Shown here: piece by piece, positions 1 to 64,000 of the stretch | How positions within the stretch are numbered: position 1 is the first letter of the stretch | Layout: each line of letters begins with the position of its first letter | From: Terriglobus sp. TAA 43 | GTDB taxonomy: Bacteria; Acidobacteriota; Terriglobia; Terriglobales; Acidobacteriaceae | DNA: 64,000 nucleotides | Direction: 5' to 3' | Assembly (NCBI RefSeq): GCF_000800015.1 | Contig: NZ_JUGR01000004.1 | Location: forward strand, 62,001-126,000 | Translations under genes and position numbers: made by a program | Notes under the pieces: generated by a model | What the model was told of the DNA's origin: nothing | The model's input: the letters and a program-made list of their open reading frames with translations, nothing else | Databases searched by the model: none

Positions 1-658
1 TGGCCGCCCCTTTGGGGGTTGTCATGCCGAAGTCGCCGAAGACGTTGCGATGAATGGCGCCGGGGTAATACGTGTTCAGCACCACGCGCGAGAAATCGGC
101 GCAGTTGTGGAAAAACAGGTTGAAATGGCCTACGTTGCGCTTGTCGTTGAAGATAGCGATGAAACGGTCGTCCTGCTCCTGTGTGGAATGCACGGCGAAG
201 CCAAAGATGGTGCGATCAAACAAAGAGCCGACAAGTTGTGGCCACTCACCACCAGGAGCATTGCCGTTCTTATCAGGAGGGGCCAGTTCCTGGAGATGCG
301 CGCGCCAGTAAGCATCGCGAAGCTGCTGCACTTGTTCTTTGGTGACGCTGGCCGGGATTTGTGACGGATGCTCGACCCCATACAGGTAGGGGACGAGCGG
401 CATGGCGATCCAGTCCTGATGGTGGATCTTGTGATACCTGCTGATGACCGAACCGTATTCACCGGGGCGGCAGCGGCGTAGCTGCGTGGGCGTCTCTGCG
501 CAGATATCGCTGAGGAAGACCGCTGCATGGCCTGTCGGGTTGTACTTGCCGAACTCTCCGTAAGGCTGTTCCATGAGCAATGCAACGTCAGCGTGTGAAA
601 CCACGGAACAGGAGAGCGCAAAGAGAAGAGAAATGGCGGCAAAGAGACGTCGAATCAT
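1..658 (-). CDS. Secreted papain-like-fold protein, C-terminus cut by window edge
   Basis: The reading frame opens at an ATG ending at 658 on the minus strand and stays open to the left edge (219 codons), so the C-terminus is missing. It begins with a clear signal peptide (basic MIRR, then a hydrophobic stretch ending near residue 22). A TGHAAVFL stretch near residue 41 and an HNCADFSR stretch near residue 186 resemble the His and Cys regions of permuted papain-like (LRAT/NlpC-type) enzymes; that assignment is inference. It lies downstream of the GH92 gene on the same strand, about 80 bases away, and could be co-transcribed. The function is not recognised. Confidence 0.7.
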   Translation of the reverse strand, partial: MIRRLFAAISLLFALSCSVVSHADVALLMEQPYGEFGKYNPTGHAAVFLSDICAETPTQLRRCRPGEYGSVISRYHKIHHQDWIAMPLVPYLYGVEHPSQIPASVTKEQVQQLRDAYWRAHLQELAPPDKNGNAPGGEWPQLVGSLFDRTIFGFAVHSTQEQDDRFIAIFNDKRNVGHFNLFFHNCADFSRVVLNTYYPGAIHRNVFGDFGMTTPKGAA

Positions 659-738
659 CGCAATGAAACGAGAATATCTTGCCGCCAGCAATCTTCATCC
701 CAGAAAAATGTGTGCGTTGCTACACGTTTTTCATAGGG

Positions 739-2982
739 CTATCGCAATGCTTCCTCAGGGAGCGATGGACGCCATGAAGATGCCCACTTCGATGGCTGTG
801 CACCCATCACAACGTGAAGTGTTGCGCCAGACTGAATCTGCTCCCATGTGATGACGGGCTTATCCAGCGGCTTGTCGTTCAGTGTGGCGGATTGGATGTA
901 CACGTTGCTGTGGCTGTTGTTGTCTGCGACGACGGTGAATGCCTTGCCGTTGGCGAGCTTCAAACTCATGCGGCCATACATGGGGCTGCCGATCATGTAA
1001 TCGCCGCTGGCTGGGTTCACGGGGTACATGCCGAGCGCAGTGAAGAGATACCACGCAGACATCTGGCCGCAATCATCATCACCATCCAGACCTGCGGGCA
1101 GGTTGGCGTATTCCTTGTAGGCAATCTCGCGAACTTTGGCCTGTGTTTTCCACGGCTGGCCGGTGAAGTCGTAGAGGTAGCCGTAGTGGTGGCTGGGTTC
1201 GTTCTTGTGGACGTTGTGATTGCCCACGAAGTGTTGATCGAGTTGTTTGTTTGCGACTTCGGGTCCGCCCATGAGCTTCTCAACACCCGCAATGTCATGG
1301 AAGGGCGACCATGTGTATACCCATGCATCGCCTTCGGTCCATCCGGAGACGCTGCGGTTGCCATCAGTATCGCGGCTACCGCCAATCGGTGCCCACTTGC
1401 CGTCGGAAGTTTTGCCGCGCATCAGGTTGAGGCTCTTGTCGAATAGGTTGCGATCGTTCAGCGAACGCTTCAGGAAGAAGCGATAGTCGTCCATGCGGCC
1501 AAGTGCTTTGGCCACCTGCGCCACGCACCAGTCGTCGTAGCTGTCTTCCAGTGTGCGGCTGGTGGCTTCGTCGGTCTTATCCGTGGGAATGAAGCCAAGT
1601 TGCTTGTAGTAGGTCAGGCCCGCACGCGCTTCGTAAGGAGTGTGTTCTTCACGGTCCAGCCATCGACGCGTGGTGTCACCGTCGGGTGGTGACATGGCGT
1701 CTTTGTAGACGGCCTTCCATGCGAGTTCACGATCAAAGCCGTGGAAGCCTTTGCGCAATGCTTCTGCCACCATGCTGTCGGCGTGGGTGCCGATCATGAT
1801 GTTCGTGTAACTGGGATTGGGCCACTTCGGCATCCATCCGCCTTCTTTGTAATCCTGCAAAAGCGCAGTGATCATGCCGTCGATGCGTTCCGGTGCGACG
1901 AGTGTCAGCAGGCTATGTTCTGCGCGGAAGGTGTCCCAGATGGAATAGTCGGTGTACGACGCGCCGTCATGAATGGTGTCGTCAAAAGCGCTGTAATAAC
2001 GGCCATACTCGGAAAACGTGCGCGGATACAGCAGTGCGTGATATAGCGCGGTGTAGGCAGTGATGCGCTCATCCTGCGTAGCGCCTGCGATGGTTAGGTT
2101 ACTTAATTTCTGCTGCCAGATGGTGTGAAGTTTCTGGCGTGTGGCAGCGAAGTTCCATGCGGGGATTTCTTTGGTGATGTTCTCGCGCGCCTGATCGATG
2201 CTGAGGAACGATGTGCCTACGCGAACTTCAATCACTGTGGGCGCGGACGTTTTCGCAAAGGTGACCGATGCGCCATGCGCGGCGGCTGTGTTCAGACCAT
2301 AGGAATCGCCGCCGGTGGTGTGTTGGTGGAACTGCGCAACGAAGTAGCCGCTGAAGTTTGGCAGTGCAAAGGGCCCAAGATTGTTGTCGATGCGGTGCGG
2401 ATTCTGACCGACGATTTCGCCTTTTGCAATGTCCACCGAGGCTTTGCCATTGATACCGGGACGTGATGCTTCCAACAAAACGCGTGGTTCCACGCCAGCA
2501 GGGAAGGTGAAGCGCAGGTATGCGCAGCGCTCGGATGCGGTCATCTCGGCATGGATGATCTTGCCGTCCTGCGTCTTCATGTCCACGCTGTAGAAGTCAG
2601 GGTGCGTGGTCTCATGCGCGTGATCGTAGGCAAGCGCGCGAGTTTCGGGCGTGGTCTTCAGCGCGCCGATCTCAGGCATCAGGGTGACGTAGCCGAAGTC
2701 GCCCATCCAGATGGCGGGCTGGTGTGTGCCCATGAAGCCCTGAATGGTCTTGTCGCCGTATTCGTATGAGGTGACGCTGAGGCGGTTCTGTCGCGTCTGC
2801 GCGGTCCAGTTCGTCATGCCAAAGGGCGTTGTCACGAAGGGCATGGTGCCACCGTAGCCGATGGGGCCGTTACCTGTGCCGATGAGCGGATTTACCTCAT
2901 TAACGGGGTCTTTTTGTGCGACCGCACAGAGAGTGAAGAACAGCGACAGGCAGAAGACGAATCGTTTGCAAAACCAGACCAT
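739..2982 (-). CDS. GH92 family alpha-mannosidase, secreted
   Basis: A 747-residue protein with an N-terminal signal peptide (hydrophobic to about residue 23, ending AVAQ). It has the NPLIGT start of the mature GH92 domain near residue 31 and the family signature region near residues 645-680 (GDDDCGQMSAWY, then YPVNPASG). GH92 enzymes are calcium-dependent exo-alpha-mannosidases, mostly alpha-1,2-specific, acting on mannose-rich glycans such as fungal or plant N-glycans. Length is normal for the family. It is divergent from the VOC dioxygenase operon across a 104-base gap. Linkage specificity cannot be read from the sequence. Confidence 0.93.
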   Translation of the reverse strand: MVWFCKRFVFCLSLFFTLCAVAQKDPVNEVNPLIGTGNGPIGYGGTMPFVTTPFGMTNWTAQTRQNRLSVTSYEYGDKTIQGFMGTHQPAIWMGDFGYVTLMPEIGALKTTPETRALAYDHAHETTHPDFYSVDMKTQDGKIIHAEMTASERCAYLRFTFPAGVEPRVLLEASRPGINGKASVDIAKGEIVGQNPHRIDNNLGPFALPNFSGYFVAQFHQHTTGGDSYGLNTAAAHGASVTFAKTSAPTVIEVRVGTSFLSIDQARENITKEIPAWNFAATRQKLHTIWQQKLSNLTIAGATQDERITAYTALYHALLYPRTFSEYGRYYSAFDDTIHDGASYTDYSIWDTFRAEHSLLTLVAPERIDGMITALLQDYKEGGWMPKWPNPSYTNIMIGTHADSMVAEALRKGFHGFDRELAWKAVYKDAMSPPDGDTTRRWLDREEHTPYEARAGLTYYKQLGFIPTDKTDEATSRTLEDSYDDWCVAQVAKALGRMDDYRFFLKRSLNDRNLFDKSLNLMRGKTSDGKWAPIGGSRDTDGNRSVSGWTEGDAWVYTWSPFHDIAGVEKLMGGPEVANKQLDQHFVGNHNVHKNEPSHHYGYLYDFTGQPWKTQAKVREIAYKEYANLPAGLDGDDDCGQMSAWYLFTALGMYPVNPASGDYMIGSPMYGRMSLKLANGKAFTVVADNNSHSNVYIQSATLNDKPLDKPVITWEQIQSGATLHVVMGAQPSKWASSWRPSLPEEALR

Positions 2983-3049
2983 GGCGGAACGCTATCGTGT
3001 TCGCTATTGCGAGGGCAAATGGTGAGAAAGCGGTGGATGAATCTTTTTT

Positions 3050-3061
3050 TTCGATATCGAA
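3050..3061. promoter_or_regulatory. Candidate MarR-type operator before the mhq-like operon
   Basis: A perfect 12-base palindrome, TTCGATATCGAA, lies 25 bases before the ATG at 3087, just after a T-run. The operon ends with a MarR-family regulator, and MarR proteins usually repress their own operon through short palindromes. The known MhqR operator of Bacillus is also an inverted repeat with a TCGA-type core. Binding is inferred. Confidence 0.45.
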
Positions 3062-3086
3062 TCAATTATTGCGGAGGGTTAAGACA

Positions 3087-4070
3087 ATGGCTAACGAACG
3101 GGCGAAGATCCAGGGATTGCATCATGTGACGGCGATTGCTTCCGATCCGCAGCGGAATCTGGATTTCTATACCCAGGTGCTGGGTTTGCGGTTGGTGAAG
3201 AAGACCGTTAATTTTGACGATCCGGGCACGTATCACTTTTATTTTGGCGATGATGCCGGTACGCCGGGAACGATCTTGACGTTCTTCCCCTGGCCGGGTG
3301 CGCGTCGTGGACTGGCAGGCGCGGGAGAAGTGACTCACACAGCGTTCTCTGTGCCGACAGCTTCCATCCCTTACTGGGAGAAGCGGCTTACGGATGAGGG
3401 TGTTCTGGTGGAACACACCGGCTTGCGCTTTAACGGTGTGGAGGACGTGCTGACGTTTGCCGATCCGGATGGCATGAAGCTGGAGATTGTGGGCCATGCC
3501 GATGCTCCTGTTGCAGCTAAGGCGCCCCGGTATGCGGACGTTCCTGAGGAGCACAGCATTCGTGGCTTCTTTGGCGTGACCATGCTGCATCGCAGCGAAA
3601 AGGCGACGGCGGATACGCTGGCGTGGATGGGCTTTGCGGAAATTGGCCGCGACGGCGACCGCATTCGTTACGCAGCGCCGGAAGGCGCGGCGCTGGGCAA
3701 CCACATTGATGTGCTGGTGAACCCGAATGCCGGTTATGGACGCAGCGGTGCGGGGTCGGTGCACCACATCGCGTTCCGTACACCGAATGATGACTCGCAG
3801 CTTGCATGGAGAGAGGAGATCCTGAAGCATCTGCCGGTTACGACGGTGCAGGATCGCGACTACTTCCACTCCATCTATTTCCGCGAGCCGGGTGGTGTGT
3901 TGTTTGAGATGGCGACGGACGAGCCGGGCTTTGCGATCGACGAGCCGATCGAGACACTTGGCGAGGCGCTGCGTGTGCCAAAGATGCACCAGGGACTGCT
4001 TGACCAGATTGAACGCCGGTTGATCCCGGTGGAACTGAAGCAGTCGTCGAAGACGGTGGTGACGGCGTAA
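3087..4070 (+). CDS. Two-domain VOC ring-cleaving dioxygenase, MhqO-like
   Basis: A 327-residue protein with two vicinal-oxygen-chelate domains, the first opening with LHHVTAIASD near residue 8 and the second near residue 150. Candidate metal ligands are the first-domain His, the VHHIAF His near 225 and the VLFEMATD Glu near 272. Family members such as MhqO and LinE act on hydroquinone-type aromatics using iron. The start at 3087 is chosen because a GGAGGG ribosome site lies just before it; an in-frame start at 2997 lacks one and would overlap the likely promoter. It is the first gene of an operon with an esterase and a MarR regulator, the same trio as in the mhq system. The exact substrate is unknown. 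Confidence 0.85.
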   Translation: MANERAKIQGLHHVTAIASDPQRNLDFYTQVLGLRLVKKTVNFDDPGTYHFYFGDDAGTPGTILTFFPWPGARRGLAGAGEVTHTAFSVPTASIPYWEKRLTDEGVLVEHTGLRFNGVEDVLTFADPDGMKLEIVGHADAPVAAKAPRYADVPEEHSIRGFFGVTMLHRSEKATADTLAWMGFAEIGRDGDRIRYAAPEGAALGNHIDVLVNPNAGYGRSGAGSVHHIAFRTPNDDSQLAWREEILKHLPVTTVQDRDYFHSIYFREPGGVLFEMATDEPGFAIDEPIETLGEALRVPKMHQGLLDQIERRLIPVELKQSSKTVVTA

Positions 4071-4103
4071 GGCCGTCATCCCCGCGAAGAAAGGAGATTA
4101 CGA

Positions 4104-4757
4104 ATGCAAGGACCGCATGATCTGAGTCCGGTTTACACGGCAGGCGAGCCTCTGAAGGAAGCCGCCGGAGTCGTTGTGCTGCTGCATGGCCGCGGCAGCA
4201 ACGCGGGAGACATTCTTGGACTGTCACGCGCCTTTATGGATATGAAACTGGCATTCGTTGCGCCGCAAGCTGCGGGCAACGTCTGGTATCCGCAGCGATT
4301 CATTGCACCGCGCGAGATGAATGAGCCAGATCTTTCCTCGGCTCTAACAAAGGTGAAGCGCATTGTCGATGGACTTGTGGGCAGCGGCATTCCCACGGAG
4401 CGCATTGTCATCGCCGGCTTCTCGCAGGGAGCTTGCCTGGCGTCGGAGTTCGTTGCCTCCAACCCGGCGCGGTATGCCGGTTTGATCGCGTTCACGGGAG
4501 GCCTGATCGGGCCATTGGGAAGCGATCTGCATCACGATGGCGATCTGGCAGGCACACCCGCATTATTTTTATGCGGCGACCCTGATCCGCACATACCTTT
4601 TGTGCGTGTGGAAGAGTCTGTAGAAGAGCTGAAGCGTATGGGCGCGGAAGTTTCATTACATCGTTATCCCGGAAAACCGCACAACGTAAGCGCGGAAGAA
4701 CTGGAGCAGGCGCGTATCCTTCTCCAGAAGGTTTTTTCGCAGAATTCAACGAACTAG
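4104..4757 (+). CDS. Alpha/beta hydrolase, phospholipase/carboxylesterase family, MhqD-like
   Basis: A 217-residue single-domain hydrolase. The nucleophile elbow GFSQG sits at residues 105-109 (Ser107); likely partners are Asp161 in GDPDPHIP and His193 in GKPHN. An LLHGRG oxyanion region is at 26-31. These are the marks of the Abhydrolase_2 carboxylesterase family that includes MhqD. A strong AAGGAG site precedes the ATG, 33 bases after the dioxygenase gene. With its neighbours it probably forms an electrophile or quinone detoxification operon; the physiological ester is unknown. No signal peptide, so cytoplasmic. Confidence 0.88.
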   Translation: MQGPHDLSPVYTAGEPLKEAAGVVVLLHGRGSNAGDILGLSRAFMDMKLAFVAPQAAGNVWYPQRFIAPREMNEPDLSSALTKVKRIVDGLVGSGIPTERIVIAGFSQGACLASEFVASNPARYAGLIAFTGGLIGPLGSDLHHDGDLAGTPALFLCGDPDPHIPFVRVEESVEELKRMGAEVSLHRYPGKPHNVSAEELEQARILLQKVFSQNSTN

Positions 4758-4776
4758 CAGAAGATGGAGAGAGCGC

Positions 4777-5268
4777 ATGCAAACGATGCACGAATCCGAA
4801 ACGAGCGAAACGCATTTCACATCGGCGGCCAGCCTATGGCTCGTGATGATGAAGGCGTATCGTTCCATGGAAGCGTATATCGAAAGCACCGTTGCGGCGC
4901 AGGACATCGGTCTGAGCGACTTCATGATCATGGAGGCCCTGCTGCATAAGGGCCCCATGAGCATGTCGCAGATCGGTGACAAAGTGCTGTTGGCGAATCC
5001 TTCCATGACGGCTGCGGTCGACCGGTTGGAGAAGCTGGGGTACGTCTCGCGATGTAGCGGCGCGACGGACAAGCGTGTCCGCACCGTGGATCTGACCAAA
5101 GAGGGACGAAAGGTGATCCGCCGTATCTTCGCGCAGCATGAACTGGACTTGGAAGAGGTCATGGCTGGTGTTTGCGCAACGATGCGCGGCCCTGTGCGCG
5201 ATGCTTTGAAGAAGATCGGGCTGGCCGCCAAGGCGAAGACCGTAGCACGTTCCTTAACAACGGACTGA
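4777..5268 (+). CDS. MarR family transcriptional regulator, MhqR-like
   Basis: A 163-residue winged-helix regulator. The recognition region is about residues 65-95 (SQIGDKVLLANPSMTAAVDRL), followed by the conserved wing D-K-R-x-R near 104-108, where the expected MarR DxRxxxV pattern is recognisable. A GGAGAG site precedes the ATG at 4777. It follows the esterase gene by 19 bases and is most simply its autorepressor, probably acting at the palindrome before 3087. In Bacillus the MhqR repressor controls mhqNOD in response to quinones; the parallel here is by family and gene order, not by any tested ligand. Confidence 0.88.
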   Translation: MQTMHESETSETHFTSAASLWLVMMKAYRSMEAYIESTVAAQDIGLSDFMIMEALLHKGPMSMSQIGDKVLLANPSMTAAVDRLEKLGYVSRCSGATDKRVRTVDLTKEGRKVIRRIFAQHELDLEEVMAGVCATMRGPVRDALKKIGLAAKAKTVARSLTTD

Positions 5269-5290
5269 TTGTTTTCCAGTGCGTTCCCTT

Positions 5291-5341
5291 CGCAACACCC
5301 GGGTGTCGCAACATCCGGTGTGATCTCCGTACAATGTCTGT
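5291..5341 (+). promoter_or_regulatory. Tandem 16-base repeat with palindrome and -10 box; likely leaderless start
   Basis: Two adjacent 16-base units (5291-5306 and 5307-5322) both start CGCAACA and share a CCGG core; the first contains the perfect palindrome ACACCCGGGTGT (5295-5306). A good -10 hexamer TACAAT lies at 5330-5335, exactly six bases before the ATG at 5342. No Shine-Dalgarno sequence is present, so transcription probably starts at or next to the start codon. The repeats occupy the -35 region, suggesting control by a DNA-binding protein. Confidence 0.45.
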
Positions 5342-5851
5342 ATGGATCGGGAACGTTTTGGACGTGTGCTTGGACGCGGAGCCCGGATGGCGGCGCGAAC
5401 TGCCTTTGAGGCAGTCGATGCGGCTACTTCTCCGTCGCCGGCGACGCCATCACGCCCAGCTTCGCCACCGCGACCACAAGTGATTCCACCCCGCGCCGAG
5501 CCCGGGGAGCCACGGTCAGTCTCACGTCCTGTTGCTGCAGCGCGTCCCGATTTTGCCCATGCGGCTGCGGCTGCCAGGCAAGGTGTCGCAGCTGCCAAAC
5601 AAGGTGTTGCAGCTGCCAAACAAGGTGTTGCAGCTCCGTTGAAACGTGCATCGCGTGCTCTGTGGCATGAACTCACGGGCAGTTTCTTCGCGCTGTTTGC
5701 GCTGTCATTTACTGCGGCCATGTGGAAGACGCGGCACAACGCTGTGAGCGCCGTTGCTGATGACCGTTATCGCTTCTATTTCTTCTGCGTATTGGCTGTG
5801 CTGTTCGGATACTTCAGTGTGAGCAGCTTCGTGCGGGCGCGGCGCGCCTAA
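5342..5851 (+). CDS. Small membrane protein with alanine-rich tandem repeat, unknown function
   Basis: A 169-residue protein not matched to a known family. It has a Pro/Ala/Arg-rich N-terminal half, a heptad-like repeat (three copies of QGVAAAK, residues about 82-100) encoded by near-identical 21-base units, and two hydrophobic segments (about 114-128 and 145-163), so it is probably anchored in the inner membrane with a long cytoplasmic or periplasmic tail. It appears to be leaderless. Its TAA stop overlaps the next ATG by one base, implying translational coupling and joint function with the following membrane protein. Confidence 0.6.
   Translation: MDRERFGRVLGRGARMAARTAFEAVDAATSPSPATPSRPASPPRPQVIPPRAEPGEPRSVSRPVAAARPDFAHAAAAARQGVAAAKQGVAAAKQGVAAPLKRASRALWHELTGSFFALFALSFTAAMWKTRHNAVSAVADDRYRFYFFCVLAVLFGYFSVSSFVRARRA
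5581..5637 (+). repeat. 21-base tandem repeat inside a coding region
   Basis: Units at 5581-5601 and 5602-5622 are identical except one C/T change, and a third partial unit runs to about 5637. The repeat stays in frame and encodes repeated QGVAAAK. Such units can change copy number by slippage. Confidence 0.85.
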
Positions 5852-6090
5852 TGGAGACATCGCCTTCTGCTGCCGTGCATCTCATGGATGAAACCGCTGA
5901 ATCTGATTTGGCGCGTCAAACTGGAGAGACGGGTAAGACCATGGTATTGAAGAAATCATTGTGGGCAATTGGTGGTATTTGCGCCGCTGCAGCAGGATGG
6001 ATTGTCTTGGGACCGAAGCGCACACAAGCAGTGCAGGATCTGGCCCGCCAACTGGAAACTGCTTGGTCCGATCATCACACCGAGGCATGA
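5851..6090 (+). CDS. Small single-pass membrane protein, unknown function
   Basis: A 79-residue protein whose ATG overlaps the stop of the preceding gene (TAATG), so it is probably translated by re-initiation. It has one hydrophobic helix at about residues 37-52 (SLWAIGGICAAAAGWIVLG) and a short amphipathic tail (QAVQDLARQLETAW). No family is recognised. The coupling with the preceding two-helix membrane protein suggests the two act together at the membrane. Confidence 0.55.
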   Translation: METSPSAAVHLMDETAESDLARQTGETGKTMVLKKSLWAIGGICAAAAGWIVLGPKRTQAVQDLARQLETAWSDHHTEA

Positions 6091-6229
6091 AACGGACGAC
6101 ATTTCCTCACGCGATGCGTGATTGCGATGGGAGAGTTGCCCGCGTAAGGTAGAGAACACCGCTCTTGCACGATGGGCCTCTGGATGGGTTCAGGCCGCAA
6201 TTGAGGACGGTAACGCAGGAGGAGGCGAG

Positions 6230-6520
6230 ATGAACGGACGCATCAAGGAACTGATCCAGCAATTGGGCGAGGCCATTCACGAATCCGTCTCGGAGTCGGA
6301 ACAGATATCCGGCGTGGTGCGGGAGATCCGTGAAGAGGGATTTGACGTCCTGCTGATGCTGGAGGCGACCATTGGCCTGAACGAAGTCAGTGACGATGAG
6401 GACACGGAAGACGTCGCTGAGCCTGGTGAAACGTTCACCCGGAACGATGTCTCGTTCCTGAAGTCGCTGCGCATTTCACTGCCGGACGAACCTGCCGACC
6501 CTGAAGAAAACGAATCGTAA
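6230..6520 (+). CDS. Small acidic cytoplasmic protein, unknown function
   Basis: A 96-residue protein starting at the ATG at 6230, which has a strong AGGAGGCGAG ribosome site immediately before it; the longer frame from 6122 lacks one. The N-terminal 55 residues are predicted helical (KELIQQLGEAIHESVSESEQ) and the C-terminal half is strongly acidic, with runs of Asp and Glu. No membrane segment or signal. Function not recognised. It sits between the small membrane-protein pair and glgC without clear operon links. Confidence 0.65.
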   Translation: MNGRIKELIQQLGEAIHESVSESEQISGVVREIREEGFDVLLMLEATIGLNEVSDDEDTEDVAEPGETFTRNDVSFLKSLRISLPDEPADPEENES

Positions 6521-6592
6521 TCTCAACGCGTTATACTCCTGCCGCGGTTGCTGGATTCTGCATCGAAGGGATTATGGGTGACAGCTTTCGGC

Positions 6593-6620
6593 TTGCGCAG
6601 ACAGGTTCTATCTGTCTAAT
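6593..6620 (+). promoter_or_regulatory. Candidate glgC promoter with an inverted repeat in the spacer
   Basis: A TTGCGC hexamer (6593-6598) and TCTAAT hexamer (6615-6620) are separated by 16 bases. The spacer contains an inverted repeat AGACAG/CTGTCT (6599-6604 and 6612-6617), a plausible repressor site. The match to consensus is only moderate. Confidence 0.3.
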
Positions 6621-6660
6621 GTTTCGCTGAAGCCTTTGAGGTTCGCCTGGGGATGAGTGA

Positions 6661-7914
6661 ATGAAAGATACGCTTGGAGTACTGCTGGCCGGAGGCGCCG
6701 GCGAACGTCTTTTTCCGCTGACCAAGGAACGCGCAAAGCCTGCGGTGCCGTTCGGCGGACAATATCGCATCATCGACATCACGCTCTCAAACTGCATTAA
6801 TAGTGACCTACGCAAGGTCTACATCATGACGCAGTACAAAGCGCTGAGCCTGAACCGCCACATCCGTGAGGGCTGGGGTTCGGTTGTGGCCAATGAGTTG
6901 GGCGAGTTCATTGAGATTCTGCCGCCCATGCAGCGCGTGAATAAGAGCTGGTATCAGGGCACAGCAGATGCGGTGTACCAGAACATTTATTCCATCGGCT
7001 CCGAACAGCCAAAGCACGTGATCATCCTCTCAGGCGACCACATCTACAAGATGAACTATGGCCTGATGATGGATCAGCATGTGCAAAGCGGCGCGGCTTG
7101 CACCATTGCTACCTTGCCGGTCGATCCGAACGAGGTTGCGGGTTTCGGTGTGGTGGAAGTGTCCAGCAGTGGCGAAGTCATCGGGTTCCAGGAGAAGCCG
7201 AAGAGCACCAATATCCGATCGCCGTTCAATCCGGAAAAGGTGGATGCCTCCATGGGCATCTACATCTTCAACACGGACGTGCTGCTGCCGGAGCTAATGG
7301 CCGATGCAGAGAAGACGGACTCCAAGCACGACTTTGGCCACAACATACTGCCAGGCTTGCTGGGGCGCTTCAAAGTGTCTGCGTACAACTTCGTGGACGA
7401 AAATCGTAAGGAAGCGCTGTACTGGCGCGACGTGGGTACGCTGGATTCTTACTATGAGGCGAATCTCGATATCGCTTCGGTAAGCCCTGTGTTCAATCTC
7501 TATGATCGCGATTGGCCAATGCGGACGCGACCCACGCAGTATCCACCGGCGAAGTTTGTCTTCGGCGAGATGGGGCGTACGGGAATGGCGGTTAATTCAG
7601 TGGGGTCTCCCGGGTGCGTTATCTCTGGTTCAGCCGTGAGGCAGAGCGTGCTTTCGCAGGATGTGCGCGTGAATTCGTTCTCGGATATCGATTCTTCGGT
7701 AATCTTCAACCATGTGAACATCGGTCGTCATTGCCGTATTCGTCGCGCGATCATTGATCGCGACGCACATATTCCCGATGGCACGGTTATCGGCTATGAC
7801 GCAAATGAAGACCGTAAGAAGTATCACGTTACGCCGAGCGGTATTACGGTGGTGACACGCGACATCACTCCGTATGAAAACCCGGTAAGTCCGGAATTCA
7901 TGCAGACGAGATAG
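6661..7914 (+). CDS. glgC: Glucose-1-phosphate adenylyltransferase
   Basis: A 417-residue enzyme making ADP-glucose from ATP and glucose-1-phosphate, the committed step of bacterial glycogen synthesis. Seen are the nucleotidyltransferase signature GGAGERLFPLT near residue 12, the FGGQYRIID stretch, SGDHIYKMNY near 123, and a C-terminal left-handed beta-helix with hexapeptide-like repeats from about residue 310. Length matches the family. A GGGGA site precedes the ATG. No glycogen synthase is adjacent; phosphoglucomutase at 42-44 kb would supply the substrate. A strong hairpin terminator follows. Confidence 0.96.
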   Translation: MKDTLGVLLAGGAGERLFPLTKERAKPAVPFGGQYRIIDITLSNCINSDLRKVYIMTQYKALSLNRHIREGWGSVVANELGEFIEILPPMQRVNKSWYQGTADAVYQNIYSIGSEQPKHVIILSGDHIYKMNYGLMMDQHVQSGAACTIATLPVDPNEVAGFGVVEVSSSGEVIGFQEKPKSTNIRSPFNPEKVDASMGIYIFNTDVLLPELMADAEKTDSKHDFGHNILPGLLGRFKVSAYNFVDENRKEALYWRDVGTLDSYYEANLDIASVSPVFNLYDRDWPMRTRPTQYPPAKFVFGEMGRTGMAVNSVGSPGCVISGSAVRQSVLSQDVRVNSFSDIDSSVIFNHVNIGRHCRIRRAIIDRDAHIPDGTVIGYDANEDRKKYHVTPSGITVVTRDITPYENPVSPEFMQTR

Positions 7915-7938
7915 TGCCGTGCTGAAAATGAACAAGAA

Positions 7939-7963
7939 AATGCCCGGAGACTCTCCGGGCATT
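7939..7963. terminator. Bidirectional hairpin terminator
   Basis: A perfect 11-base stem (AATGCCCGGAG, 7939-7949, with its complement at 7953-7963) has a 3-base loop and a T-rich tail on the plus side. It lies between the convergent glgC and beta-barrel genes. Confidence 0.85.
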
Positions 7964-7982
7964 CTTCTTTACTGAAAGTGGC

Positions 7983-8690
7983 TTAGCGATCGCCGAAGCG
8001 ATACACCACACCGCCGGAGACGGAGACGAACTCGCGAAGTTCCGTGCCGAAGTGTTCCAACACAAGATCCGGCGAGACGCGGATGGCCCAGCGCGCCGAA
8101 CGATTGAAGTCGATGCTGGCACCCACAACGCCGTTGAACGCGGTGCGGTTGGTATACAGGCCCGTGACGTTGAAGAATGTATCGGGCGTTACACCAGGGT
8201 TGCTGTGGTCAAAATTACCGCTGCTTGCGCCGGCCAACGCGTGGAAGTTAATGCCCGCGCGTTGATTTCCAATCCAGTGATACTGCGCACCACCCATGTA
8301 GATCATCTGCGATACGAACGGACGCGTCTGAATCTTCGGGTTGGTGGATTGCGCTGCCGGAAGGGCGGGCGTGGTGCCGCCATCCCAGCGAATATCGGCA
8401 GCAGCACCCCATTTTGGCGTGAGCCAGTAGGTGCCCATGACTTCGCCACCAGCCATGTTGTAACGCTTGGGAATGTTCTGTCCGGCCTGACCGTTCAGGT
8501 AGTTGAAGCCACCGAAGATTTCATATTTCTCGGTGTAGGTGACTGGAGGTGGTGGACGGAAGGTGTCCTGAGCCCGCGCAGTGGCGGCTGCGGCAAATCC
8601 GCAGAGGGCAGCAAGTCCAGCAATGACAACGTTACGGGCAGACACCAAGGACGGCCCGGCAGGACGCCGCCGGGGACGGGAAATAAGCAT
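7983..8690 (-). CDS. Outer-membrane beta-barrel protein
   Basis: A 235-residue protein starting at the ATG ending at 8690, chosen because a TGGAGG ribosome site precedes it. The upstream extension of this frame lacks one. An arginine-rich n-region and hydrophobic stretch end at TARAQ near residue 40, typical of a long signal peptide. The mature part alternates hydrophobic and polar residues with many aromatics (YEIFGGFNYL, GGEVMGTYWLT), consistent with an eight-strand barrel ending VVYRFGDR. The specific function (structural or pore) is not known; it is divergent from tatA. Confidence 0.75.
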   Translation of the reverse strand: MLISRPRRRPAGPSLVSARNVVIAGLAALCGFAAAATARAQDTFRPPPPVTYTEKYEIFGGFNYLNGQAGQNIPKRYNMAGGEVMGTYWLTPKWGAAADIRWDGGTTPALPAAQSTNPKIQTRPFVSQMIYMGGAQYHWIGNQRAGINFHALAGASSGNFDHSNPGVTPDTFFNVTGLYTNRTAFNGVVGASIDFNRSARWAIRVSPDLVLEHFGTELREFVSVSGGVVYRFGDR

Positions 8691-8882
8691 GTTCCTCCAC
8701 TGCAGGCAGCCTCCAGGCGGTTCCGCGCGGTCGTACGGCGGCGGTGTGGGACTGCACCCATTCAGGATATACCGTCTGCCGTCGTTCCCGCTTCCGCAAT
8801 CACGCCAGACACACCGGATTTGTGCGACAATGGGCTGGATCAGGTAACGCCATTGCGCGGCCTGCTTTCGGAGGTTTCTGCC

Positions 8883-9095
8883 ATGCTCAATGACCTGTTC
8901 CAGCCCATGCACCTGCTGATCATCGGCCTTATCGTCGTCGTGTTTTTCGGTGGGAAGAAGCTGCCGGAACTAGGTAAGGGACTTGGCGAAGGTCTGAAGG
9001 GTTTCAAGGAAGGCCTGAAGGGCGTGACTGAAGATGTGAAGAACGACGCGCACATCGTGACGCCGGAGCCGAAGGAGCCTGCGACCAAGTCGTAG
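8883..9095 (+). CDS. tatA: Sec-independent protein translocase subunit TatA
   Basis: A 70-residue protein with one N-terminal helix (HLLIIGLIVVVFFGGKKLPEL, residues about 8-29), the conserved FGxKKLPELGKGLG hinge, and an amphipathic helix rich in glycine and lysine. TatA forms the variable-size pore for folded proteins carrying twin-arginine signals. The true start is the ATG at 8883 with a GGAGG site before it; the long upstream extension of this frame is spurious. tatB and tatC are not in the window. A strong terminator follows. Confidence 0.95.
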   Translation: MLNDLFQPMHLLIIGLIVVVFFGGKKLPELGKGLGEGLKGFKEGLKGVTEDVKNDAHIVTPEPKEPATKS

Positions 9096-9114
9096 TCCGT
9101 TTCTATAGTTCGCG

Positions 9115-9144
9115 AAGAGGCACAGGACATATCCTGTGCCTCTT
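9115..9144 (+). terminator. tatA terminator
   Basis: A perfect 13-base stem (9115-9127 with 9132-9144) around a CATA loop, followed by a T-rich stretch. It lies 19 bases after the tatA stop. Confidence 0.85.
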
Positions 9145-9221
9145 TCCTTTGCGACGACTTTCACCTTCTTCAGGAAAGCGGTATCGTGCATCGTACTGCT
9201 TATGAAAGGTGAATTTGCCCC

Positions 9222-10028
9222 TTGAAGATTAAGTCGCCCCATCTGGTAGTTCCCGGTAAGAAAGTCAGCCTGCAAAAGATTGATGCAGCGCAGACTGGCA
9301 AGCTCAAGTCGGAAGCCGACGCACAAACCTACCTACAACGCCATCGCAAAGACCTGGATCGGTTGCAGGAGGTGCTGTATGCCGGTGGGGAGCATGGTGT
9401 GTTGGTGGTGCTGCAGGGCATGGATACTGCGGGCAAGGATGGGACGATCCGTCACATCTTCTCAGGTATCAACCCGCAGGGATGTGATGTGACGGCGTTC
9501 AAGGTGCCAACTCCGCTGGAGGCAAAGCATGACTTCCTGTGGCGGTGCCACAATGCAGTACCGCCGCGCGGCATGATCGGTATCTTCAACCGATCGCACT
9601 ATGAGGATGTATTGTCGCCGCGTGTGCACGGGCTGATGGATAAGAAGACGGCGCATGCTCACATGGAGCAGATCAACCGCTTCGAGGAGATGCTGACAGA
9701 GAATGGCATCGCTATCCTGAAGTTCTTCCTGCATATCTCTGAGGCGGAGCAGAAGCGGCGCTTGCAGGCGCGCATTGACGACAACAGCAAGCACTGGAAG
9801 CTATCCGCCGCTGACTTCGCAGAGCGTAAGTTCTGGCCGCAGTATCAAGACTGCTATGAGGACATTCTGCAGCGCACCAGTAAGAAGCACGCTCCGTGGT
9901 TCGTGATTCCGTCGGATAACAAGTGGTATCGCAACGTGGCGATCTCCGAGATCCTCGTAGAGACCATGAAGAGCATGAAGCTGCGCTATCCAAAAGCTAC
10001 GGTCGATGTGTCGCAGCTAACGCTGTAG
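9222..10028 (+). CDS. ppk2: Polyphosphate kinase 2, single-domain (class III-like)
   Basis: A 268-residue kinase that transfers phosphate between polyphosphate and nucleotides. Walker A is GMDTAGKDGTI near residues 66-76; the family stretches FKVPTPLEAKHDFLWR and FNRSHYEDVL follow, and the C-terminal HAPWFVIPSDNKWYRN is present. Length and sequence character recall class III enzymes, which can phosphorylate both AMP and ADP; the class is inferred. The start is TTG at 9222, preceded by AAAGGTGAA; the ATG at 9202 is in another frame and stops at once. Single gene, convergent with the next. Confidence 0.92.
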   Translation: MKIKSPHLVVPGKKVSLQKIDAAQTGKLKSEADAQTYLQRHRKDLDRLQEVLYAGGEHGVLVVLQGMDTAGKDGTIRHIFSGINPQGCDVTAFKVPTPLEAKHDFLWRCHNAVPPRGMIGIFNRSHYEDVLSPRVHGLMDKKTAHAHMEQINRFEEMLTENGIAILKFFLHISEAEQKRRLQARIDDNSKHWKLSAADFAERKFWPQYQDCYEDILQRTSKKHAPWFVIPSDNKWYRNVAISEILVETMKSMKLRYPKATVDVSQLTL

Positions 10029-10034
10029 CTGCGA

Positions 10035-10748
10035 TCAGCGCTTCTTTTTTCGTGTGTCGAGATTCTGACCGGGCGCAACTGTGTCACGGGCTGCCCCCTG
10101 CCCCCCGTCTACGGTGAAGTCGTAGGCCAGGGTGTTGCCGGGGGTTAGGGTCTTCTGGATCGGGAGCAGTGCGTACTCTCCCGGTGTCAAGGGGGCCTGC
10201 GGGGTGACACGGAGCCAGCCGTCGGGTAGGGACTCGGCGGTGGTGCAGATCACCGGGGCGGTGCATACGGTGGCGCTGTTGACGTCGGTGAACCTGGGGC
10301 GGGCGACGGTGCGGTGGCTGTCCGCGACGGGGGCGGAGAGTAGAGCCCATCCCGTTGGCGTGCCGCGTCCACTATCGCCGGAGTTCTCCGTACGGTCACT
10401 GGTATGGATGAAGAAGGCTGGTGTCGCGGAGTGCAGTGGTGTGTGCGACGTTGGTCCTTCCAGCGTGCCGCTGGTTGCTGTACCGGTGAGCGGTGTGTGG
10501 TGAATGGGGACGAGCACCTGCTTGCCATCGACCGTGTCCAACGCCCAGGGTACGTTGCCGTTGGGAATGCGGAGGCCCGGAGCGACAACGAGTTCCCCGT
10601 TCTGGACGCTATAGGAATCTGTGCGGGCTGCGGGAGCCGTTGTGGACGGATTGGATGGTGCCGCGGAACGGTCGGCCGTTTGCGCTACGGCGGCGCCAAC
10701 CATCACCGGCAGCAGTATAGGGAGAGTGAGGCGCATCGCTGCCAGCAT
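10035..10748 (-). CDS. Secreted protein of unknown function
   Basis: A 237-residue protein if started at the ATG ending at 10748 (a second ATG ends at 10736). A hydrophobic signal peptide ends at AAVAQ near residue 23, followed by a low-complexity Ser/Thr/Ala/Pro linker to about residue 45 and a mixed domain with three cysteines around residues 170-185. It ends in a basic KKKR. No family recognised. It is divergent from gcvT and convergent with ppk2. Start choice is uncertain because neither ATG has a good ribosome site. Confidence 0.6.
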   Translation of the reverse strand: MLAAMRLTLPILLPVMVGAAVAQTADRSAAPSNPSTTAPAARTDSYSVQNGELVVAPGLRIPNGNVPWALDTVDGKQVLVPIHHTPLTGTATSGTLEGPTSHTPLHSATPAFFIHTSDRTENSGDSGRGTPTGWALLSAPVADSHRTVARPRFTDVNSATVCTAPVICTTAESLPDGWLRVTPQAPLTPGEYALLPIQKTLTPGNTLAYDFTVDGGQGAARDTVAPGQNLDTRKKKR

Positions 10749-10907
10749 ACGCTGCCACTGGTGTGAGAGGACACGATATATGCGGTAGTTACGTGGAATC
10801 GTGGAGTGTCCTGGCTCGGTTGCAGGCTGGATCGCGGTATCCTCGGAGATGGGTGTGACAGGCATAAGCACTGCCACCTTAGACCACATTTCCACTCCAG
10901 AGGATTC

Positions 10908-12059
10908 ATGGCTGACACAACTTCCGCCGCATCGCTTCGCCGTACCGCACTGTTTGATACCCACAAGTCGCTGAAGGCCAAGATGGTGGACTTTGGTGGA
11001 TGGGAGATGCCGGTGGAGTACAGCGGCCTAGTGGCCGAGCACAATGCCGTTCGTACCGCAGTGGGCGTGTTTGACGTGTCGCACATGGGCTGCATCCAGT
11101 TGCGTGGACCCGGTTCGCTGGACGCGGTGCAGAAGCTCCTGATGAACGATGCCAGCAAGCTGCAGATCGGGCAGGCGCATTACTCGGCGATGCTGACACC
11201 GGAAGGCACGTTTGTGGATGACGTTGTCCTGCACAAGCTGTCTGACAACGACTACCTGATCGTGATCAATGCCGGTACGCGTGAGAAGGACATCAACTGG
11301 GTGCGCAAGACGATCGGCTCCATGCCGAGCGTCCACATCAACGACTACAGCGACCTGTATACGCAGATTGCCATCCAGGGACCGAAGGCGCAGGAGACAC
11401 TGCAGAAGCTGACTGACACCGATCTGTCGGTGATCAAGAACTACTGGTTTACGTGGGGCAAGGTTGCGGGGTTCTACAACGTGCTGATTGCTCGCACTGG
11501 TTATACGGGCGAAGACGGCTTCGAGATCTATGTGCCCAGCGATGTGGCTACCAGCGAGGCTGCGTGGAAGGCTGTGTTTGAGGCGGGTGCTGAGTTTGGC
11601 ATTGTTCCCGCTGGTCTGGGCGCGCGCAATACGTTGCGTCTGGAGAGTGCGATGGCGCTGTACGGCCACGAGATCTCTGACGAGATCAGCGTGTTTGAGG
11701 CTGGTCTGAACCGTTACTGCAAGCTGGAGAAGGATGCTGACTTCATCGGCAAGTCGACGCTGCTGGCGCTGAGTGCGAATGCTCCGGCGAAGAAGCTGGT
11801 TGGTCTGGAGATGGTGGATCGCGGTATTGCTCGCGATGGTTATCCCGTGCGTTCGCTTGCGGGTGAACCGCTTGGCGTGGTGACGAGCGGATCGCCTTCT
11901 CCGACACTGAAGAAGAACATTGCACTGGCGTTTGTGCCTCCTGCGGAAGCTGAGCTGGGCAACGAGGTTGCGGTAGAGATTCGCGGGAGTCTGGTGAAGG
12001 CGAAGGTGATTCCGACGCCGTTCTATAAGCGGGTTCGCACGCCGAAGCCGACGGTTTAG
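10908..12059 (+). CDS. gcvT: Aminomethyltransferase, glycine cleavage system T protein
   Basis: A 383-residue enzyme that moves the aminomethyl group from the lipoyl H protein to tetrahydrofolate, releasing ammonia. Conserved features include GGWEMPVEY near 25, VFDVSHMG near 52 with the DVSHMG signature, TGYTGEDGFE near 195, and the C-terminal barrel. Length matches the family. The start is the ATG at 10908 after AGAGGA; the frame extends further upstream without a ribosome site. gcvH and gcvP are not in the window and no glycine riboswitch could be recognised upstream. Confidence 0.95.
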   Translation: MADTTSAASLRRTALFDTHKSLKAKMVDFGGWEMPVEYSGLVAEHNAVRTAVGVFDVSHMGCIQLRGPGSLDAVQKLLMNDASKLQIGQAHYSAMLTPEGTFVDDVVLHKLSDNDYLIVINAGTREKDINWVRKTIGSMPSVHINDYSDLYTQIAIQGPKAQETLQKLTDTDLSVIKNYWFTWGKVAGFYNVLIARTGYTGEDGFEIYVPSDVATSEAAWKAVFEAGAEFGIVPAGLGARNTLRLESAMALYGHEISDEISVFEAGLNRYCKLEKDADFIGKSTLLALSANAPAKKLVGLEMVDRGIARDGYPVRSLAGEPLGVVTSGSPSPTLKKNIALAFVPPAEAELGNEVAVEIRGSLVKAKVIPTPFYKRVRTPKPTV

Positions 12060-12103
12060 GGACTGACGGGCGGGTGTGGGGTACCCCCTCCCCCTTGTTT
12101 TTG

Positions 12104-12197
12104 TAAAATCGTCTTTCTATTGGGTTTACGGTTTTGGTGTCGCTAAAATCGTCTGCCCATTGGAGTTAGAGGCAAAATCGTCTTTCTAAAGGGGTTA
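12104..12197 (+). repeat. Three degenerate copies of a 25-base intergenic repeat
   Basis: Copies at 12104-12128, 12144-12168 and 12173-12197 all follow the pattern (T/C)AAAATCGTCT, six variable bases, then GG(G/A)(G/T)TTA. The spacing is 40 then 29 bases. No plausible gene lies in 12060-12441; the rest of this stretch holds the repeat, the terminator below and the leader of the next gene. Function unknown. Confidence 0.8.
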
Positions 12198-12232
12198 GAG
12201 CAGCGAATCCGCTTCAGTGATTCGCTGCTCTA
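12196..12232. terminator. Strong hairpin terminator abutting the triple repeat
   Basis: A perfect 14-base stem (12196-12209 with 12219-12232, arms TAGAGCAGCGAATC and its complement), a 9-base loop and a tail TTTCTATTTTA. It overlaps the last bases of the third repeat copy and probably ends gcvT transcription. Confidence 0.75.
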
Positions 12233-12441
12233 TTTCTATTTTAGAGAACCGAAGGAAATCACATGCCAACTGTATTTCCTTTGGTTTGTTCGGGTTGAGT
12301 GGTCATAGGGCTTGACAGGCTTTCGGTAACTTCTCAGCCATGGGCTGGTTCCAAAAGGAAGGGCCTGTTTTGGACTCCGGAACAAACAAACCACTCTGCC
12401 AGTCAAAGCAACGGGAATCTTTCAGGTGTGTGGACAGTTGT

Positions 12442-13410
12442 ATGGTGAGTGGCGCGCGATCTGCAGCGGAGATTGTTCGAGATGTTCTGAGAAGACACTG
12501 GGAACTGGATGAGATGGCTGTAGCTTCCACGCAAGGTGTGAGCCGCGCCACCTGGAAGATAGGAACGGGATATTGGTTATCTCAAGCTGAGAGCGAGCGA
12601 TACTCGGCCCTCGCGGAGAAGGCACGCTTCCTGGTGGCTTTTGGTCGATTCCTGAAAGATCAGTCCTGTTCTATTTCGGTTCCGGAATGTGGGAGGACGT
12701 TGGATGATCAGCCGCTGGTATTGGATAGCGGTTACGTTTGGGGTTTGACTCGCCACCTGCCGGGTGCTCATCCCAACGCACATGACCCGCGTATTTATCC
12801 GAAGATGATTGAGGGATTGGCGCGATTTCATCTTGCGTTGCGCGACTTTCAACAGACGCGCATGTTCGAGGTGCCTCCTGGAGTCTGCGAGAAGACGTGT
12901 CGATTGATTTCTCAAATGGAGTGTGAAAGGTTTGTACCTTTCACTTCCGATCCATTGGAAGAAGAGATCGTATGTTCTGCTGCAGAGTGGCTCACGGGCA
13001 GGCTTGCCAGCTTTGAATCGCTACCCAGGCAGATAGTACACGGCGATTTCACTCCGCAGAACGTGTTGTTTGGAGGAGACGGCAGAGACGTACTTTCCGC
13101 TGTTCTTGACTTCGAAGCCGTTGCTCTTGATCCGGTGCATGTAGACATCGGAAATGTCTGTTCGACCCTGCTTATGTGGTCAAACCTGGAAGATGTTGAA
13201 GAGCATATTGCTTCTGCGATGATGACTTACTTCCAGTTCACCGGCACTGCTCTTGATTTGGGAGAGATCCATACAGCGATGGTTGCGCGTTGGTTCTGCC
13301 ATTACTGGGATTGGCGTGAGCGCTCTGCATTTGGTGAATTCGGCAGGGAAGTGGAACAACGCCTCTGCGCAAGGATTTCTGCAGTGCTTGCTTACGTCAC
13401 AAACGACTGA
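12442..13410 (+). CDS. Aminoglycoside phosphotransferase (APH)-fold kinase
   Basis: A 322-residue kinase-like protein. The catalytic loop IVHGDFTPQNVLF (near residue 205) gives the HxDxxxxN pattern of the APH/ThrB2 family, and VLDFEAVALDPVHVDIGN supplies the metal-binding Asp. The N-terminal lobe is poorly conserved. Family members phosphorylate small hydroxyl substrates (choline, homoserine, sugars, antibiotics); the substrate here is unknown and no resistance role should be assumed. The start at 12442 is preferred because the domain begins soon after it; an in-frame ATG at 12340 adds 34 residues without family likeness. Single gene. Confidence 0.75.
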   Translation: MVSGARSAAEIVRDVLRRHWELDEMAVASTQGVSRATWKIGTGYWLSQAESERYSALAEKARFLVAFGRFLKDQSCSISVPECGRTLDDQPLVLDSGYVWGLTRHLPGAHPNAHDPRIYPKMIEGLARFHLALRDFQQTRMFEVPPGVCEKTCRLISQMECERFVPFTSDPLEEEIVCSAAEWLTGRLASFESLPRQIVHGDFTPQNVLFGGDGRDVLSAVLDFEAVALDPVHVDIGNVCSTLLMWSNLEDVEEHIASAMMTYFQFTGTALDLGEIHTAMVARWFCHYWDWRERSAFGEFGREVEQRLCARISAVLAYVTND

Positions 13411-13485
13411 AGAGCGCGCCTGTCTGAGCTTTTCAGGTAATTTGTTGTGCCAAAACTTTGTTGAGTAGCTATTTTCATAAAGTTC

Positions 13486-13530
13486 TTGACGTTGTCTGCT
13501 CATTTCTTCTAAATAAGAGAAGAAATGAGC
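13486..13530 (+). promoter_or_regulatory. PadR promoter with a 13-base perfect palindrome over -10 and start codon
   Basis: A TTGACG -35 (13486-13491) and TAAATA -10 (13510-13515) are 18 bases apart. A perfect inverted repeat, GCTCATTTCTTCT (13498-13510) and its complement (13518-13530), has a 7-base centre and covers the -10 box, the purine-rich ribosome site and the ATG at 13525. It could be a PadR autorepression site or an RNA hairpin that hides the start codon. Confidence 0.6.
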
Positions 13531-13872
13531 GACCTTCTTTTGAATGCTCCGGACTTGATGATTCTCCTTGCGATTCTTCGTTTGGGTGAAGAGGCGTACG
13601 GCGTTCTACTGTGCGACGAGATTTCGTCGCTGACGGGGAAGAGCGCGGCGCTGGCCAGCATCTACAAGACGCTGGAACGGCTTGAGGCTGCGGGATTGAT
13701 TGCCAGCCGTATGGGCCAGCCGAGCGCAGAGCGAGGAGGACGTGCGAAGCGCTTTGTGCGTGTGACAGATCAGGGGCTGCGTGCGATTGACCACACTCGA
13801 ACGTCGCTGAATCAGCTTTGGCAGGATGTCCCTACGTTTGCCAATGGTGCGAAGACAAGAGGTGCGCGATGA
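13525..13872 (+). CDS. PadR family transcriptional regulator
   Basis: A 115-residue winged-helix protein with the PadR order: LMILLAILRLGEEAYGVLLCDEI at 11-33, recognition helix SIYKTLERLEAAGLI at 50-64, then a wing with RGGRAKRFVRVTDQG near 74-88. It lacks a long C-terminal dimerisation helix, typical of short acidobacterial PadR proteins linked to membrane proteins. Its stop overlaps the next gene (ATGA), so the pair is translationally coupled. A large palindrome covers its promoter and start, suggesting autoregulation. Confidence 0.9.
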   Translation: MSDLLLNAPDLMILLAILRLGEEAYGVLLCDEISSLTGKSAALASIYKTLERLEAAGLIASRMGQPSAERGGRAKRFVRVTDQGLRAIDHTRTSLNQLWQDVPTFANGAKTRGAR

Positions 13873-15353
13873 AACAACAGACCATGTTGCGTGTTGCACT
13901 TTGGCTGGTGGAAGCGAGTTCTTCTGGTCCAGAGTCGGAGGGCTTTGCAGGCGATCTGATGGAGCTCTTCGCTGCGGGCCGAAGTGGGTGGTGGTGCCTG
14001 GGGCAGGCATTGCGCAGAACAGTTTCAACAGGTGAACAGCGTCTGCGGTCATTGCTGGCGCCGTTCTGGTTTGCTGTCGCGTTCGTTGCTTTGTACCCAC
14101 TGTGGCAACGGCTCTATGCACCTGCCGTAACTCAGCTACTTACGCAGTATCGCGGAAGCTTTCAGTGGCCAGGTTCAGCGGTGCTTGAGCTTACTGCTGG
14201 CTTGCTTCCTGCCATGCTGTTCGTTTGGATGGGTGTTTTCGTTTACGGAGTGCTGCGGCATCGATCACTGAAGATGACTCCTGTGGTGGCGCTGCTATCG
14301 CTGAACATAGGAGCGTTCCTGCTTTTCATCTCCATGGTGATGCGACTACGAGCGATGCATAACGAGCTTCGCTTTCTTTCGCAGGCAGACTTTCTCTATC
14401 CGTTCGTACATGCACGCTTCAGTCTTCTTCTGTTGCTCAGTTTGTTTGGTGCCGTGGTGGTGTTGCCACGTGAACGTCGCACGATAGGCTCCAGTCGTTT
14501 GATTGCGCGGCTACTTTCGCGGTGCGGACTATTGCAGGTCGCACGAACTTTGGGACTTCTTACTCTGCTGGTACCTCAGGTCTGTGCGCAGGGTGTGCGA
14601 CCTGAAGCGACTCCAAGGCTCATGGGCACGGATGGCAAGCCCATTGAGTTCGATGTGGTCTCCGTCAGGCCCAACCACACGGGCGCTGTGCGAATGGACA
14701 TAGGCTCGCCTCCGATGAGCGATGCGCTGAGCATTACCAACATGCCGCCGGAGAACATCATTCAATGGGCCTTTGGTATTTTTCTGAGCGATCAGATCGA
14801 TGGTCTTCCTGACTGGACGCGGCAGGAGCGATATGACGTCGAGGCAAAAGTAAGTGATGCGGACCTAGCTGCTTTTCGCAAAGTGGTTGATCCCATCCAG
14901 CGCGCACCCATGCTGCAAAAGATTCTGATTGATCGCTTTGGTATGAAGTTTCACTACGAGACAAGGGATCTCTCCGTCTACGCGTTGACCGTGGGTAAGA
15001 ACGGATCCCGCCTTACTGAGATTCAACCCGCTATTGGTCCGAACGGTATGAAGGAAGGCGGAGGCAGACAACGAGGACATGGCTCGTATACAAGCATGGG
15101 CCAGCCGATGAAGCCGTTCATCAACGAACTTACTGTTCAACTGAAGAGCCCTGTCGTGGACCGTACTGGTCTCACTGGTTTTTATAACTACACGCTGCAC
15201 TGGACACCGGATGATGGAACTCCAGCAGCAGCGGAGGATGGCCCATCACTTTTTACGGCAGTGCAAGAGCAGCTTGGTTTGAAGCTGGAACGTGTGAAAG
15301 CTCCTGTGCAGGTGCTTGTGATCGACCATATTGAGCGACCGTCGTCCAATTGA
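13869..15353 (+). CDS. Membrane-anchored TIGR03435 family protein
   Basis: A 494-residue protein with two parts. Residues 1-240 hold a GDLMELFAAGRSGWW motif near 27, like the element at the start of acidobacterial PadR-linked permeases, then about five hydrophobic segments. Residues about 260-494 form a TIGR03435 domain: FDVVSVRPN near 277, DRFGMKFHYETRDLSVYAL near 355, PVVDRTGLTGFYNYTL near 440, and LGLKLERVKAPVQVLVIDHIERP at the end. TIGR03435 proteins are expanded in soil Acidobacteria and their function is unknown. The combination with the permease-type N-terminus suggests a PadR-controlled membrane sensor or secretion partner (inference). Confidence 0.85.
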   Translation: MKQQTMLRVALWLVEASSSGPESEGFAGDLMELFAAGRSGWWCLGQALRRTVSTGEQRLRSLLAPFWFAVAFVALYPLWQRLYAPAVTQLLTQYRGSFQWPGSAVLELTAGLLPAMLFVWMGVFVYGVLRHRSLKMTPVVALLSLNIGAFLLFISMVMRLRAMHNELRFLSQADFLYPFVHARFSLLLLLSLFGAVVVLPRERRTIGSSRLIARLLSRCGLLQVARTLGLLTLLVPQVCAQGVRPEATPRLMGTDGKPIEFDVVSVRPNHTGAVRMDIGSPPMSDALSITNMPPENIIQWAFGIFLSDQIDGLPDWTRQERYDVEAKVSDADLAAFRKVVDPIQRAPMLQKILIDRFGMKFHYETRDLSVYALTVGKNGSRLTEIQPAIGPNGMKEGGGRQRGHGSYTSMGQPMKPFINELTVQLKSPVVDRTGLTGFYNYTLHWTPDDGTPAAAEDGPSLFTAVQEQLGLKLERVKAPVQVLVIDHIERPSSN

Positions 15354-15378
15354 GCTTGTATGAGCGAATCACTCATCC

Positions 15379-15978
15379 TCACTTTTGAAGGTTGAACAGG
15401 TTTTGAAGAATGTTCCGAACAAGCGTGTTCACGAAGTCCCACTGCTGAAGGTTTTTTGAAAGTTGGGATGTGGAGTGAACCGCAGCATTGATGGCTGAGA
15501 TTGCGACCCATGTTCGTATCGGGTCGAGTTCCGGAACAGATGCTGTTCCCTTTGTTTGAATCTCTTGTGTGGCACTCTGCGCCGATCCTAATAAGTTCAA
15601 GCGTTCGAGGTTTTGATAGACCACGCCTCTGACCTGAGACTCTTCTCGATGGATGGAGATAAGGGCCTCGGTTAGTTCTTCTACAAGAGCGTCTTTCTTC
15701 TGTCGGCTTCGCGCGGAGTTTACGAAGATTCGACCGAAGAGTTCTGCATCCTGTTGCATGAAGTTGAGTGAGAGATCGGCGAGGATTGAATCTTTGTTTG
15801 GGTAGTACTTGTATAGGGTTCCGATGCTGATGCCAGTCTTCTTCGCAATGTGGTTTGTGGATACTTCGCCGAGGGGCTTTCGATTCAAAAGGTGAGTAGT
15901 TGCCTTGAGGATGTCGTGCCTTGTATGCCTGGAACGGTCTTGTTGGGGCGTCTTTCTTGGGCGAATTGTCTTTTTCAT
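15379..15978 (-). CDS. TetR family transcriptional regulator
   Basis: A 199-residue regulator starting at the ATG ending at 15978 (the frame continues upstream but overlaps the divergent monooxygenase). The N-terminal helix-turn-helix spans about 20-65 with HIAKKTGISIGTLYKYYPNKDSILADL, a textbook TetR recognition helix. The C-terminal ligand domain is not diagnostic. It faces the FAD monooxygenase gene across 74 bases containing an inverted repeat, so it probably represses that gene and itself. The inducer is unknown. Confidence 0.88.
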   Translation of the reverse strand: MKKTIRPRKTPQQDRSRHTRHDILKATTHLLNRKPLGEVSTNHIAKKTGISIGTLYKYYPNKDSILADLSLNFMQQDAELFGRIFVNSARSRQKKDALVEELTEALISIHREESQVRGVVYQNLERLNLLGSAQSATQEIQTKGTASVPELDPIRTWVAISAINAAVHSTSQLSKNLQQWDFVNTLVRNILQNLFNLQK

Positions 15979-16002
15979 TTGTCTCTCAAGGGCTTTCTGA
16001 AA

Positions 16003-16031
16003 GCGAGCAGTAAAGGCGAGTGATTGCTCGC
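16003..16031. promoter_or_regulatory. Candidate TetR operator between divergent genes
   Basis: GCGAGCA (16003-16009) and TGCTCGC (16025-16031) form an inverted repeat with a 15-base centre; a further GCGAG at 16016-16020 makes an alternative pairing with CTCGC at 16027-16031. The site lies in the 74-base gap between the TetR gene and the monooxygenase. Confidence 0.4.
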
Positions 16032-16052
16032 TATTCTTACTAGAATTGAAGC

Positions 16053-17246
16053 ATGAATGCTGTGAGAGTCCAAGATGAAATGACGACGGAATGTGATGTG
16101 CTGATTCAGGGTGCTGGTATTGGCGGTTTGGCATTGGGCATCGCTCTGCAGCAACGTGGTTATCGCGTGAGGATTGTGGAGCGCGCAGGCGCACTGTCGG
16201 AGGTGGGAGCGGGCATTTGGATGGCAGCCAATGCGATGCAGGTTTTCGCGCAGCTTGGCTTTGCAGAAAAGATCGTTGCAGCGGGTTGGCCTGTGAAGTT
16301 GCTGCGGCTTCAGGATTCGAAGTCTGGCGACATTCAGGTGACGGATATGTCGCAGATCGCGCATGAATATGGCTTCGAAACGATTGCGCTGCATCGTGGT
16401 GTGCTGCAGCGTGTGTTGTTGGAGCAGCTTCAGGAGGACTCCGTTCGTTTCAATTGCGAAGTGTCCTCAGTAATTCAAAGTGGTGATGGAGTTGTTGCGA
16501 AGCTGTCTGATGGTTCGTCGTGTACAGCAGCGGTGTTGATTGGAGCGGATGGATTGCATTCGCAGATTCGTTCGATGGCCGGACTGGATGGGGAGAAGCG
16601 ATATTCGGGGTCGTCTTCGTATCGCGCTATTGCACGTGGCGCACATGTATTGCCTGTTGGAGCGGAGCACGATGCGTATGAGGTTTGGGCGAGTGGATGT
16701 CGTGTTGGTTTTTCGAAGATCAATGCGGATGACTACTACTGGTACATGACGTTCGATTCACCTGCAGGTGAACCTTCGTCCGCGAGTGAGAGGAAGGCTC
16801 ATGCAGAGATGTTGTTTCGAACTCATTTTCCGCAATGGATATCGCTGCTTGACAGTACCCGAGCAGAAGATATTTTGCGGACGGACATCGGTGATTTGAA
16901 GCCTCTATTGCGGTGGTCTTCCGGACGCATTGGATTGGTGGGCGATGCAGCGCATGCGGCTACGCCTAACCTTGGACAAGGCGGAGCGATGGCGGTGGAA
17001 GACGCGTTGGCGTTGGCCGAGGCGTTCAGGAAATTTGGGTTGAACGAAAGTGCGTTGAGCCGTTTTGAACAACTGCGGCGAAAGAAGGTGGATTGGACTG
17101 TGTCTACATCATGGTCGATCGGGAAGATCTGTCATGTTGGGAATCCGCTGTTCCGCTTTCTGCGCAACGTCGCGTTGAGGAAGACACCGGCGAGCGTTAC
17201 GCAGAAGCAGGTGCAGCGGATGTATCGGCTTGAATCTTATTCGTGA
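16053..17246 (+). CDS. FAD-dependent monooxygenase (salicylate hydroxylase-like, group A)
   Basis: A 397-residue flavoprotein. The Rossmann motif GAGIGGLALGIALQQRG (residues 20-36) binds FAD; a DG motif is at LIGADGLHSQIR near 168, and the GD motif at GLVGDAAHAATPNLGQGGAMAVED near 292 completes the group A hydroxylase pattern. Such enzymes use NAD(P)H and oxygen to hydroxylate aromatic or related compounds. No signal or membrane segment. It is divergently paired with a TetR regulator, which suggests substrate-induced expression. The substrate is not deducible; antibiotic-modifying relatives also exist. Confidence 0.88.
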   Translation: MNAVRVQDEMTTECDVLIQGAGIGGLALGIALQQRGYRVRIVERAGALSEVGAGIWMAANAMQVFAQLGFAEKIVAAGWPVKLLRLQDSKSGDIQVTDMSQIAHEYGFETIALHRGVLQRVLLEQLQEDSVRFNCEVSSVIQSGDGVVAKLSDGSSCTAAVLIGADGLHSQIRSMAGLDGEKRYSGSSSYRAIARGAHVLPVGAEHDAYEVWASGCRVGFSKINADDYYWYMTFDSPAGEPSSASERKAHAEMLFRTHFPQWISLLDSTRAEDILRTDIGDLKPLLRWSSGRIGLVGDAAHAATPNLGQGGAMAVEDALALAEAFRKFGLNESALSRFEQLRRKKVDWTVSTSWSIGKICHVGNPLFRFLRNVALRKTPASVTQKQVQRMYRLESYS

Positions 17247-17247
17247 T

Positions 17248-17281
17248 GCGGGCCTGCGAATCGATAGCGAAGCAGGCCCGC
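17248..17281. terminator. Bidirectional terminator
   Basis: A 10-base perfect stem GCGGGCCTGC (17248-17257) with its complement (17272-17281) and a 14-base loop. It sits between the convergent monooxygenase and SDR genes, directly after the monooxygenase stop. Confidence 0.7.
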
Positions 17282-17308
17282 GATTCTGTTGGTGCGATCA
17301 GTGATCGA

Positions 17309-18139
17309 TCAGAAGTCTGTGGATAGGGAAAGGTCTTTGTAGAGTGCCGTTTGTTCTGTGACGAAGGCGTTCTTTTTCTCAATGCGTGCGAGGGTATCGC
17401 TTCCCAATGGCATGCGAACGGGCGGCTCGTTCATGTTGGCAAGCGTTAGGAGTGCTTGCGCTAGCTTTGCCGGGTCGCCGGGTTGTTGTCCGTTGTGTCC
17501 ACCTGCAAAGTCGCGCATCTGTCCGACGGTTTCGGCGTAATCGCTGATTCGAGTTTTGGTTTCGATCAAAGAGCTGGCATCGAGAAAATTTGTGCGGAAG
17601 AATCCTGGCTCTACGACGGTGACGTGGATGCCCAGTGGCTTTAGTTCGGCGTGCATCGCCTCTGAGATGCCTTCCAACGCGAACTTCGTTGAACCGTAAA
17701 TACCCCAGCCTTGAAAGCCTGCGTAGCCACCGATGGATGAAATGTTCATGATGTGTCCGGCATGGCGTGCGCGCATGCCTGGCAGCACGGCGCGGACTAC
17801 GTTCAACAAACCGAAGACGTTCGTGCGATAGACGCCTTCCACTTCTTCAGCACTGCTTTCTTCAACCGCGCCGAGCAGACCATAGCCAGCGTTGTTCACG
17901 AGTACATCGATCCGACCGAACTTCGCTAGTGCTTTGCTGACGGCGGCTTTAACCTGCTCTTCATTCGTGACGTCGAGGGCTACTTTCAGAAGATTTTCCG
18001 GTGCTCCGAGATAGTCCAACGCTTCGGTCTTGCGAGCTGTGGCGACGAGGGTGTCGCCTGCTGCCAGGATCGCTTTTGCGATTTCTGCACCTAATCCGCG
18101 GGAAGCACCCGTAACGAGCCATACTTTGCCATTCATCAC
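17309..18139 (-). CDS. Short-chain dehydrogenase/reductase (classical SDR)
   Basis: A 276-residue oxidoreductase. It has the cofactor motif TGASRGLG at 11-18, ARK after beta-2 hinting at NADP preference, NNAG near 87, catalytic Ser in NISSIGG near 139 and YGSTK near 154-158. Length is typical. AGGAGG precedes the tandem ATG ATG start. It diverges from a TetR gene, with a 25-base near-perfect palindrome just before its ribosome site, so it is likely repressed by that TetR. The substrate is unknown. Confidence 0.93.
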   Translation of the reverse strand: MMNGKVWLVTGASRGLGAEIAKAILAAGDTLVATARKTEALDYLGAPENLLKVALDVTNEEQVKAAVSKALAKFGRIDVLVNNAGYGLLGAVEESSAEEVEGVYRTNVFGLLNVVRAVLPGMRARHAGHIMNISSIGGYAGFQGWGIYGSTKFALEGISEAMHAELKPLGIHVTVVEPGFFRTNFLDASSLIETKTRISDYAETVGQMRDFAGGHNGQQPGDPAKLAQALLTLANMNEPPVRMPLGSDTLARIEKKNAFVTEQTALYKDLSLSTDF

Positions 18140-18147
18140 ATCCTCCT

Positions 18148-18172
18148 ATAACGAAACATATTGTCTCGTTAT
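18148..18172. promoter_or_regulatory. 25-base palindromic operator candidate for the SDR/TetR pair
   Basis: Half-sites ATAACGAAACA (18148-18158) and TGTCTCGTTAT (18162-18172) are complementary at ten of eleven positions around a TAT centre. This length and form fit a TetR dimer site. It lies immediately upstream of the SDR ribosome site and 55 bases before the TetR start. Confidence 0.65.
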
Positions 18173-18226
18173 TCCTTTGGGATATACGATACATTTGGTT
18201 CCGTAATGGATGCAGGAAAATTTTCG

Positions 18227-18877
18227 ATGGAGAAAATCTTGTCTACTTCCACAGAAACAGTGTCTCGCCGCGGAAGGCCGAGGAGCGATGAAGCGCATCA
18301 GGCGATCCTGAAAGCGGCTCTGGAAGAGGTATTTGAGGTTGGATTTCGGGCGCTTGGCGTGGATGTGATTGCCGCCAAGGCTGGCGTGGGCAAAGCTACG
18401 ATCTATCGCCGGTGGCCCAATAAAGCGGCAGTTGTGATGGATGCCTTTCTGGCTGAGGTGGGGCCGGGAACCGGATTTCCGCGTGCACCTCGTGCGGTGG
18501 ACCGCATCCGGATGCAGATGGAGGCCCAGTCGAAAGCTTTTCGGAGCAAGTATGGGGTACTCATTAAATCGTTGCTGGGCGAGGCGCAGTTTGATCCAGA
18601 ACTTGCGGAAGCTTTTCGGGAGCGGTGGATTATGCCGAGGCGGCGTATGGCTCGTGAGGTGCTCGAGGAAGCGATTCAGCAAGGGGATCTCCGGGCCGAC
18701 ATCGATATCGACGCTGCCATTGACATGCTTTATGCGCCGATTTATTACCGGCTGCAAATGGGGACTGGTCCTATCACGGAGCAGTATGTGGGTGGGGTAT
18801 TTGAGCAGGTGATGTCCGGGCTGAGGAGTAGCGAGAAGACATCCACTGTTCGATTGAAACGGTCACCAGTGTCGTGA
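18227..18877 (+). CDS. TetR family transcriptional regulator
   Basis: A 216-residue regulator. The DNA-binding domain has AILKAALEEVFEVGFRALGVDVIAA followed by the recognition helix KAGVGKATIYRRWPNKAAVVMDAF at about residues 48-70. The C-terminal part resembles the TetR_C_11/16-type domain with an RADIDIDAAIDMLYAPIYYRL stretch. The start at 18227 is preferred because GCAGGAAA precedes it; the ATG at 18206 lacks a site. It faces the SDR gene and very likely controls it through the palindrome at 18148-18172. Confidence 0.9.
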   Translation: MEKILSTSTETVSRRGRPRSDEAHQAILKAALEEVFEVGFRALGVDVIAAKAGVGKATIYRRWPNKAAVVMDAFLAEVGPGTGFPRAPRAVDRIRMQMEAQSKAFRSKYGVLIKSLLGEAQFDPELAEAFRERWIMPRRRMAREVLEEAIQQGDLRADIDIDAAIDMLYAPIYYRLQMGTGPITEQYVGGVFEQVMSGLRSSEKTSTVRLKRSPVS

Positions 18878-18947
18878 GATGACGTCGCGAGGTAAAGCGA
18901 GGTGGTGGCTATACTGCGGCTACTTCTGCTGCTCCTGGACTTTTCCC

Positions 18948-19487
18948 ATGACTGTTGTTTCGCGTGCCTTGCTTGCTGCCAGCCTTGTGGTTGTTCCCGT
19001 TCTCGCGTGTGCCGAGAGCCATAACCCTGCCGATTATCCGTTGCGTTTGCATATCTTTGGGCGCAACCAGACGACGTTCTACCAAAATCGGCAAGCAGAA
19101 GAGTCGAAGGGCGAAGGCCGCGCGAATCTGTTTGAAAATGGCGAACCGCAGGGAATGGACTTTCAGTTTGAGTGCGATAAGCGGTTGCAGGTGTCGTCGG
19201 GGTACGAGACGTTTCCGGCGAAGTGGAAGAAGCCGAACCAGGAGCTGGTAGTGTTGCTACCGCAGTTCGGGAAACCGGGCAGCTATGACACCTGCAGATT
19301 CAAGGTGGAGATGAAGGACTTTTCGTATTTCATGCACGATGGGCGAATGGGTTCGGAGCCAACGGCCGTGTTTAAGCAGTGGATGGTGAAGCATGAATAT
19401 GATCCGGAGCATGGGAAGAATACCCCTGTTGCCACTGCGCCGGCGGCGGCTGGAGGGCCTGCTCCCGCTGGAGCTTCTCAGCCTTAA
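18948..19487 (+). CDS. Secreted protein of unknown function
   Basis: A 179-residue protein starting at the ATG at 18948, where a signal peptide begins (hydrophobic LLAASLVVVPVLA, cleavage near CAES at 22-25). The mature part is soluble with two cysteines (FECD, DTCRF) that may pair, and ends in an Ala/Pro/Gly tail. This looks like an acidobacterial lineage-specific exported protein; no family is named. No operon partner is evident. About 235 bases without a gene follow, in which I see only a weak ACCAGC/GCTGGT hairpin near 19660. Confidence 0.6.
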   Translation: MTVVSRALLAASLVVVPVLACAESHNPADYPLRLHIFGRNQTTFYQNRQAEESKGEGRANLFENGEPQGMDFQFECDKRLQVSSGYETFPAKWKKPNQELVVLLPQFGKPGSYDTCRFKVEMKDFSYFMHDGRMGSEPTAVFKQWMVKHEYDPEHGKNTPVATAPAAAGGPAPAGASQP

Positions 19488-19723
19488 TTTCTTTTGATCG
19501 AGATGGTTCCCACAAAATAAGCCCATTGCTTTCTGGGAGATAGGTGAAGTCTGTAGTGAGATCAGCGGAGCTGTTGCTGCTTTGAAGTCATCGTCAATGC
19601 CACGTTAGAGCTAGGGTAGTAAAATAAAGGCGAAGGTGGGCTTCTCCAGATCGTTGCTACCAGCGCGCGTTTGCTGGTTTATGCAATCTTGACTGCCCTT
19701 CGATCTTTTGGGAGCTCTCATTC

Positions 19724-20296
19724 GTGCAGGTTTTCGATACTCCGTTGTCTGAAGTGAAGTTGGTACGCCCGGACGTTCACGGAGACGACCGCGGCTGGTT
19801 TGCCGAAATTTTCAGTACGCGCACTTTTGCGGAGCATGGCCTGCCAACCCGCTTTGTCCAGGATAATCAATCGTATTCGCGACACGGTGTTCTACGCGGA
19901 TTGCACTTTCAACTGGGCAACGAGCAGGGCAAGCTGGTTCGTGCCGCTTCTGGCCACATCTGGGATGTGGCTGTGGATCTGCGGCCGGGATCGCCACAGT
20001 TCGGTCAGTGGGCGGGATTCCATCTGACGGGTGAAGTGATTGAGTATCTCTGGATCCCTGAAGGGTTCGGACACGGGTTCGTGGTTCTATCTGAATCCGC
20101 GAGCGTGATGTACAAGGTCACGAACCTGTATGACTCCAAGATGGAGCGTGCCGTGCGCTGGGATGATCCTACGCTCGGGATTGAGTGGCCGATTGATGGT
20201 TTTGAGCCACAGCTCTCCGCGCGTGATGTTGCGGCCCCGCTGTTGAAAGATGCTGAATTGCCGATTGCCTACAAGGAACCCGTCACGCGTAGCTGA
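19724..20296 (+). CDS. rfbC: dTDP-4-dehydrorhamnose 3,5-epimerase
   Basis: A 190-residue cupin enzyme of the dTDP-L-rhamnose pathway. The catalytic region is seen as GVLRGLHFQ near 54-62 with the active His, followed by KLVRAASGHIWDVAVDLR and GFGHGFVVLSE near 116-126. The start is a GTG at 19724 with GGGAG about ten bases upstream. Unusually it is on the opposite strand from rfbBAD, and its last 28 bases overlap the end of rfbD in a tail-to-tail arrangement. Confidence 0.95.
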   Translation: MQVFDTPLSEVKLVRPDVHGDDRGWFAEIFSTRTFAEHGLPTRFVQDNQSYSRHGVLRGLHFQLGNEQGKLVRAASGHIWDVAVDLRPGSPQFGQWAGFHLTGEVIEYLWIPEGFGHGFVVLSESASVMYKVTNLYDSKMERAVRWDDPTLGIEWPIDGFEPQLSARDVAAPLLKDAELPIAYKEPVTRS

Positions 20297-21195
20297 TCGT
20301 ATTCCGAGATGACCTGAGCGAGTGACTCGCGCCAATCGGGCATCTGGAAGGCGAGTTTTGTCGCCAGCAGGGAACAGTTCATGCGCGAGTTCGCTGGACG
20401 CTTTGCGGGGGTCGGATACGCTTCGGTTGGCACCGGATGCAGTGTTGCGAACTTCACGTTCGGTTCGTAGTGCGCAGCCTGTCGAAGTATTTCTTCGGCG
20501 AAGCCAAACCAGGTTGTCTCTCCACCGTTGCAAGCGTGATAGTGACCGCCCAGGTGACGCACAGCGTCTTCTGCGTTTGAACCTGCTTTGTCGATGACGA
20601 ATAGCGCCAGTCGCGCCAGGTCGCGTGCCCATGTGGGAGCGCCAAACTGGTCAGCGACGATGCTCATAGATTCTCGTTCGCGGGCCACACGCAGGATGGT
20701 GCGGAAGAAGTTCTTGCCGGTTGCGCCATAGACCCAGCTTGTTCGAAAGATCATGTACGCAGCGCCGCTGTTTGCGAGGGCCTGTTCGCCTTCCAGTTTT
20801 GTGCGCCCGTACGTGCTCAATGGGCCGGTTGCATCCGTCTCTACCCACGGTTTCAGGCCGTCGCCGGCGAAGACATAATCCGTTGAAAAATGGATCACCG
20901 GGATATGCAGGATTGCAGCTTCTTCGCCGAGAACGCCCGGCGCGACTGCGTTGATGGCCTCCGCGAGTTCGACTTCCGATTCGGCTTTGTCGACTGCGGT
21001 GTACGCCGCGGCGTTGATGATCCACGCTGGCCGATGCTTGCGCACATACGCGCGGATCGCATCGGGTGATGCAAGGTTCATCTCTGTGCTGGTTGGCGCG
21101 AGGATTGATTGATTGCGGAGACGGAGGAGGCTGACGACCTCGCCGCCTACCTGACCGGACGCGCCTGTGACAAGAATGGGTGCAGCAGAGGTCAC
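20269..21195 (-). CDS. rfbD: dTDP-4-dehydrorhamnose reductase
   Basis: A 308-residue extended SDR catalysing the last step to dTDP-L-rhamnose with NADPH. It has TGASGQVG near 10-17, FSTDYVF near 107, and the catalytic STYGRTKLEGE (Tyr and Lys) near 130. It begins with a GTG directly after the rfbA stop, so the two are tightly coupled. It is convergent with and overlaps rfbC by 28 bases. Confidence 0.95.
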   Translation of the reverse strand: MTSAAPILVTGASGQVGGEVVSLLRLRNQSILAPTSTEMNLASPDAIRAYVRKHRPAWIINAAAYTAVDKAESEVELAEAINAVAPGVLGEEAAILHIPVIHFSTDYVFAGDGLKPWVETDATGPLSTYGRTKLEGEQALANSGAAYMIFRTSWVYGATGKNFFRTILRVARERESMSIVADQFGAPTWARDLARLALFVIDKAGSNAEDAVRHLGGHYHACNGGETTWFGFAEEILRQAAHYEPNVKFATLHPVPTEAYPTPAKRPANSRMNCSLLATKLAFQMPDWRESLAQVISEYDQLRVTGSL

Positions 21196-22071
21196 CTAGT
21201 AGAACCGCTCTTTCAGGATGCGACGGAGATAGACGGCATACGAACTTTTGCCGATCTTCTGAGCCAGTGCGTCCAGTTGCTCGCTGGTGATCCATTTTTT
21301 ACGCCACGCAATCTCTTCCGGGCATGCGATCTTGAGGCCCTGGCGACGTTCGATTGCGTGGATGAAGTTTGAAGCTTCCAGGAGGGAATCGTGCGTTCCG
21401 GTATCGAGCCATGCGATGCCACGGCCCAGGATTTCAACCTGGAGCTGACCCTTTTCGAGATACCAGCAATTAACATCGGTGATCTCAAGTTCGCCGCGAG
21501 GCGAGGGCTTCACACTCTCCGCTGCCTCGATGATCTGGGAATCGTAGAAGTAGAGTCCGGTGACAGCGTAGTTGGATTTCGGATGTTCCGGTTTTTCTTC
21601 GAGAGAGATGGCGCGTCGTTGATTGTCGAACTCAACGACACCATAACGCTCAGGGTCGCTGACCGGGTACGCGAATACCGTGGCGCCTTGCTGGCGCTTG
21701 GAGGCTTCCATCAGAGTCGGCTGTATATCGTGACCGAAGAAGAGATTGTCGCCGAGAACGAGGCAGCAGCTATCTCCATCAAGAAACTCGCGACCGATAA
21801 GGAATGCCTGCGCGAGACCGTCTGGCGAAGGCTGCACAGCATATTGAATGGAGATGCCCCATTGCGAACCGTCACCAAGAAGGTGCTCGAAACGAGGTGT
21901 GTCCATGGGCGTCGAGATCAACAGGATCTCGCGAATGCCCGCGAGCATGAGGGTCGACAGCGGATAGTAAACCATCGGCTTGTCGTAAATCGGAAGTAGC
22001 TGCTTGGAGACTGGCAGCGTTACGGGGTGGAGACGCGTCCCAGAACCCCCAGCGAGAATGATGCCTTTCAC
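21196..22071 (-). CDS. rfbA: Glucose-1-phosphate thymidylyltransferase
   Basis: A 291-residue enzyme that activates glucose-1-phosphate with dTTP. Signature [11 protein letters not shown] at 8-18, [19 protein letters not shown], and GDNLFFGHD near 111 are all present, and length is standard. Its ATG overlaps the rfbB stop by four bases. The product feeds RfbB; the pathway normally supplies rhamnose for surface polysaccharide. Confidence 0.97.
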
Positions 22072-23159
22072 TTCTGTACCTCACGAGCGGAGTAGTTCTG
22101 CTCGATCCACTTTCTGTAGTCGCCGCTCGTCACGCCATGGACCCAGTCCTGATTTGCGAGGTACCACTCTACCGTCTTTCGGAGGCCACTTTCAAAACTT
22201 TCTGCGGGCTTCCAACCGAGTTCCGTTTCGATCTTTGTCGCGTCGATCGCGTAGCGACGATCATGTCCTGGGCGGTCCTGCACGTGTGTGATCAGCTTGC
22301 TGTGCGGGACGTTCTGCGAATCGGGTAAGAGTTCGTCGAGCAACGCACAGATGGTCTTCACCACGTCGATATTGGCGCGTTGGTTGCAGCCGCCGACGTT
22401 GTAGGTTTCACCCGGCTTGCCGCGTTCCAGTACTGCGCGAATGGCGGAGCAATGATCCTTTACGAAGAGCCAGTCGCGAACCTGCAGGCCATCGCCATAG
22501 ACAGGCAGGGGCTTGCCTGCCATCGCGTTCAGCAGGATCAGCGGAATCAGCTTTTCCGGGAAGTGGTAAGGCCCGTAGTTGTTCGAGCAATTGGTGATTG
22601 TCGTCGGGAGGCCGTAGGTGTGATGCCATGCACGAACGAGATGATCACTCGCTGCTTTGGACGCAGCGTAGGGGCTGTTTGGAGCGTACTGCGTGGTCTC
22701 TGAGAATGCCGGGTCATTGGGTTGCAGCGTCCCGTATACCTCATCGGTCGAGATGTGATGGAAGCGGAATGCGGAACGCTCTTCGCCGGTGAGCGTTTCG
22801 TAAAATTCGCGCGCCGCGTTCAGGAGCTGATGTGTGCCACCGATATTGGTGTCAAAGAATACTTTTGGGCCAAGAATCGAACGATCGACGTGGCTTTCAG
22901 CAGCGAAGTGAATGACGGCTTGAAAACGATGCTCCCCAAAGAGGCGTTTCAACAGGTCGGCATCGCAGATATCGCCGTGAACGAACGTGTAGTTGGGATT
23001 GTCCTTCAACGACTCAAGAGTCAGCGGATTACCGGCATACGTCAGCTTGTCGAGATTGACGAGAGGTGTTCCAACGGTTTCGAACCAGTCGAGTACAAAG
23101 TTGGCACCGATAAAACCCGCGCCACCTGTTACCAGCACGGGGGCTTTCTGAAAACTCAT
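22068..23159 (-). CDS. rfbB: dTDP-glucose 4,6-dehydratase
   Basis: A 363-residue extended SDR. It shows TGGAGFIG near 11-18 for NAD binding, STDEVYG near 139, and [12 protein letters not shown] near 168 with the catalytic Tyr-x-x-x-Lys. First gene of rfbBAD. The start at 23159 (MSFQ) is preferred; an ATG three codons upstream is possible. The frame continues open for hundreds of bases upstream, but that part is an arginine-rich shadow of the EamA transporter gene and is not coding. Confidence 0.95.
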
Positions 23160-23290
23160 ACCAACCATCTTATCTTTTGAGCGGCTCTCTCTTGAGTTTT
23201 CTGAGTGCCGTTTCCGTGAGCGAATATCCCACGATGAAACTGCGGCAGCTTCTGTGTCTTTCTGTCGGATATTGGCTCTGTTTCGCGACG

Positions 23291-24175
23291 CTAGATCGTA
23301 ATCAGCGCGACGGCGGGCAGGGCGAGGAGCATGCCGATGCGCTGGCGACGGGACGTTTTCTCGTGTAGCAGCCAGGCTGCAAGCAGGATGGTTCCTGCGG
23401 GGTAGATGGAGGCGAGAACTGCTGCTACGTCGAGGCGTCCGGCGCGGGTGGCGGCCAGGTAGCTGAGGTTGCCACCGGTGTCGAGCAGCGATCCTCCGAG
23501 GATGTAAAGCAGCGTCTTGCGATGGCGTGGATCGGGATGGCCCTTTTCGCGGAATCCGACTGCCAGAAGCAAGAGCGAGATGGCCAGTGCGGTGGTGGAT
23601 GAGCCGATGCGGGCCGACGCCATGCCCCACAGAACGCCCGATTGCCCTGCGAACTTCAGGGCCACGAAGTACATGCCGAACCCGATGCCGCCGAGGATGG
23701 AAAGCACCATCGCCTGGCGGGAGGCGGTGTGTGTGGGATCGCTGGTGGTTGCGATCATCCAGATGGCTGCACCGGCGAGGAGGAAGCCGACGAGGCGTGG
23801 CAAGCCGGGTGCGCCGTCGAGAAAGGCGGAGACAACGGCGGGGACGATGGCGCAGAGGAGTCCGCTGACGGCGGCTGCCGAGCCCATGTGACCAGTGGAC
23901 AGCGCGATGTAAAAGGCCACCAGCGAGACGGATGCGATGACTCCGCCACCGATACCCCACCATAGGGTTGTGCCGGTGGGGAAGGGGTTGCCCTGCAAAG
24001 TGGCCAGGGTGGCGACGACGGCGAGGCTGACGAGATGGCCGATGAAGACGACCAACAGTGCTCCGCGGACGGTGCTGCCCGCGCGGCGAACGGCGATGGA
24101 GCCGGCGAAATCGCCACCACCCCACAGGGCTGCGGCAAGCAGTCCGAAGGCCGCATTTGCCCCTAGGAAGGTCAT
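23291..24175 (-). CDS. EamA/DMT superfamily transporter
   Basis: A 294-residue membrane protein with ten hydrophobic segments forming two EamA repeats (about 5-140 and 155-290). The start ending at 24175 fits because the first helix ([19 protein letters not shown]) begins right there, with AGAGGG upstream. EamA proteins are drug/metabolite exporters, often for amino acids or sugars-related metabolites; the substrate is unknown. It lies upstream of rfbB on the same strand with a 130-base gap, so a shared role is only possible. Confidence 0.88.
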
Positions 24176-24267
24176 ACTTGATGTTACCCTCTGGGCTTCC
24201 TTATGGGTTCCTGATGGCTTTTTGCTGTGCTGGAGGAGTTTGACCGCTGTTGTCTTCGCGGAATGAT

Positions 24268-24299
24268 GATGGCGGATTCTCCTGAGAGAATCCGCCATC
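24268..24299. terminator. Strong hairpin after the VWA gene
   Basis: A perfect 14-base stem (GATGGCGGATTCTC, 24268-24281, with 24286-24299) and CTGA loop. It lies 37 bases downstream of the minus-strand VWA gene; the T-rich tail is weak on that strand. Confidence 0.6.
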
Positions 24300-24335
24300 G
24301 TATGTTCTGAATTGTTTTGTTGCTTTCCCGATTCG

Positions 24336-25661
24336 TTATTTCTGCGGAGTGGTGGTGGTGCCGCCGGTTCGCATCATGTTTTCTGCGGTGGGGTAATAGC
24401 CCTTCTTGGCGACGATATTGAGGTCGGGGCGCGTTACGCGGACTTCCACGGTGCGGAATTTGCCGTCGGTGATGGCCTCGTGGGAGTAGTAGCCGACGGT
24501 GTATTGCAGACGGATGTCTTCGGCAACCTTGGCGAAGCTTTCCTCAATGCCCTTGCGGCTCCACTGCGAGACGGCTTCGCCGCCTGTTGCCGTAGCGTAC
24601 TGTGGCAGGACGTTTTCACGCATTGTGTAGGGGATGTGGTACTTGTCGAGCCAGCCAACATAGGGGGTGGCGGAGTCGCCGACGACCGTGGAGTAGATCG
24701 CGATCTTGTTGGTCTGCAGGAACTGAACTACGTCCTTGAACTTGGTTTTGGAGCCGTACTCCTTGCCGTCGCTGACGACATAGATGATGCGGCGGCGCTC
24801 GCCGGGACGCTTGGCGAGGGACTTGGCGGCTTCAAAGATGGCGTCGTTGAGCGGGTGCTGTTCCTTGGGCGGCGCCTGGAAGGTGGATGCGGAGTTGCGC
24901 ACCGGTGCGGTGTTGGGGTCGAACTGGTGGCCGTTGATGTTGGTGGTCTGGGACAGCGGGCCCATGGGCGAAGCGAGGTAGGCTTCGCGGCCGGTGGACT
25001 TGGCACGGTCGATGGCGGCGAGGGCGCGGTTGCTTTGCGCGCCGGTGTACTCGGTGACCATCTTGGTGCTGTTGTTGTAGGTGAAGATTGCCATTTCGTC
25101 GTAGGGCGTGAAGGCTCCCTTGACAGCCCCGAGGGCGTCGTTGACTCGCTGCATCACGTCAAAAGGCAGTGACTGGTCGACGACGAAGGCAATTGATAGC
25201 GGGAAAGGATCGCTGGCGAAGTATTGGAGTTGCTGGCGGATGCCGTTTTCGTAGACGCGGATCTCGCGCCAATCGATTGCGGGAACCAGCTTGCCGGACT
25301 TGTCCTTCACCGTGAAGGGAATCTGGACGAAGTTGACGTTTGCATGGATGGTCTGGACGCGACCACCGGGGCCGAGTTCGGCCTTGATGTCCGGAGCGGC
25401 CTGGTCGGCTTCGGGGACTTCGTTCTTATGCTGTGAGCTCGGAAGCGACGAACCGGGAACCACGCCGCCGTTGCCACCGTCGTCAGTGCTGGTGCTGGTG
25501 GTAATGCCCTTACCGGGTGTAACGCCAGCGGCTTCAGGAATGACGTTGGGACGCGGGCCGTCGGGGATTGCCTGCTGCTGACCCGCCTGTGCGCCTGCTA
25601 CCGTAACCAGACCCGCCGCCAGACCTGTTGCCAACACCGCTGCCAATCCAAGCTTTACCAA
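24336..25661 (-). CDS. VWFA-related secreted protein (TIGR03436 type) with degenerate MIDAS
   Basis: A 441-residue exported protein: signal peptide ending near AGAQA (26), a low-complexity Pro/Gly/Thr linker to about 90, a TIGR03436-type domain with VNFVQIPFTVKDKSGKLVPAIDWREIRVYENG, then a von Willebrand A fold. The metal site reads VVDQSLPF, so the third residue of DxSxS is lost, unlike the next gene. The C-terminus has YYSHEAITDGKFRTVEVRV and KKGYY, typical of the group. The start is TTG at 25661 with a strong AAGGAG site. Function unknown; probably protein binding outside the inner membrane. Confidence 0.85.
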   Translation of the reverse strand: MVKLGLAAVLATGLAAGLVTVAGAQAGQQQAIPDGPRPNVIPEAAGVTPGKGITTSTSTDDGGNGGVVPGSSLPSSQHKNEVPEADQAAPDIKAELGPGGRVQTIHANVNFVQIPFTVKDKSGKLVPAIDWREIRVYENGIRQQLQYFASDPFPLSIAFVVDQSLPFDVMQRVNDALGAVKGAFTPYDEMAIFTYNNSTKMVTEYTGAQSNRALAAIDRAKSTGREAYLASPMGPLSQTTNINGHQFDPNTAPVRNSASTFQAPPKEQHPLNDAIFEAAKSLAKRPGERRRIIYVVSDGKEYGSKTKFKDVVQFLQTNKIAIYSTVVGDSATPYVGWLDKYHIPYTMRENVLPQYATATGGEAVSQWSRKGIEESFAKVAEDIRLQYTVGYYSHEAITDGKFRTVEVRVTRPDLNIVAKKGYYPTAENMMRTGGTTTTPQK

Positions 25662-25791
25662 GACAAAACTCCTTCAATTCGAACGCAACTGTCCCACCAA
25701 GAGTATCAGCCGAGGGTTTGGCGGCGGAATCTGGCGGTTCCTTTCTGTTGGACGCAATGGAGGGCTGCATCGTTGTCGTAGACTTCAGGGC

Positions 25792-26850
25792 GTGGTGTAC
25801 CGTCCAATACTTCGTATGCGCTTTTCTGCTCTCGCCTTAGCTGCCGTGATGTCGCTTGCCGCCTCTGCATGGGCGCAGGATGCTCCTTCGCCCATGGGGC
25901 CACCACCGGCGAGCTCGGCTCCGAAGCAGGAAGAAGTGGTTGCCGATGGGCAAACGCTGAAGGTTCAGGTGAACCTGGTGAACACCTACTTCTCCGCGCG
26001 CGATAAGGGCGGGTTCCTGACCGGGCTGCACAAGGATGATTGCTCGCTGAGCGAGAACAACGATCCGCAGGTGATCAAGAATTTCACGCAGGAAAAGAAG
26101 CTGCCGCTGACGATCGGCATTTTGCTGGACACGAGCGGATCGCAGCAGAATGTGTTGCCACTGGAACAGGAGAGCGGCGCAACGTTTCTGAAGGATGTGC
26201 TGACGCCGAAGGATGAGGCGTTTCTGATTTCGTTCGACATCAACGTAGACCTGCTGGCGGACTACACGAACAGTCCGGCTGCTCTACGCAGGGCGATGAA
26301 CAAGGCGCAGATCAATACGGGGGCTGGCACCGGGTCTGTCACGGGCAACAGCACGCCGAAGGGCACGCTGCTGTATGACGCCGTGTACCTGGCGACGCAC
26401 GAGAAGCTTCACGATGAAGCTGGGCGCAAGGTCATTGTGATGTTGACCGATGGCGGTGATCAGGGCAGCCAGGTGAAGTTGAAGGAAGCCATTGAAGCGG
26501 CGCAGAAGGCGAACACGATTATCTATGTGATCCTGATCAGCGATTCCGGCGGGTTTGGCTTTGGTATGGGCGGGCCGATGTATTCGGTGGGCAATCCTGC
26601 AGGCGACATGGACAAGTTGACCAAGGAAACCGGTGGTCGCGTGATCAACGTGGGACACAACGGTAAGAAGCTGGATGATGCCTTTGCGCAGATCAGTGAT
26701 GAACTGCGGACGCAGTACCTGATCAGCTATACACCGAAGAACCAGAAGTTCGACGGGACCTTCCGAAACATTGCCATCTCGTGCGGTAAGGATGTGAAGA
26801 TCCAGGCACGCAAGGGCTACTACGCAATGGCGGATTCAAACACCGAATAA
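25792..26850 (+). CDS. VWFA-related secreted protein (TIGR03436 type) with intact MIDAS
   Basis: A protein of up to 352 residues. The signal peptide MRFSALALAAVMSLAASAWAQ starts at residue 9, so the true start may be the ATG at 25816; the GTG at 25792 has a CAGGG sequence just before it. The VWA domain keeps LLDTSGSQ, the DxSxS metal site, near residue 110, with the second loop near TDGGDQGS (residue 222). It ends with LISYTPKNQKFDGTFR and ARKGYYA as in its family. It is divergent from the other VWA gene, which makes this a paralogous head-to-head pair. Confidence 0.85.
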   Translation: MVYRPILRMRFSALALAAVMSLAASAWAQDAPSPMGPPPASSAPKQEEVVADGQTLKVQVNLVNTYFSARDKGGFLTGLHKDDCSLSENNDPQVIKNFTQEKKLPLTIGILLDTSGSQQNVLPLEQESGATFLKDVLTPKDEAFLISFDINVDLLADYTNSPAALRRAMNKAQINTGAGTGSVTGNSTPKGTLLYDAVYLATHEKLHDEAGRKVIVMLTDGGDQGSQVKLKEAIEAAQKANTIIYVILISDSGGFGFGMGGPMYSVGNPAGDMDKLTKETGGRVINVGHNGKKLDDAFAQISDELRTQYLISYTPKNQKFDGTFRNIAISCGKDVKIQARKGYYAMADSNTE

Positions 26851-26979
26851 CTGATAGCTGGTCTGAAAAGGTAGTGCATCCTTTTTTGCGTTAGCGCTAT
26901 CTTAGGTGGAAACGCTCATAAGTTTTTCCCCGGGGAAGATGCGGTCCAAGGTGTACTTTGTGACCGCCAGGTCTAAGTA

Positions 26980-28146
26980 GTGACGCAGGACAACGAACGA
27001 AGAGAGAAGTCTTCCGGCCATCCGATGCCGGGTGATGCGGCGCAGGCGAATTCGTTGCTGGCGGCGATTGTGGAGTCGTCGGACGACGCCATTATCAGCA
27101 AAGATCTGGACGGCACCATTACAAGTTGGAACGCCGCCGCACAACGCATCTTCGGCTACACCCCAGAGGAAATTGTAGGCAAGTCCATCCTGACGTTGAT
27201 TCCCCCGGATCTTCAGGATGAAGAAAAGACCATCATTGCCCGGTTGCGGAAGGGCGAACGCGTGGAGCACTTTGAGACGACGCGCGTCGCGAAGTCTGGC
27301 AAGCTACTGTCGCTGTCGCTGACGATTTCGCCGGTACGGGATGCAAGTGGCCAGGTGGTGGGCGCTTCGAAGATTGCTCGGGACATCTCTGAGCGGCAGG
27401 AATTTGAGCGACGGCTGGTGGAGACGGAAAAGATTGTCGCCACGGGGCGCATGGCTGCAACGATCGCGCACGAGATCAACAATCCCCTGGAAGCTGTGGT
27501 GAACCTGATCTACCTGGCACGGTTGAGTCCTACCGTGAATGAACAGGTACGCGAGTATCTGCGGCTGGCGGAGCAGGAGATTGAGCGCGTGTCGCTGATT
27601 GCGCGGCAGACGCTGGGGTATTTCCGGGAGACGGCCGTGCCGGTGGATTTTCCGGTGAGCGTTCTGCTGGATGAAGTTCTGACGGTATACGGTGCGAAGC
27701 TGGCCTACAGCGGCATTGACGTGCATCGTGACTATCATCCGGCGCAGCCGCTGATGATGCGCAAGGGCGAATTGACGCAGTTGTTCTCAAACCTGGTGGC
27801 GAATGCGATTGATGCCATGCCGGAGGGCGGCGATCTTTCAGTCACGGTTGGGCCTGAGGGTGTGTCGCCTGCGCATGGTGTGCGCGTGCAGATGGCAGAC
27901 ACGGGCACGGGTATTTCTTCGGAATTGTTGGAAAAGATCTTCGAGCCGTTCTTCACGACGAAGGAACAGCGTGGTACCGGTATAGGATTGTGGCTCTCGC
28001 GGCAGTTTGTGGAGGATCACCGCGGTAGTATTGCTGTGACCAGCAAGACAGATTCCGAAGATCATGGCACCACGTTCCACATTTTTCTGCCGTATGAGAA
28101 TGGCTTGACGCAGACGACTGTGGCCGGTGAGAGAGGCAATGCATGA
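26980..28146 (+). CDS. Soluble PAS-domain sensor histidine kinase
   Basis: A 388-residue kinase with no membrane segment. A PAS domain covers about 25-140 (SSDDAIISKDLDGTITSWNAAAQRIFGYTPEE, then a PAC-type SPVRDASGQVVGASKIARDISE). The H-box is TIAHEINNPLEAVVNL near 163, with the N-box VANAIDAMP near 275, G1 near DTGTGIS and G2 GTGIGLW near 340. It starts at a GTG at 26980. The stop overlaps the response regulator start (ATGA), so they form a coupled pair. The signal is probably cytoplasmic (redox, light or ligand), not known. Confidence 0.92.
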   Translation: MTQDNERREKSSGHPMPGDAAQANSLLAAIVESSDDAIISKDLDGTITSWNAAAQRIFGYTPEEIVGKSILTLIPPDLQDEEKTIIARLRKGERVEHFETTRVAKSGKLLSLSLTISPVRDASGQVVGASKIARDISERQEFERRLVETEKIVATGRMAATIAHEINNPLEAVVNLIYLARLSPTVNEQVREYLRLAEQEIERVSLIARQTLGYFRETAVPVDFPVSVLLDEVLTVYGAKLAYSGIDVHRDYHPAQPLMMRKGELTQLFSNLVANAIDAMPEGGDLSVTVGPEGVSPAHGVRVQMADTGTGISSELLEKIFEPFFTTKEQRGTGIGLWLSRQFVEDHRGSIAVTSKTDSEDHGTTFHIFLPYENGLTQTTVAGERGNA

Positions 28147-28592
28147 GTACCCTTCGCCTTCAGGGCGATTCGGCGTTTCCCCCGCCGCCGCATGATGCGG
28201 TTGCACAATTTGGTGAACGTTCCGCTCCGCGCAGACGGCGTGTACTGGTGGTGGATGACGAACGGTTGATCGTGGATACCGTGGTGCAGATCCTGAATAT
28301 CCATGGCTATGACGCGTTTGGTGCGTACTCCGCGAACGACGCGATGAAGCTGGCTGAAAGCTTTCTGCCAGACTTCCTGCTGTCTGACGTGATGATGCCG
28401 GGCACGAATGGCATTGAACTGGCCGTAGCGGTGCAGGAGATGCTGCCCGAAGTGCGGGTGTTACTGTTCTCGGGACAGGCAGGTACCAGCCAGTTGATCG
28501 AAAACCGTAACCTGCCGTTTGCGCTGGAAGCGAAGCCAATTCATCCGGACAAGTTGATCAAGACGCTGGAGAATCTGGGACGTCGCCGGTAA
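28143..28592 (+). CDS. Single-domain response regulator
   Basis: A 149-residue protein: a 30-residue disordered N-terminus, then one receiver domain. The acidic pair is VVDDE near 36-40, the phosphoacceptor Asp is in LLSDVMMPGTNG near 84, and the conserved Lys is in LEAKPIHP near 131. There is no output domain, so it may act by protein contact or as a phosphate sink. It is translationally coupled to the PAS kinase. Its 3' end is ten bases from a convergent gene. Confidence 0.92.
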   Translation: MSTLRLQGDSAFPPPPHDAVAQFGERSAPRRRRVLVVDDERLIVDTVVQILNIHGYDAFGAYSANDAMKLAESFLPDFLLSDVMMPGTNGIELAVAVQEMLPEVRVLLFSGQAGTSQLIENRNLPFALEAKPIHPDKLIKTLENLGRRR

Positions 28593-28602
28593 GTTGCTCG
28601 CC

Positions 28603-29802
28603 TTAGGGTGCGGACGCTTTCTGTAGAAGTATCTCCGCCTGCTGCTGCGGGTTGAGCCAGGCCGGTGTGCCGGTGCCGAACCATGTGACGCGGTTTGCGC
28701 TATCCAAAAAAACAAATAAGGAACCGCCGTCGGTAGCGAAGTTCTCCAGCAGTGGCGCGGATGTGTACTGCGCGTGGATGACTGGTTCGTGCGGGTCTCG
28801 TTTTGCGCTTGTTAGGGGCGGCGTTCCGATCAAGACCAGGGATGCCTGTTGCCCCGGAGCGAGACGGGTGCGGAGTGAGTCAACCGCAAGCGAGAGCGCG
28901 GGAACGTCTGCTGCAGTGGCGTTTTCGATCACCAGTAGCGTGGACTTGGTGCTGGATGGTGGGCGATGCGGCATGGGTGGATACGTGCCGCGCGTGATGG
29001 CAAACGCAGGTGCTGTTTGCGAGAGCCATTCGTAACGAGTGCGTGCGCGTTGTGCGGTGTACTGATCCGTTGTGGATAGCGGTGCGGACCTCTGCGCGAT
29101 GCTTTCCAGTAGTAGTGATTTTTGCGTTTGCTCTTCATCCTTGCGACCGGCAGCGTGCAGAAGCGCGAGCGTGTGCCATGCTTCTGCTTCGCTGATGCCG
29201 GGAGTGAGCGTGGTGTTCTTTCCGGCCACTGCGGTGAGCAGGTCGGGCTGGCGAAGCATGGCTGCGGTGATGCCCTGTTCGGGGCGCATGATTTCCAACG
29301 CGTTGATGGCGTAGGTGAAGATGCCGTCCGTCTCTGCGGTGTAGGGGAGGCGCTTGTGCATCTCCTGAAGTTCGTCGATGGCGCGGGCGACCTGTTGCAG
29401 ATTCAGGTCGGCCTGCAGCAGCAGAGCGAAGCCTGCGACGAGATGTTGCGAGTTCGCAGGCAAAGCCTCTCTGCGTGTGTACCAGCGTGCCGCGGAGTAT
29501 GTGCCATCCCAGTCGCGACCAAGAGCGCAGAGGCGTGCGAGAGCGAGTTCTTCATCGCCTTCGTGCGCGGTGTGTTCAATGCGGTTGCAGTCGTCTTTGG
29601 CTTGGACCACCGTGGTCTGGAACGCGGCGAGTTCCACCTCAGACCAGTTCGCCATGTCGGAACGGATGCGATCAAAGAGGGTAAGAGAATCGGAGAGAAC
29701 GGTGCTGGGCGGCAGGTCGTTGCGTGTGACCGGTGTGGTCTGCTGACCATGCAACGTTGCTGTGACGAGAAACGCGGCGGTCATCCACGCGGAAAAACGC
29801 AT
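28603..29802 (-). CDS. Secreted protein with possible TPR-like helices and thioredoxin-like tail, unknown
   Basis: A 399-residue protein started at the ATG ending at 29802, where a signal peptide (MRFSAWMTAAFLVTATLHGQ) begins. The middle is mostly helical (residues 60-250: ARLCALGRDWDGTYSAARWYTRRE, AIDELQEMHKRLPY), suggesting TPR-type packing. The C-terminal 120 residues (STLLVIENATAADVP, GGSLFVFLDSANRVTWFGTGTPAWLNPQQQ) resemble a thioredoxin-like fold without CxxC. Both fold guesses are inference. It follows hisA on the minus strand but is separated by a terminator hairpin. Confidence 0.6.
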   Translation of the reverse strand: MRFSAWMTAAFLVTATLHGQQTTPVTRNDLPPSTVLSDSLTLFDRIRSDMANWSEVELAAFQTTVVQAKDDCNRIEHTAHEGDEELALARLCALGRDWDGTYSAARWYTRREALPANSQHLVAGFALLLQADLNLQQVARAIDELQEMHKRLPYTAETDGIFTYAINALEIMRPEQGITAAMLRQPDLLTAVAGKNTTLTPGISEAEAWHTLALLHAAGRKDEEQTQKSLLLESIAQRSAPLSTTDQYTAQRARTRYEWLSQTAPAFAITRGTYPPMPHRPPSSTKSTLLVIENATAADVPALSLAVDSLRTRLAPGQQASLVLIGTPPLTSAKRDPHEPVIHAQYTSAPLLENFATDGGSLFVFLDSANRVTWFGTGTPAWLNPQQQAEILLQKASAP

Positions 29803-29811
29803 GGCAGGATT

Positions 29812-29855
29812 GCACCTGCTCCGCACGGATGTGTCAACCGCGGCGGAGCAGGTGC
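29812..29855. terminator. Hairpin after hisA
   Basis: A 12-base perfect stem GCACCTGCTCCG (29812-29823) and its complement (29844-29855) with a 20-base loop, seven bases past the hisA stop. There is no long T-run. Confidence 0.45.
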
Positions 29856-29861
29856 GTGCGA

Positions 29862-30563
29862 CTAAGCTTCCATGGCTCCGCTGTAGACGGCCATGCCTGC
29901 TACGGCGTCCACGCCCATGGCGTCGAGGTCGTCGACTTCCTTCTTTTCCTTGATGCCACCGGCGACGATCAACTGCTTTGCTGTGCAGGCGCGCAGAATG
30001 CCGGCGATGTCCATGGGGAAGCCGGACATGGTGCCTTCGGTGTCGACGTGCGTGTAGAGGAAGGCGGTGCAGTCGTTCTCAAGCCACGTGACGGCTTCCT
30101 CGGGTGTGAGGTCGACGCTTTCCTTCCAGCCCTTCACTGCGACCTTGCCGTGCTTGGTGTCGACGGAGAAGACGAGCTGATCTTCGCCGAGTGTCTTGTT
30201 GAGCGACTCTGCGAAGTTGAGGTTCATTACGGGGTGGCGCTTGCGGTCGGCCTCGTTGTCGCCACCGAAGAGCGTGGAGCCGTAGATGACGCGCTTGGCG
30301 CCAAGGTCGAGCATGCGCTGGCCGTCTTCTGCGGTGCGAAGGCCGCCGCCCACCTGGCAGATGAGCTTCGATGTGAACTGCTGGATGAGTGCGCGGTTGT
30401 CGCCCTGGCGCATGGCGGCGTCGAGGTCGATCAGTTGCACGAGCGGGTACTTGGAGAAGCGGTCGATCCAGTAATCGAAGTCGTCAAAGGCGAGCTTGAG
30501 TTTTTCACCCTGGACAAGCTGGACGATCTGTCCGTTCATGAGGTCGATAGATGGAATGAGCAT
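29862..30563 (-). CDS. hisA: ProFAR isomerase (histidine biosynthesis, step 4)
   Basis: A 233-residue TIM barrel that converts ProFAR to PRFAR. The catalytic Asp is in IPSIDLMNGQIVQLVQG near 6-8; half-barrel phosphate sites appear as CQVGGGLRT near 70 and IVAGGIKEK near 200. Length is standard. It lies 4 kb downstream of hisF, behind a glucosidase gene on the same strand, so it may have its own promoter or be read from the glucosidase transcript. No start problem is seen. Confidence 0.93.
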   Translation of the reverse strand: MLIPSIDLMNGQIVQLVQGEKLKLAFDDFDYWIDRFSKYPLVQLIDLDAAMRQGDNRALIQQFTSKLICQVGGGLRTAEDGQRMLDLGAKRVIYGSTLFGGDNEADRKRHPVMNLNFAESLNKTLGEDQLVFSVDTKHGKVAVKGWKESVDLTPEEAVTWLENDCTAFLYTHVDTEGTMSGFPMDIAGILRACTAKQLIVAGGIKEKKEVDDLDAMGVDAVAGMAVYSGAMEA

Positions 30564-30602
30564 GACTCTTCTAGTGTCGCAGCTTTGCGGTGGTGACCGC
30601 CA

Positions 30603-33311
30603 CTATTGGGCGCGGTTCCGTAGGGCTCGGCGTGTGTACAGGCCGTGGATGAGCGTGGCGGCGAGCGCGGTCCAGCCGGTCTGGTGCGATGCTCCGACGC
30701 CGCGGCCTGTGTCGCCGTCGAAGTACTCGCTGAACAGAATGAGGTTCTTCCAGTGGGGATCGTCAGCGTAACGATGTTCGCGACCGTGGCTGGGGCGATA
30801 GCCATCCTTGTCCGGAAGGAAGAGATTCACCATGCGGCGGGAGATGTCCTCCGAGATTTCTACGAAGGTCTTTTGTTCGCCGCTGCCGGTGGGGTATTCC
30901 ATGGTGAAGCTGTCGCCGTAGACGAGGTAATAACGCTCGAGCGCGGTGATGAGCAGCATGTTCATGGGGAACCATACGGGGCCGCGCCAGTTGCTGTTGC
31001 CGCCGAACATGCCGCTGTCGCCCTCCGCGGGAACGTAGCGTACGGTGAAGCGTTGGCCGTGGATTTCCGTCTCGAAGGGATGTTCGAGGTGATGACGCGA
31101 AAGGCCACGGATGCCGTGTGGCGAAAGGAATTCTGACTCGTCGAAGACGCGGCGGAGGATGCGTTCCATGCGGTCGCGCGGAGCGATGGCGATCCAGCGC
31201 GAGTTGTCGATTTCAGGATTGCCGCTCTTCGCGGTGGTCACGAAGTTCTTGAGTTCGGTCTTGTAGTCGAGGAACCAGTCGAGGCGCTTTTTGAAATCGT
31301 TCAGGCCTTTGACGGTGCCTTTCTTCAGGATGCAAACGGCGTAGAGCGGTGCGATGCCGACGAGGCTGCGTGCCTTGAGTGCGGTGGAGTTGCTGCCGTC
31401 GGTTCTTTCGAGGCGGTCGAAGTAGAAGCCTTCTTCCTCATCCCACAGGCCGTTGCCGCTGCTGGAGTTGATGGCATCGATGATGGAGATGTAGTGCTCG
31501 AAGAACTTGTTTGCAATGTCTTCGTATGCGGTGGAGCGGCGGTGCGCAAGTTCGAGCGCCATGGTGAGCATGACGGAGCAGTAGAGACCCATCCATGCTG
31601 TGCCATCGGCCTGGTGCAGGAGGGTGTCCTGTGGCAGCGGGATGGAACGGTCGAAGACGCCGATGTTGTCGAGGCCGAGGAAGCCACCGCCGAAGAGGTT
31701 GCGGCCGGACTGGTCGTTGCGATTGACCCACCAAGTGAAGTTGAGCAACAGCTTTTGGAACGCGCGTTCGAGGAACTCAATGTCGCCTTCGTTGTTCTTA
31801 TCAATGCCGAGGCGATAGACGTGCCATACGGCCCATGCATGCACGGGCGGATTGACGTCGCCGAATGCGAACTCGTATGCGGGCATTTGCCCGTTGGGGT
31901 GCATGTACCACTCGCGCAGCAGGAGCAACAGTTGGTTCTTTGCGAACTCCGGATCGATCTGCGCCATGGGAATCATGTGGAATGCGGTGTCCCATGCGGC
32001 GAACCATGGGTACTCCCACTTGTCGGGCATGGAGAGAACGTCGCGGCAGAAGAGGTGCCGCCACTCCGCAGACTTTTTACTGCGTGGCGGTGGCGCGACT
32101 TGTGTGGAGTCACCGCTCATCCACTGCTGCGCGATGAAGTAATAAAACTGCTTGCACCACAGCAGTCCCGCGTATGCCTGGCGCGAGACGTTGCGCTCTT
32201 CCTTGGTGGCCTGGAGCGGAATGTGTGTTCCATAAAAATCGTTTGCTTCTGCGATGCGCTGGTCGAAGATGGCTGCGGCCTGTTCGGCTTCAATTCGCGG
32301 TGGGTGCGGCATGTCTGCTGTGGGCAGGCGGACAAGGCGCAGGTAGACGTTGCGGCTTTCACCTGCGGGGATGGTGTCTTTGAAGAGCAGCGCGCAGCGT
32401 GTGCCCTCTGTGTGTTTCACAGCGTTGGCGTCACCGTGGACGATGAAACGATCGAAGCCGTCTTTGCTGTAATGCGGCTCGCCCTTGTAGTTGGGATCGA
32501 GGCGGAAGAAGTTGGTGTCGTTCTCCGTGAAGAGCAGCTCAGCGGGTGTGAGTTGGCTGCCGGTGAGCGCGTAAAAGTTATATGTCCCCAGCATCTTGTG
32601 GACGGCGCGGACGCCTGTCTCTGCGCGCTTGCGAATGATGGGGCGCGTTTTGCCGGTGGCTTCAAGATTGCGCCATGACCAGTTGTTGCGAAGGGTCAAC
32701 GTTGGCAGCATGTAGAGCGGTGCAGCGTCAGGGCCGCGATTGGATGCGGTGATGCGGATGAGCGTGTCTTCATCGTCAGCCTTGGCGTACTCGATGAGGA
32801 TGTCGAAGTAACGGCTCTCGTCGAAGATGCCGGTGTCGAGCAGTTCGTACTCAAGGTCGTTATAGCCACGACGCTTGTTCTCTTCGCGAAGTTGCTGGTA
32901 CGGGAAGGCACGTTGCGGATACTTGTAGAGCGCCTTGCAGTAGCTGTGCGTGGGGGTGGCGTCGAGATAGTAAAACTGCTCTTTGACGTCTTCGCCGTGA
33001 TTGCCTTCCTGGTTGCCGAGGCCGAAGAGGCGCTCCTTCAGGTGTGAGTCCTGGCCGTTCCACAGCGCGGTCGAGAAGCAGACGCGGCATTGACGGTCAG
33101 TCCATCCGAGAAGACCGTCCTCACCCCAGCGATAGGCGCGGTACTGCGCCATCTCGTAGGGAAAGCTGGTCCACACATTGCCATCGGCGGAGTAGTCTTC
33201 GCGCACGGTGCCCCACTGGCGTTCCGGAAGGTAAGTGCCCCAGCGCTGCCAGTTTTTTTGGCGGGTCCGATTTTCTTCTAAGCGATGTTCTTCGGCGGTG
33301 GTGTGTGACAT
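30603..33311 (-). CDS. GH63-type glucosidase
   Basis: A 902-residue cytoplasmic-looking glycoside hydrolase (no signal peptide). The C-terminal two thirds form the (alpha/alpha)6 barrel of GH63/MGH1-like enzymes; likely acids are the Asp in AAWDTAFHMIPMAQ near 435 and the Glu in WDEEEGFYFDRLER near 630. Other family stretches are GLSRHHLEHPFE, NWRGPVWFPMN and HQTGWTALAA near the C-terminus. Start 33311 (ATG) is preferred over an in-frame TTG at 33329. Substrate probably an alpha-glucoside or glycosylglycerate; not decidable here. hisA starts 40 bases after its stop. Confidence 0.88.
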   Translation of the reverse strand: MSHTTAEEHRLEENRTRQKNWQRWGTYLPERQWGTVREDYSADGNVWTSFPYEMAQYRAYRWGEDGLLGWTDRQCRVCFSTALWNGQDSHLKERLFGLGNQEGNHGEDVKEQFYYLDATPTHSYCKALYKYPQRAFPYQQLREENKRRGYNDLEYELLDTGIFDESRYFDILIEYAKADDEDTLIRITASNRGPDAAPLYMLPTLTLRNNWSWRNLEATGKTRPIIRKRAETGVRAVHKMLGTYNFYALTGSQLTPAELLFTENDTNFFRLDPNYKGEPHYSKDGFDRFIVHGDANAVKHTEGTRCALLFKDTIPAGESRNVYLRLVRLPTADMPHPPRIEAEQAAAIFDQRIAEANDFYGTHIPLQATKEERNVSRQAYAGLLWCKQFYYFIAQQWMSGDSTQVAPPPRSKKSAEWRHLFCRDVLSMPDKWEYPWFAAWDTAFHMIPMAQIDPEFAKNQLLLLLREWYMHPNGQMPAYEFAFGDVNPPVHAWAVWHVYRLGIDKNNEGDIEFLERAFQKLLLNFTWWVNRNDQSGRNLFGGGFLGLDNIGVFDRSIPLPQDTLLHQADGTAWMGLYCSVMLTMALELAHRRSTAYEDIANKFFEHYISIIDAINSSSGNGLWDEEEGFYFDRLERTDGSNSTALKARSLVGIAPLYAVCILKKGTVKGLNDFKKRLDWFLDYKTELKNFVTTAKSGNPEIDNSRWIAIAPRDRMERILRRVFDESEFLSPHGIRGLSRHHLEHPFETEIHGQRFTVRYVPAEGDSGMFGGNSNWRGPVWFPMNMLLITALERYYLVYGDSFTMEYPTGSGEQKTFVEISEDISRRMVNLFLPDKDGYRPSHGREHRYADDPHWKNLILFSEYFDGDTGRGVGASHQTGWTALAATLIHGLYTRRALRNRAQ

Positions 33312-33451
33312 GGGTTCTTTGATGCTCAAGTGTCCGATAGGTCACAAGCTGATTGGGATACCACATTTTTGTTAGTGGATGTTGCAACGTCTGGCTATGG
33401 GTTAGTGTATTGGCGCTTGACCGGGCGTGCATGTTGGCTTGGAATTGGCGG

Positions 33452-34417
33452 ATGAAACTTCTTCGTGCGTTGGTGTTGTGTGTTTTGAGTGCGGGTGTTG
33501 CGGTGGCGCAGACGAATCCACTACTGGATCATGCGGACCCATTCATTACGCTGCATCCGGTGCAGGGCAAGTATGTGTTGCTGGCGACGACGGGCAACAA
33601 CATTACGCTTTGGAGCGGCGCTACGGTGCCTACTGCGGCGCAGGAGAGCAAGGTGGTGTTCACTGCTCCTGAGGGAATGGATCAGGTGTGGTCGCCGACG
33701 CTGTGGCAGATGCAGGGCAAGTGGTGGATCTACTTTACGGCTCGCATGAACAAGGGCGGCCATGCGATTTATGTATTGTCTTCTGACGCGAAGGATGTGT
33801 TTGGCAGTTACACGTTTCATGGAGCGCTGGAGCTGGGAAGACCTTCGATTGATCCGTCGTTGTTGATGGTGAAGGGCGTGCCGTACCTGATGTATGTGAC
33901 GGTGGATCGCGGTGAGAATGCGATCTGGATGACGAAGCTGTCGTCGCCGTTGCAGCCTGTGGGTGAGAAGGCTTTGATTGCGGAGCCGGAGTATCCGTGG
34001 GAGCGTGGTGCGGGGACGACGAAGAATTATCCCGTGAATGAAGGGCCTACGGCGCTGTATCACGCAGGTAAAACGTTTGTTGTGTATTCGGGGAGCGATA
34101 CGGCTTCGCCGCGGTATTGCCTGGGCTTGCTGACGTTTCGTGGAGGCGATCCGTTGGTGCGTGCGAACTGGGTGAAGACGAAGGAGCCGGTGTTTGAGGC
34201 GAATCCTGCGAATGGGATTTATGGGCCGGGGCGTGGCACGTTTGCGCAGGATGCTGGTGGTTGGTGGTTGCTGTATGCGGCGAAGGCTACGGATGATCCA
34301 ACGTCGCGGAATCGTGCGGTGCGGGCGCAACGATTTGTTTGGAAGGATGGCGTGCCGGTGTTTGGTGTGCCGATGATGGGCCGATCAACTCTCGCTGATC
34401 GGCCCTGTTGGTCTTAG
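33452..34417 (+). CDS. GH43-like secreted glycoside hydrolase
   Basis: A 321-residue exported five-bladed-propeller candidate. Signal peptide MKLLRALVLCVLSAGVAVAQ starts at the ATG at 33452. Plausible GH43 catalytic acids are Asp in DHADPFIT near 27, Asp in RPSIDPSLLMV near 138, and Glu in VNEGPTALYH near 200. Substrates of the family are mostly arabinan or xylan side chains. The last 15 codons run through a hairpin that looks like a terminator, so the C-terminus may be altered or recently extended. It is convergent with hisF. Confidence 0.75.
   Translation: MKLLRALVLCVLSAGVAVAQTNPLLDHADPFITLHPVQGKYVLLATTGNNITLWSGATVPTAAQESKVVFTAPEGMDQVWSPTLWQMQGKWWIYFTARMNKGGHAIYVLSSDAKDVFGSYTFHGALELGRPSIDPSLLMVKGVPYLMYVTVDRGENAIWMTKLSSPLQPVGEKALIAEPEYPWERGAGTTKNYPVNEGPTALYHAGKTFVVYSGSDTASPRYCLGLLTFRGGDPLVRANWVKTKEPVFEANPANGIYGPGRGTFAQDAGGWWLLYAAKATDDPTSRNRAVRAQRFVWKDGVPVFGVPMMGRSTLADRPCWS
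34378..34405. terminator. Hairpin shared by hisF and the GH43-like gene, inside the latter's 3' end
   Basis: GGGCCGATCA (34378-34387) pairs with its complement (34396-34405) around an 8-base loop. It lies 26 bases past hisF but inside the coding frame of the GH43-like gene, ten bases before that stop. T-tails are poor on both sides. Confidence 0.6.
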
Positions 34418-34430
34418 AGTTGGTTTTTGT

Positions 34431-35204
34431 TTACAGGCGGACTGGGACGCCGTGTTGTTGCAGTTCGCGTTTGAGTGCCCAGCTATCGGTGATGCCGAAG
34501 TGGAAGATGCTGGCGGCGAGTGCTGCGTCGGCTTTGCCGCGACCGAAGACATCGGCGAAGTGCTGTGCGTTGCCTGCGCCGCCGCTGGCGATGACGGGGA
34601 TCTGCACGGCCTGCGAGACGCGTGCGGTGAGTTCGTCGTCGAAACCGGTGCGTCGGCCGTCAGAGTCCATGCTGGTGAGCAGGATTTCGCCTGCGCCACG
34701 CTGCTCGGCTTCAATGGCCCAATCAACTACTTTCAAGCCCGTGTTTTTGCGGCCGCCGCTTACGTACACTTCGGCGTCGCCCACAGGATCGGATGAGTCC
34801 GCGGCACGCTTGGCGTCGATGGCGACGATGACGGCTTGTGCGCCGAAGCTACTGCCGATTTCGCCGATGAGCTCGGGGCGCGCGATCGCGGAGCTGTTGA
34901 TGCTGACCTTGTCTGCGCCTGCAAGGAAGACCTGTTCCGCGTCTTCTGCGCTGCGGATGCCGCCGCCTACTGTGAAGGGGATGAAGAGTTTGTCTGCGGT
35001 GCGTTTTACGGTGTCGAGAAGCGTTCCGCGGCCTTCGTGTGTCGCGGTGATGTCGAGTAGTACGATCTCGTCCGCGCCTGCCGCGGCGTGGCGGTGCGCG
35101 AGTTCGGCGGGGTCACCGGCGTCGATGATGTCGACGAATTGAATGCCTTTGACTACGCGTCCGGCACGAACGTCGAGGCAGGCGATGATGCGTTTGGTCA
35201 GCAT
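34431..35204 (-). CDS. hisF: Imidazole glycerol phosphate synthase, cyclase subunit
   Basis: A 257-residue TIM barrel that, with HisH, converts PRFAR plus ammonia to imidazole glycerol phosphate and AICAR. Catalytic Asp residues are in [15 protein letters not shown] (Asp11) and VIVAIDAKR near 131; FTVGGGIRS near 78 and [12 protein letters not shown] near 220 bind phosphates. Its ATG abuts the stop of the YcxB-like gene (TAAATG). It ends the main his cluster on the minus strand. Confidence 0.97.
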
Positions 35205-35729
35205 TTACTTCGTCCCCATCTTTCTCTGAGTCAAATCAACCAACTCGTCTCGATCTGAAGGATCAAGCTTCTCAAGCGGAATGAATAGGAATCGCTTCTT
35301 GGCGACGTAGATCAACAGCATGTTGTTGTTACTTACGGCTTTGTATAGGCTCGGCCAGAAAAAGCGGCCTTCACTCGCTCCGTGGATACCTGAAATCAAA
35401 TGCTCATCGTTGGCGCTCAGGTAGCACTCGTGATTCTGGTCGTCTTTCGGAAACATCTGCTTGAACTGTTTCCGAAAGTTATAACGACGTAACAGTGGAA
35501 CCAAGACGGCCAAGCTAAGCAGCCAGAGACTGGGGATGTATCCCGCGATTGGCCAACGCAAATCTTCATCTGGGACCGTACGCATTGCAGAGAAAAGCAT
35601 CAGGAGGCCGAGTGCGGGCATGACGAGTGTCCAGAACAGCAGAGAGAAGCGTGTTGTCGGATGCTTCTTCACGTGCAGAGCTTGTGCGGCTAAATAATCT
35701 TTGAGCTCGAGACGATAATTCGCTTCCAT
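35205..35729 (-). CDS. YcxB-like membrane protein embedded in the his operon
   Basis: A 174-residue protein with two helices (about 28-48 and 62-80) and a C-terminal globular domain with FFWPSLYKAVSNNNMLLIYVAKKRFLFIP, characteristic of YcxB-like proteins of unknown function. Its ATG directly follows the hisH stop and its TAA directly precedes the hisF ATG, so it splits the two subunits of one enzyme yet is tightly embedded in the operon. A his-related role is not implied by the family. Confidence 0.75.
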   Translation of the reverse strand: MEANYRLELKDYLAAQALHVKKHPTTRFSLLFWTLVMPALGLLMLFSAMRTVPDEDLRWPIAGYIPSLWLLSLAVLVPLLRRYNFRKQFKQMFPKDDQNHECYLSANDEHLISGIHGASEGRFFWPSLYKAVSNNNMLLIYVAKKRFLFIPLEKLDPSDRDELVDLTQRKMGTK

Positions 35730-36338
35730 TTAAAGCTCCACAAAATTGCGAAGTAGCTGCAAGCCGGTGTCACCGGATTTTTCTGGGTGGAACTGGACTC
35801 CCATTACGTTGTCGCGTTCTACGGCTGAGGTGAAGGGGCCGCCGTAGCTGGTGGAGGCTGCGGTGTCTTTGCTGATGGGCGCGCGCCAGGAGTGGGTGTA
35901 ATAGACGAACTCGCCGTTGGTGATGCCGCGCAGCAGTTTGCTGTCGGGGCGGATGTCTTCGAGGGAGTTCCAACCGACGTGTGGGCTTTTGAGTTCGGCT
36001 CCGTTGAAGATGGCGGGGAAGCGTTCGCACTTGCCGCCGAAGGCGCAGAGGCCGTCTGTGCTCTCGGCTTCCGTCGAGCCTTGATAGAGCCACTGCAGTC
36101 CCACGCAGATGCCAAGGAAGGGCACGCCGCGTGCGATGGCTTCGCGTGTGGCCTCAGTCAATTGCAGGTCGTGTAGAAGCTGTGTGGCACGGAAGTGGCC
36201 CACGCCGGGAAGGACGATCTTGTCGGCCTTGCGCACGTCGTCGGGCGATTGCGTGATGTTTGTCTTTGCACCGAGGTAGTTAAGCGCCTTAACCACGCTG
36301 GTGAGATTGCCGGCTTTGTAGTCGATTACTTGGATCAT
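35730..36338 (-). CDS. hisH: Imidazole glycerol phosphate synthase, glutaminase subunit
   Basis: A 202-residue class I glutamine amidotransferase that channels ammonia to HisF. The nucleophile is in FLGICVGLQWLY near 78-82, with the catalytic His and Glu in GVQFHPEKSG near 182-186. Its ATG overlaps the stop of the Imm50-like gene (ATGA) and its stop abuts the YcxB-like start. Confidence 0.96.
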   Translation of the reverse strand: MIQVIDYKAGNLTSVVKALNYLGAKTNITQSPDDVRKADKIVLPGVGHFRATQLLHDLQLTEATREAIARGVPFLGICVGLQWLYQGSTEAESTDGLCAFGGKCERFPAIFNGAELKSPHVGWNSLEDIRPDSKLLRGITNGEFVYYTHSWRAPISKDTAASTSYGGPFTSAVERDNVMGVQFHPEKSGDTGLQLLRNFVEL

Positions 36339-36757
36339 GATTTTTCCGAAGCGTAAATGCCATCTTCTGGCACGCCGGGTTTTATTGAGACGGAAACGCG
36401 TTGTGAAGCGATGTGACCTTCAACGCCGAAACAATGGCCAAGAAGAATGGTTATTTGTTCTGACGAGAGCTCAATGGAAAGATCAGACAGCACGTTTTGT
36501 TGGTTGAACCAGCGGAGTTCCATAGACGAGATTTCTTCAAACGAAAACGTAACAATTGCATGTTTGTTGAGCTTGTAGCGGCTACGTTCATCCACTTCGT
36601 TTGTCATCTCGAATGTATGGACGTGAAGGCGGGAACGACCAGCGCGGTGCAACTCAATGTCGACCACCTCTGCATCATGGAAACTCGGCCAACAGCCGAA
36701 CCAATCCACAATCGCTTCGTGGCCTGTAATGCTTTGGTATGCCAGTTCGTCTGCCAT
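36335..36757 (-). CDS. Imm50-like protein translationally coupled to hisH
   Basis: A 140-residue soluble protein. Its GCWPSFHDAEVVDIEL stretch at 21-36 is like the start of the Imm50 immunity family, and the remainder (VTFSFEEISSMELRWFNQQNVL) fits the same beta-rich fold. Family members are usually immunity proteins of polymorphic toxin systems, but there is no toxin next to it, so it may be an orphan or serve another role. It overlaps hisH by four bases. Confidence 0.6.
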   Translation of the reverse strand: MADELAYQSITGHEAIVDWFGCWPSFHDAEVVDIELHRAGRSRLHVHTFEMTNEVDERSRYKLNKHAIVTFSFEEISSMELRWFNQQNVLSDLSIELSSEQITILLGHCFGVEGHIASQRVSVSIKPGVPEDGIYASEKS

Positions 36758-36777
36758 CGTCTTCGCCGATCTCTAGA

Positions 36778-36851
36778 GCGCGCCTTCAGCGCTTGGTTCT
36801 GCTTTGGTTCGTCTACCGAGGCCTTCGGCCTCGGCTAATATGTTGGCGCGC
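36778..36851. repeat. Nested inverted-repeat element in the his operon
   Basis: Outer arms GCGCGCC (36778-36784) and GGCGCGC (36845-36851) enclose a tight hairpin CCGAGGCC-TTC-GGCCTCGG (36816-36834). This 74-base structure fills most of the 112-base gap between the 3-TM gene and the Imm50-like gene. It resembles a REP-type palindromic element; copy number elsewhere is unknown. Confidence 0.5.
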
Positions 36852-36869
36852 CTTTGGTACTTGTTCTTG

Positions 36870-37151
36870 TTAGACCGCACCTGATTCGTTCAGCCAAACC
36901 AGGCAGCAAACGAGTGCTACGAGCAGTGCAGCAATTCGTTTCCAACCAAAGCCAAACCAGCCGAATATAAGAGCGATCAGCGCTGCAATGGCACCACGAC
37001 CAACCCAGTTAGACAGGTCATTAACATGACCGTACAGGCCGCCCCAATGTCGGCTCACAACTCTTAAGATCACCATGCAGGCGAGTGAGGCTATATTCGC
37101 AATCATCGCGACTGTGAATAGCCAAACTCGCCACTTTGGTGAGGAAGCCAT
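36870..37151 (-). CDS. Small three-helix membrane protein in the his operon
   Basis: A 93-residue protein with three hydrophobic helices (about 9-30, 50-68 and 72-88). No family recognised. It starts two bases after the hisB stop, so it is part of the his transcript, and the inverted-repeat element follows it. With the Imm50-like and YcxB-like genes it is one of three non-his passengers. Confidence 0.6.
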   Translation of the reverse strand: MASSPKWRVWLFTVAMIANIASLACMVILRVVSRHWGGLYGHVNDLSNWVGRGAIAALIALIFGWFGFGWKRIAALLVALVCCLVWLNESGAV

Positions 37152-37153
37152 CG

Positions 37154-37843
37154 TTAGAGCAATCCTTTGGTGCTCGGCAGCAGGTCTTTCATGCGTTCGT
37201 CGCGGCTTACGGCTCCGCGCAGGGCTCGGGCGAAGGCTTTGAAGATGGCTTCGATTTTGTGGTGGTTGCTGCGGCCGTACATGGTTTTTACGTGGACGTT
37301 GCAGCGGCCGCCGCGGGCGAAGCCGTCGAAAAAGTCGGTGACGAGTTCGGTTTGCATGTCGCCGACGATGGCTACATTGACCTGATCGTCTACGGCGTAG
37401 CCGACGCGGCCGCTGATGTCGATGGCGGCGACGGCGAGTGTCTCGTCCATGGCCATGACGAAGTAGCCTGCGCGAAGGATGCCCTTCTTGTCGCCGAGTG
37501 CTTTATCGAATGCTTCGCCGAGTGCGATGCCTACATCTTCAATGGTGTGATGCTGGTCGACGTCGAGGTCGCCGTTGCAGACGAGGTCGAGATCGAAGCC
37601 GCCGTGGCGCGTGAAGAGTTCCAGCATGTGATCGAAGAAGCGGATCCCGGTGCGGACGTTGTAGGTGCCCTGGCCGTCGAGGTTGAGGCGCAGCTTGATC
37701 TTGGTTTCAGTGGTGTTGCGATCAACCTCCGCGATGCGTGGCGATGCGGTGGCAGCCACTGCGGGAGTGCCCGGCTGATTGGCGAACGCTTCGGTGTATG
37801 CGGGTGCGGTGTGGAGGTCGCTGCCGTTTTCGGGGTTACTCAT
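37154..37843 (-). CDS. hisB: Imidazoleglycerol-phosphate dehydratase
   Basis: A 229-residue monofunctional dehydratase (no phosphatase domain). The two metal-binding motifs QHHTIEDVG near 97 and SNHHKIEA near 193 are intact. The first 35 residues are an extra, Pro/Ala-rich segment before [14 protein letters not shown]. The start overlaps the hisC stop by eight bases, with AAGGAG upstream. Confidence 0.96.
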
Positions 37844-38963
37844 AGTCGGGTGTCTCCTTCGGTTGTGTCTCCGGCTTGTTCACTTCGGCGGGCGTCCATC
37901 CCATGCCTGCAAGCGTGTCGCGGAGTGCGGCGATGCCGGTGGTGATCTGATCTTCAAGGCCGATGGTGATGCGCACGCAGCCATCGAGGCCGGGGTCGCT
38001 GCTGCGGTCGCGGACGAGTACGCCACGTGCGCGCATGCCGTCTACAAATTCCTTGTGGCGCGGGCCAATGTGCATCAGAACGAAGTTCGCGTGCGACTGC
38101 CAGTAGGGCACCTTCATGTTGGCCAACGCTTTGTAGATGCGTTCGCGGCCTTCGGTGATCTGCGCGACGTACCAGTCGATGTATTCGGTGTCGTCCACGC
38201 TGGCGTTGACGGCGGTGAGTGCGATGCCGTTGACGTTGTACGGCGAGCTGGCTTTGCGGAGATGGTTAATCAGCTTAACTGGTCCGGCAATGGCGCCGAC
38301 GCGCAGGTTGGCGAGACCGTAGGCCTTGCTGAAGGTACGAGCCATGAGGATGTTGTCCAGTTCGCCACGAACAAGGTCGTCCATGATGGATTCGCCGAAG
38401 AAGTGGAAGTACGCTTCGTCGACGAGGATGACCGCGTGTGGCGCGGCTTTGGCGATGGTGCGGATCTGTTCGCGCGTGATGGTGTTGCCTGTTGGGTTGT
38501 TCGGCGAGCAGAGGATGATGAGCTTGGTCTTTGGTGTGATGGCTGCGAGCATGCGCTCGTAGGGGAACTCAAGCTTGTCGTCCATCTGGATGCGAACGAG
38601 CTTCGCGCCCATCGCCATCGCGTTGACGTCGTACATGAAGAACGACGGCGTTGCGAAGAGGCATTCGTCACCTTCTTCAAGGAAGGTGTAGGTGACGAGG
38701 TGAATGCCTTCGTCGGTGCCGTTGGCGAGCAACACCTGCTCTGGCTTGAGGCCGTAGTGTGCGGCGACCTTGGCTTCTACTGGGCCACGCTCGGGATAGA
38801 TGGTGAAGCTTTCCAGCGAGAGTGTGCTGAGCGCTTCACGTACGCGCGGCGATGGTGCGTGCGTGTTCTCGTTGAAGTCGAGGCGCAGAGCGTCGCGGCC
38901 GCCGAGGGGCGGGTGATACTCGGGCATGGCGAGGATGGCGCGGCGGGGTTGAATGTCGCTCAT
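37836..38963 (-). CDS. hisC: Histidinol-phosphate aminotransferase
   Basis: A 375-residue fold-type I PLP enzyme. The internal aldimine Lys is in [16 protein letters not shown] near 225; SPNNPTGN near 164 and [10 protein letters not shown] near 192 are conserved. The start is the ATG ending at 38963, overlapping the hisD stop by four bases; the upstream open stretch is a shadow of hisD. Confidence 0.96.
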
Positions 38964-40225
38964 CGTTTGCCTCCTTTTCTGCGGATGCGCACGGAGTTGG
39001 CGTGCGCGATGAGGCCTTCGGCCTCTGCGAGTGCGATGGCGTGCGGCGCGAGTGTGGCGAGGCCGCTGCGCGTGTAGTTCTGCACGGTGATGACTTTGAG
39101 GAAGTCGTTCACGCTGAGTCCACCACGCATGCGACCGACGCGGCCCGTGGGCAGAACGTGGTTGGGGCCGCTGATGTAATCGCCCATGGATTGCGGCGAG
39201 TAGTTGCCGATGAAGACACTGCCCGCGTTGATGACCCACTTGAGGTCCTTGTCGCTATCGACGGTGAGATGTTCGGGTGCGAGGCGATTGGTGATGGTAT
39301 GTGTCTCTTCGATATCGCCGCAGAGGAACACAGTGCCGCGTGCCTTCAACGAGATTTCGGCGAGCTTGTTGCCCTTGGCTTGCAGCTTGGTTTCCGCAAC
39401 AACGTCGCGTGCGAGCTGTTCGTTTGCAGTGACGAAGACGGCGAGTGTTTCGGGGTCGTGCTCAGCCTGCGCGACTAGGTCGGCGGCGATGCCTGCGGCG
39501 TTGCCTTTTTCGCTGGTGACGACGATTTCCGTGGGGCCTGCGGGCATGTCGATGCCGCACTCTGTGCTGGCGATGATCTTGGCGGCGGTGACGTAGAGGT
39601 TGCCGGGACCGACGATCTTATCGACATGTGTGATGGTCTGCGTGCCGTAGGCGAGTGCCGCGATGGCCTGCGCGCCGCCGGTGCGATACATCTCCGTGAT
39701 GCCTGCAAGGTGCGCTGCGGCGAGTGTTTCGCGTGCTGGCTTGGGCGAGCATACAACGATGCGCTTTACGCCTGCGACGGATGCGGGGATCGCGGTCATC
39801 AGCAATGTCGAGGGAAGAGGAAAGCGTCCGCCGGGGACGTAGCAGCCAACGGATTCAAGCGGGCGAACGATCTGGCCTACGGTGACGCCGGGTGTGTTCT
39901 GCGTCATCCACTCTTCGGCCTTCTGTTGTTCGGCGAAGCTGCGGATGTTTTCTGCTGCGGTTTGCAGTGCTGCTTTTAGTTCTGGTGATGTTTCATTCCA
40001 CGCGGCAAGCATTTCTTCCTGCGTTACGCGGATGGGGCCGTTCAGGCTGTCGAACTGCGCTGCGTATTTTAGGAGAGCTTTGTCGCCGTTCTTCTGTACG
40101 TCGCGCATGATCTTGCGAACAATGGGTTCGACTTCGGCGGTTTTGACTGCACCGCGGCGCTCGAGTGTGGCGAGGAGTTCGTAGGCGTTGGCTTTGGCGC
40201 GGCCTGTGGTCTTGATGAGCTTCAT
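38960..40225 (-). CDS. hisD: Histidinol dehydrogenase
   Basis: A 421-residue zinc enzyme that oxidises histidinol to histidine in two NAD-dependent steps. Zinc-site and catalytic stretches DMPAGPTEIVV, AQAEHDP, NRLAPEHL and SGPNHVLPTG are all present, as is VGCYVPGGRFPLPS. Length is normal. It follows hisG after a 151-base gap carrying a dispersed repeat and a long hairpin. Confidence 0.97.
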   Translation of the reverse strand: MKLIKTTGRAKANAYELLATLERRGAVKTAEVEPIVRKIMRDVQKNGDKALLKYAAQFDSLNGPIRVTQEEMLAAWNETSPELKAALQTAAENIRSFAEQQKAEEWMTQNTPGVTVGQIVRPLESVGCYVPGGRFPLPSTLLMTAIPASVAGVKRIVVCSPKPARETLAAAHLAGITEMYRTGGAQAIAALAYGTQTITHVDKIVGPGNLYVTAAKIIASTECGIDMPAGPTEIVVTSEKGNAAGIAADLVAQAEHDPETLAVFVTANEQLARDVVAETKLQAKGNKLAEISLKARGTVFLCGDIEETHTITNRLAPEHLTVDSDKDLKWVINAGSVFIGNYSPQSMGDYISGPNHVLPTGRVGRMRGGLSVNDFLKVITVQNYTRSGLATLAPHAIALAEAEGLIAHANSVRIRRKGGKR

Positions 40226-40376
40226 TGGTCGTCCCTTGTTGCATTCCCATGGTGCGAGAGGAATGCAGGTCCTTCGACTTCACTTCGTTTCGCTCAGGGT
40301 GACGCACGGTGTGCGTATGAGCTTCGCTGTTCCTCATGCGAGCTTCGTTGTATGAAGCTCGCATGAGGAGGCTGTT
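40226..40376. repeat. Dispersed HPER(S/N)E-type repeat plus a 15-base hairpin between hisG and hisD
   Basis: About 40260-40305 carries the CCTTCGACTTCACTTCG and CGCTCAGGGTGACG sequence known as a scattered repeat in many genomes (on the minus strand a mistranslated frame reads HPERNEVKSKD). Next to it a perfect 15-base stem (40332-40346 with 40354-40368) has a 7-base loop. No gene is visible here. Confidence 0.65.
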
Positions 40377-41252
40377 CTACAGAACGACCTTGCTCAGCGG
40401 ATATTCGACGATGCCACTGCCGCCTGCTGCCTTGAGCTTGGGGATCACTTCGCGGACGGTGCTTTCGGGCAGGATGGTGTTCACGGCGACCCAGTTTTCA
40501 TCCTTCAAATGCGACACGGTGGGCGACGAGAGTGCGGGCAGGATCGACAGGATTTCGTCGAGGTTTGCCTTGGGTACGTTGAGCATGAGGCCGACCTGCG
40601 AGAGCGCGTTGATGGCGCCGTTGAGCATGAGCGCCAGGTTGTCGATCTTCTGCTTCTTGAACGGATCGGCGTAGGCAGCCTTGTTGGCGATGAATTGCGT
40701 TTCGCTTTCCATCAGAAGGTCGATGACGCGAAGGCGGTTGGCGCGGAGGCTGTTGCCGGTCTCAGTAACTTCAACGATGGCGTCGCAGAGCATGGGCGGC
40801 TTCACTTCGGTTGCGCCCCAGGAGAAGTCGACCTTAACGTTGATGTTCTTTTCGGCGAAGTAGCGCTTGGTGTACTCGACCAGTTCGGTGGCGATGACTT
40901 TGCCTTCCAGGTCTTCGGGCTTCTGATAGGGCGAGTCTTCGGGAACGCAGAGAACCCACTTTACCTTCTGGCGGCTGGCCTTGGAGTACGTGAGCGACGT
41001 GATGCGCTCAACGTCGGAGAGGTTCTCAAGGATCCAGTCGTTGCCGGTAAGGCCTGCGTCGAGCGAGCCGGTTTCCACGTAGCGTGCCATCTCCTGCGCG
41101 CGGACGAGCATGCATTCGATTTCGGCATCGTTGATGGAAGGGAAGTAGCTGCGGCCCGAGGGGTCGATTTGCCAGCCAGCGAGTTTGAAGAGGTTGAGTG
41201 TGGCGTCCTGGAGGGAGCCCTTGGGGATGCCGAGTTTGAGTTTCTTGCTCAC
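40377..41252 (-). CDS. hisG: ATP phosphoribosyltransferase, long form
   Basis: A 291-residue enzyme for the first step of histidine synthesis. The catalytic part has [13 protein letters not shown] at 7-19, [10 protein letters not shown] near 65 and the phosphate loop near [11 protein letters not shown]; the extra C-terminal domain (about 220-291) is the regulatory ACT-like part of long-form HisG, so no HisZ partner is required. It starts with GTG after GGAG. It is second in the operon after hisI. Confidence 0.96.
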
Positions 41253-41295
41253 TGTTTTCTCCGAAGTTTGGAAACTTGTTGTCGCGCTGGGCGCG

Positions 41296-41643
41296 TTACT
41301 TGCCGAGTTCGATTTCTTTGGTGAAGCAGCTTACGGTGCCTTCGTGGCAGACCAGGCCGTCGCCTTCCACTTCCACCTGGAAGAGCAGCGTGTCAAAGTC
41401 GCAGTCGGTGCGGACGCTGACAATCTTCAGGCGGTTGCCGCTGGTCTCGCCCTTCATCCACAGCTTGTTGCGTGTGCGCGAGAAGAAGGTGACGAAGCCG
41501 GACTCGAGGGTGCGGCGGTAGCTCTCTTCATTCAGGAAGCCGAGCATGAGCATCTGGCCGGTGGCTGCGTCCTGCACGATGCCGGGGACAAGGCCGCCTG
41601 CTTTTGCGAAATCGATGGTGGGTTGCGGTGCTGCTGTGGTCAT
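41296..41643 (-). CDS. hisI: Phosphoribosyl-AMP cyclohydrolase
   Basis: A 115-residue monofunctional enzyme. Zinc ligands occur in RTDCDFD near 75 and [10 protein letters not shown] near 93-100; [15 protein letters not shown] and [16 protein letters not shown] are conserved. The start is the ATG ending at 41643 with a GAGG site; the upstream extension in frame runs into the attenuator. No HisE domain is fused and hisE is not in the window. It is the first enzyme gene behind the His-rich leader. Confidence 0.95.
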
Positions 41644-41693
41644 ACGTTCCTCAAAGTTTCTGTGTGTCGTTTGCGATGAGGCGGACACAACAA

Positions 41694-41724
41694 AGCCCGC
41701 CGGTGAGCATCGCTCGGGCGGGCT
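41694..41724 (-). terminator. his attenuator terminator hairpin
   Basis: On the minus strand AGCCCGCC pairs with GGCGGGCT, with an inner GAGC/GCTC extension, followed by TTGTTGTGT. It lies 33 bases after the leader-peptide stop and 50 bases before hisI, the position expected for an attenuator. A competing antiterminator pairing was not resolved by eye. Confidence 0.75.
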
Positions 41725-41757
41725 GGTGATGAATCGAATCCTGTGCGTTTTGCCTGA

Positions 41758-41841
41758 CTACCGCTTTGCACCGGACACCGCCGCCGTCGCGCTGATGTGC
41801 GCGTGGTGATGATGGCCGTGATGATGCGTGCGGACGAGCAT
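41758..41841 (-). CDS. hisL: his operon leader peptide, eight histidines in 27 residues
   Basis: A 28-codon frame (with stop) starts at an ATG ending at 41841. Its product begins MLVRTHHHGHHHHAH, so eight His codons fall between codons 6 and 15. It ends at a TAG, 33 bases before a terminator hairpin and 114 bases before hisI. In enteric bacteria such a peptide senses charged tRNA-His: ribosome stalling prevents terminator formation. The same layout here argues strongly for attenuation of the his operon. It has no clear ribosome site, and a TTGACA hexamer lies 35-40 bases upstream, so it may be nearly leaderless. Confidence 0.8.
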   Translation of the reverse strand: MLVRTHHHGHHHHAHISATAAVSGAKR

Positions 41842-41845
41842 TGCA

Positions 41846-41881
41846 GGTATAAGGCTACCCGCGATGCGGACGGTATGTCAA
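41846..41881 (-). promoter_or_regulatory. Candidate his operon promoter
   Basis: A perfect TTGACA (minus strand, 41881 down to 41876) is followed after 18 bases by TAGCCT, a poor -10, with TTATAC a little further down. Transcription would start a few bases before the leader ATG. Confidence 0.45.
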
Positions 41882-41978
41882 TTATTTCAGTGCGATGAAG
41901 AGCTGCATCAGCGGTCTATGCAGCAGCGTTGCGGTGGCGTATCTTCCTTACGGAAGTACTCTTTGGAGGACATTTCGT

Positions 41979-42302
41979 ATGAAGTTTTTCCGCTCGCTTC
42001 CCCTTCTTGCACTGGCGCTGACCCTGCTGCCGGTTTCACCCGCGCAGAGCAAGCCGGCAGCCAAGGCTGCTGCAACTGCTCCGACCCCCCCGGCGATGAC
42101 CATGGGTGATCCGCTGGATATCAATACTGCGTCGCTGGACCAACTGCAGGCTCTGCCGGGCATTGGCCAGGTGTACTCGAAGAAGATCATTGATGGTCGC
42201 CCGTACACGGCGAAGAACCAGCTTGTGTCGCGCGGGATTGTTCCCAAGGCGACGTATGACAAGATTTCGTCGCAGATTGTGGCGAAGCAGGTTAAGAAGT
42301 AG
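41979..42302 (+). CDS. Secreted helix-hairpin-helix protein, ComEA-like
   Basis: A 107-residue protein with a signal peptide (MKFFRSLPLLALALTLLPVSPAQS), an Ala/Pro-rich linker and one HhH domain: DINTASLDQLQALPGIGQVYSKKIIDGRPYTAKNQLVSRGIVPKATYDKI (about 50-100). This is the ComEA DNA-binding module, although exported forms with only this module are common and are not proven to act in DNA uptake. GGAGGA precedes the ATG at 41979. A terminator follows. Confidence 0.85.
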   Translation: MKFFRSLPLLALALTLLPVSPAQSKPAAKAAATAPTPPAMTMGDPLDINTASLDQLQALPGIGQVYSKKIIDGRPYTAKNQLVSRGIVPKATYDKISSQIVAKQVKK

Positions 42303-42321
42303 CTTCGAGTTTCGCGCATGA

Positions 42322-42350
42322 GAAAGGGGAGCCTCGCGGCTCCCCCTTTC
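42322..42350. terminator. Bidirectional terminator
   Basis: A GC-rich stem GAAAGGGGAGCC with GGCTCCCCCTTTC (one bulged C) and a TCGC loop, ending TGTTTG, between the convergent ComEA-like gene and pgm. Confidence 0.8.
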
Positions 42351-42365
42351 TGTTTGTGCGTTTCG

Positions 42366-44030
42366 TTAGCCTTTGAGGGCTGCGTTGACCAGTTGCTTGG
42401 CTTCGTCCTGAATCTGGCGGAGGTGGTCTTCACCCTGGAAGCTTTCCGCGTAGATTTTGTAGACGTCTTCCGTGCCGGAGGGACGTGCTGCAAACCAGCC
42501 GTTTTCCGTGGCGACCTTCAGACCGCCAATGGATGCGCCGTTACCGGGTGCCTTCGTGAGGATGGCAGTGATGGGTTCGCCTGCCAGTTCCTTGGTCGTG
42601 ACCTGTTCCGGTGACAGTTTGCCGAGTTTGGCCTTCTCTTCCTTGGTGGCTGCGGCGTCAATGCGCTGATAGACCGGGTTGCCGTAACGCGCGGTGAGCG
42701 AGTGGTAGAGTTCGCCGGGATCCTTGCCGGTGCGTGCGGTCATTTCGGCGGAGAGCAGGCCCATGATGAGGCCGTCCTTGTCGGTGGACCATGCGCCGCC
42801 GTCGAGACACAGGAACGATGCGCCTGCGGACTCTTCGCCGCCGAAGCCGAGTGAGCCATCGGAGAGACCGTTGACGAACCACTTGAAGCCGACAGGCACT
42901 TCGAGAACCTTGCGGCCAAGGCCAGCGCCGACGCGGTCAATCATCGACGATGACACGAGAGTCTTGCCGATGGCCGCATCCTTACGCCAGTTGGGGCGGT
43001 TGTCGAAGAGGTATTCGATGCTGACGGCTAGGTAGTGGTTGGGGTTCAGCAGGCCGGTGGATTTGGCAACGACGCCGTGGCGATCGTGGTCGGTGTCGCA
43101 GGCCCAGCTTACGTCGAAGTGATCCTTGTTCTGGATCATGCCAGCCATGGCGAAGGGCGAGGAGCAATCCATGCGGATCTTGCCATCCCAATCGATGTGC
43201 ATGAAGCGGAAGGTGGGATCCACGATGGTGGAGAGCACCTGCAGCGGCAGCTTGTATTTGTCTGCGATGCGCTGCCAGTAATAGACGCCTGCGCCACCGA
43301 GAGGATCGACGCCGAGCTTGAGGCCGCTGGCGGCAATGGCTTCCATGTTGACGACGTTGGAGAGGCCGTCAACGTACTCGGTGATGTAGTCGTGCTTCGT
43401 CGTTGTGGAGGCCTTGAGCGCCTGCTCGAATGCGACGCGCTTTACGTCTGCGAGCTTCGCTTTCAGGATGTCGTTGGCGCGGTTCTGCACCCAGCCGGTG
43501 ACGTCTGTGTCGGCGGGGCCGCCGTTGGGGGGGGTGTACTTGAAGCCGCCATCCTCCGGTGGATTGTGCGAGGGCGTGATGACGATGCCGTCAGCCAGGC
43601 CGTCCTTGCGGTCCTTGTTGTAGTCAAGGATGGCGTGCGAGAGCGCGGGCGTTGGCGTGTAGCCGGGCTGGCCGTTGGTCTCGGGTGTGCCTGCGCCGAT
43701 GCGCGTGGCAACGCCGTTGGCTGCGAGGACTTCAAGCGCGCTGCGGAATGCGGGTTCGCTGAGCGCGTGCGTATCCATCGCGAGAAAGAGCGGGCCGGTG
43801 ATCTTCTGGCCTGCGCGGTACTCACAGATGGCCTGTGTGATGGCGAGGATGTGGTCCTCATTGAATGCGCCGTGGAGCGCGGAGCCGCGATGGCCGCTCG
43901 TTCCGAAGCTGACCTTCTGCGCAGCATTGTCCGCGTCAGGATGCAGCGTGTAGTAGGCGGAGACGAGGCGGGGCAGGGCGGTCAGACGGGGTGGATCGGG
44001 CAGTTTTCCGGCGTTCGGGCTGTTGCTCAT
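42366..44030 (-). CDS. pgm: Phosphoglucomutase (alpha-D-glucose-phosphate specific)
   Basis: A 554-residue phosphohexomutase converting glucose-6-phosphate and glucose-1-phosphate. The phosphoserine loop is [14 protein letters not shown] near 150, metal-binding Asp residues are in [11 protein letters not shown] near 310, and the substrate loop GEESAGAS near 400 and phosphate-binding RPSGTED near 520 are present. FGTSGHRG near 42 is the family start motif. GAGGAAG precedes the ATG. Its product feeds glgC and rfbA elsewhere in this window. Confidence 0.96.
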
Positions 44031-44281
44031 CAGTGCGCTTCCTCAAAGAAACAAATTGTTGCAGAACGAACCCTGCGAGTGTATCGCGAGAGTGTTTATT
44101 CCCGTTTTGGGATTCCGGAAGCTTGGATGCGGAAATTATGTCTGGCGTGTTGTCGCTGCAGCGAAGTTGGTGGGGTTCTGTCGTTACACTGAAGCTCTCC
44201 TAAATAGGCACTCGGACAGCAAACGGCCCTGATGGTATATGGCCTTTTGCATCGTGTGTTGTGAGTTGACGATTACGCCGC
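44031..44281. other. Intergenic region between divergent pgm and the collagen-like gene
   Basis: No gene seen in these 251 bases. Near 44217-44250 an imperfect hairpin (GCAAA and GGCC with their complements) precedes the collagen-like gene. A TTGACG hexamer lies at 44266-44271, too close to the start codon to be its -35 box. Confidence 0.4.
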
Positions 44282-47200
44282 ATGCGATTGTGTTTGACTC
44301 CATTGCGGACTGCGCATAGGCAGTCCGTTACCGCGGCGCTGGCATTTGCGGGCGTGTTGCTGTTGCCGGGGTGTGTCCACGGGCAGGCGGCGACGCTGGC
44401 TGCGGATACCGCTGTGGATACTGGTCGCGCGTCCATCAACTTTGGCTCGTTGAGCAATCTGTACATCAACAGCACCAGCACGGCGTTGCTGCGTTTTGAC
44501 TTGGGAATGTTGCCGTCTGGCACGACCGGATCGCAGATCAGCCGGGCCACGCTGCGGCTCTATGTGAATCGTGTGAATACGCCGGGAGTGGTGGGTGTTG
44601 CGCCGGTTTCGGCGGCATGGGCGGAAGGTGCAGTGACCGCGCAGACACTGCCTCCACGGGGCACGGTGGCGCAGGTGTTTGCCGTGACAGATGAGGCGCA
44701 GTTTGTGACCGTCGACGTCACGGCGATGGTGCAGGCGTGGGTGAATGCACCGACCACGAATTTTGGCCTCGCGCTTACAGCGTCCACGGCGGATGTGGCG
44801 TTGGATAGCAAGGAAAGCGATACGACGGCGCATCCAGCTGAGTTGGAGATTGCGCTGACCAGCGGTGTGGTGGGGCCGGTTGGACCGCAGGGGCCGAAGG
44901 GCGATACGGGAGCCACGGGCGCGCAGGGACCGGCTGGGCCTGCGGGTGGTCCTGCTGGCCCGCAAGGGCCTGTTGGACCTCAGGGGCCGAAGGGTGACAA
45001 GGGCGATCCGGGGACGAACGCCTCGGGCATGGCCTACAAGGGTGCGTGGGGCCAGACAACCCTGTATGTGGCGGGTGATGTTGTCACGTCGGCCAATGCT
45101 GCGTGGGTGTCGCTGGTTGCAGCGAATACGGGGAATGTGCCGAGTACGTTCTCAGCATCGTGGGGGCTGCTGGTTCCTGCCGCGAGTGGCGGGTCGGGTT
45201 CGGGAAACGGGCTGCAGTATGCCGGGGCGTACGTGTCCACGACGAACTACAGCACGAACCAGGTAGTGACGTGGCAAAGTGCGGCCTGGGTCTCGTTGCA
45301 CGATGTCAATCACGGAAATACTCCGGATACTTCGTCGGGTGACTGGTCTGTGCTGGTGCCTGCTTCGACGAATCCAGCCACGATAACGACCATCATCAAT
45401 GGGTTGCTGTTTGATGGCGCGTACGCGCCTACGACGAGTTATGCGACGAACCATGTGGTGACCTGGCAGAACACAGCCTGGGTCTCGCTGCATGATGCGA
45501 ATCACGGCAATGCGCCGGATGTTTCGATGAATGACTGGGCCGTGCTGGTGCCTGCTGGCATTGGGATTCAGGGACCGCAGGGCGTCGCTGGGACCACCGG
45601 ACCACAGGGGCCTCAGGGTGTGAAGGGCGACACGGGTGACATTGGGCCTCAGGGTGACCGCGGTGCGACGGGCGCTACGGGGCGTCCGGGGTTTGTGTAT
45701 CAGGGTGCGTATGCATCTGCCACGAACTATGCAGCGGGCGATGTGGTGGTGTGGCAGGGCGGGTCGTGGTCTTCACTGGTGGATTCGAATCAAGGGAACA
45801 CGCCCGATAGTTCGCCAACGTATTGGGGCGCGTTGACCTCGCAAGGGCCTCAGGGTGCCAAGGGTGACAAAGGCGACACCGGAGTTCCTGGACCGCAGGG
45901 CCCGGCGGGTATGGTTGGTGCGGCTGGGCAGCAGGGGCCGACCGGGCCTGTCGGATCAACGGGGCCTCAGGGTGCTCCGGGTCGTGATGGTGCCCAGGGA
46001 GTGCAGGGTGATCGTGGACCGGTGGGGCCTCAGGGTGATCCGGGGCCCGCGGGGATGACGTGGCGGGGGACGTATGCGTCGTCCACGAACTACGCCGCGA
46101 ACGATGCCGTCGCGTGGCAGGGACAGACCTGGCTTTCGCTGCATGGGGAGAACCAGGGGAATACGCCGGACAGCTCACCTGCGGACTGGACGCTGTTGGC
46201 CGCGGCGGGAGCTACGGGGTCGCAAGGGCCGCAGGGTGTTCAGGGACTTCAAGGGGTGCAAGGGCCAGCGGGTCCCCAAGGTGCGAAGGGTGATACCGGC
46301 GATACCGGCGCTCAAGGCTCGCAGGGTATTGCGGGAATGCAGTATCTGGGCGCTTACAACAGCAGCACCAGTTACGCGTTGCATGACGCGGTGACGTATG
46401 CGGGCGGGACATGGATTTCACTGCAGGCGACGAACCATGGCAATCCACCGGATTCGTCGGCGCTGTGGTGGCAGCAGATTGCTGCTCCGGGAGCGCAGGG
46501 GCCGATGGGTTCGCAGGGTGTTGCAGGGCCACAGGGAGCTGCGGGATCGCAGGGTGTACAGGGTCCGACGGGACCGGCAGGACCGCAAGGACAGCCAGTA
46601 CGCTTTCTGGGGCCGTGGTCGGCGACAACCGCATACACGACGGGCGATGCGGTGTTTTACGGCGGGTCGGCGTATATCGCTTTCGGTGCGGTTACGGGGA
46701 ATGCTCCCGGTGTGAGTCCGGTGTGGCAGTTGCTGGCGCAGAAGGGCGATACAGGAGCGGCGGGTTTGCCGGGCACACAGGGAATTCAGGGTCCTCAGGG
46801 AAGCCAGGGAGCGTCTGGTGCAACCGGGCCGCAAGGCGCTGCGGGATTGCAGTGGAAGGGCGCATGGAACGCCAGCACCGGGTATGTGACGGGTGATGCG
46901 GTTTCGTATGGCGGTTCCGCTTACATCTCCACGTCTGATGTGAATGTGGCGGTGACGCCGGGAACGTCGGCGTTGTGGTCACTGTTGGCGGCTGCGGGTG
47001 TCGCGGGGCCTGCGGGGACGAACGGCAACAATGGCACGGATGGTGCTACGGGTGCAGCCGCGACGATTCAGGTGGGGACAGTCACGACTGGCGCCGCCGG
47101 TAGCAATGTGGTGGTGCAGAACGCGGGTAGTAGCAATGCTGCTGTTTTGAATTTCACCATTCCGCAGGGAGCGACCGGGGCCGCGGGTTCGCCGGGTTTG

Positions 47201-48244
47201 ACGTACAAGGGAACGTGGCTGAACGGTACCGGATACAGCCTGGGGGACGTGGTTTTCGAAGCGGGTTCTTCGTATGTGTCCCGGCGTAGTACGAATACCG
47301 CTGATCCGTCAGTGTCCGTTGCGAACAATACCGGCGATTGGTCATTGCTCGCTTCGCAGGGAAGCCCGGGACCTGCAACCGTTGCGATAGGCACAGTGAC
47401 CAGCGGTGCAGCGGCTGCTGTTACGAACACCGGGACTTCGAATGCAGCGGTATTGAACTTCACCTTGCCGAAGGGCGATACGGGCTCAACCGGCGCGGTG
47501 GGGCTTACGTTTCTGGGTGCGTGGGACAGTTCCATTTCCTACGCGCCGACGAGTGTGGTCACGTACAACGGTTCGGCTTACTTCGCACGTGCTGCCAGTA
47601 GCGGGGTTCATCCGGTCGGGGATGCGACGAGTGTGTCGGCATGGGCTCTCCTGGCGGCGGCGGGAGTCGCAGGTGCAGCCGGAGTGGCGCCGTCGATCAG
47701 CGTATCTGCCACGCACACCGGAGCGGCGGGAACCTCTGCGATTGTGAAGAACGTGAGCACCGACCCGACGAGCATCCAGCTGGACTTCACCATCCCAAAG
47801 GGCGATACCGGCGCGACCGGACCTACGGGTGCGACCGGGCCTACGGGCTCGGGCGGTGGGGGCGGCTCGTTCTTCACGTCAGTCCACGCGGTTGCGAATG
47901 GTGTGGCGCAGTATTACAACCCTCTGACGGATGTGAAAAGCGCCACGGAGTTGGGGACAGTGCTGCAGTGGCTACCTTCCACCTGCAATCTGTCCAGCGT
48001 CCAAGCGTATTACTACGCGGCCGCCATTACTGGCGGTCAGACGACGAATGCGCAATTGACCATTCGGACAGGCACGCCGGGGAATATGAGCGCGAATCCG
48101 TCCACAGCCTGCACCGTGGCACCGAACACCACGACGACATGCACAGGGCCGGGAACTCTGGGGGCCGGCAACTTTGTGTCGCTTTACATCTCGACGATCG
48201 CGACGACAACGTCGTACCTGTACACGCAGTTCAGTTGTAATTAG
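44282..48244 (+). CDS. Secreted collagen-like protein with ten CBM5/12-like modules
   Basis: A 1320-residue mosaic. After a signal peptide (LLLPGC at 27-32 could even be a lipobox, though Pro at -2 is unusual) comes a beta-rich DNRLRE/CBM96-like domain to about 195. Then Gly-X-Y tracts alternate with ten modules of about 45 residues of the form Y-x-GAW...Y..GD.V...G..W.SL...N.GN.PD.S..W..L, the pattern of chitin-binding CBM5/12. Three further repeats of about 40 residues carry NAAVLNFTIPQG-type strands, as in viral tail and spore collagen proteins. A 125-residue C-terminal domain may drive trimer formation. It is probably a surface fibre that binds polysaccharide (inference). Confidence 0.85.
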   Translation: MRLCLTPLRTAHRQSVTAALAFAGVLLLPGCVHGQAATLAADTAVDTGRASINFGSLSNLYINSTSTALLRFDLGMLPSGTTGSQISRATLRLYVNRVNTPGVVGVAPVSAAWAEGAVTAQTLPPRGTVAQVFAVTDEAQFVTVDVTAMVQAWVNAPTTNFGLALTASTADVALDSKESDTTAHPAELEIALTSGVVGPVGPQGPKGDTGATGAQGPAGPAGGPAGPQGPVGPQGPKGDKGDPGTNASGMAYKGAWGQTTLYVAGDVVTSANAAWVSLVAANTGNVPSTFSASWGLLVPAASGGSGSGNGLQYAGAYVSTTNYSTNQVVTWQSAAWVSLHDVNHGNTPDTSSGDWSVLVPASTNPATITTIINGLLFDGAYAPTTSYATNHVVTWQNTAWVSLHDANHGNAPDVSMNDWAVLVPAGIGIQGPQGVAGTTGPQGPQGVKGDTGDIGPQGDRGATGATGRPGFVYQGAYASATNYAAGDVVVWQGGSWSSLVDSNQGNTPDSSPTYWGALTSQGPQGAKGDKGDTGVPGPQGPAGMVGAAGQQGPTGPVGSTGPQGAPGRDGAQGVQGDRGPVGPQGDPGPAGMTWRGTYASSTNYAANDAVAWQGQTWLSLHGENQGNTPDSSPADWTLLAAAGATGSQGPQGVQGLQGVQGPAGPQGAKGDTGDTGAQGSQGIAGMQYLGAYNSSTSYALHDAVTYAGGTWISLQATNHGNPPDSSALWWQQIAAPGAQGPMGSQGVAGPQGAAGSQGVQGPTGPAGPQGQPVRFLGPWSATTAYTTGDAVFYGGSAYIAFGAVTGNAPGVSPVWQLLAQKGDTGAAGLPGTQGIQGPQGSQGASGATGPQGAAGLQWKGAWNASTGYVTGDAVSYGGSAYISTSDVNVAVTPGTSALWSLLAAAGVAGPAGTNGNNGTDGATGAAATIQVGTVTTGAAGSNVVVQNAGSSNAAVLNFTIPQGATGAAGSPGLTYKGTWLNGTGYSLGDVVFEAGSSYVSRRSTNTADPSVSVANNTGDWSLLASQGSPGPATVAIGTVTSGAAAAVTNTGTSNAAVLNFTLPKGDTGSTGAVGLTFLGAWDSSISYAPTSVVTYNGSAYFARAASSGVHPVGDATSVSAWALLAAAGVAGAAGVAPSISVSATHTGAAGTSAIVKNVSTDPTSIQLDFTIPKGDTGATGPTGATGPTGSGGGGGSFFTSVHAVANGVAQYYNPLTDVKSATELGTVLQWLPSTCNLSSVQAYYYAAAITGGQTTNAQLTIRTGTPGNMSANPSTACTVAPNTTTTCTGPGTLGAGNFVSLYISTIATTTSYLYTQFSCN

Positions 48245-48254
48245 TGCTTGCATG

Positions 48255-48285
48255 AGAGGGCAGCCATTGTTGCAGGCTGCCCTCT
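48255..48285. terminator. Bidirectional terminator
   Basis: A perfect 11-base stem AGAGGGCAGCC (48255-48265) and its complement (48275-48285) with a 9-base loop, between the convergent collagen-like and cold-shock genes. Confidence 0.7.
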
Positions 48286-48313
48286 GAATCTGATGGGGTT
48301 TCTTGCAGAGACC

Positions 48314-48514
48314 TTAGAGAGGCGTGACGTCCGACGCCTGCCAGCCCTTGGGTCCCTTCACCACGTTGAACTGCACTGCCTGGCCTTCCTGCAGGCTCTT
48401 AAAGCCATTGGACTGGATTGCCGAGTAGTGTACGAAGACGTCCTCGCCATTTTCACGGCTGACGAACCCGAATCCCTTTGCGTCGTTGAACCACTTCACT
48501 GTGCCCTGTTCCAT
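48314..48514 (-). CDS. Cold-shock protein (CspA family)
   Basis: A 66-residue single OB-fold protein. RNP1 KGFGFVSR near 13-20 and RNP2 DVFVHYSAI near 25-33 are intact. It starts at the ATG ending at 48514, after GAGGG; the in-frame extension to 48562 is unlikely. It is downstream of cmk on the same strand with a gap of about 200 bases, enough for its own promoter and a long leader of the sort found in cold-shock mRNAs. A second family member is at 57.0 kb. Confidence 0.95.
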
Positions 48515-48712
48515 AAAGCCCGGTCCCTCTTCTTCTTTGTTCGAGTCTGCCGTTGAATACAAGGGATCAACCGCTTTTTGGCGGGGAAATGACCACTTTG
48601 TCTCAATCGATGCGCATAGACTAGCACGAAACCGAAAATTTACTCAGTAAAAACAAGGAATCTGACAATTTCGTGAAAACACGGAAGTCTGGAGACCCTG
48701 GTTTCGCTAAAG

Positions 48713-49411
48713 CTAACGATTGGCGATATTTGCCACGATTGCTGAGGCGCGTTCCAGAACCTGATCCAGTGTCATGCCGGTGGTATCCACCAGAACGGCG
48801 TCCTCTGCAGGGCGCAGAGGGCTCTCCGTACGCTCGCGGTCGCGCTTGTCGCGTTCGCGCATGTCACGAAGAAGATCTTCCTTGGATTCGGCTGTTGGCT
48901 GCTGTGTGAAGCGGCGATCACCACGTGCTTCCACGCTGGCATCGAGAAAAATTTTGACGTCAGCATCGGGGAATACGACGGTGCCGATATCGCGGCCTTC
49001 CATCACCACGCCGGAAGCTGCAGCCAGGCCGAGGGCGCGTTGTGCATTGACCATCCACACGCGTACCGGGCCGTGAATGGAGACCTGCGAGGCGGCCTGC
49101 GTTACATCGGGGTTGCGCAGAGCAGCGGTGACGTCTTCACCATCCAGCAGAACGCGGTTGCCGCTGGCACTGGGCTCAAGCGTGATGGTGGTGTTATGTG
49201 TGAGCGCGAGGACGGCAGCGCCATCGGTGACAACGACGTTGTTGTGCAGAGCTTTGAGAGCCAGGGCGCGATACATGGCGCCGGTTTCCAGATTGAGCAG
49301 GCCAAAGGTGCGCGCCAGATGCGCAGCGACGGTGCTTTTGCCCGCGCCTGCGGGGCCATCAATCGCTACGATCAGGCCGCGGCGGGTTTCGTTCTGAGAA
49401 GCAGAAGTCAT
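48713..49411 (-). CDS. cmk: Cytidylate kinase
   Basis: A 232-residue P-loop kinase phosphorylating CMP and dCMP. P-loop IDGPAGAGKSTVA at 17-29, the NMP-site LETGAMYRALAL near 41, VMEGRDIGTVVFPDADVKIFLDAS near 136 and the lid RDKRDRERTESPLRPAEDAVLVDTT near 185 all match. Length is normal. The segment after the kinase core ends at IVANIANR. Confidence 0.96.
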   Translation of the reverse strand: MTSASQNETRRGLIVAIDGPAGAGKSTVAAHLARTFGLLNLETGAMYRALALKALHNNVVVTDGAAVLALTHNTTITLEPSASGNRVLLDGEDVTAALRNPDVTQAASQVSIHGPVRVWMVNAQRALGLAAASGVVMEGRDIGTVVFPDADVKIFLDASVEARGDRRFTQQPTAESKEDLLRDMRERDKRDRERTESPLRPAEDAVLVDTTGMTLDQVLERASAIVANIANR

Positions 49412-49453
49412 TCTTTCTATTGTGCCGGATGTACGGGGCCTGCGTGGTTCGTC

Positions 49454-50440
49454 TTAGCGATCGGTGTCTCTGTGATGAGGATTACGAAGAAGGAGGGTGA
49501 AGGCGAATCCAACCGTGTCTTCATGCAGGCGCAGGCCGCGGCTGTAGAAGACCGACCATGTGAGGTGGGGCACCACCGGGACGTCCAGCGAGAGGTTAAT
49601 GCCGTTGTCTTCGGCAAGACCGTTGGAGCTCTGCGTGGCATCCGGACGCCCGGAATGCGGGTCGACCTGATAGATAGTTTGCGAGCCCATTGGCAGCTGT
49701 TCGTAGCCTTCCAGGTAGAGCGTGGAGGCTCGCGGTAATTCCAGGCTGACACCTACGCCGAAGTTGGCAAGTTCACCACGCGACGTCTGCGAACGCTGCA
49801 CGCGGCGGTTCTGCAGGCGGCTGGTGGAACCGATACCAAGGTCAACGTACGGTGCCAGGAAACTGGCGGATTGCAGATGGTTCGTGACGTTGTAGGTCAC
49901 CTTGCCTGCGCCGATCCCGTCTTGCACGGAACCGGTGGGCGTAGAGAGGGAGCTGGTCAGGACGTCGTAAAAGTCGCCGAGCTTGCCCATGGTGAAGCTG
50001 TTGGAACTCAGGTGGAGCGCCATGGTGGTGTCGCCCGGAAGACCGTGGCGGATCGTGGTGTCCGTGTAGGGCGCGCCGGTGGTCGGTTGCACCACGCGTT
50101 GCGAACGCATGTACAGAAAGAGCGGCGTGGCAACGTCGGCGCTGACATAGCGATTGAATCGCCATGCCAGGCTCGGGGTCAGAATGTTGGCCCAGCCGGT
50201 GATGGAATCGTATTGCGAACTGGAGATGATGCTGGCGTTGAAGCCCGTGGTGCGCGGCACAATGCCTGTCGGGCCAAGGCTAGTGGCAACGGCGAGTGCT
50301 AGCTCCTGGTCAGACATGGTTTTTGTGTTTTGAAGTGCAGGAGCGGCTTGCGGTGTTGCTGTCTGCGCGGGGCATATCCCTGTGACCATCATGGGGAACA
50401 GACACCATCGCAAAAAGAAACGCCCTGACCGCATAAGCAT
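49454..50440 (-). CDS. Outer-membrane beta-barrel protein of unknown function
   Basis: A 328-residue exported protein: signal peptide ending near TGICPAQ (26), a short low-complexity stretch, then alternating strands (SLAWRFNRYVSADVATPLFLYM, HLTWSVFYSRGLRLHEDTVGFAFTLLLR) of a porin-like barrel. It ends LLLRNPHHRDTDR rather than in the usual aromatic. It lies between citrate synthase and cmk on the same strand. Ligand or role unknown. Confidence 0.7.
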   Translation of the reverse strand: MLMRSGRFFLRWCLFPMMVTGICPAQTATPQAAPALQNTKTMSDQELALAVATSLGPTGIVPRTTGFNASIISSSQYDSITGWANILTPSLAWRFNRYVSADVATPLFLYMRSQRVVQPTTGAPYTDTTIRHGLPGDTTMALHLSSNSFTMGKLGDFYDVLTSSLSTPTGSVQDGIGAGKVTYNVTNHLQSASFLAPYVDLGIGSTSRLQNRRVQRSQTSRGELANFGVGVSLELPRASTLYLEGYEQLPMGSQTIYQVDPHSGRPDATQSSNGLAEDNGINLSLDVPVVPHLTWSVFYSRGLRLHEDTVGFAFTLLLRNPHHRDTDR

Positions 50441-50485
50441 AAAGCCTATTTGGACAGGGTGCTTCGTGGCAATTGGACCCCGTAA

Positions 50486-51622
50486 TTACGAACGCTGGGC
50501 CATCGGAACGTAGGCCGCGGGATACGCCGGGCCGGTGTATTCGGCGCGCGGACGGATCAGGCGGTTGTTGTCGTGCTGCTCGATTACATGTGCTGCCCAG
50601 CCGGAGATGCGGCTTACCGCAAAGATGGGCGTGAACAGATCCATGTCGATGCCGAGCGTGGTGTAGGTGGAGGCTGAGTAGAAGTCCACGTTTGCGTTGA
50701 GCTTCTTTTCGCTGCGCACGTAGCCTTCAATTTTTTCGCTCATCTCGTACCACTTGGCATTGCCAGCGGCGGTGCCAAGGTCCTTCGACATGCGGCGCAG
50801 GTGGGTAGCGCGCGGGTCTTCCGTCTTGTACACGCGATGGCCGAAGCCGGAGACCTTCACCTTGTTGTTCAGCAGATTCTTCACATACTCCACGGGGTCG
50901 GCGCCAGCGGCATCGATCTCGTAAAGCAGCTTCATCACAGCTTCGTTGGCACCGCCGTGTAGCGGTCCCTTGAGCGCGCCGATAGCGCCGGTAATGGCGG
51001 AGTGCACATCGCTAAGCGTTGCGGCGATGACGCGTGCAGCAAAGGTGGAGGCGTTCAGTTCGTGGTCGGCGTGCAGGATCAACGCGCAATCGAATGCCTT
51101 CTCAGCCTCTGCAATGGGCTTTACGCCCGTGAGCATGTAAAGGAAGTTGCCCGCGTGGGTGAGCGTGGTGTCGGCCTCGACGATGGCCTTGCCCTTGCGG
51201 ATGCGATCGAAGTACGCCACGATCATGGCAATCTGCGAGGTAAGGCGGAAGCTCTTGCGCACGTTGGCTTCGTGGCTGCTGTCGGTGTCGTCCGGATCGC
51301 CAATGCTGAGCAGGCTGACGGTGGTGCGCAACACTTCCATCACATTGGCTTCTTTGGGCAGCGTCTTCAGGAAATCGACGACGTTTGCGGGAAGCGTGCG
51401 GGTGGCTGCGAGTTTCTGCTTGAAGTCTTCCAGTTCCGCGGCGGTGGGCAGTTTGCCAAACCAAAGCAGGTACGTTGTTTCTTCAAAAGTGGATTTGGCG
51501 GCGAGCTCGTGAATATCAATGCCGCGATAGGAAAGGACGCCCGCCTCACCATCAATCCAGCAGATACCGGAGGTCGTAGCAACAATCCCTTCAAGCCCGC
51601 GGGGGGCAACTGCCTGCGACAT
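50486..51622 (-). CDS. Citrate synthase (citrate/2-methylcitrate synthase family)
   Basis: A 378-residue enzyme of the short citrate synthase group. Active-site residues occur in LHADHELNAST near 184, GPLHGGANE near 218, GFGHRVYK near 254 and NVDFYSA near 307. Such short forms can be citrate or methylcitrate synthases; no prp genes are nearby, so a TCA-cycle role is favoured but not proven. AGGAG precedes the ATG, and a good sigma70-type promoter lies about 40 bases upstream. Confidence 0.93.
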   Translation of the reverse strand: MSQAVAPRGLEGIVATTSGICWIDGEAGVLSYRGIDIHELAAKSTFEETTYLLWFGKLPTAAELEDFKQKLAATRTLPANVVDFLKTLPKEANVMEVLRTTVSLLSIGDPDDTDSSHEANVRKSFRLTSQIAMIVAYFDRIRKGKAIVEADTTLTHAGNFLYMLTGVKPIAEAEKAFDCALILHADHELNASTFAARVIAATLSDVHSAITGAIGALKGPLHGGANEAVMKLLYEIDAAGADPVEYVKNLLNNKVKVSGFGHRVYKTEDPRATHLRRMSKDLGTAAGNAKWYEMSEKIEGYVRSEKKLNANVDFYSASTYTTLGIDMDLFTPIFAVSRISGWAAHVIEQHDNNRLIRPRAEYTGPAYPAAYVPMAQRS

Positions 51623-51669
51623 GGATGAGGACTCCTGAGTAGGTGGACGAAACAGCCTTATAGATCGCC

Positions 51670-51699
51670 GTTATATCGAAAGGTCTGTGCGGTTGTCAT
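51670..51699 (-). promoter_or_regulatory. Citrate synthase promoter candidate
   Basis: On the minus strand ATGACA (51699-51694) and TATAAC (51675-51670) are 18 bases apart, each one base from consensus. The predicted start is near 51663, giving a leader of about 40 bases before the AGGAG and ATG. Confidence 0.55.
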
Positions 51700-51747
51700 C
51701 ACGTCTGCGCGAATATCGCGCTAGTGGCCCCGGCGTGGATCCCGACT

Positions 51748-52767
51748 TCAGGCCGCGTAGTCCGAGAATCGCTGCGGACGGAAGGCCTGCAGATTGAGAA
51801 CAGGCGGCTCATTGAGGATGAGTTCAGCCATGGCCTGCGCGGTTGCCGGAGCCAGCAGAATGCCGTTGCGGAAGTGCCCCGCAGCGACGAAGGAGTGGTC
51901 GCCGGTGCGGCCCATCAGGGGCAGATGGTCAGGGGTGTCAGGGCGCAGACCGGCCCAGCGCTCGACCTCTGGAGCGTCAGCGAGAGCGGGCAGCAGAGCG
52001 GCGGCTTCGGCGCGTAAATGCTGGATATCCGTGTCGTGTACGGTGCGGTCGAAGCCTGAGTCTTCAATCGTGGAACCGATCACGATGGTGCCGTCCAGGC
52101 GTGGGATCAGGTAGATGTCTCGCGTGCGTACAACGATGTTTCCAAGGCCGCGCGCCGACATGGCTCCCGGAGCGTTCAGGCGCAGCATCTGGCCTTTTGC
52201 GGGATGCACGGGCGGCGGACTCCATGCGCCGGTGCAGTCGAGGAACGTGCCGCAGGAGATCACGCTGTCCTTCACTCGGACGTCGATGCCACCTTCACGC
52301 TGAAATGCGCCGCGGACGGGTGTGTCTTCCTGGATGGTGATGTCGGACTTTGTCACCGCGTCGCGAAGCGCGTTGAAAAGCTTGCGAGGATCAAGGCTGG
52401 GTTCAGCGTGTCGGCGATAACCCGATCCCGCGAGTGCGGCGAGCGTCGTGCGATGGTGACGCCAGCCTTCGGCCTGTTCCAGCACCCATTCCGTTTCGTA
52501 GGGCACGCGGGTGCCTCCACGTTCCGCGATGATTTCGAGGTAGTCGCGATAGAGGTTGCCACTGTGCTGCGCCATGGCCACCAGCTCGGGCGGATGCGGA
52601 TGCGTGGAATCGTCGACCCCGATCATGCCGCCTGCGGCCCAGGAGGCCTGCTGGCCTGCGCGCCCACGCTCCACCACGGTGACGGCCACGCCTGCCGCTC
52701 GCAGCTCCAGGGCGCATGAGAGGCCAATCAGTCCGGCACCAGCAATGACAACATCGGGGGATCGCAT
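51748..52767 (-). CDS. FAD-dependent amino acid oxidase, glycine oxidase (ThiO)-like
   Basis: A 339-residue flavoprotein. FAD-binding VVIAGAGLIGLSCALEL at 6-22 and VVERG near 33, SWAAGGMIG near 46, KGQMLRL near 195, IVIGSTIEDSGFD near 232 and WAGLRPDTPDHLPLMG near 275 are typical of ThiO-type DAO-family enzymes. ThiO makes iminoglycine for thiamine synthesis; no thi genes are adjacent, so D-amino acid or sarcosine oxidation remains possible. Confidence 0.85.
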   Translation of the reverse strand: MRSPDVVIAGAGLIGLSCALELRAAGVAVTVVERGRAGQQASWAAGGMIGVDDSTHPHPPELVAMAQHSGNLYRDYLEIIAERGGTRVPYETEWVLEQAEGWRHHRTTLAALAGSGYRRHAEPSLDPRKLFNALRDAVTKSDITIQEDTPVRGAFQREGGIDVRVKDSVISCGTFLDCTGAWSPPPVHPAKGQMLRLNAPGAMSARGLGNIVVRTRDIYLIPRLDGTIVIGSTIEDSGFDRTVHDTDIQHLRAEAAALLPALADAPEVERWAGLRPDTPDHLPLMGRTGDHSFVAAGHFRNGILLAPATAQAMAELILNEPPVLNLQAFRPQRFSDYAA

Positions 52768-52850
52768 GCGTCTATTCTAAGTTCGCACCATGCGTGATTC
52801 GAAATCTGCAGCGTCAGATAATGAGTTCGCAGAGTATCCGTGGAGGAACC

Positions 52851-53666
52851 GTGGACGATCAGACTTCCCATACCGAAGGACAGCGCTCTTATGCAGCACT
52901 GCTTCCCGCCGCTGTTGCATTTTCTCTTCTGCTAGCGATTGGCGGCCTCGTGTGGTCGTTCATGCTGCAGAGCCGTCTGCAGAAGGCCGAAGAAAAACTG
53001 GCCATGGCCGATGAGCGCGCTGGCACGCTGCAACAGCGTATCTACGCCTCTGATGCGCGGTCTCGTGCAGCGTCGGACACGTTCGCACAGAAGTTGGGCA
53101 CCACGCAGGCGCAGTTGGATGCGAAGGCTGCGGCCATCATGAAGCAGCAGAATGTCGACAACGCGAGGCGCGAAGAAGCGGAAGCGAAGTTGAATGAAAA
53201 TGTCACGTCCGTGAAGACGGATCTGGGAGCCACGAAGACAGACCTGGGCTCCACGAAGACGGACGTTGCTGCAACGAAGGCCGATCTGGCCGATACGAAA
53301 ACACAGTTGCAGCGCACCATGGGCGACGCGGGCGTGATGAGCGGCCTGATCGCGAAAAACCACGATGAGCTGGAAGACCTGAAGCACAAGGGCGACCGCA
53401 CTTACTACGAGTTCACGCTGCAGAAGGGCGCACAGCCCACGCTGCTTTCGTCTGTGAAATTGCAGGTGAAGAAGGTGGATCAGAAGAAGGGCAAGTTCAC
53501 GCTGAACGTCAGCTCTGACGATCGCAACATTGAAAAGAAAGACAAGACGATCTACGAGCCGGTGCAGTTCTACAGCGGCAAGAATCCGGCGCTGTTTGAG
53601 ATCGTGGTGAACAACGTAGGGAAGAACCAGGTGACAGGATATTTATCTGTCCCGAAGGGGCAATAG
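52851..53666 (+). CDS. Membrane-anchored coiled-coil protein of unknown function
   Basis: A 271-residue protein starting at GTG 52851, which has GGAGG just before it (an ATG at 52821 is an alternative). One helix (about 15-37) anchors it; then a coiled coil spans about 40-185, including five heptad units of the type KTDLGAT near 120-155 encoded by imperfect 21-base repeats. The last 80 residues form a beta-rich domain (YYEFTLQKGAQPTLLSSVKLQVKKV). Likely periplasmic scaffold; no family recognised. Confidence 0.7.
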   Translation: MDDQTSHTEGQRSYAALLPAAVAFSLLLAIGGLVWSFMLQSRLQKAEEKLAMADERAGTLQQRIYASDARSRAASDTFAQKLGTTQAQLDAKAAAIMKQQNVDNARREEAEAKLNENVTSVKTDLGATKTDLGSTKTDVAATKADLADTKTQLQRTMGDAGVMSGLIAKNHDELEDLKHKGDRTYYEFTLQKGAQPTLLSSVKLQVKKVDQKKGKFTLNVSSDDRNIEKKDKTIYEPVQFYSGKNPALFEIVVNNVGKNQVTGYLSVPKGQ

Positions 53667-53732
53667 CTGTAACAAAACGATTCGCGGCGGTGTCTACAGT
53701 CCCAGCATTCTCTCTCGCAGATGGGACTGCTT

Positions 53733-54458
53733 ATGTTCGAGATGTCGATCGTCGAATCGTCGGGCGCGCTGAAGTCAAAGTCCAGCCGCTTTGTGTGGAT
53801 CACCGCCACGTTCAACGCAATGGTTGTCGGTGCCATGATCCTGGTTCCACTTCTGTATCCGGAGGCGTTGCCACGGACATCGCTGATGTCCGCTGTGACA
53901 GCGCCTCCGCCACCTCCCCACCCTGCACCTGTTCAGCAAGCCACGCAACAACGCGCAGTGAAGCCCGTGGCTGCAATGAACATATTCACCGCTCCAAGAA
54001 CGATCCCGAGCACGATTGATCGCACGCATGATGATGCGCCGCCTGCGACAGGGATCAATGATGGAATGTTGATCGCCGGAGCTACTGGTATCGGTCCTGG
54101 CACCGTTGACGGGTTGGGAGTTGCTCCTCCTCCACCAGTTGTCACTGTGGTGAAGCCGAAGGCGACTGCTCCTGTGCCCATCTCCAGTGGAGTGGTTGCT
54201 GGCAACAGGCTTTCGGGAAATCAACCTGTCTATCCAGCGATTGCGAAGGCCGCAGGTGTATTGGGGGCAGTGGTGTTGCGTGCCATCATCTCGAAGACCG
54301 GAGAGATTCAACGACTCACCGTACTCTCGGGCCACGAGATGCTTCGCAACAGTGCAGTGGCTGCGGTGCAGACGTGGCGGTATCGGCCTTACCTGTTGAA
54401 TGGCGAACCAACCGACGTGGAGACGACCATCACAGTGAATTTCTCGCTCGGCGGATAA
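53733..54458 (+). CDS. TonB family energy-transducer-like protein
   Basis: A 241-residue protein: one N-terminal helix (FNAMVVGAMILVPLLYPEAL, about 27-46), a Pro-rich linker with PPPPPHPAPV and further proline clusters, and a C-terminal TonB domain (about 165-241: YPAIAKAAGVLGAVVLRAIISKTGEI, then AAVQTWRYRPYLLNGEPTDVETTITVNF). It could energise outer-membrane receptors with ExbBD, or be one of the many TonB-like proteins of Acidobacteria. The start at 53733 is preferred; 53721 is possible. A terminator follows. Confidence 0.85.
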   Translation: MFEMSIVESSGALKSKSSRFVWITATFNAMVVGAMILVPLLYPEALPRTSLMSAVTAPPPPPHPAPVQQATQQRAVKPVAAMNIFTAPRTIPSTIDRTHDDAPPATGINDGMLIAGATGIGPGTVDGLGVAPPPPVVTVVKPKATAPVPISSGVVAGNRLSGNQPVYPAIAKAAGVLGAVVLRAIISKTGEIQRLTVLSGHEMLRNSAVAAVQTWRYRPYLLNGEPTDVETTITVNFSLGG

Positions 54459-54481
54459 CGAGTCTCATTCAGGATTCGCAG

Positions 54482-54517
54482 ATGTTGCGGAGGGATCAAA
54501 CAGTCCTTCCGCAACAT
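54482..54517. terminator. Bidirectional terminator
   Basis: A 14-base stem with one G-U pair (54482-54495 with 54504-54517) and an 8-base loop between the convergent TonB-like gene and the next gene. Confidence 0.65.
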
Positions 54518-54530
54518 ACCGCTGTGCCAC

Positions 54531-55109
54531 TTACTTAGGCAGTTTCACCTTTACTGTTTCCTGGTGATAGAAGGCGATGCTGACATCGGCGCCCTTGCGC
54601 TTGTCCCATACGGCCTGCGGCACGTTGTACGCGAAGATGACGTAGCCATGGCCGGTGGCGCCGGGAGCAATGCTGCTTTCGCGCAGTAACGGCGAGGGTG
54701 CAACAGCATCCACCTTTGGCTGCATGTCCGGGAACATGGCGGCGAGGCGTGGCAGGTCTGTCTTCTCCAGCGCGTTTGCGGTCATGATCGTGCCGTCTTC
54801 CATGGTGAGTGTGCCGTCAATGCTCTTCAGGAAGAGTGGGACTTCGGTGTTGTCCTTCAATGCGATGTCAGCGATGACGTAGGTGACCACGTCGGTCTGG
54901 TTCTCACCGACAAGCATGCCGCCACCGCGCGCATATTTCGCCGTGTACTCAAACGTCTGCAGCGGCCCTGCGGTGGCTGTGACCTCAGGATGCAGGTACA
55001 CCTTTGCAAACCATGCCCCCGCTGCTGCAAGGATTGCCAGCGCAATCAGAATGGGTACCAGCATGCCACGCTGTTGCTTATCGCCGCCGTCCAGCTTCAT
55101 CTCTGCCAT
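54531..55109 (-). CDS. Single-pass membrane protein with a periplasmic beta domain, unknown
   Basis: A 192-residue protein with one helix at about 16-37 (MLVPILIALAILAAAGAWFA) and a C-terminal domain of about 150 residues rich in strands (TFEYTAKYARGGG, VVTYVIADIALKDN, TGHGYVIFAYNV). The fold resembles DUF2393/DUF4352-like Ig domains, which is only a guess. It starts five bases after the polX stop on the same strand and is likely co-transcribed. Confidence 0.6.
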   Translation of the reverse strand: MAEMKLDGGDKQQRGMLVPILIALAILAAAGAWFAKVYLHPEVTATAGPLQTFEYTAKYARGGGMLVGENQTDVVTYVIADIALKDNTEVPLFLKSIDGTLTMEDGTIMTANALEKTDLPRLAAMFPDMQPKVDAVAPSPLLRESSIAPGATGHGYVIFAYNVPQAVWDKRKGADVSIAFYHQETVKVKLPK

Positions 55110-55114
55110 GTTTT

Positions 55115-56884
55115 CTATGCTCTCACCTGCGTTGGACGGGGACGAAGCGCTTTAAGAAACGCGTCGGCGTCAAGTGTATTCAAAACGTCGTCTTTCGTAA
55201 GCCATGCACGACGAAGTTGTGTGATGCCGAAGCGCATCTTGTCTAGGTCTTCCAGTGAATGCGCGTCAGTGTTCACGCTGATCTTGCAGCCCAGCGATTT
55301 CGTTTTACGCAGGTTGAGATCGCTGAGGTCAGCACGCGCGGGAGCCGCGTTGTGTTCCACCGCAACGCCCAGTTCTGCACATCGACGAAGCACCTTGTCC
55401 ATGTCGAATGGATACGGATCACGCTTCAACACTTTGCGTCCGGTGGGATGACCCAGGATGTGCAGATATGGATTCTCAATGGCGCTCAGCAGACGCTCGG
55501 TCTGTTCCTCTGCAGGCAGATTGAACGCGGAGTGAATGCTGCCAATGACCACATCCATCTGCGCGAGCGTTTCGTCTTCCAGGTCCAGCGAGCCGTCCTG
55601 CAGGATGTCCACCTCAATGCCTGCGAAGACGCGGATGCGGCCTTCCATCTCTGCATCCACGGCATGGATAGCGCGGATGTGATCGCGTGCGCGAGCATCG
55701 TCCAGGCCGTTCGTCATGGCCAGGTTCTTCGAGTGGTCCGTGATCGCGATGTACTTCAACCCGCGCAGCAGTGCACCTTCTGCCATCTCGCGGATGGTGA
55801 ATGTGCCATCGGTGGCGACGGTGTGCATGTGGACGTCGCCGCGAATGTCATCCAGCGTGATGAGTTGCGGCAATGTGTTGGCTTCTGCCATCTCCAGTTC
55901 GCCGCAGTTTTCGCGCAGTTCTGGTGGTATCCACTGCATGCCCATTGCTGCGTAGATCTCTTCCTCGGTGGCGGCAGCAACGATGGCGCTCTCACCCTCC
56001 TGAGGATTCATGCGTGCCAACGCATATTCGCTCAACGTGTAGCCGCGCTTCAGTGCTTTCTGGCGCAGCAACACGTTGTGCATCTTGGAGCCGGTGAAGT
56101 ACTGCAACGCCGCGCCGTAGCTTGCGCGTGGCAGCAACCGCACATCCACCTGCAGTTGATTGCGCAGCGTGAAGCTAACCTTGTTCTGACCGCGTGCAAG
56201 CAGCGTATCAATCAACGGCAGTGATGCAACATGCTCTACAGCAGCACTGACAACATCCGGTTCACACGCAGGGCCGGTGACAAGAAGATCAAGGTCGCCA
56301 ACAGATTCCTTACCGCGTCGTAAAGAGCCTGCGGGTGTGATGGTTTCAATGCCGGGAAATTCGCGAATGAGTTTGCTGATGGTCTCAGCGATCTCTGCTG
56401 CATTGTCGATCCGATAGCGACCGCTGTTCTTCTTAGCGTCTTCAATGCCTTTGAGCAGCTTGTCCACCTGCTTCTGTCCGAAGCGGGGAAGCTTTGCCAG
56501 TTGGCCTGCTTTGGCGGCTGTCTCAAGCTCATCGATGTTGGAGATCTCAAGTGCGCTCCACATCAGCGCAACGGTCTTTGGCCCCATGCCGGGCAGGCGA
56601 AGAAGCTCCAGCATGGATGGCTTGTATTTCTTCAGCAGTTCGTCGCGCATGGGCATGGAACCAGTGCGAACCAGGTCCACAATGTTCGCGGCCATGCCTT
56701 TGCCGATGCCGCCAATGGCAAGCAACTGTTTGGGATCGTCAACAAGCGTGACAAGTGGGGTGGTTTGCTGTTCGACAGCTTCGGCTGCGCGACGATAGCT
56801 GCGCACGCGAAAAGCATCGGCTGCGTCAATCTCCAGCAGCGCCGCGGTTTCTTCCAGCAGGCGCGCCATGGTGATGTTGTCCAT
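55115..56884 (-). CDS. polX: PolX: family X DNA polymerase/3'-5' exonuclease
   Basis: A 589-residue repair enzyme. Order: 8-kDa-type and HhH region (about 1-130, GIGKGMAANI and LPGMGPKTV), nucleotidyltransferase core with catalytic acids in VGDLDLLV near 196 and QVDVRLL near 240, then a C-terminal PHP domain (about 335-575) with metal-binding GDVHMHT, ITDHSKN, GIEVDIL, GSIHSAF, HILGHPTGR and NTDAHS. All PHP ligands appear intact, so exonuclease activity is expected. It is probably used in base-excision or gap repair. Confidence 0.96.
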   Translation of the reverse strand: MDNITMARLLEETAALLEIDAADAFRVRSYRRAAEAVEQQTTPLVTLVDDPKQLLAIGGIGKGMAANIVDLVRTGSMPMRDELLKKYKPSMLELLRLPGMGPKTVALMWSALEISNIDELETAAKAGQLAKLPRFGQKQVDKLLKGIEDAKKNSGRYRIDNAAEIAETISKLIREFPGIETITPAGSLRRGKESVGDLDLLVTGPACEPDVVSAAVEHVASLPLIDTLLARGQNKVSFTLRNQLQVDVRLLPRASYGAALQYFTGSKMHNVLLRQKALKRGYTLSEYALARMNPQEGESAIVAAATEEEIYAAMGMQWIPPELRENCGELEMAEANTLPQLITLDDIRGDVHMHTVATDGTFTIREMAEGALLRGLKYIAITDHSKNLAMTNGLDDARARDHIRAIHAVDAEMEGRIRVFAGIEVDILQDGSLDLEDETLAQMDVVIGSIHSAFNLPAEEQTERLLSAIENPYLHILGHPTGRKVLKRDPYPFDMDKVLRRCAELGVAVEHNAAPARADLSDLNLRKTKSLGCKISVNTDAHSLEDLDKMRFGITQLRRAWLTKDDVLNTLDADAFLKALRPRPTQVRA

Positions 56885-56947
56885 ACGGACATGAGACTAC
56901 ATCGACGCAAGCTAAGTTGTGAGTCTTCGTTACGCGGAGAGGAGTTT

Positions 56948-56967
56948 GGGCGGGTTGAGGCCCGCCC
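56948..56967 (+). terminator. Hairpin with T-tail between cold-shock gene and polX
   Basis: GGGCGGG (56948-56954) pairs with CCCGCCC (56961-56967), then TTTT on the plus side. It lies 25 bases beyond the minus-strand cold-shock stop; the tail favours the plus direction. Confidence 0.45.
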
Positions 56968-56992
56968 TTTTCGATTCGCCGTGAACGAAGCG

Positions 56993-57208
56993 TTAGGCTG
57001 CCGTCAGAATGACTGCGTCGGCCTGCGGTCCTTTGGAGCCTTGAATCACGTCGAACTCCACCGGGTCGCCTTCCTTCAGGCTCTTATAGCCATCCAACTG
57101 GATCGCGCTGTAGTGCACGAAAACATCCGCGCCACCGTCATCGCGTCCCAGAAAGCCATAGCCCTTTGCATTGTTGAACCACTTTACTGTGCCCTTGTAC
57201 TGTGCCAC
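56993..57208 (-). CDS. Cold-shock protein (CspA family), second copy
   Basis: A 71-residue OB-fold protein with RNP1 KGYGFLGR and RNP2 DVFVHYSAI. Compared with the copy at 48.3 kb it has an extra Gly-Gly-Ala in the loop before RNP2 and a different C-terminus (AVILTAA). It sits upstream of polX on the same strand, separated by a hairpin. In this family paralogues usually differ in cold or growth-phase control. Confidence 0.95.
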
Positions 57209-57341
57209 TCGTGCTCACCACTTGCGCAACCATCACGGCCTACGTGCTCGCTGGATTATCCTTCGCGAGGATGGTGCTTGATAGACGCGCTGAAGAAGAT
57301 TTCGGAGCACGGTGAGGTGATTTTTTCCGAAAAATTACACT

Positions 57342-57373
57342 CTTCGATGCCATGTCATTTCATGACATCGAAG
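57342..57373. terminator. Long near-perfect hairpin downstream of the NUDIX gene
   Basis: Arms CTTCGATGCCATG (57342-57354) and CATGACATCGAAG (57361-57373) pair with one mismatch around a 6-base loop. On the minus strand a TTTTT follows about ten bases later. It may end the NUDIX transcript or act as an operator upstream of the cold-shock gene. Confidence 0.5.
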
Positions 57374-57380
57374 ACTGCGT

Positions 57381-58073
57381 TTACTTACCGGAAAGATCGC
57401 GCAACCGCTGCGCATAGCTCAGTGCACCAACGATGGTTTTGCCATCGTGAATCTCACCTGCGGCACACATCCTTACCAGCTCCGAAAGCGGCAGAAGGCG
57501 AACCTCAATCTTTTCATCGTCCTCAGGCTGAGCCGTGCCAGCGACGATTCCAGTGGCCAGATAGATCTCCATCCACTCCGCAACGAAGCCGGGGCTGGCG
57601 TAATAGCGGACCAGCTTTGTCCACTTCTTCGCGCGGTAGCCGGTCTCTTCAATTAGTTCGCGCTTGGCGGCTGCCAGGGTCTTTTCGCCGGGTTCCACGC
57701 GTCCGGCAGGAAGCTCAAGCAGGTACTGGTCAGCCGCGTGGCGGAACTGGCGCTCGATCACCACGAGGGGATCGGCGGGGTTGGTGCTTTCATCAACCGC
57801 TAACACAACCACCGAACCGGAGTGCCGAACGACATCGCGGATGGCTTCCACGCCATTCGGTTCGCGCACTTTTTCGGTGAATACGCTGAAGACTTTGCCC
57901 TGATATGCCTTTTTTGAGGACAGGATTTGTGCCTTGCCCTTTGGCACTCGGGGTGCCTTGATGGGCAGCTTCGGCATCTCTGCAGAGGCCACGACACCCT
58001 TCTTCGCTTTTGGGCTGGAAAGCTTGGTGAGTTTTTTCTTTGCGGGGGCGGTGGGTGCGATACGCTTGGCCAT
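57381..58073 (-). CDS. NUDIX hydrolase, ADP-ribose pyrophosphatase-like
   Basis: A 230-residue protein starting at the ATG ending at 58073. A Lys/Pro/Ala-rich, strongly basic extension of about 55 residues precedes the domain and is not usual for the family. The Nudix box GRVEPGEKTLAAAKRELIEETGY (near 123-145) is complete, and the flanking DVVRHSGSVVVLAVDE and VRYYASPGFVAEWMEIYLA match ADP-ribose pyrophosphatases. Likely clears ADP-ribose or related nucleotides. The basic tail might bind nucleic acid (inference). Confidence 0.88.
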   Translation of the reverse strand: MAKRIAPTAPAKKKLTKLSSPKAKKGVVASAEMPKLPIKAPRVPKGKAQILSSKKAYQGKVFSVFTEKVREPNGVEAIRDVVRHSGSVVVLAVDESTNPADPLVVIERQFRHAADQYLLELPAGRVEPGEKTLAAAKRELIEETGYRAKKWTKLVRYYASPGFVAEWMEIYLATGIVAGTAQPEDDEKIEVRLLPLSELVRMCAAGEIHDGKTIVGALSYAQRLRDLSGK

Positions 58074-58163
58074 AGCAATCAACGTATCAAAACCTGCATC
58101 CAACACGTGGTACGTGCCATCCTATAGCGGACCCCGTTCAATCGCGGAAGCAGTGACCTGTTT

Positions 58164-59780
58164 ATGAGTCTTGAGTGTTACCCGATCACCGTTCTTCCGC
58201 ATCTGTCGCGGCTCTTCGTGGATTACACGGAGCTGCGCACGGCTGCGCCGGATGCCCCAGTGCGCCGTTTTTATGCGGCCAGCCCGTTTGATGACCGCTG
58301 GATGCAGGGGCGGTCAGGACGTCTGCAACCGGAACGTAATGTTCTGGTGGATGCGCTGACGGAACAGGCCAAGGGGTTTGGTTGTAGTGACACTACGTTT
58401 GAAAATCTGGAAAAACTTCGTAACGGCGCAAGGGTGGTTGTCACCGGTCAGCAGGTAGGCCTGCTTGGCGGCCCGCTGCTCACGTTGATGAAGGCCGCCA
58501 CGGCGATTCGCAAGGCTCAGGTGGCCAGCGAGCGCGGTGTGCCGCATGTGCCCATCTTCTGGATGGCCACCGAAGATCATGACCTGGATGAAGTGAACCA
58601 GGTTGCGCTGCTGGCAAGGCACAGTGTAGAGACATTGCATTCCACGTTCCCGCAGCATCGCCAGCAGCCAGTGGGTGACCTGGTGCTGGGGCCTCAGATT
58701 GAGGCTGTAGTGGAGAAGGCGGAAGAACTACTCGCCTATGCGCCCATCACGGAGCTTTTGCGCAGCAGCTATACGCCGCAGGACACGCTCGCTTCCGCGT
58801 TCGCCAAATTCATCGCGGGCGTTTTTGCCGAGTTTGGATTGATTGTCATTGACGCCAGTACGCGCGCGTTCCATCAGATGGGTGCGCCGGTAATGCGTGC
58901 CGCCATTGAAGATGCAGATACACTTCAGGCTGCCGTGGTGCAGCGCAATCACGATCTGGCCGCTGCGGGCTATGGCGCGCAGGTGCTGGTGCATGACGAC
59001 AGCACGCTGTTATTTGTCGTTGGTGAGGATGGCAACCGCGTTGCCCTGAAGCTCGCTGCGGGAAGCAACGAGTGGAAGGCCGGATCGCGTGTTTATACCG
59101 CGGAAGAACTGCTGGCAATCCTCGATACCGAGCCGGAACGCATCAGCCCGAATGCTCTGCTGCGGCCAGTGTTTCAGGATGCAATTCTGCCCACATCGGC
59201 CTACATCGGTGGCCCCGCGGAGATTGCATATTTTGCACAGCTGCAGCCGCTGTATGACGCGATTCTGGGAGTGCCAACGCCGATCCTGCCGCGTCTTTCC
59301 GGAACACTCGTCACCGCGCCGATTCGAACAGTGATGGATCAGCATGAGGTTGCATTCCGGGATGCGTTGACGACGGCCGATGCGCTTTCGCAGCGGCTGG
59401 CGGCACGGGCCATGCCCATTGAAGGCAAGCGCAAGATCGCTGGCGCAGGCAATGCTCTGGACGCCGAGTTGAAGGAAGTGGAGCAGTGGATGAGCGCGAT
59501 GGACAGCAACCTGGGCCACAGCGCTTCCATTGCGGCGAACAAGATGCGTTACCAGATGAACCGTTTGCGGCGATTGGCTGCGAACTGGCAACTGGAGCGC
59601 GAAACCTTCCTGCGCAAACATGCTGAGGCGATGACGCTGAATCTGCATCCGAACGGGCATGTGCAGGAACGTCTGCTGGCGGGCGTGCAGTTCCTTGCTT
59701 TGAGTTCGGTGGATCTAGCTCGGATGCTCGTGGAGAACGCCGAGCAGGATTGTCCGGGCCACCGCGTCTTCGACATCTAA
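58164..59780 (+). CDS. bshC: Bacillithiol biosynthesis cysteine-adding enzyme BshC
   Basis: A 538-residue protein. It has the family stretches VVTGQQVGLLGGPLLTLMKAATAI near 92-115, VPIFWMATEDHDLDEVNQV near 129 and FIAGVFAEFGLIVID near 217, followed by a coiled-coil C-terminal half. BshC adds cysteine to glucosaminyl-malate in the last step of bacillithiol synthesis. bshA and bshB are not in this window. It points to bacillithiol as a thiol buffer in this organism and fits the electrophile-defence operon at 3-5 kb. Confidence 0.93.
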   Translation: MSLECYPITVLPHLSRLFVDYTELRTAAPDAPVRRFYAASPFDDRWMQGRSGRLQPERNVLVDALTEQAKGFGCSDTTFENLEKLRNGARVVVTGQQVGLLGGPLLTLMKAATAIRKAQVASERGVPHVPIFWMATEDHDLDEVNQVALLARHSVETLHSTFPQHRQQPVGDLVLGPQIEAVVEKAEELLAYAPITELLRSSYTPQDTLASAFAKFIAGVFAEFGLIVIDASTRAFHQMGAPVMRAAIEDADTLQAAVVQRNHDLAAAGYGAQVLVHDDSTLLFVVGEDGNRVALKLAAGSNEWKAGSRVYTAEELLAILDTEPERISPNALLRPVFQDAILPTSAYIGGPAEIAYFAQLQPLYDAILGVPTPILPRLSGTLVTAPIRTVMDQHEVAFRDALTTADALSQRLAARAMPIEGKRKIAGAGNALDAELKEVEQWMSAMDSNLGHSASIAANKMRYQMNRLRRLAANWQLERETFLRKHAEAMTLNLHPNGHVQERLLAGVQFLALSSVDLARMLVENAEQDCPGHRVFDI

Positions 59781-59817
59781 GCCGCTGTCCGCGCAGAGGG
59801 CGTAGAATCCTCTGCGT

Positions 59818-60135
59818 ATGGCGAAGAAGCAGACGAAGGAAATCGGATTTGAAGTGATGTGCCCGGACTGTGGCGCGATGCTGCGCATTGATCCCGTGAC
59901 GCAGACCATCATTGCTCACACACCCGCCCCGCGAAAGCGCACGTTTGAAGATCTGGGCTCGGCCGCAAAGGCTGCTCGCGAGAACGATGCGCGTCGCGAC
60001 AACATCTTTGCGCAGTCCGTGGAAGCGCAGAAGAATCGCGACAGCATCCTGAATGCAAAGTTTGAAGAGGCTTTCCGCAAGGCGAAAGAGACGCCGGATA
60101 CGGGCAAGCCCTTCCGTGAGTTTGATCTGGACTAG
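59818..60135 (+). CDS. Small protein with one CxxC motif, unknown function
   Basis: A 105-residue soluble protein. MCPDCGAMLRIDP at 14-26 gives a single zinc-ribbon-like half knuckle; the rest is helical and charged (LGSAAKAARENDARRDNIFAQS). With only two cysteines a metal site would need a dimer. It follows bshC by 37 bases on the same strand and may share its transcript. No family recognised. Confidence 0.7.
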   Translation: MAKKQTKEIGFEVMCPDCGAMLRIDPVTQTIIAHTPAPRKRTFEDLGSAAKAARENDARRDNIFAQSVEAQKNRDSILNAKFEEAFRKAKETPDTGKPFREFDLD

Positions 60136-60161
60136 TTCAGCAAAACAGGGAACAGGTTGCG

Positions 60162-61568
60162 ATGGTTAGGAAAGTAAACTTCTTGCTTCGCGGTCTGTTG
60201 CCGCTGGCGCTTCTTGTACCCGCTTCACTGCATGCGGCCACGCTTCGCGTGAACGATTTCGGTGCAAAGGGCGACGGCACTGCGGATGATACGAAGGCCA
60301 TTCAAAGCGCGCTGGATAAGGCTGCGGGACATAACGATACGGTGACGTTTGCGCCGGGCACGTATCGCATGGGCTCCATCTTTGTGAAGAACAACACGCA
60401 CCTTGAGATTCCGAAGGGCGTTACGCTGATCGGCATTCAATCACTGAGTGCGTATCCGCAGATGCCGACGCGCGTTGCGGGCATTGAGATGACATGGCCT
60501 GCTGCGCTGGTGAATGTCTACAAGCAACAACATGTACAGATCAGCGGCGAAGGCACGATTGACGGCGACGGAAGCTATTGGTGGAAGAGCTACTGGGACC
60601 TGCGCGCCACGTATGAGCCGAAGGGCCTGCGCTGGGCCAGCGATTACGATGCGAAACGGCCTCGCCTGATCCAGGTGTTTGATTCGTCAGACGTGAAACT
60701 GGGCGGCGGCTTGCAACTGCATCGCTCCGGCTTCTGGACAGTCCACATCTGTTACTCACACGATGTCACGGTGGACGGTGTGACAATCCGCAACAACATC
60801 GGTGACAAGGGGCCTTCTACCGACGGCATCGATATCGACAGCTCGCACGACATTCTGGTGCAGCACGCAGACATTGATGTGAATGACGATGCGCTGTGCC
60901 TAAAAGCGGGGCGCGACAGCGATGGTCTGCGTGTGAATCGACCCACATATAACGTGGTGATTCGCGATTCAGTGATTCGTTCTGGTGCTGCTGCGGTGAC
61001 ATTTGGTAGTGAGACGTCTGGTGGCTTTCGCAACGTGGAAGCCTACAACCTGACCGCAGAGAAGAATGTAAGCAACGGCGTGCTGATTAAGAGCGCACGC
61101 GTGCGCGGTGGCTTCGGCGAAAACCTGCGTGTGCATGATCTGCATCTGGACGGTGTGAAGACGCCAATCAAGGTAACGCTGAACTGGAACCCCGCATACA
61201 GCTACGCCACGTTGCCGAAGGACGCCGACCCAAAGACCGTGCCGCCGTACTGGATTCCGTTAACAACGCTCGTGCCACCAGAGAAAGGCTTACCGCACTT
61301 CCACGATGTCCACATCTGGAACATCGACGCGAAGAATGCCATCACAGCAATCGATATGTCCGCATATCCCAATGCGACACTGGATAACTTTGTGATCGAT
61401 CATGTGACGATTGCCGCGAAATCAGCGGGGAGTATTGCGAACACACGCAATCTAAAACTGAACGATATCCAATTGAAGATTGAGGACGGCAGTGTGTTGA
61501 AGTTCGCGGATAACGCAGAGCTTCAAGGGCAGGACAAGGTGCAATACGGCGTCGCGCCGAAGCACTAG
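60162..61568 (+). CDS. GH28 family polygalacturonase-like enzyme, secreted
   Basis: A 468-residue exported protein (signal peptide ending near LHAA, 27). It forms a right-handed beta-helix: LRVNDFGAKGDGTADDTKAIQ at 29-49 is the usual N-terminal motif, and catalytic Asp residues are in PSTDGIDIDSSHD near 223 and DVNDDALCLKAG near 242. The usual GHG is replaced by FGSETSGG near 285, so the enzyme belongs to a divergent branch, possibly with exo- or rhamnogalacturonan-type specificity. It is convergent with the next gene with only four bases between. Confidence 0.88.
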   Translation: MVRKVNFLLRGLLPLALLVPASLHAATLRVNDFGAKGDGTADDTKAIQSALDKAAGHNDTVTFAPGTYRMGSIFVKNNTHLEIPKGVTLIGIQSLSAYPQMPTRVAGIEMTWPAALVNVYKQQHVQISGEGTIDGDGSYWWKSYWDLRATYEPKGLRWASDYDAKRPRLIQVFDSSDVKLGGGLQLHRSGFWTVHICYSHDVTVDGVTIRNNIGDKGPSTDGIDIDSSHDILVQHADIDVNDDALCLKAGRDSDGLRVNRPTYNVVIRDSVIRSGAAAVTFGSETSGGFRNVEAYNLTAEKNVSNGVLIKSARVRGGFGENLRVHDLHLDGVKTPIKVTLNWNPAYSYATLPKDADPKTVPPYWIPLTTLVPPEKGLPHFHDVHIWNIDAKNAITAIDMSAYPNATLDNFVIDHVTIAAKSAGSIANTRNLKLNDIQLKIEDGSVLKFADNAELQGQDKVQYGVAPKH

Positions 61569-61572
61569 ATCG

Positions 61573-61938
61573 CTACAGCGTGATGCGAACGAGACCTTGT
61601 TTTGCAGGACGATCAAGACCAAGCTGCTGGCGTGCCGCAGTCGTCATGCGCTCAGCAGACCATGCAGGTTCCCAAACAACTTCAACCGTTGAGCGACTGA
61701 CTTCGCGCATACCGGCAAGGCGGTTGTGGATCTGACCCAGCATCAAGGCTTCACGTTCATCATTCGGAGCACGCATCGTTAAGTCGATGTGCACAAGGTA
61801 GCGCGGCTCATAGCCCGGTGCATCTTCATCGCGCGTGATCTGGATGCTGTAGACGAGCCCGAGATCGACGATGTTCACCTGCAACTCGGTGTCAAAACAT
61901 ACACGGAGCGCCTCGCGGACATCGTCTTCGGTAAGCAT
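61573..61938 (-). CDS. MIP18/DUF59 iron-sulfur assembly factor (SufT/PaaD-like)
   Basis: A 121-residue protein with one MIP18 domain: DDVREALRVCFDTELQVNIVDLGLVYSIQI at 4-33, and LTMRAPNDEREALMLGQIHNRLAGM in the second half. The active Cys of many homologues would be the one in RVCFD, and the usual T-x-x-x-C (TMTTPGC type) loop is replaced by RAPNDE, so it lacks the second cysteine. The ATG at 61938 is five bases after the ispA stop; a TTG at 61959 is also possible. Probably aids Fe-S protein maturation. Confidence 0.82.
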   Translation of the reverse strand: MLTEDDVREALRVCFDTELQVNIVDLGLVYSIQITRDEDAPGYEPRYLVHIDLTMRAPNDEREALMLGQIHNRLAGMREVSRSTVEVVWEPAWSAERMTTAARQQLGLDRPAKQGLVRITL

Positions 61939-61942
61939 GGGA

Positions 61943-62854
61943 TTAGTGTGTGCGCTCAACCAGAGCGCGGGCCACGGCCTTCAAGCGTTCTGCATGGGCA
62001 CCAAAGCGATCGAGTTCCGCGAGCGCATCGCGCAGCAGTTCTGCAGCGGTGGCGCGGCTGCTCTCAATGCCGAACACAGCGGGCCACGTGGCCTTGTCGG
62101 TCGCCGTGTCCTTGCCTGCGGTCTTGCCCAGCTCTTCGCTACTCTGCGTCATGTCGAGTACGTCATCGACGATCTGAAATGCGAGTCCCGCCTTCTGCCC
62201 AAAGCGACGGAGGCTGGCGACTTCATCCGCAGAAGCTCCGCCGATCAGTCCACCGGCAACGATGGAGACGGTGATCAGCGCGCCGGTTTTGGAGCGATGA
62301 ATCGCTTCCACTCGCTCGGCAGTGGGCTTGGTGCCTTCGCCTTCAATGTCCCACACCTGGCCGCCGATCATGCCGGGAGCCAACCCGTCGTAGCCAACGC
62401 CGGTACCAGTGGCGATGGCGATTTCCTTCACGATCTCAATCTTTGCGAGCGCGTCTCCGGGCAGCTTGGCAAGTGTCTCGTACGCCAGCGTCTGCAGCGC
62501 ATCGCCTGCAAGGATGGCCATCGCTTCGCCATAGACCACGTGGCACGTGGGCTTGCCGCGGCGCAGGTCATCGTTGTCCAGCGCGGGCAGATCATCGTGG
62601 ATCAGCGAGTACGTATGCAGCATTTCAACGGCTGCACCTACGTCGGCCGCGCCGTCCGGCAGCGTGCCTTTAATCATGCGTGCGGATTCCAGCGCCAGCA
62701 ACGGGCGCAGGCGCTTGCCACCCGCAAAAACGCTGTGGCGCATGGCGCGATGGATGTTGTGCGGCTGCACATCCGGGCCGGGCAGCAGGCGTTCCAACGC
62801 TGCGTCGGTCTGGGCCAGGCCTTCCTGAACGAGTTGCGAAAAATCTACAGACAT
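61943..62854 (-). CDS. ispA: Short-chain polyprenyl diphosphate synthase (farnesyl type)
   Basis: A 303-residue isoprenyl synthase. The first aspartate-rich motif is SLIHDDLPALDNDDLRRGKPTCH near 83, preceded by His-Thr-Tyr, and the second is QIVDDVLDMT near 234; GGKRLRPLL near 45 binds diphosphate. This pattern is that of bacterial farnesyl diphosphate synthase, but geranylgeranyl products are possible. The start is the ATG ending at 62854, where the domain begins. It follows a membrane-protein gene by 25 bases and precedes the MIP18 gene. Confidence 0.92.
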   Translation of the reverse strand: MSVDFSQLVQEGLAQTDAALERLLPGPDVQPHNIHRAMRHSVFAGGKRLRPLLALESARMIKGTLPDGAADVGAAVEMLHTYSLIHDDLPALDNDDLRRGKPTCHVVYGEAMAILAGDALQTLAYETLAKLPGDALAKIEIVKEIAIATGTGVGYDGLAPGMIGGQVWDIEGEGTKPTAERVEAIHRSKTGALITVSIVAGGLIGGASADEVASLRRFGQKAGLAFQIVDDVLDMTQSSEELGKTAGKDTATDKATWPAVFGIESSRATAAELLRDALAELDRFGAHAERLKAVARALVERTH

Positions 62855-62879
62855 GTGTGGATGAGCGATCTCTTTGATT

Positions 62880-64000
62880 CTACCGGAGAAGGTCGCTGTG
62901 CGAAGATTCATCGCGCTTTGCCGCGATGATTAGGAAACCTAACCCCATCAAAGACAGCGCGCCTCCCGCCCACTGATCCCACGGCTTGCGATAGCGCGCT
63001 TCCACACGATGGAGCCCAACGCTGTGCAGAGGTACAGCAAGAAGCCCGTCCGGGCGCTGCGGTAAGGCGTTTTGCTCCACACCGTCCAGCAACACATGCC
63101 AGCCGTAAAAGGGACGCAGGCGAACGATCAATACATCGTTGGCGTGAGTCGCGTTCGGTGTGAAGATGAGATCGTCAGAATGCGGAATCTGCTCCGCTGG
63201 CAGCGGCGTCCCTTTCGGAAACGAACCGTTGCCGCTCGCCGGTTGATTGCGCACATCCTGAGCGATCCACGCAGCAGGAAGCTTGATCTTCAGTACATCA
63301 TTGTCATCGTGCACGGGAGTGTATTCGTCCGTCTGCTCAAAGCCATCGCCACGGTGAAAGAACATCCATTGCGGTGCAAGCCCTTCTTCGTCATCGCAAC
63401 CCTGACGGAAGATGGGATTGGCAAGACCGTAGGCGGCGGCGAGGGTCAGCACTAAACCTGCCACCACCCATATCGTATTGGTCTTCCGTGTGACTGCGTG
63501 AGATGCAGTGATCCGCTTCACCATCAACGTCACCACGACCACGGAAACCGCGCCCTGCATGGCAAGAAAACGCCAAGGGAATTGCAGAAAGTTCAGTTGC
63601 GGGGCGTGATGCCAAACGGGGCCAGAGAGTGGCGTCTGCAGCACAAGAACAATCACGCTGTAGATCATCAGCACAGGCACAACGATGCGCCACGCATCGT
63701 GTTGCTTCAGGGATGCGTCGCGGTCGTGCATGCCAGCGAAGGCCCGCACATGTTTGCGCTGCAGCATCCAAGTTACGCCGCCACACACTAGCGCTGCTGC
63801 CACCAGCACAACTGCAATGGTGGAGGAGTGAAGCAGGACGCCGTTGTGAAACTCATCCTTCGAGTATGCGAAAAGATAGTTCGCCTCAGGGCTGGCGGCA
63901 GGCGTTAGCGCTGCGTTCAGCGTGATGAATTTGCGTTCCATGGCGAAAGGGAAAAGGTAAAACGCATCAAGCAGAACGCCCAGCAGAAACCCTACGGTCA
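62880..64000 (-). CDS. Polytopic membrane protein, YfhO/PTPS-related type, N-terminus cut by window edge
   Basis: The frame is open to the right edge: codons upstream of the apparent ATG at 63941 read TVGFLLGVLLDAFYLFPF without a stop and form a membrane helix, so the gene is truncated here and 63941 is probably not the start. The visible 373 codons hold about five helices, a soluble periplasmic stretch with a C-terminal beta domain (VRLRPFYGWHVLLDGVEQNALPQRPDGLLAVPL, a YfhO-like tail), then one last helix. Such proteins may be glycosyltransferases or flippase partners; unproven. It precedes ispA by 25 bases. Confidence 0.7.
   Translation of the reverse strand, partial: TVGFLLGVLLDAFYLFPFAMERKFITLNAALTPAASPEANYLFAYSKDEFHNGVLLHSSTIAVVLVAAALVCGGVTWMLQRKHVRAFAGMHDRDASLKQHDAWRIVVPVLMIYSVIVLVLQTPLSGPVWHHAPQLNFLQFPWRFLAMQGAVSVVVVTLMVKRITASHAVTRKTNTIWVVAGLVLTLAAAYGLANPIFRQGCDDEEGLAPQWMFFHRGDGFEQTDEYTPVHDDNDVLKIKLPAAWIAQDVRNQPASGNGSFPKGTPLPAEQIPHSDDLIFTPNATHANDVLIVRLRPFYGWHVLLDGVEQNALPQRPDGLLAVPLHSVGLHRVEARYRKPWDQWAGGALSLMGLGFLIIAAKRDESSHSDLLR

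Follow-up and report, generated by a model that had tools for sequence, protein, structure and literature searches.

Does the short, histidine-rich reading frame in front of hisI in Terriglobus sp. TAA 43 control the his operon behind it, and how would a ribosome find a frame that opens almost at its own promoter? The window analyzed here is a 64,000-nucleotide stretch of this genome, and the features described below lie on its minus strand unless noted otherwise. We consider it very probable, from comparison with related loci, that the region is a ribosome-mediated attenuator controlling transcription of the his operon, and that the transcript carrying it is leaderless or nearly so.

The first structural gene is hisI (41296..41643, ATG at 41643; NCBIfam NF000768 at 128.5 bits, with a cut-off of 126, and PF01502), which is preceded by a Shine-Dalgarno-like GAGGA at 41648..41652. 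It is followed by hisG (40377..41252; TIGR00070, 168 bits; TIGR03455, 106.5 bits), hisD (38960..40225; TIGR00069, 478.5 bits), hisC (37836..38969; TIGR01141, 286 bits), hisB (37154..37843; NF002111, 249.2 bits), and hisH (35730..36338; TIGR01855, 198 bits). Small ORFs lie around hisB and hisH at 36335-36757, which has no NCBIfam match, 36870-37151, and 35205-35729. A sequence-only reading of this DNA had put hisI rather than hisG at the head of the operon, and hisI does directly follow the leader both in the window and in relatives. Upstream, the nearest longer gene-like ORF (41895-42302) is on the opposite strand, so the hairpin described below seems not to serve as the terminator of a gene upstream. 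Farther away, the plus strand carries a 1320-residue ORF (44282-48244) with long collagen-like Gly-X-Y stretches, between which repeated units can be made out by eye.

The leader ORF, MLVRTHHHGHHHHAHISATAAVSGAKR with the stop codon TAG, occupies 41758..41841 and has 27 codons, with His at codons 6, 7, 8, 10, 11, 12, 13, and 15 (regulatory codons 6-15, 41797..41826) and the TAG at 41760-41758. The earlier description of a 27-residue frame with eight His codons was thus accurate in all its coordinates, as were the spacings that it gave, 33 bases from the stop to the hairpin and 50 bases from the hairpin to the hisI ATG. Dinucleotide shuffles, 20 for each of 157 upstream regions (3140 in all), gave a best cluster of 5 His in 12 codons in 10 cases and of 6 in one, with none higher; the real regions held 4 to 9, with 4 in 7 regions and at least 5 in the other 150. 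A short ORF rich in codons for the operon's end product, one of the marks of an attenuator, is found here (8 His in 27 codons) and before hisI in 170 of the 181 loci counted.

These loci came from two HisI searches: one of genome contigs, from which the best 80 of 327 loci were kept (the nearest titled Terriglobus, Granulicella, and Acidobacteriaceae), and one of 150 genomes of the window's family, 111 of which had a match. Upstream regions were read for L002-L186. The family set, L082-L186, comprises 105 fetched loci and includes the window (L082), with 9 fragmentary matches left out. L009, L016, L048, and L073 were dropped from the 185 loci as identical over the leader's first 90 nt, and L001 was dropped as the same locus as L082. 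For the promoter, folding, and Shine-Dalgarno tests, the 170 leader-bearing loci were thinned to 157 at 80% identity.

A His-rich short ORF, with 5 to 9 His in its best 12 codons, precedes hisI in 104 of the 105 family loci; the sole exception, L136, has only 36 nt of upstream sequence. L136 is also among the 11 loci overall in which the finder called no leader. Two others, L029 and L063, likewise have truncated upstream sequence, with the end of a His run visible in L029; L072 has a leader that the finder script missed; L074, L075, L078, L080, and L081 carry non-acidobacterial titles; and L047 and L061 are acidobacterial loci with full upstream sequence and no leader. Outside the family, the leader was found before hisI in 14 of 60 loci, which represent 59 of the 60 genera outside the family that gave a HisI match among 199 phylum genomes sampled. 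Among the remaining 46, 45 have no His cluster within 320 nt of upstream sequence (215 nt for L251), and L258 has a cluster of 3; in many of these loci, hisI is probably fused or internal, since the open frame there far exceeds the length of hisI. Almost every family locus thus has the leader, whereas its distribution across the phylum is patchy.

Six contigs titled Acidimicrobiia, Acidimicrobium, or Actinobacteria (L020, L049, L056, L067, L069, and L073) also carry a His leader before hisI. They are metagenome bins, whose titles can be wrong, and common ancestry, transfer, or wrong binning could each account for them. As a separate observation, 39 of the 150 family genomes gave no HisI match. 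When 20 of these were searched again, a profile for PRA-CH found nothing in any of them, and 19 had no HisG match, the other having a 43-residue fragment; the same HisI/PRA-CH profile search matched 13 of 14 control genomes, missing Bacillus subtilis. Family genomes without HisI are possible histidine auxotrophs.

Between the leader ORF and hisI lies a 31-nt hairpin that we read as an intrinsic terminator (C:D; 41694..41724, AGCCCGCC...GGCGGGCT, -21.5 kcal/mol), followed by an interrupted T-rich tail, TTGTTGTGT, at 41685..41693. The GC hairpin with a T-rich tail noticed in the sequence-only reading is therefore present, with a tail that is weaker than in many relatives, and a simple scan called no terminator on the minus strand at the hairpin. 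A terminator in this position is a general feature of the leader-bearing loci: a hairpin of -15 kcal/mol or lower with a T tract lies downstream of the leader in 167 of 170, compared with 13 of 170 dinucleotide shuffles, and the median hairpin energies are -22.3 for real and -9.4 for shuffled sequences. Only strength discriminates, since a hairpin of any stability with a T tract was found in all 170 real sequences and in 111 of the 170 shuffled ones. In the window, the whole region folds better than its shuffles (z -2.51; 3 of 200 as good). The comparison of upstream regions proposed in the sequence-only reading thus finds both the His run and the hairpin conserved.

Attenuation would also call for a competing structure just past the regulatory codons, and the relatives have one. 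Beyond the last His codon, a stretch of the leader (codons like V-S-A; DNA GTGTCGGCGG and variants) is able to base-pair with the terminator 5' arm (CCCGCCGACGC or variants of it). In the window, the proposed antiterminator would pair segment B, GCGCGACGGCGGCGGTG (41776..41792), as the 5' arm, with segment C, CACCAGCCCGCC (41717..41728), as the 3' arm, which overlaps the terminator 5' arm and whose extent here is our own reading. Segments A and B can also fold into a small hairpin (CGCGC/GCGCG) over the last His codons (41788..41803), a putative pause or anti-antiterminator hairpin. In relatives, A begins at the last His codon and pairs with the start of B; the form with a loop of 5 makes 4.28 of 5 pairs on average, and all five in 44 of 79 loci.

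We scored B against C in 79 of 105 deduplicated loci with HisI identity of at least 60% (a different set from the 105 family loci), the other 26 having no peptide anchor. B was anchored by its peptide motif and C by CCCGC, with pairing not consulted. The two segments form a mean of 10.19 of 13 pairs, against 9.86 (sd 0.057, maximum 10.05 in 2000) when C is permuted among loci and 3.4-6.3 when the register is slid by 1-4; these slide and permutation controls are the only guard for a register chosen after viewing the sequences. Cells changed on both sides, which signal compensatory change, number 35, compared with a shuffled mean of 17.4 and a maximum of 29 in 1000, and extra pair types show no excess (15 against 15.5 shuffled, 79 loci); kinship of the loci inflates such covariation statistics, which we take as support and not as probability. 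A register one base off, used with a looser pattern, was rejected: it gave 4.49 of 12 pairs against 4.63 permuted, no excess, in the 90 loci with HisI identity of at least 60% counted among 131 selected from 157.

Locus by locus, the duplex formed by the B region beats all 30 shuffles in 65 of 157 loci, and at most one shuffle is as good in 95 of 157. The window's own B:C duplex is imperfect and was matched by 9 of 30 shuffles, as was that of a same-genus relative (L084). The competing antiterminator sought by folding is thus found in relatives, with compensatory change, but is not convincing in the window's own sequence. Classical attenuators follow a plan of 1:2, 2:3, and 3:4 pairing, and the A:B, B:C, and C:D pairings read from the relatives' sequences are this plan.

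The same pairing bears on another explanation, in which the His-rich ORF would encode a small peptide with a metal-binding role of its own, the hairpin would be its terminator, and hisI would have an additional internal promoter. Metal binding is known for His-rich peptides, and the C-terminal part of the leader is conserved along with its His run. That conservation is, however, explained by the pairing of the C-terminal codons with the terminator arm, the peptides of distant lineages have little in common except the His run, and the position of the ORF before hisI in all but one of the fetched family loci (104 of 105) also argues against a free-standing peptide, which we regard as quite improbable.

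How the competing structures would act as a switch can be examined by folding. At equilibrium, the terminator is favored in the whole leader wherever the ribosome sits (medians 0.85-0.96; 0.77-0.87 at the least favorable stall position), a result to be expected when the terminator is strong; the antiterminator must therefore win kinetically. When folding is computed before the 3' arm of the terminator has been made, C pairs with RNA upstream of it more when the ribosome sits on the His codons than when it is at the stop, with means of 0.72 v 0.54, 0.68 v 0.38, and 0.76 v 0.45 in the three HisI identity classes defined below, and this pairing is higher in 128 of 157 loci. Neither the window (0.72 v 0.77) nor L084 (0.72 v 0.77) shows this contrast. 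With the window's own pairing no better than shuffled and the contrast absent there, the switch mechanism for the window is argued from its family.

An RNA element of another kind, a histidine T-box or other riboswitch that binds tRNA or a metabolite, with the ORF incidental, might also be considered, as his genes are under T-boxes in Firmicutes according to the available part of PMC9413887. The conserved feature here is the His frame, and Rfam 15 at the gathering threshold found no family in the window or 20 related loci, including the T-box and His_leader (RF00514); with E up to 10, three unrelated weak matches appeared in the region, none of them a T-box. We find this explanation scarcely credible.

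If attenuation is the mechanism, the next question is how the leader is translated. The perfect TTGACA reported upstream of the leader is present as a -35 element (41876..41881) and is conserved in relatives. At 18 nt from it and 10 nt before the leader ATG is a -10 element, TAGCCT (41852..41857), of the form TANNNT, also supported by relatives. Transcription usually starts 6-8 nt from the -10 element, so the predicted start (41841..41846) coincides with the leader ATG or precedes it by no more than about five bases.

We examined this layout in the deduplicated loci in three classes of HisI identity: at least 70% (70 loci), 60-70% (35), and below 60% (52), with the leader start codon picked by frame alone as the nearest ATG, or else GTG or TTG, no more than 16 codons upstream of the cluster's first His. 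TTGAC and TANNNT at a spacing of 16-19, within 60 nt upstream of the leader, occur in 70/70, 28/35, and 17/52 loci by class, compared with shuffled means of 0.2, 0.12, and 0.04. A TANNNT starting at -20 to -12 of the leader start codon occurs in 67/70, 30/35, and 51/52 loci (shuffled means 7.3, 3.9, and 5.0), or 148 of 157 overall, which is the -10 placement taken as a sign of leaderless mRNAs in PMC3160421, where, in the part of the text available, the mark of a leaderless gene is a TANNNT about 12 bp upstream. Shine-Dalgarno four-mers were compared in the 155 of 157 loci with an in-frame hisI ATG. Before the leader, they are not enriched, and the second sign of a leaderless mRNA, the lack of a Shine-Dalgarno signal, is thus also seen (6/70, 4/35, and 4/50, against 7.2, 3.4, and 4.9 shuffled); before hisI, the positive control, they are in excess (54/70, 26/35, and 24/50, against 22.4, 11.0, and 12.4).

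An alternative account is a his attenuator of the classical type whose transcript has an ordinary 5' untranslated region, with a promoter further upstream, a weak and unrecognized ribosome site, and the TTGACA and TANNNT incidental. The window's -10 element is indeed a weak match, agreeing with TATAAT at 3 of 6 positions, and a simple scan of the minus strand found no sigma-70 promoter in the leader region. Against this, TTGAC and TANNNT stand at promoter spacing in 115 of 157 loci (absent in 42), where the shuffled means sum to less than 1, and the TANNNT begins at -16 to -14 in 110 of 157 loci, that is, 8-10 nt from the ATG, at HisI identities down to about 50%. An unrecognized ribosome site also fits poorly with leader four-mers near shuffled levels next to the excess at hisI, and we judge an ordinary untranslated region improbable. 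Since the gap from the -10 element to the leader ATG is mostly 8-10 bases and the leader, unlike hisI, has no excess of Shine-Dalgarno four-mers, the leader transcript is most likely leaderless or nearly so. The suggestion in the sequence-only reading that the leader has no clear ribosome site and may be nearly leaderless is borne out by the distance from promoter to ATG and the missing Shine-Dalgarno signal.

Drawn from the His codons, the terminator, the A:B and B:C pairings of relatives, the promoter spacing, and the missing Shine-Dalgarno signal, the proposed attenuator would work as follows. RNA polymerase would start within a few bases of the leader AUG, and a ribosome, probably a whole 70S, would load on this 5' AUG without Shine-Dalgarno contact. 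With charged His-tRNA plentiful, the ribosome would traverse the His codons and the A:B hairpin would re-form behind it, allowing terminator C:D to halt transcription about 50 bases before hisI. With His-tRNA short, the ribosome would stall on the His run and cover A, leaving B free for C; B:C pairing would then pre-empt the terminator, and hisI-hisG-hisD-hisC-hisB-hisH would be transcribed. The enteric-like logic first suggested for this leader is in this way supported by the relatives, in their conserved His run, hairpin, and B:C covariation.

Similar to the enteric his attenuator (hisL; RF00514), the system has a leader ORF with a His run, a terminator before the first his gene, and a competing antiterminator. 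Enteric hisL has 7 consecutive His in an 18-residue peptide, according to the part of PMC3896937 available. In contrast, the window has no Rfam match, hisI is the first gene, its His codons are interrupted by Gly, Arg, and Ala, and its leader has a promoter abutting the ATG and no Shine-Dalgarno signal. His-rich leader ORFs with a terminator and an antiterminator are also described outside Proteobacteria, in Firmicutes, before hisS paralogues in bacilli and his operons in the B. cereus group and others (PMC2965389, PMC9413887). Unlike the leader described here, these occur in scattered lineages (17 genomes in PMC9413887), and the available portions of these papers mention no leaderless start.

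The sequence-only reading had called a nearly leaderless start an unusual way to run attenuation, which needs toning down, as leaderless leader peptides have been published. In Sinorhizobium meliloti, the attenuator RNA of trpL (rnTrpL) starts with the leader ORF's own ATG (PMC7298713, in the part available), the arrangement that we predict here for a transcription attenuator; that system differs in reading Trp through a 14-residue leader and in belonging to Alphaproteobacteria. Mycobacterial leaderless polycysteine short ORFs (Canestrari 2020, as cited in PMC9031893 and PMC13236596) likewise attenuate an operon through repeated regulatory codons, and differ in using Cys and in that PMC9031893, as far as its available text goes, describes regulation of the translation of downstream genes. 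For mapped transcription starts in Acidobacteria, the only literature that we found is the computational survey PMC3160421, whose available part gives a leaderless signal in 3 of 3 acidobacterial genomes at an average of 13.3% of genes. The open-licence literature yielded no acidobacterial his attenuator; an older attenuation survey (Lopatovskaya 2010) may hold acidobacterial predictions. Each component is known, and, as far as could be seen, the combination and its spread have not been described.

The same genome has other places that resemble this layout. A short ORF, MTMRLNSTHCCCLCMQAGSVARR, stands behind a TTGACA-TANNNT-ATG layout (L201; G000:C1, ~3041990-3042099, minus) and upstream of an ORF that we take to be peroxiredoxin-like; it may be a leaderless Cys leader. 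Among 60 family genomes, only the strain's own carried the exact THCCC-LC pattern at the DNA level. Another short ORF, MRTLSQLCCCSR, with three Cys codons, lies directly behind a TTGACA-TANNNT promoter-like site and about 60 nt before another ORF (L203; G000:C5:63761-63835, plus). Genome-wide, TTGACA-TANNNT-ATG occurs at 7 sites against 3 in a backward control, and a looser pattern at 15 against 20; with such counts, sites of this kind alone mean little. Around leuA, ilvB, and trpE (5 places in the same genome, about 1.5 kb upstream of each), the short frames listed showed by eye no leader peptide of the kind expected, so leaderless attenuation does not emerge as general in this genome. The divergent gene beside leuA is presumably LysR-like.

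A more tentative idea, which we hold to be possible though rather doubtful, is that the leaderless start is part of the sensor. In the family and in scattered relatives, including the contigs labelled Acidimicrobiia, his attenuation would then have stayed coupled to the loading of a 70S ribosome on a 5' AUG. The attenuator would thereby respond to the charging of His-tRNA and also to how well the cell can initiate on leaderless messages, and RNA polymerase and ribosome would be synchronized from the first nucleotides.

Little has been charted of gene regulation in Acidobacteria, which are abundant in soil. Almost none of the attenuators predicted for them in a 2010 survey have an associated function, according to the available part of PMC2965389. 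In this case, sequence tells what the attenuator does, which amino acid it senses, and, in relatives, how its pairing switch is built. Because attenuation fails if the ribosome is late, these leaders may offer a natural setting in which to study how RNA polymerase, while transcribing, stays in step with a ribosome that loads independently of a Shine-Dalgarno signal.
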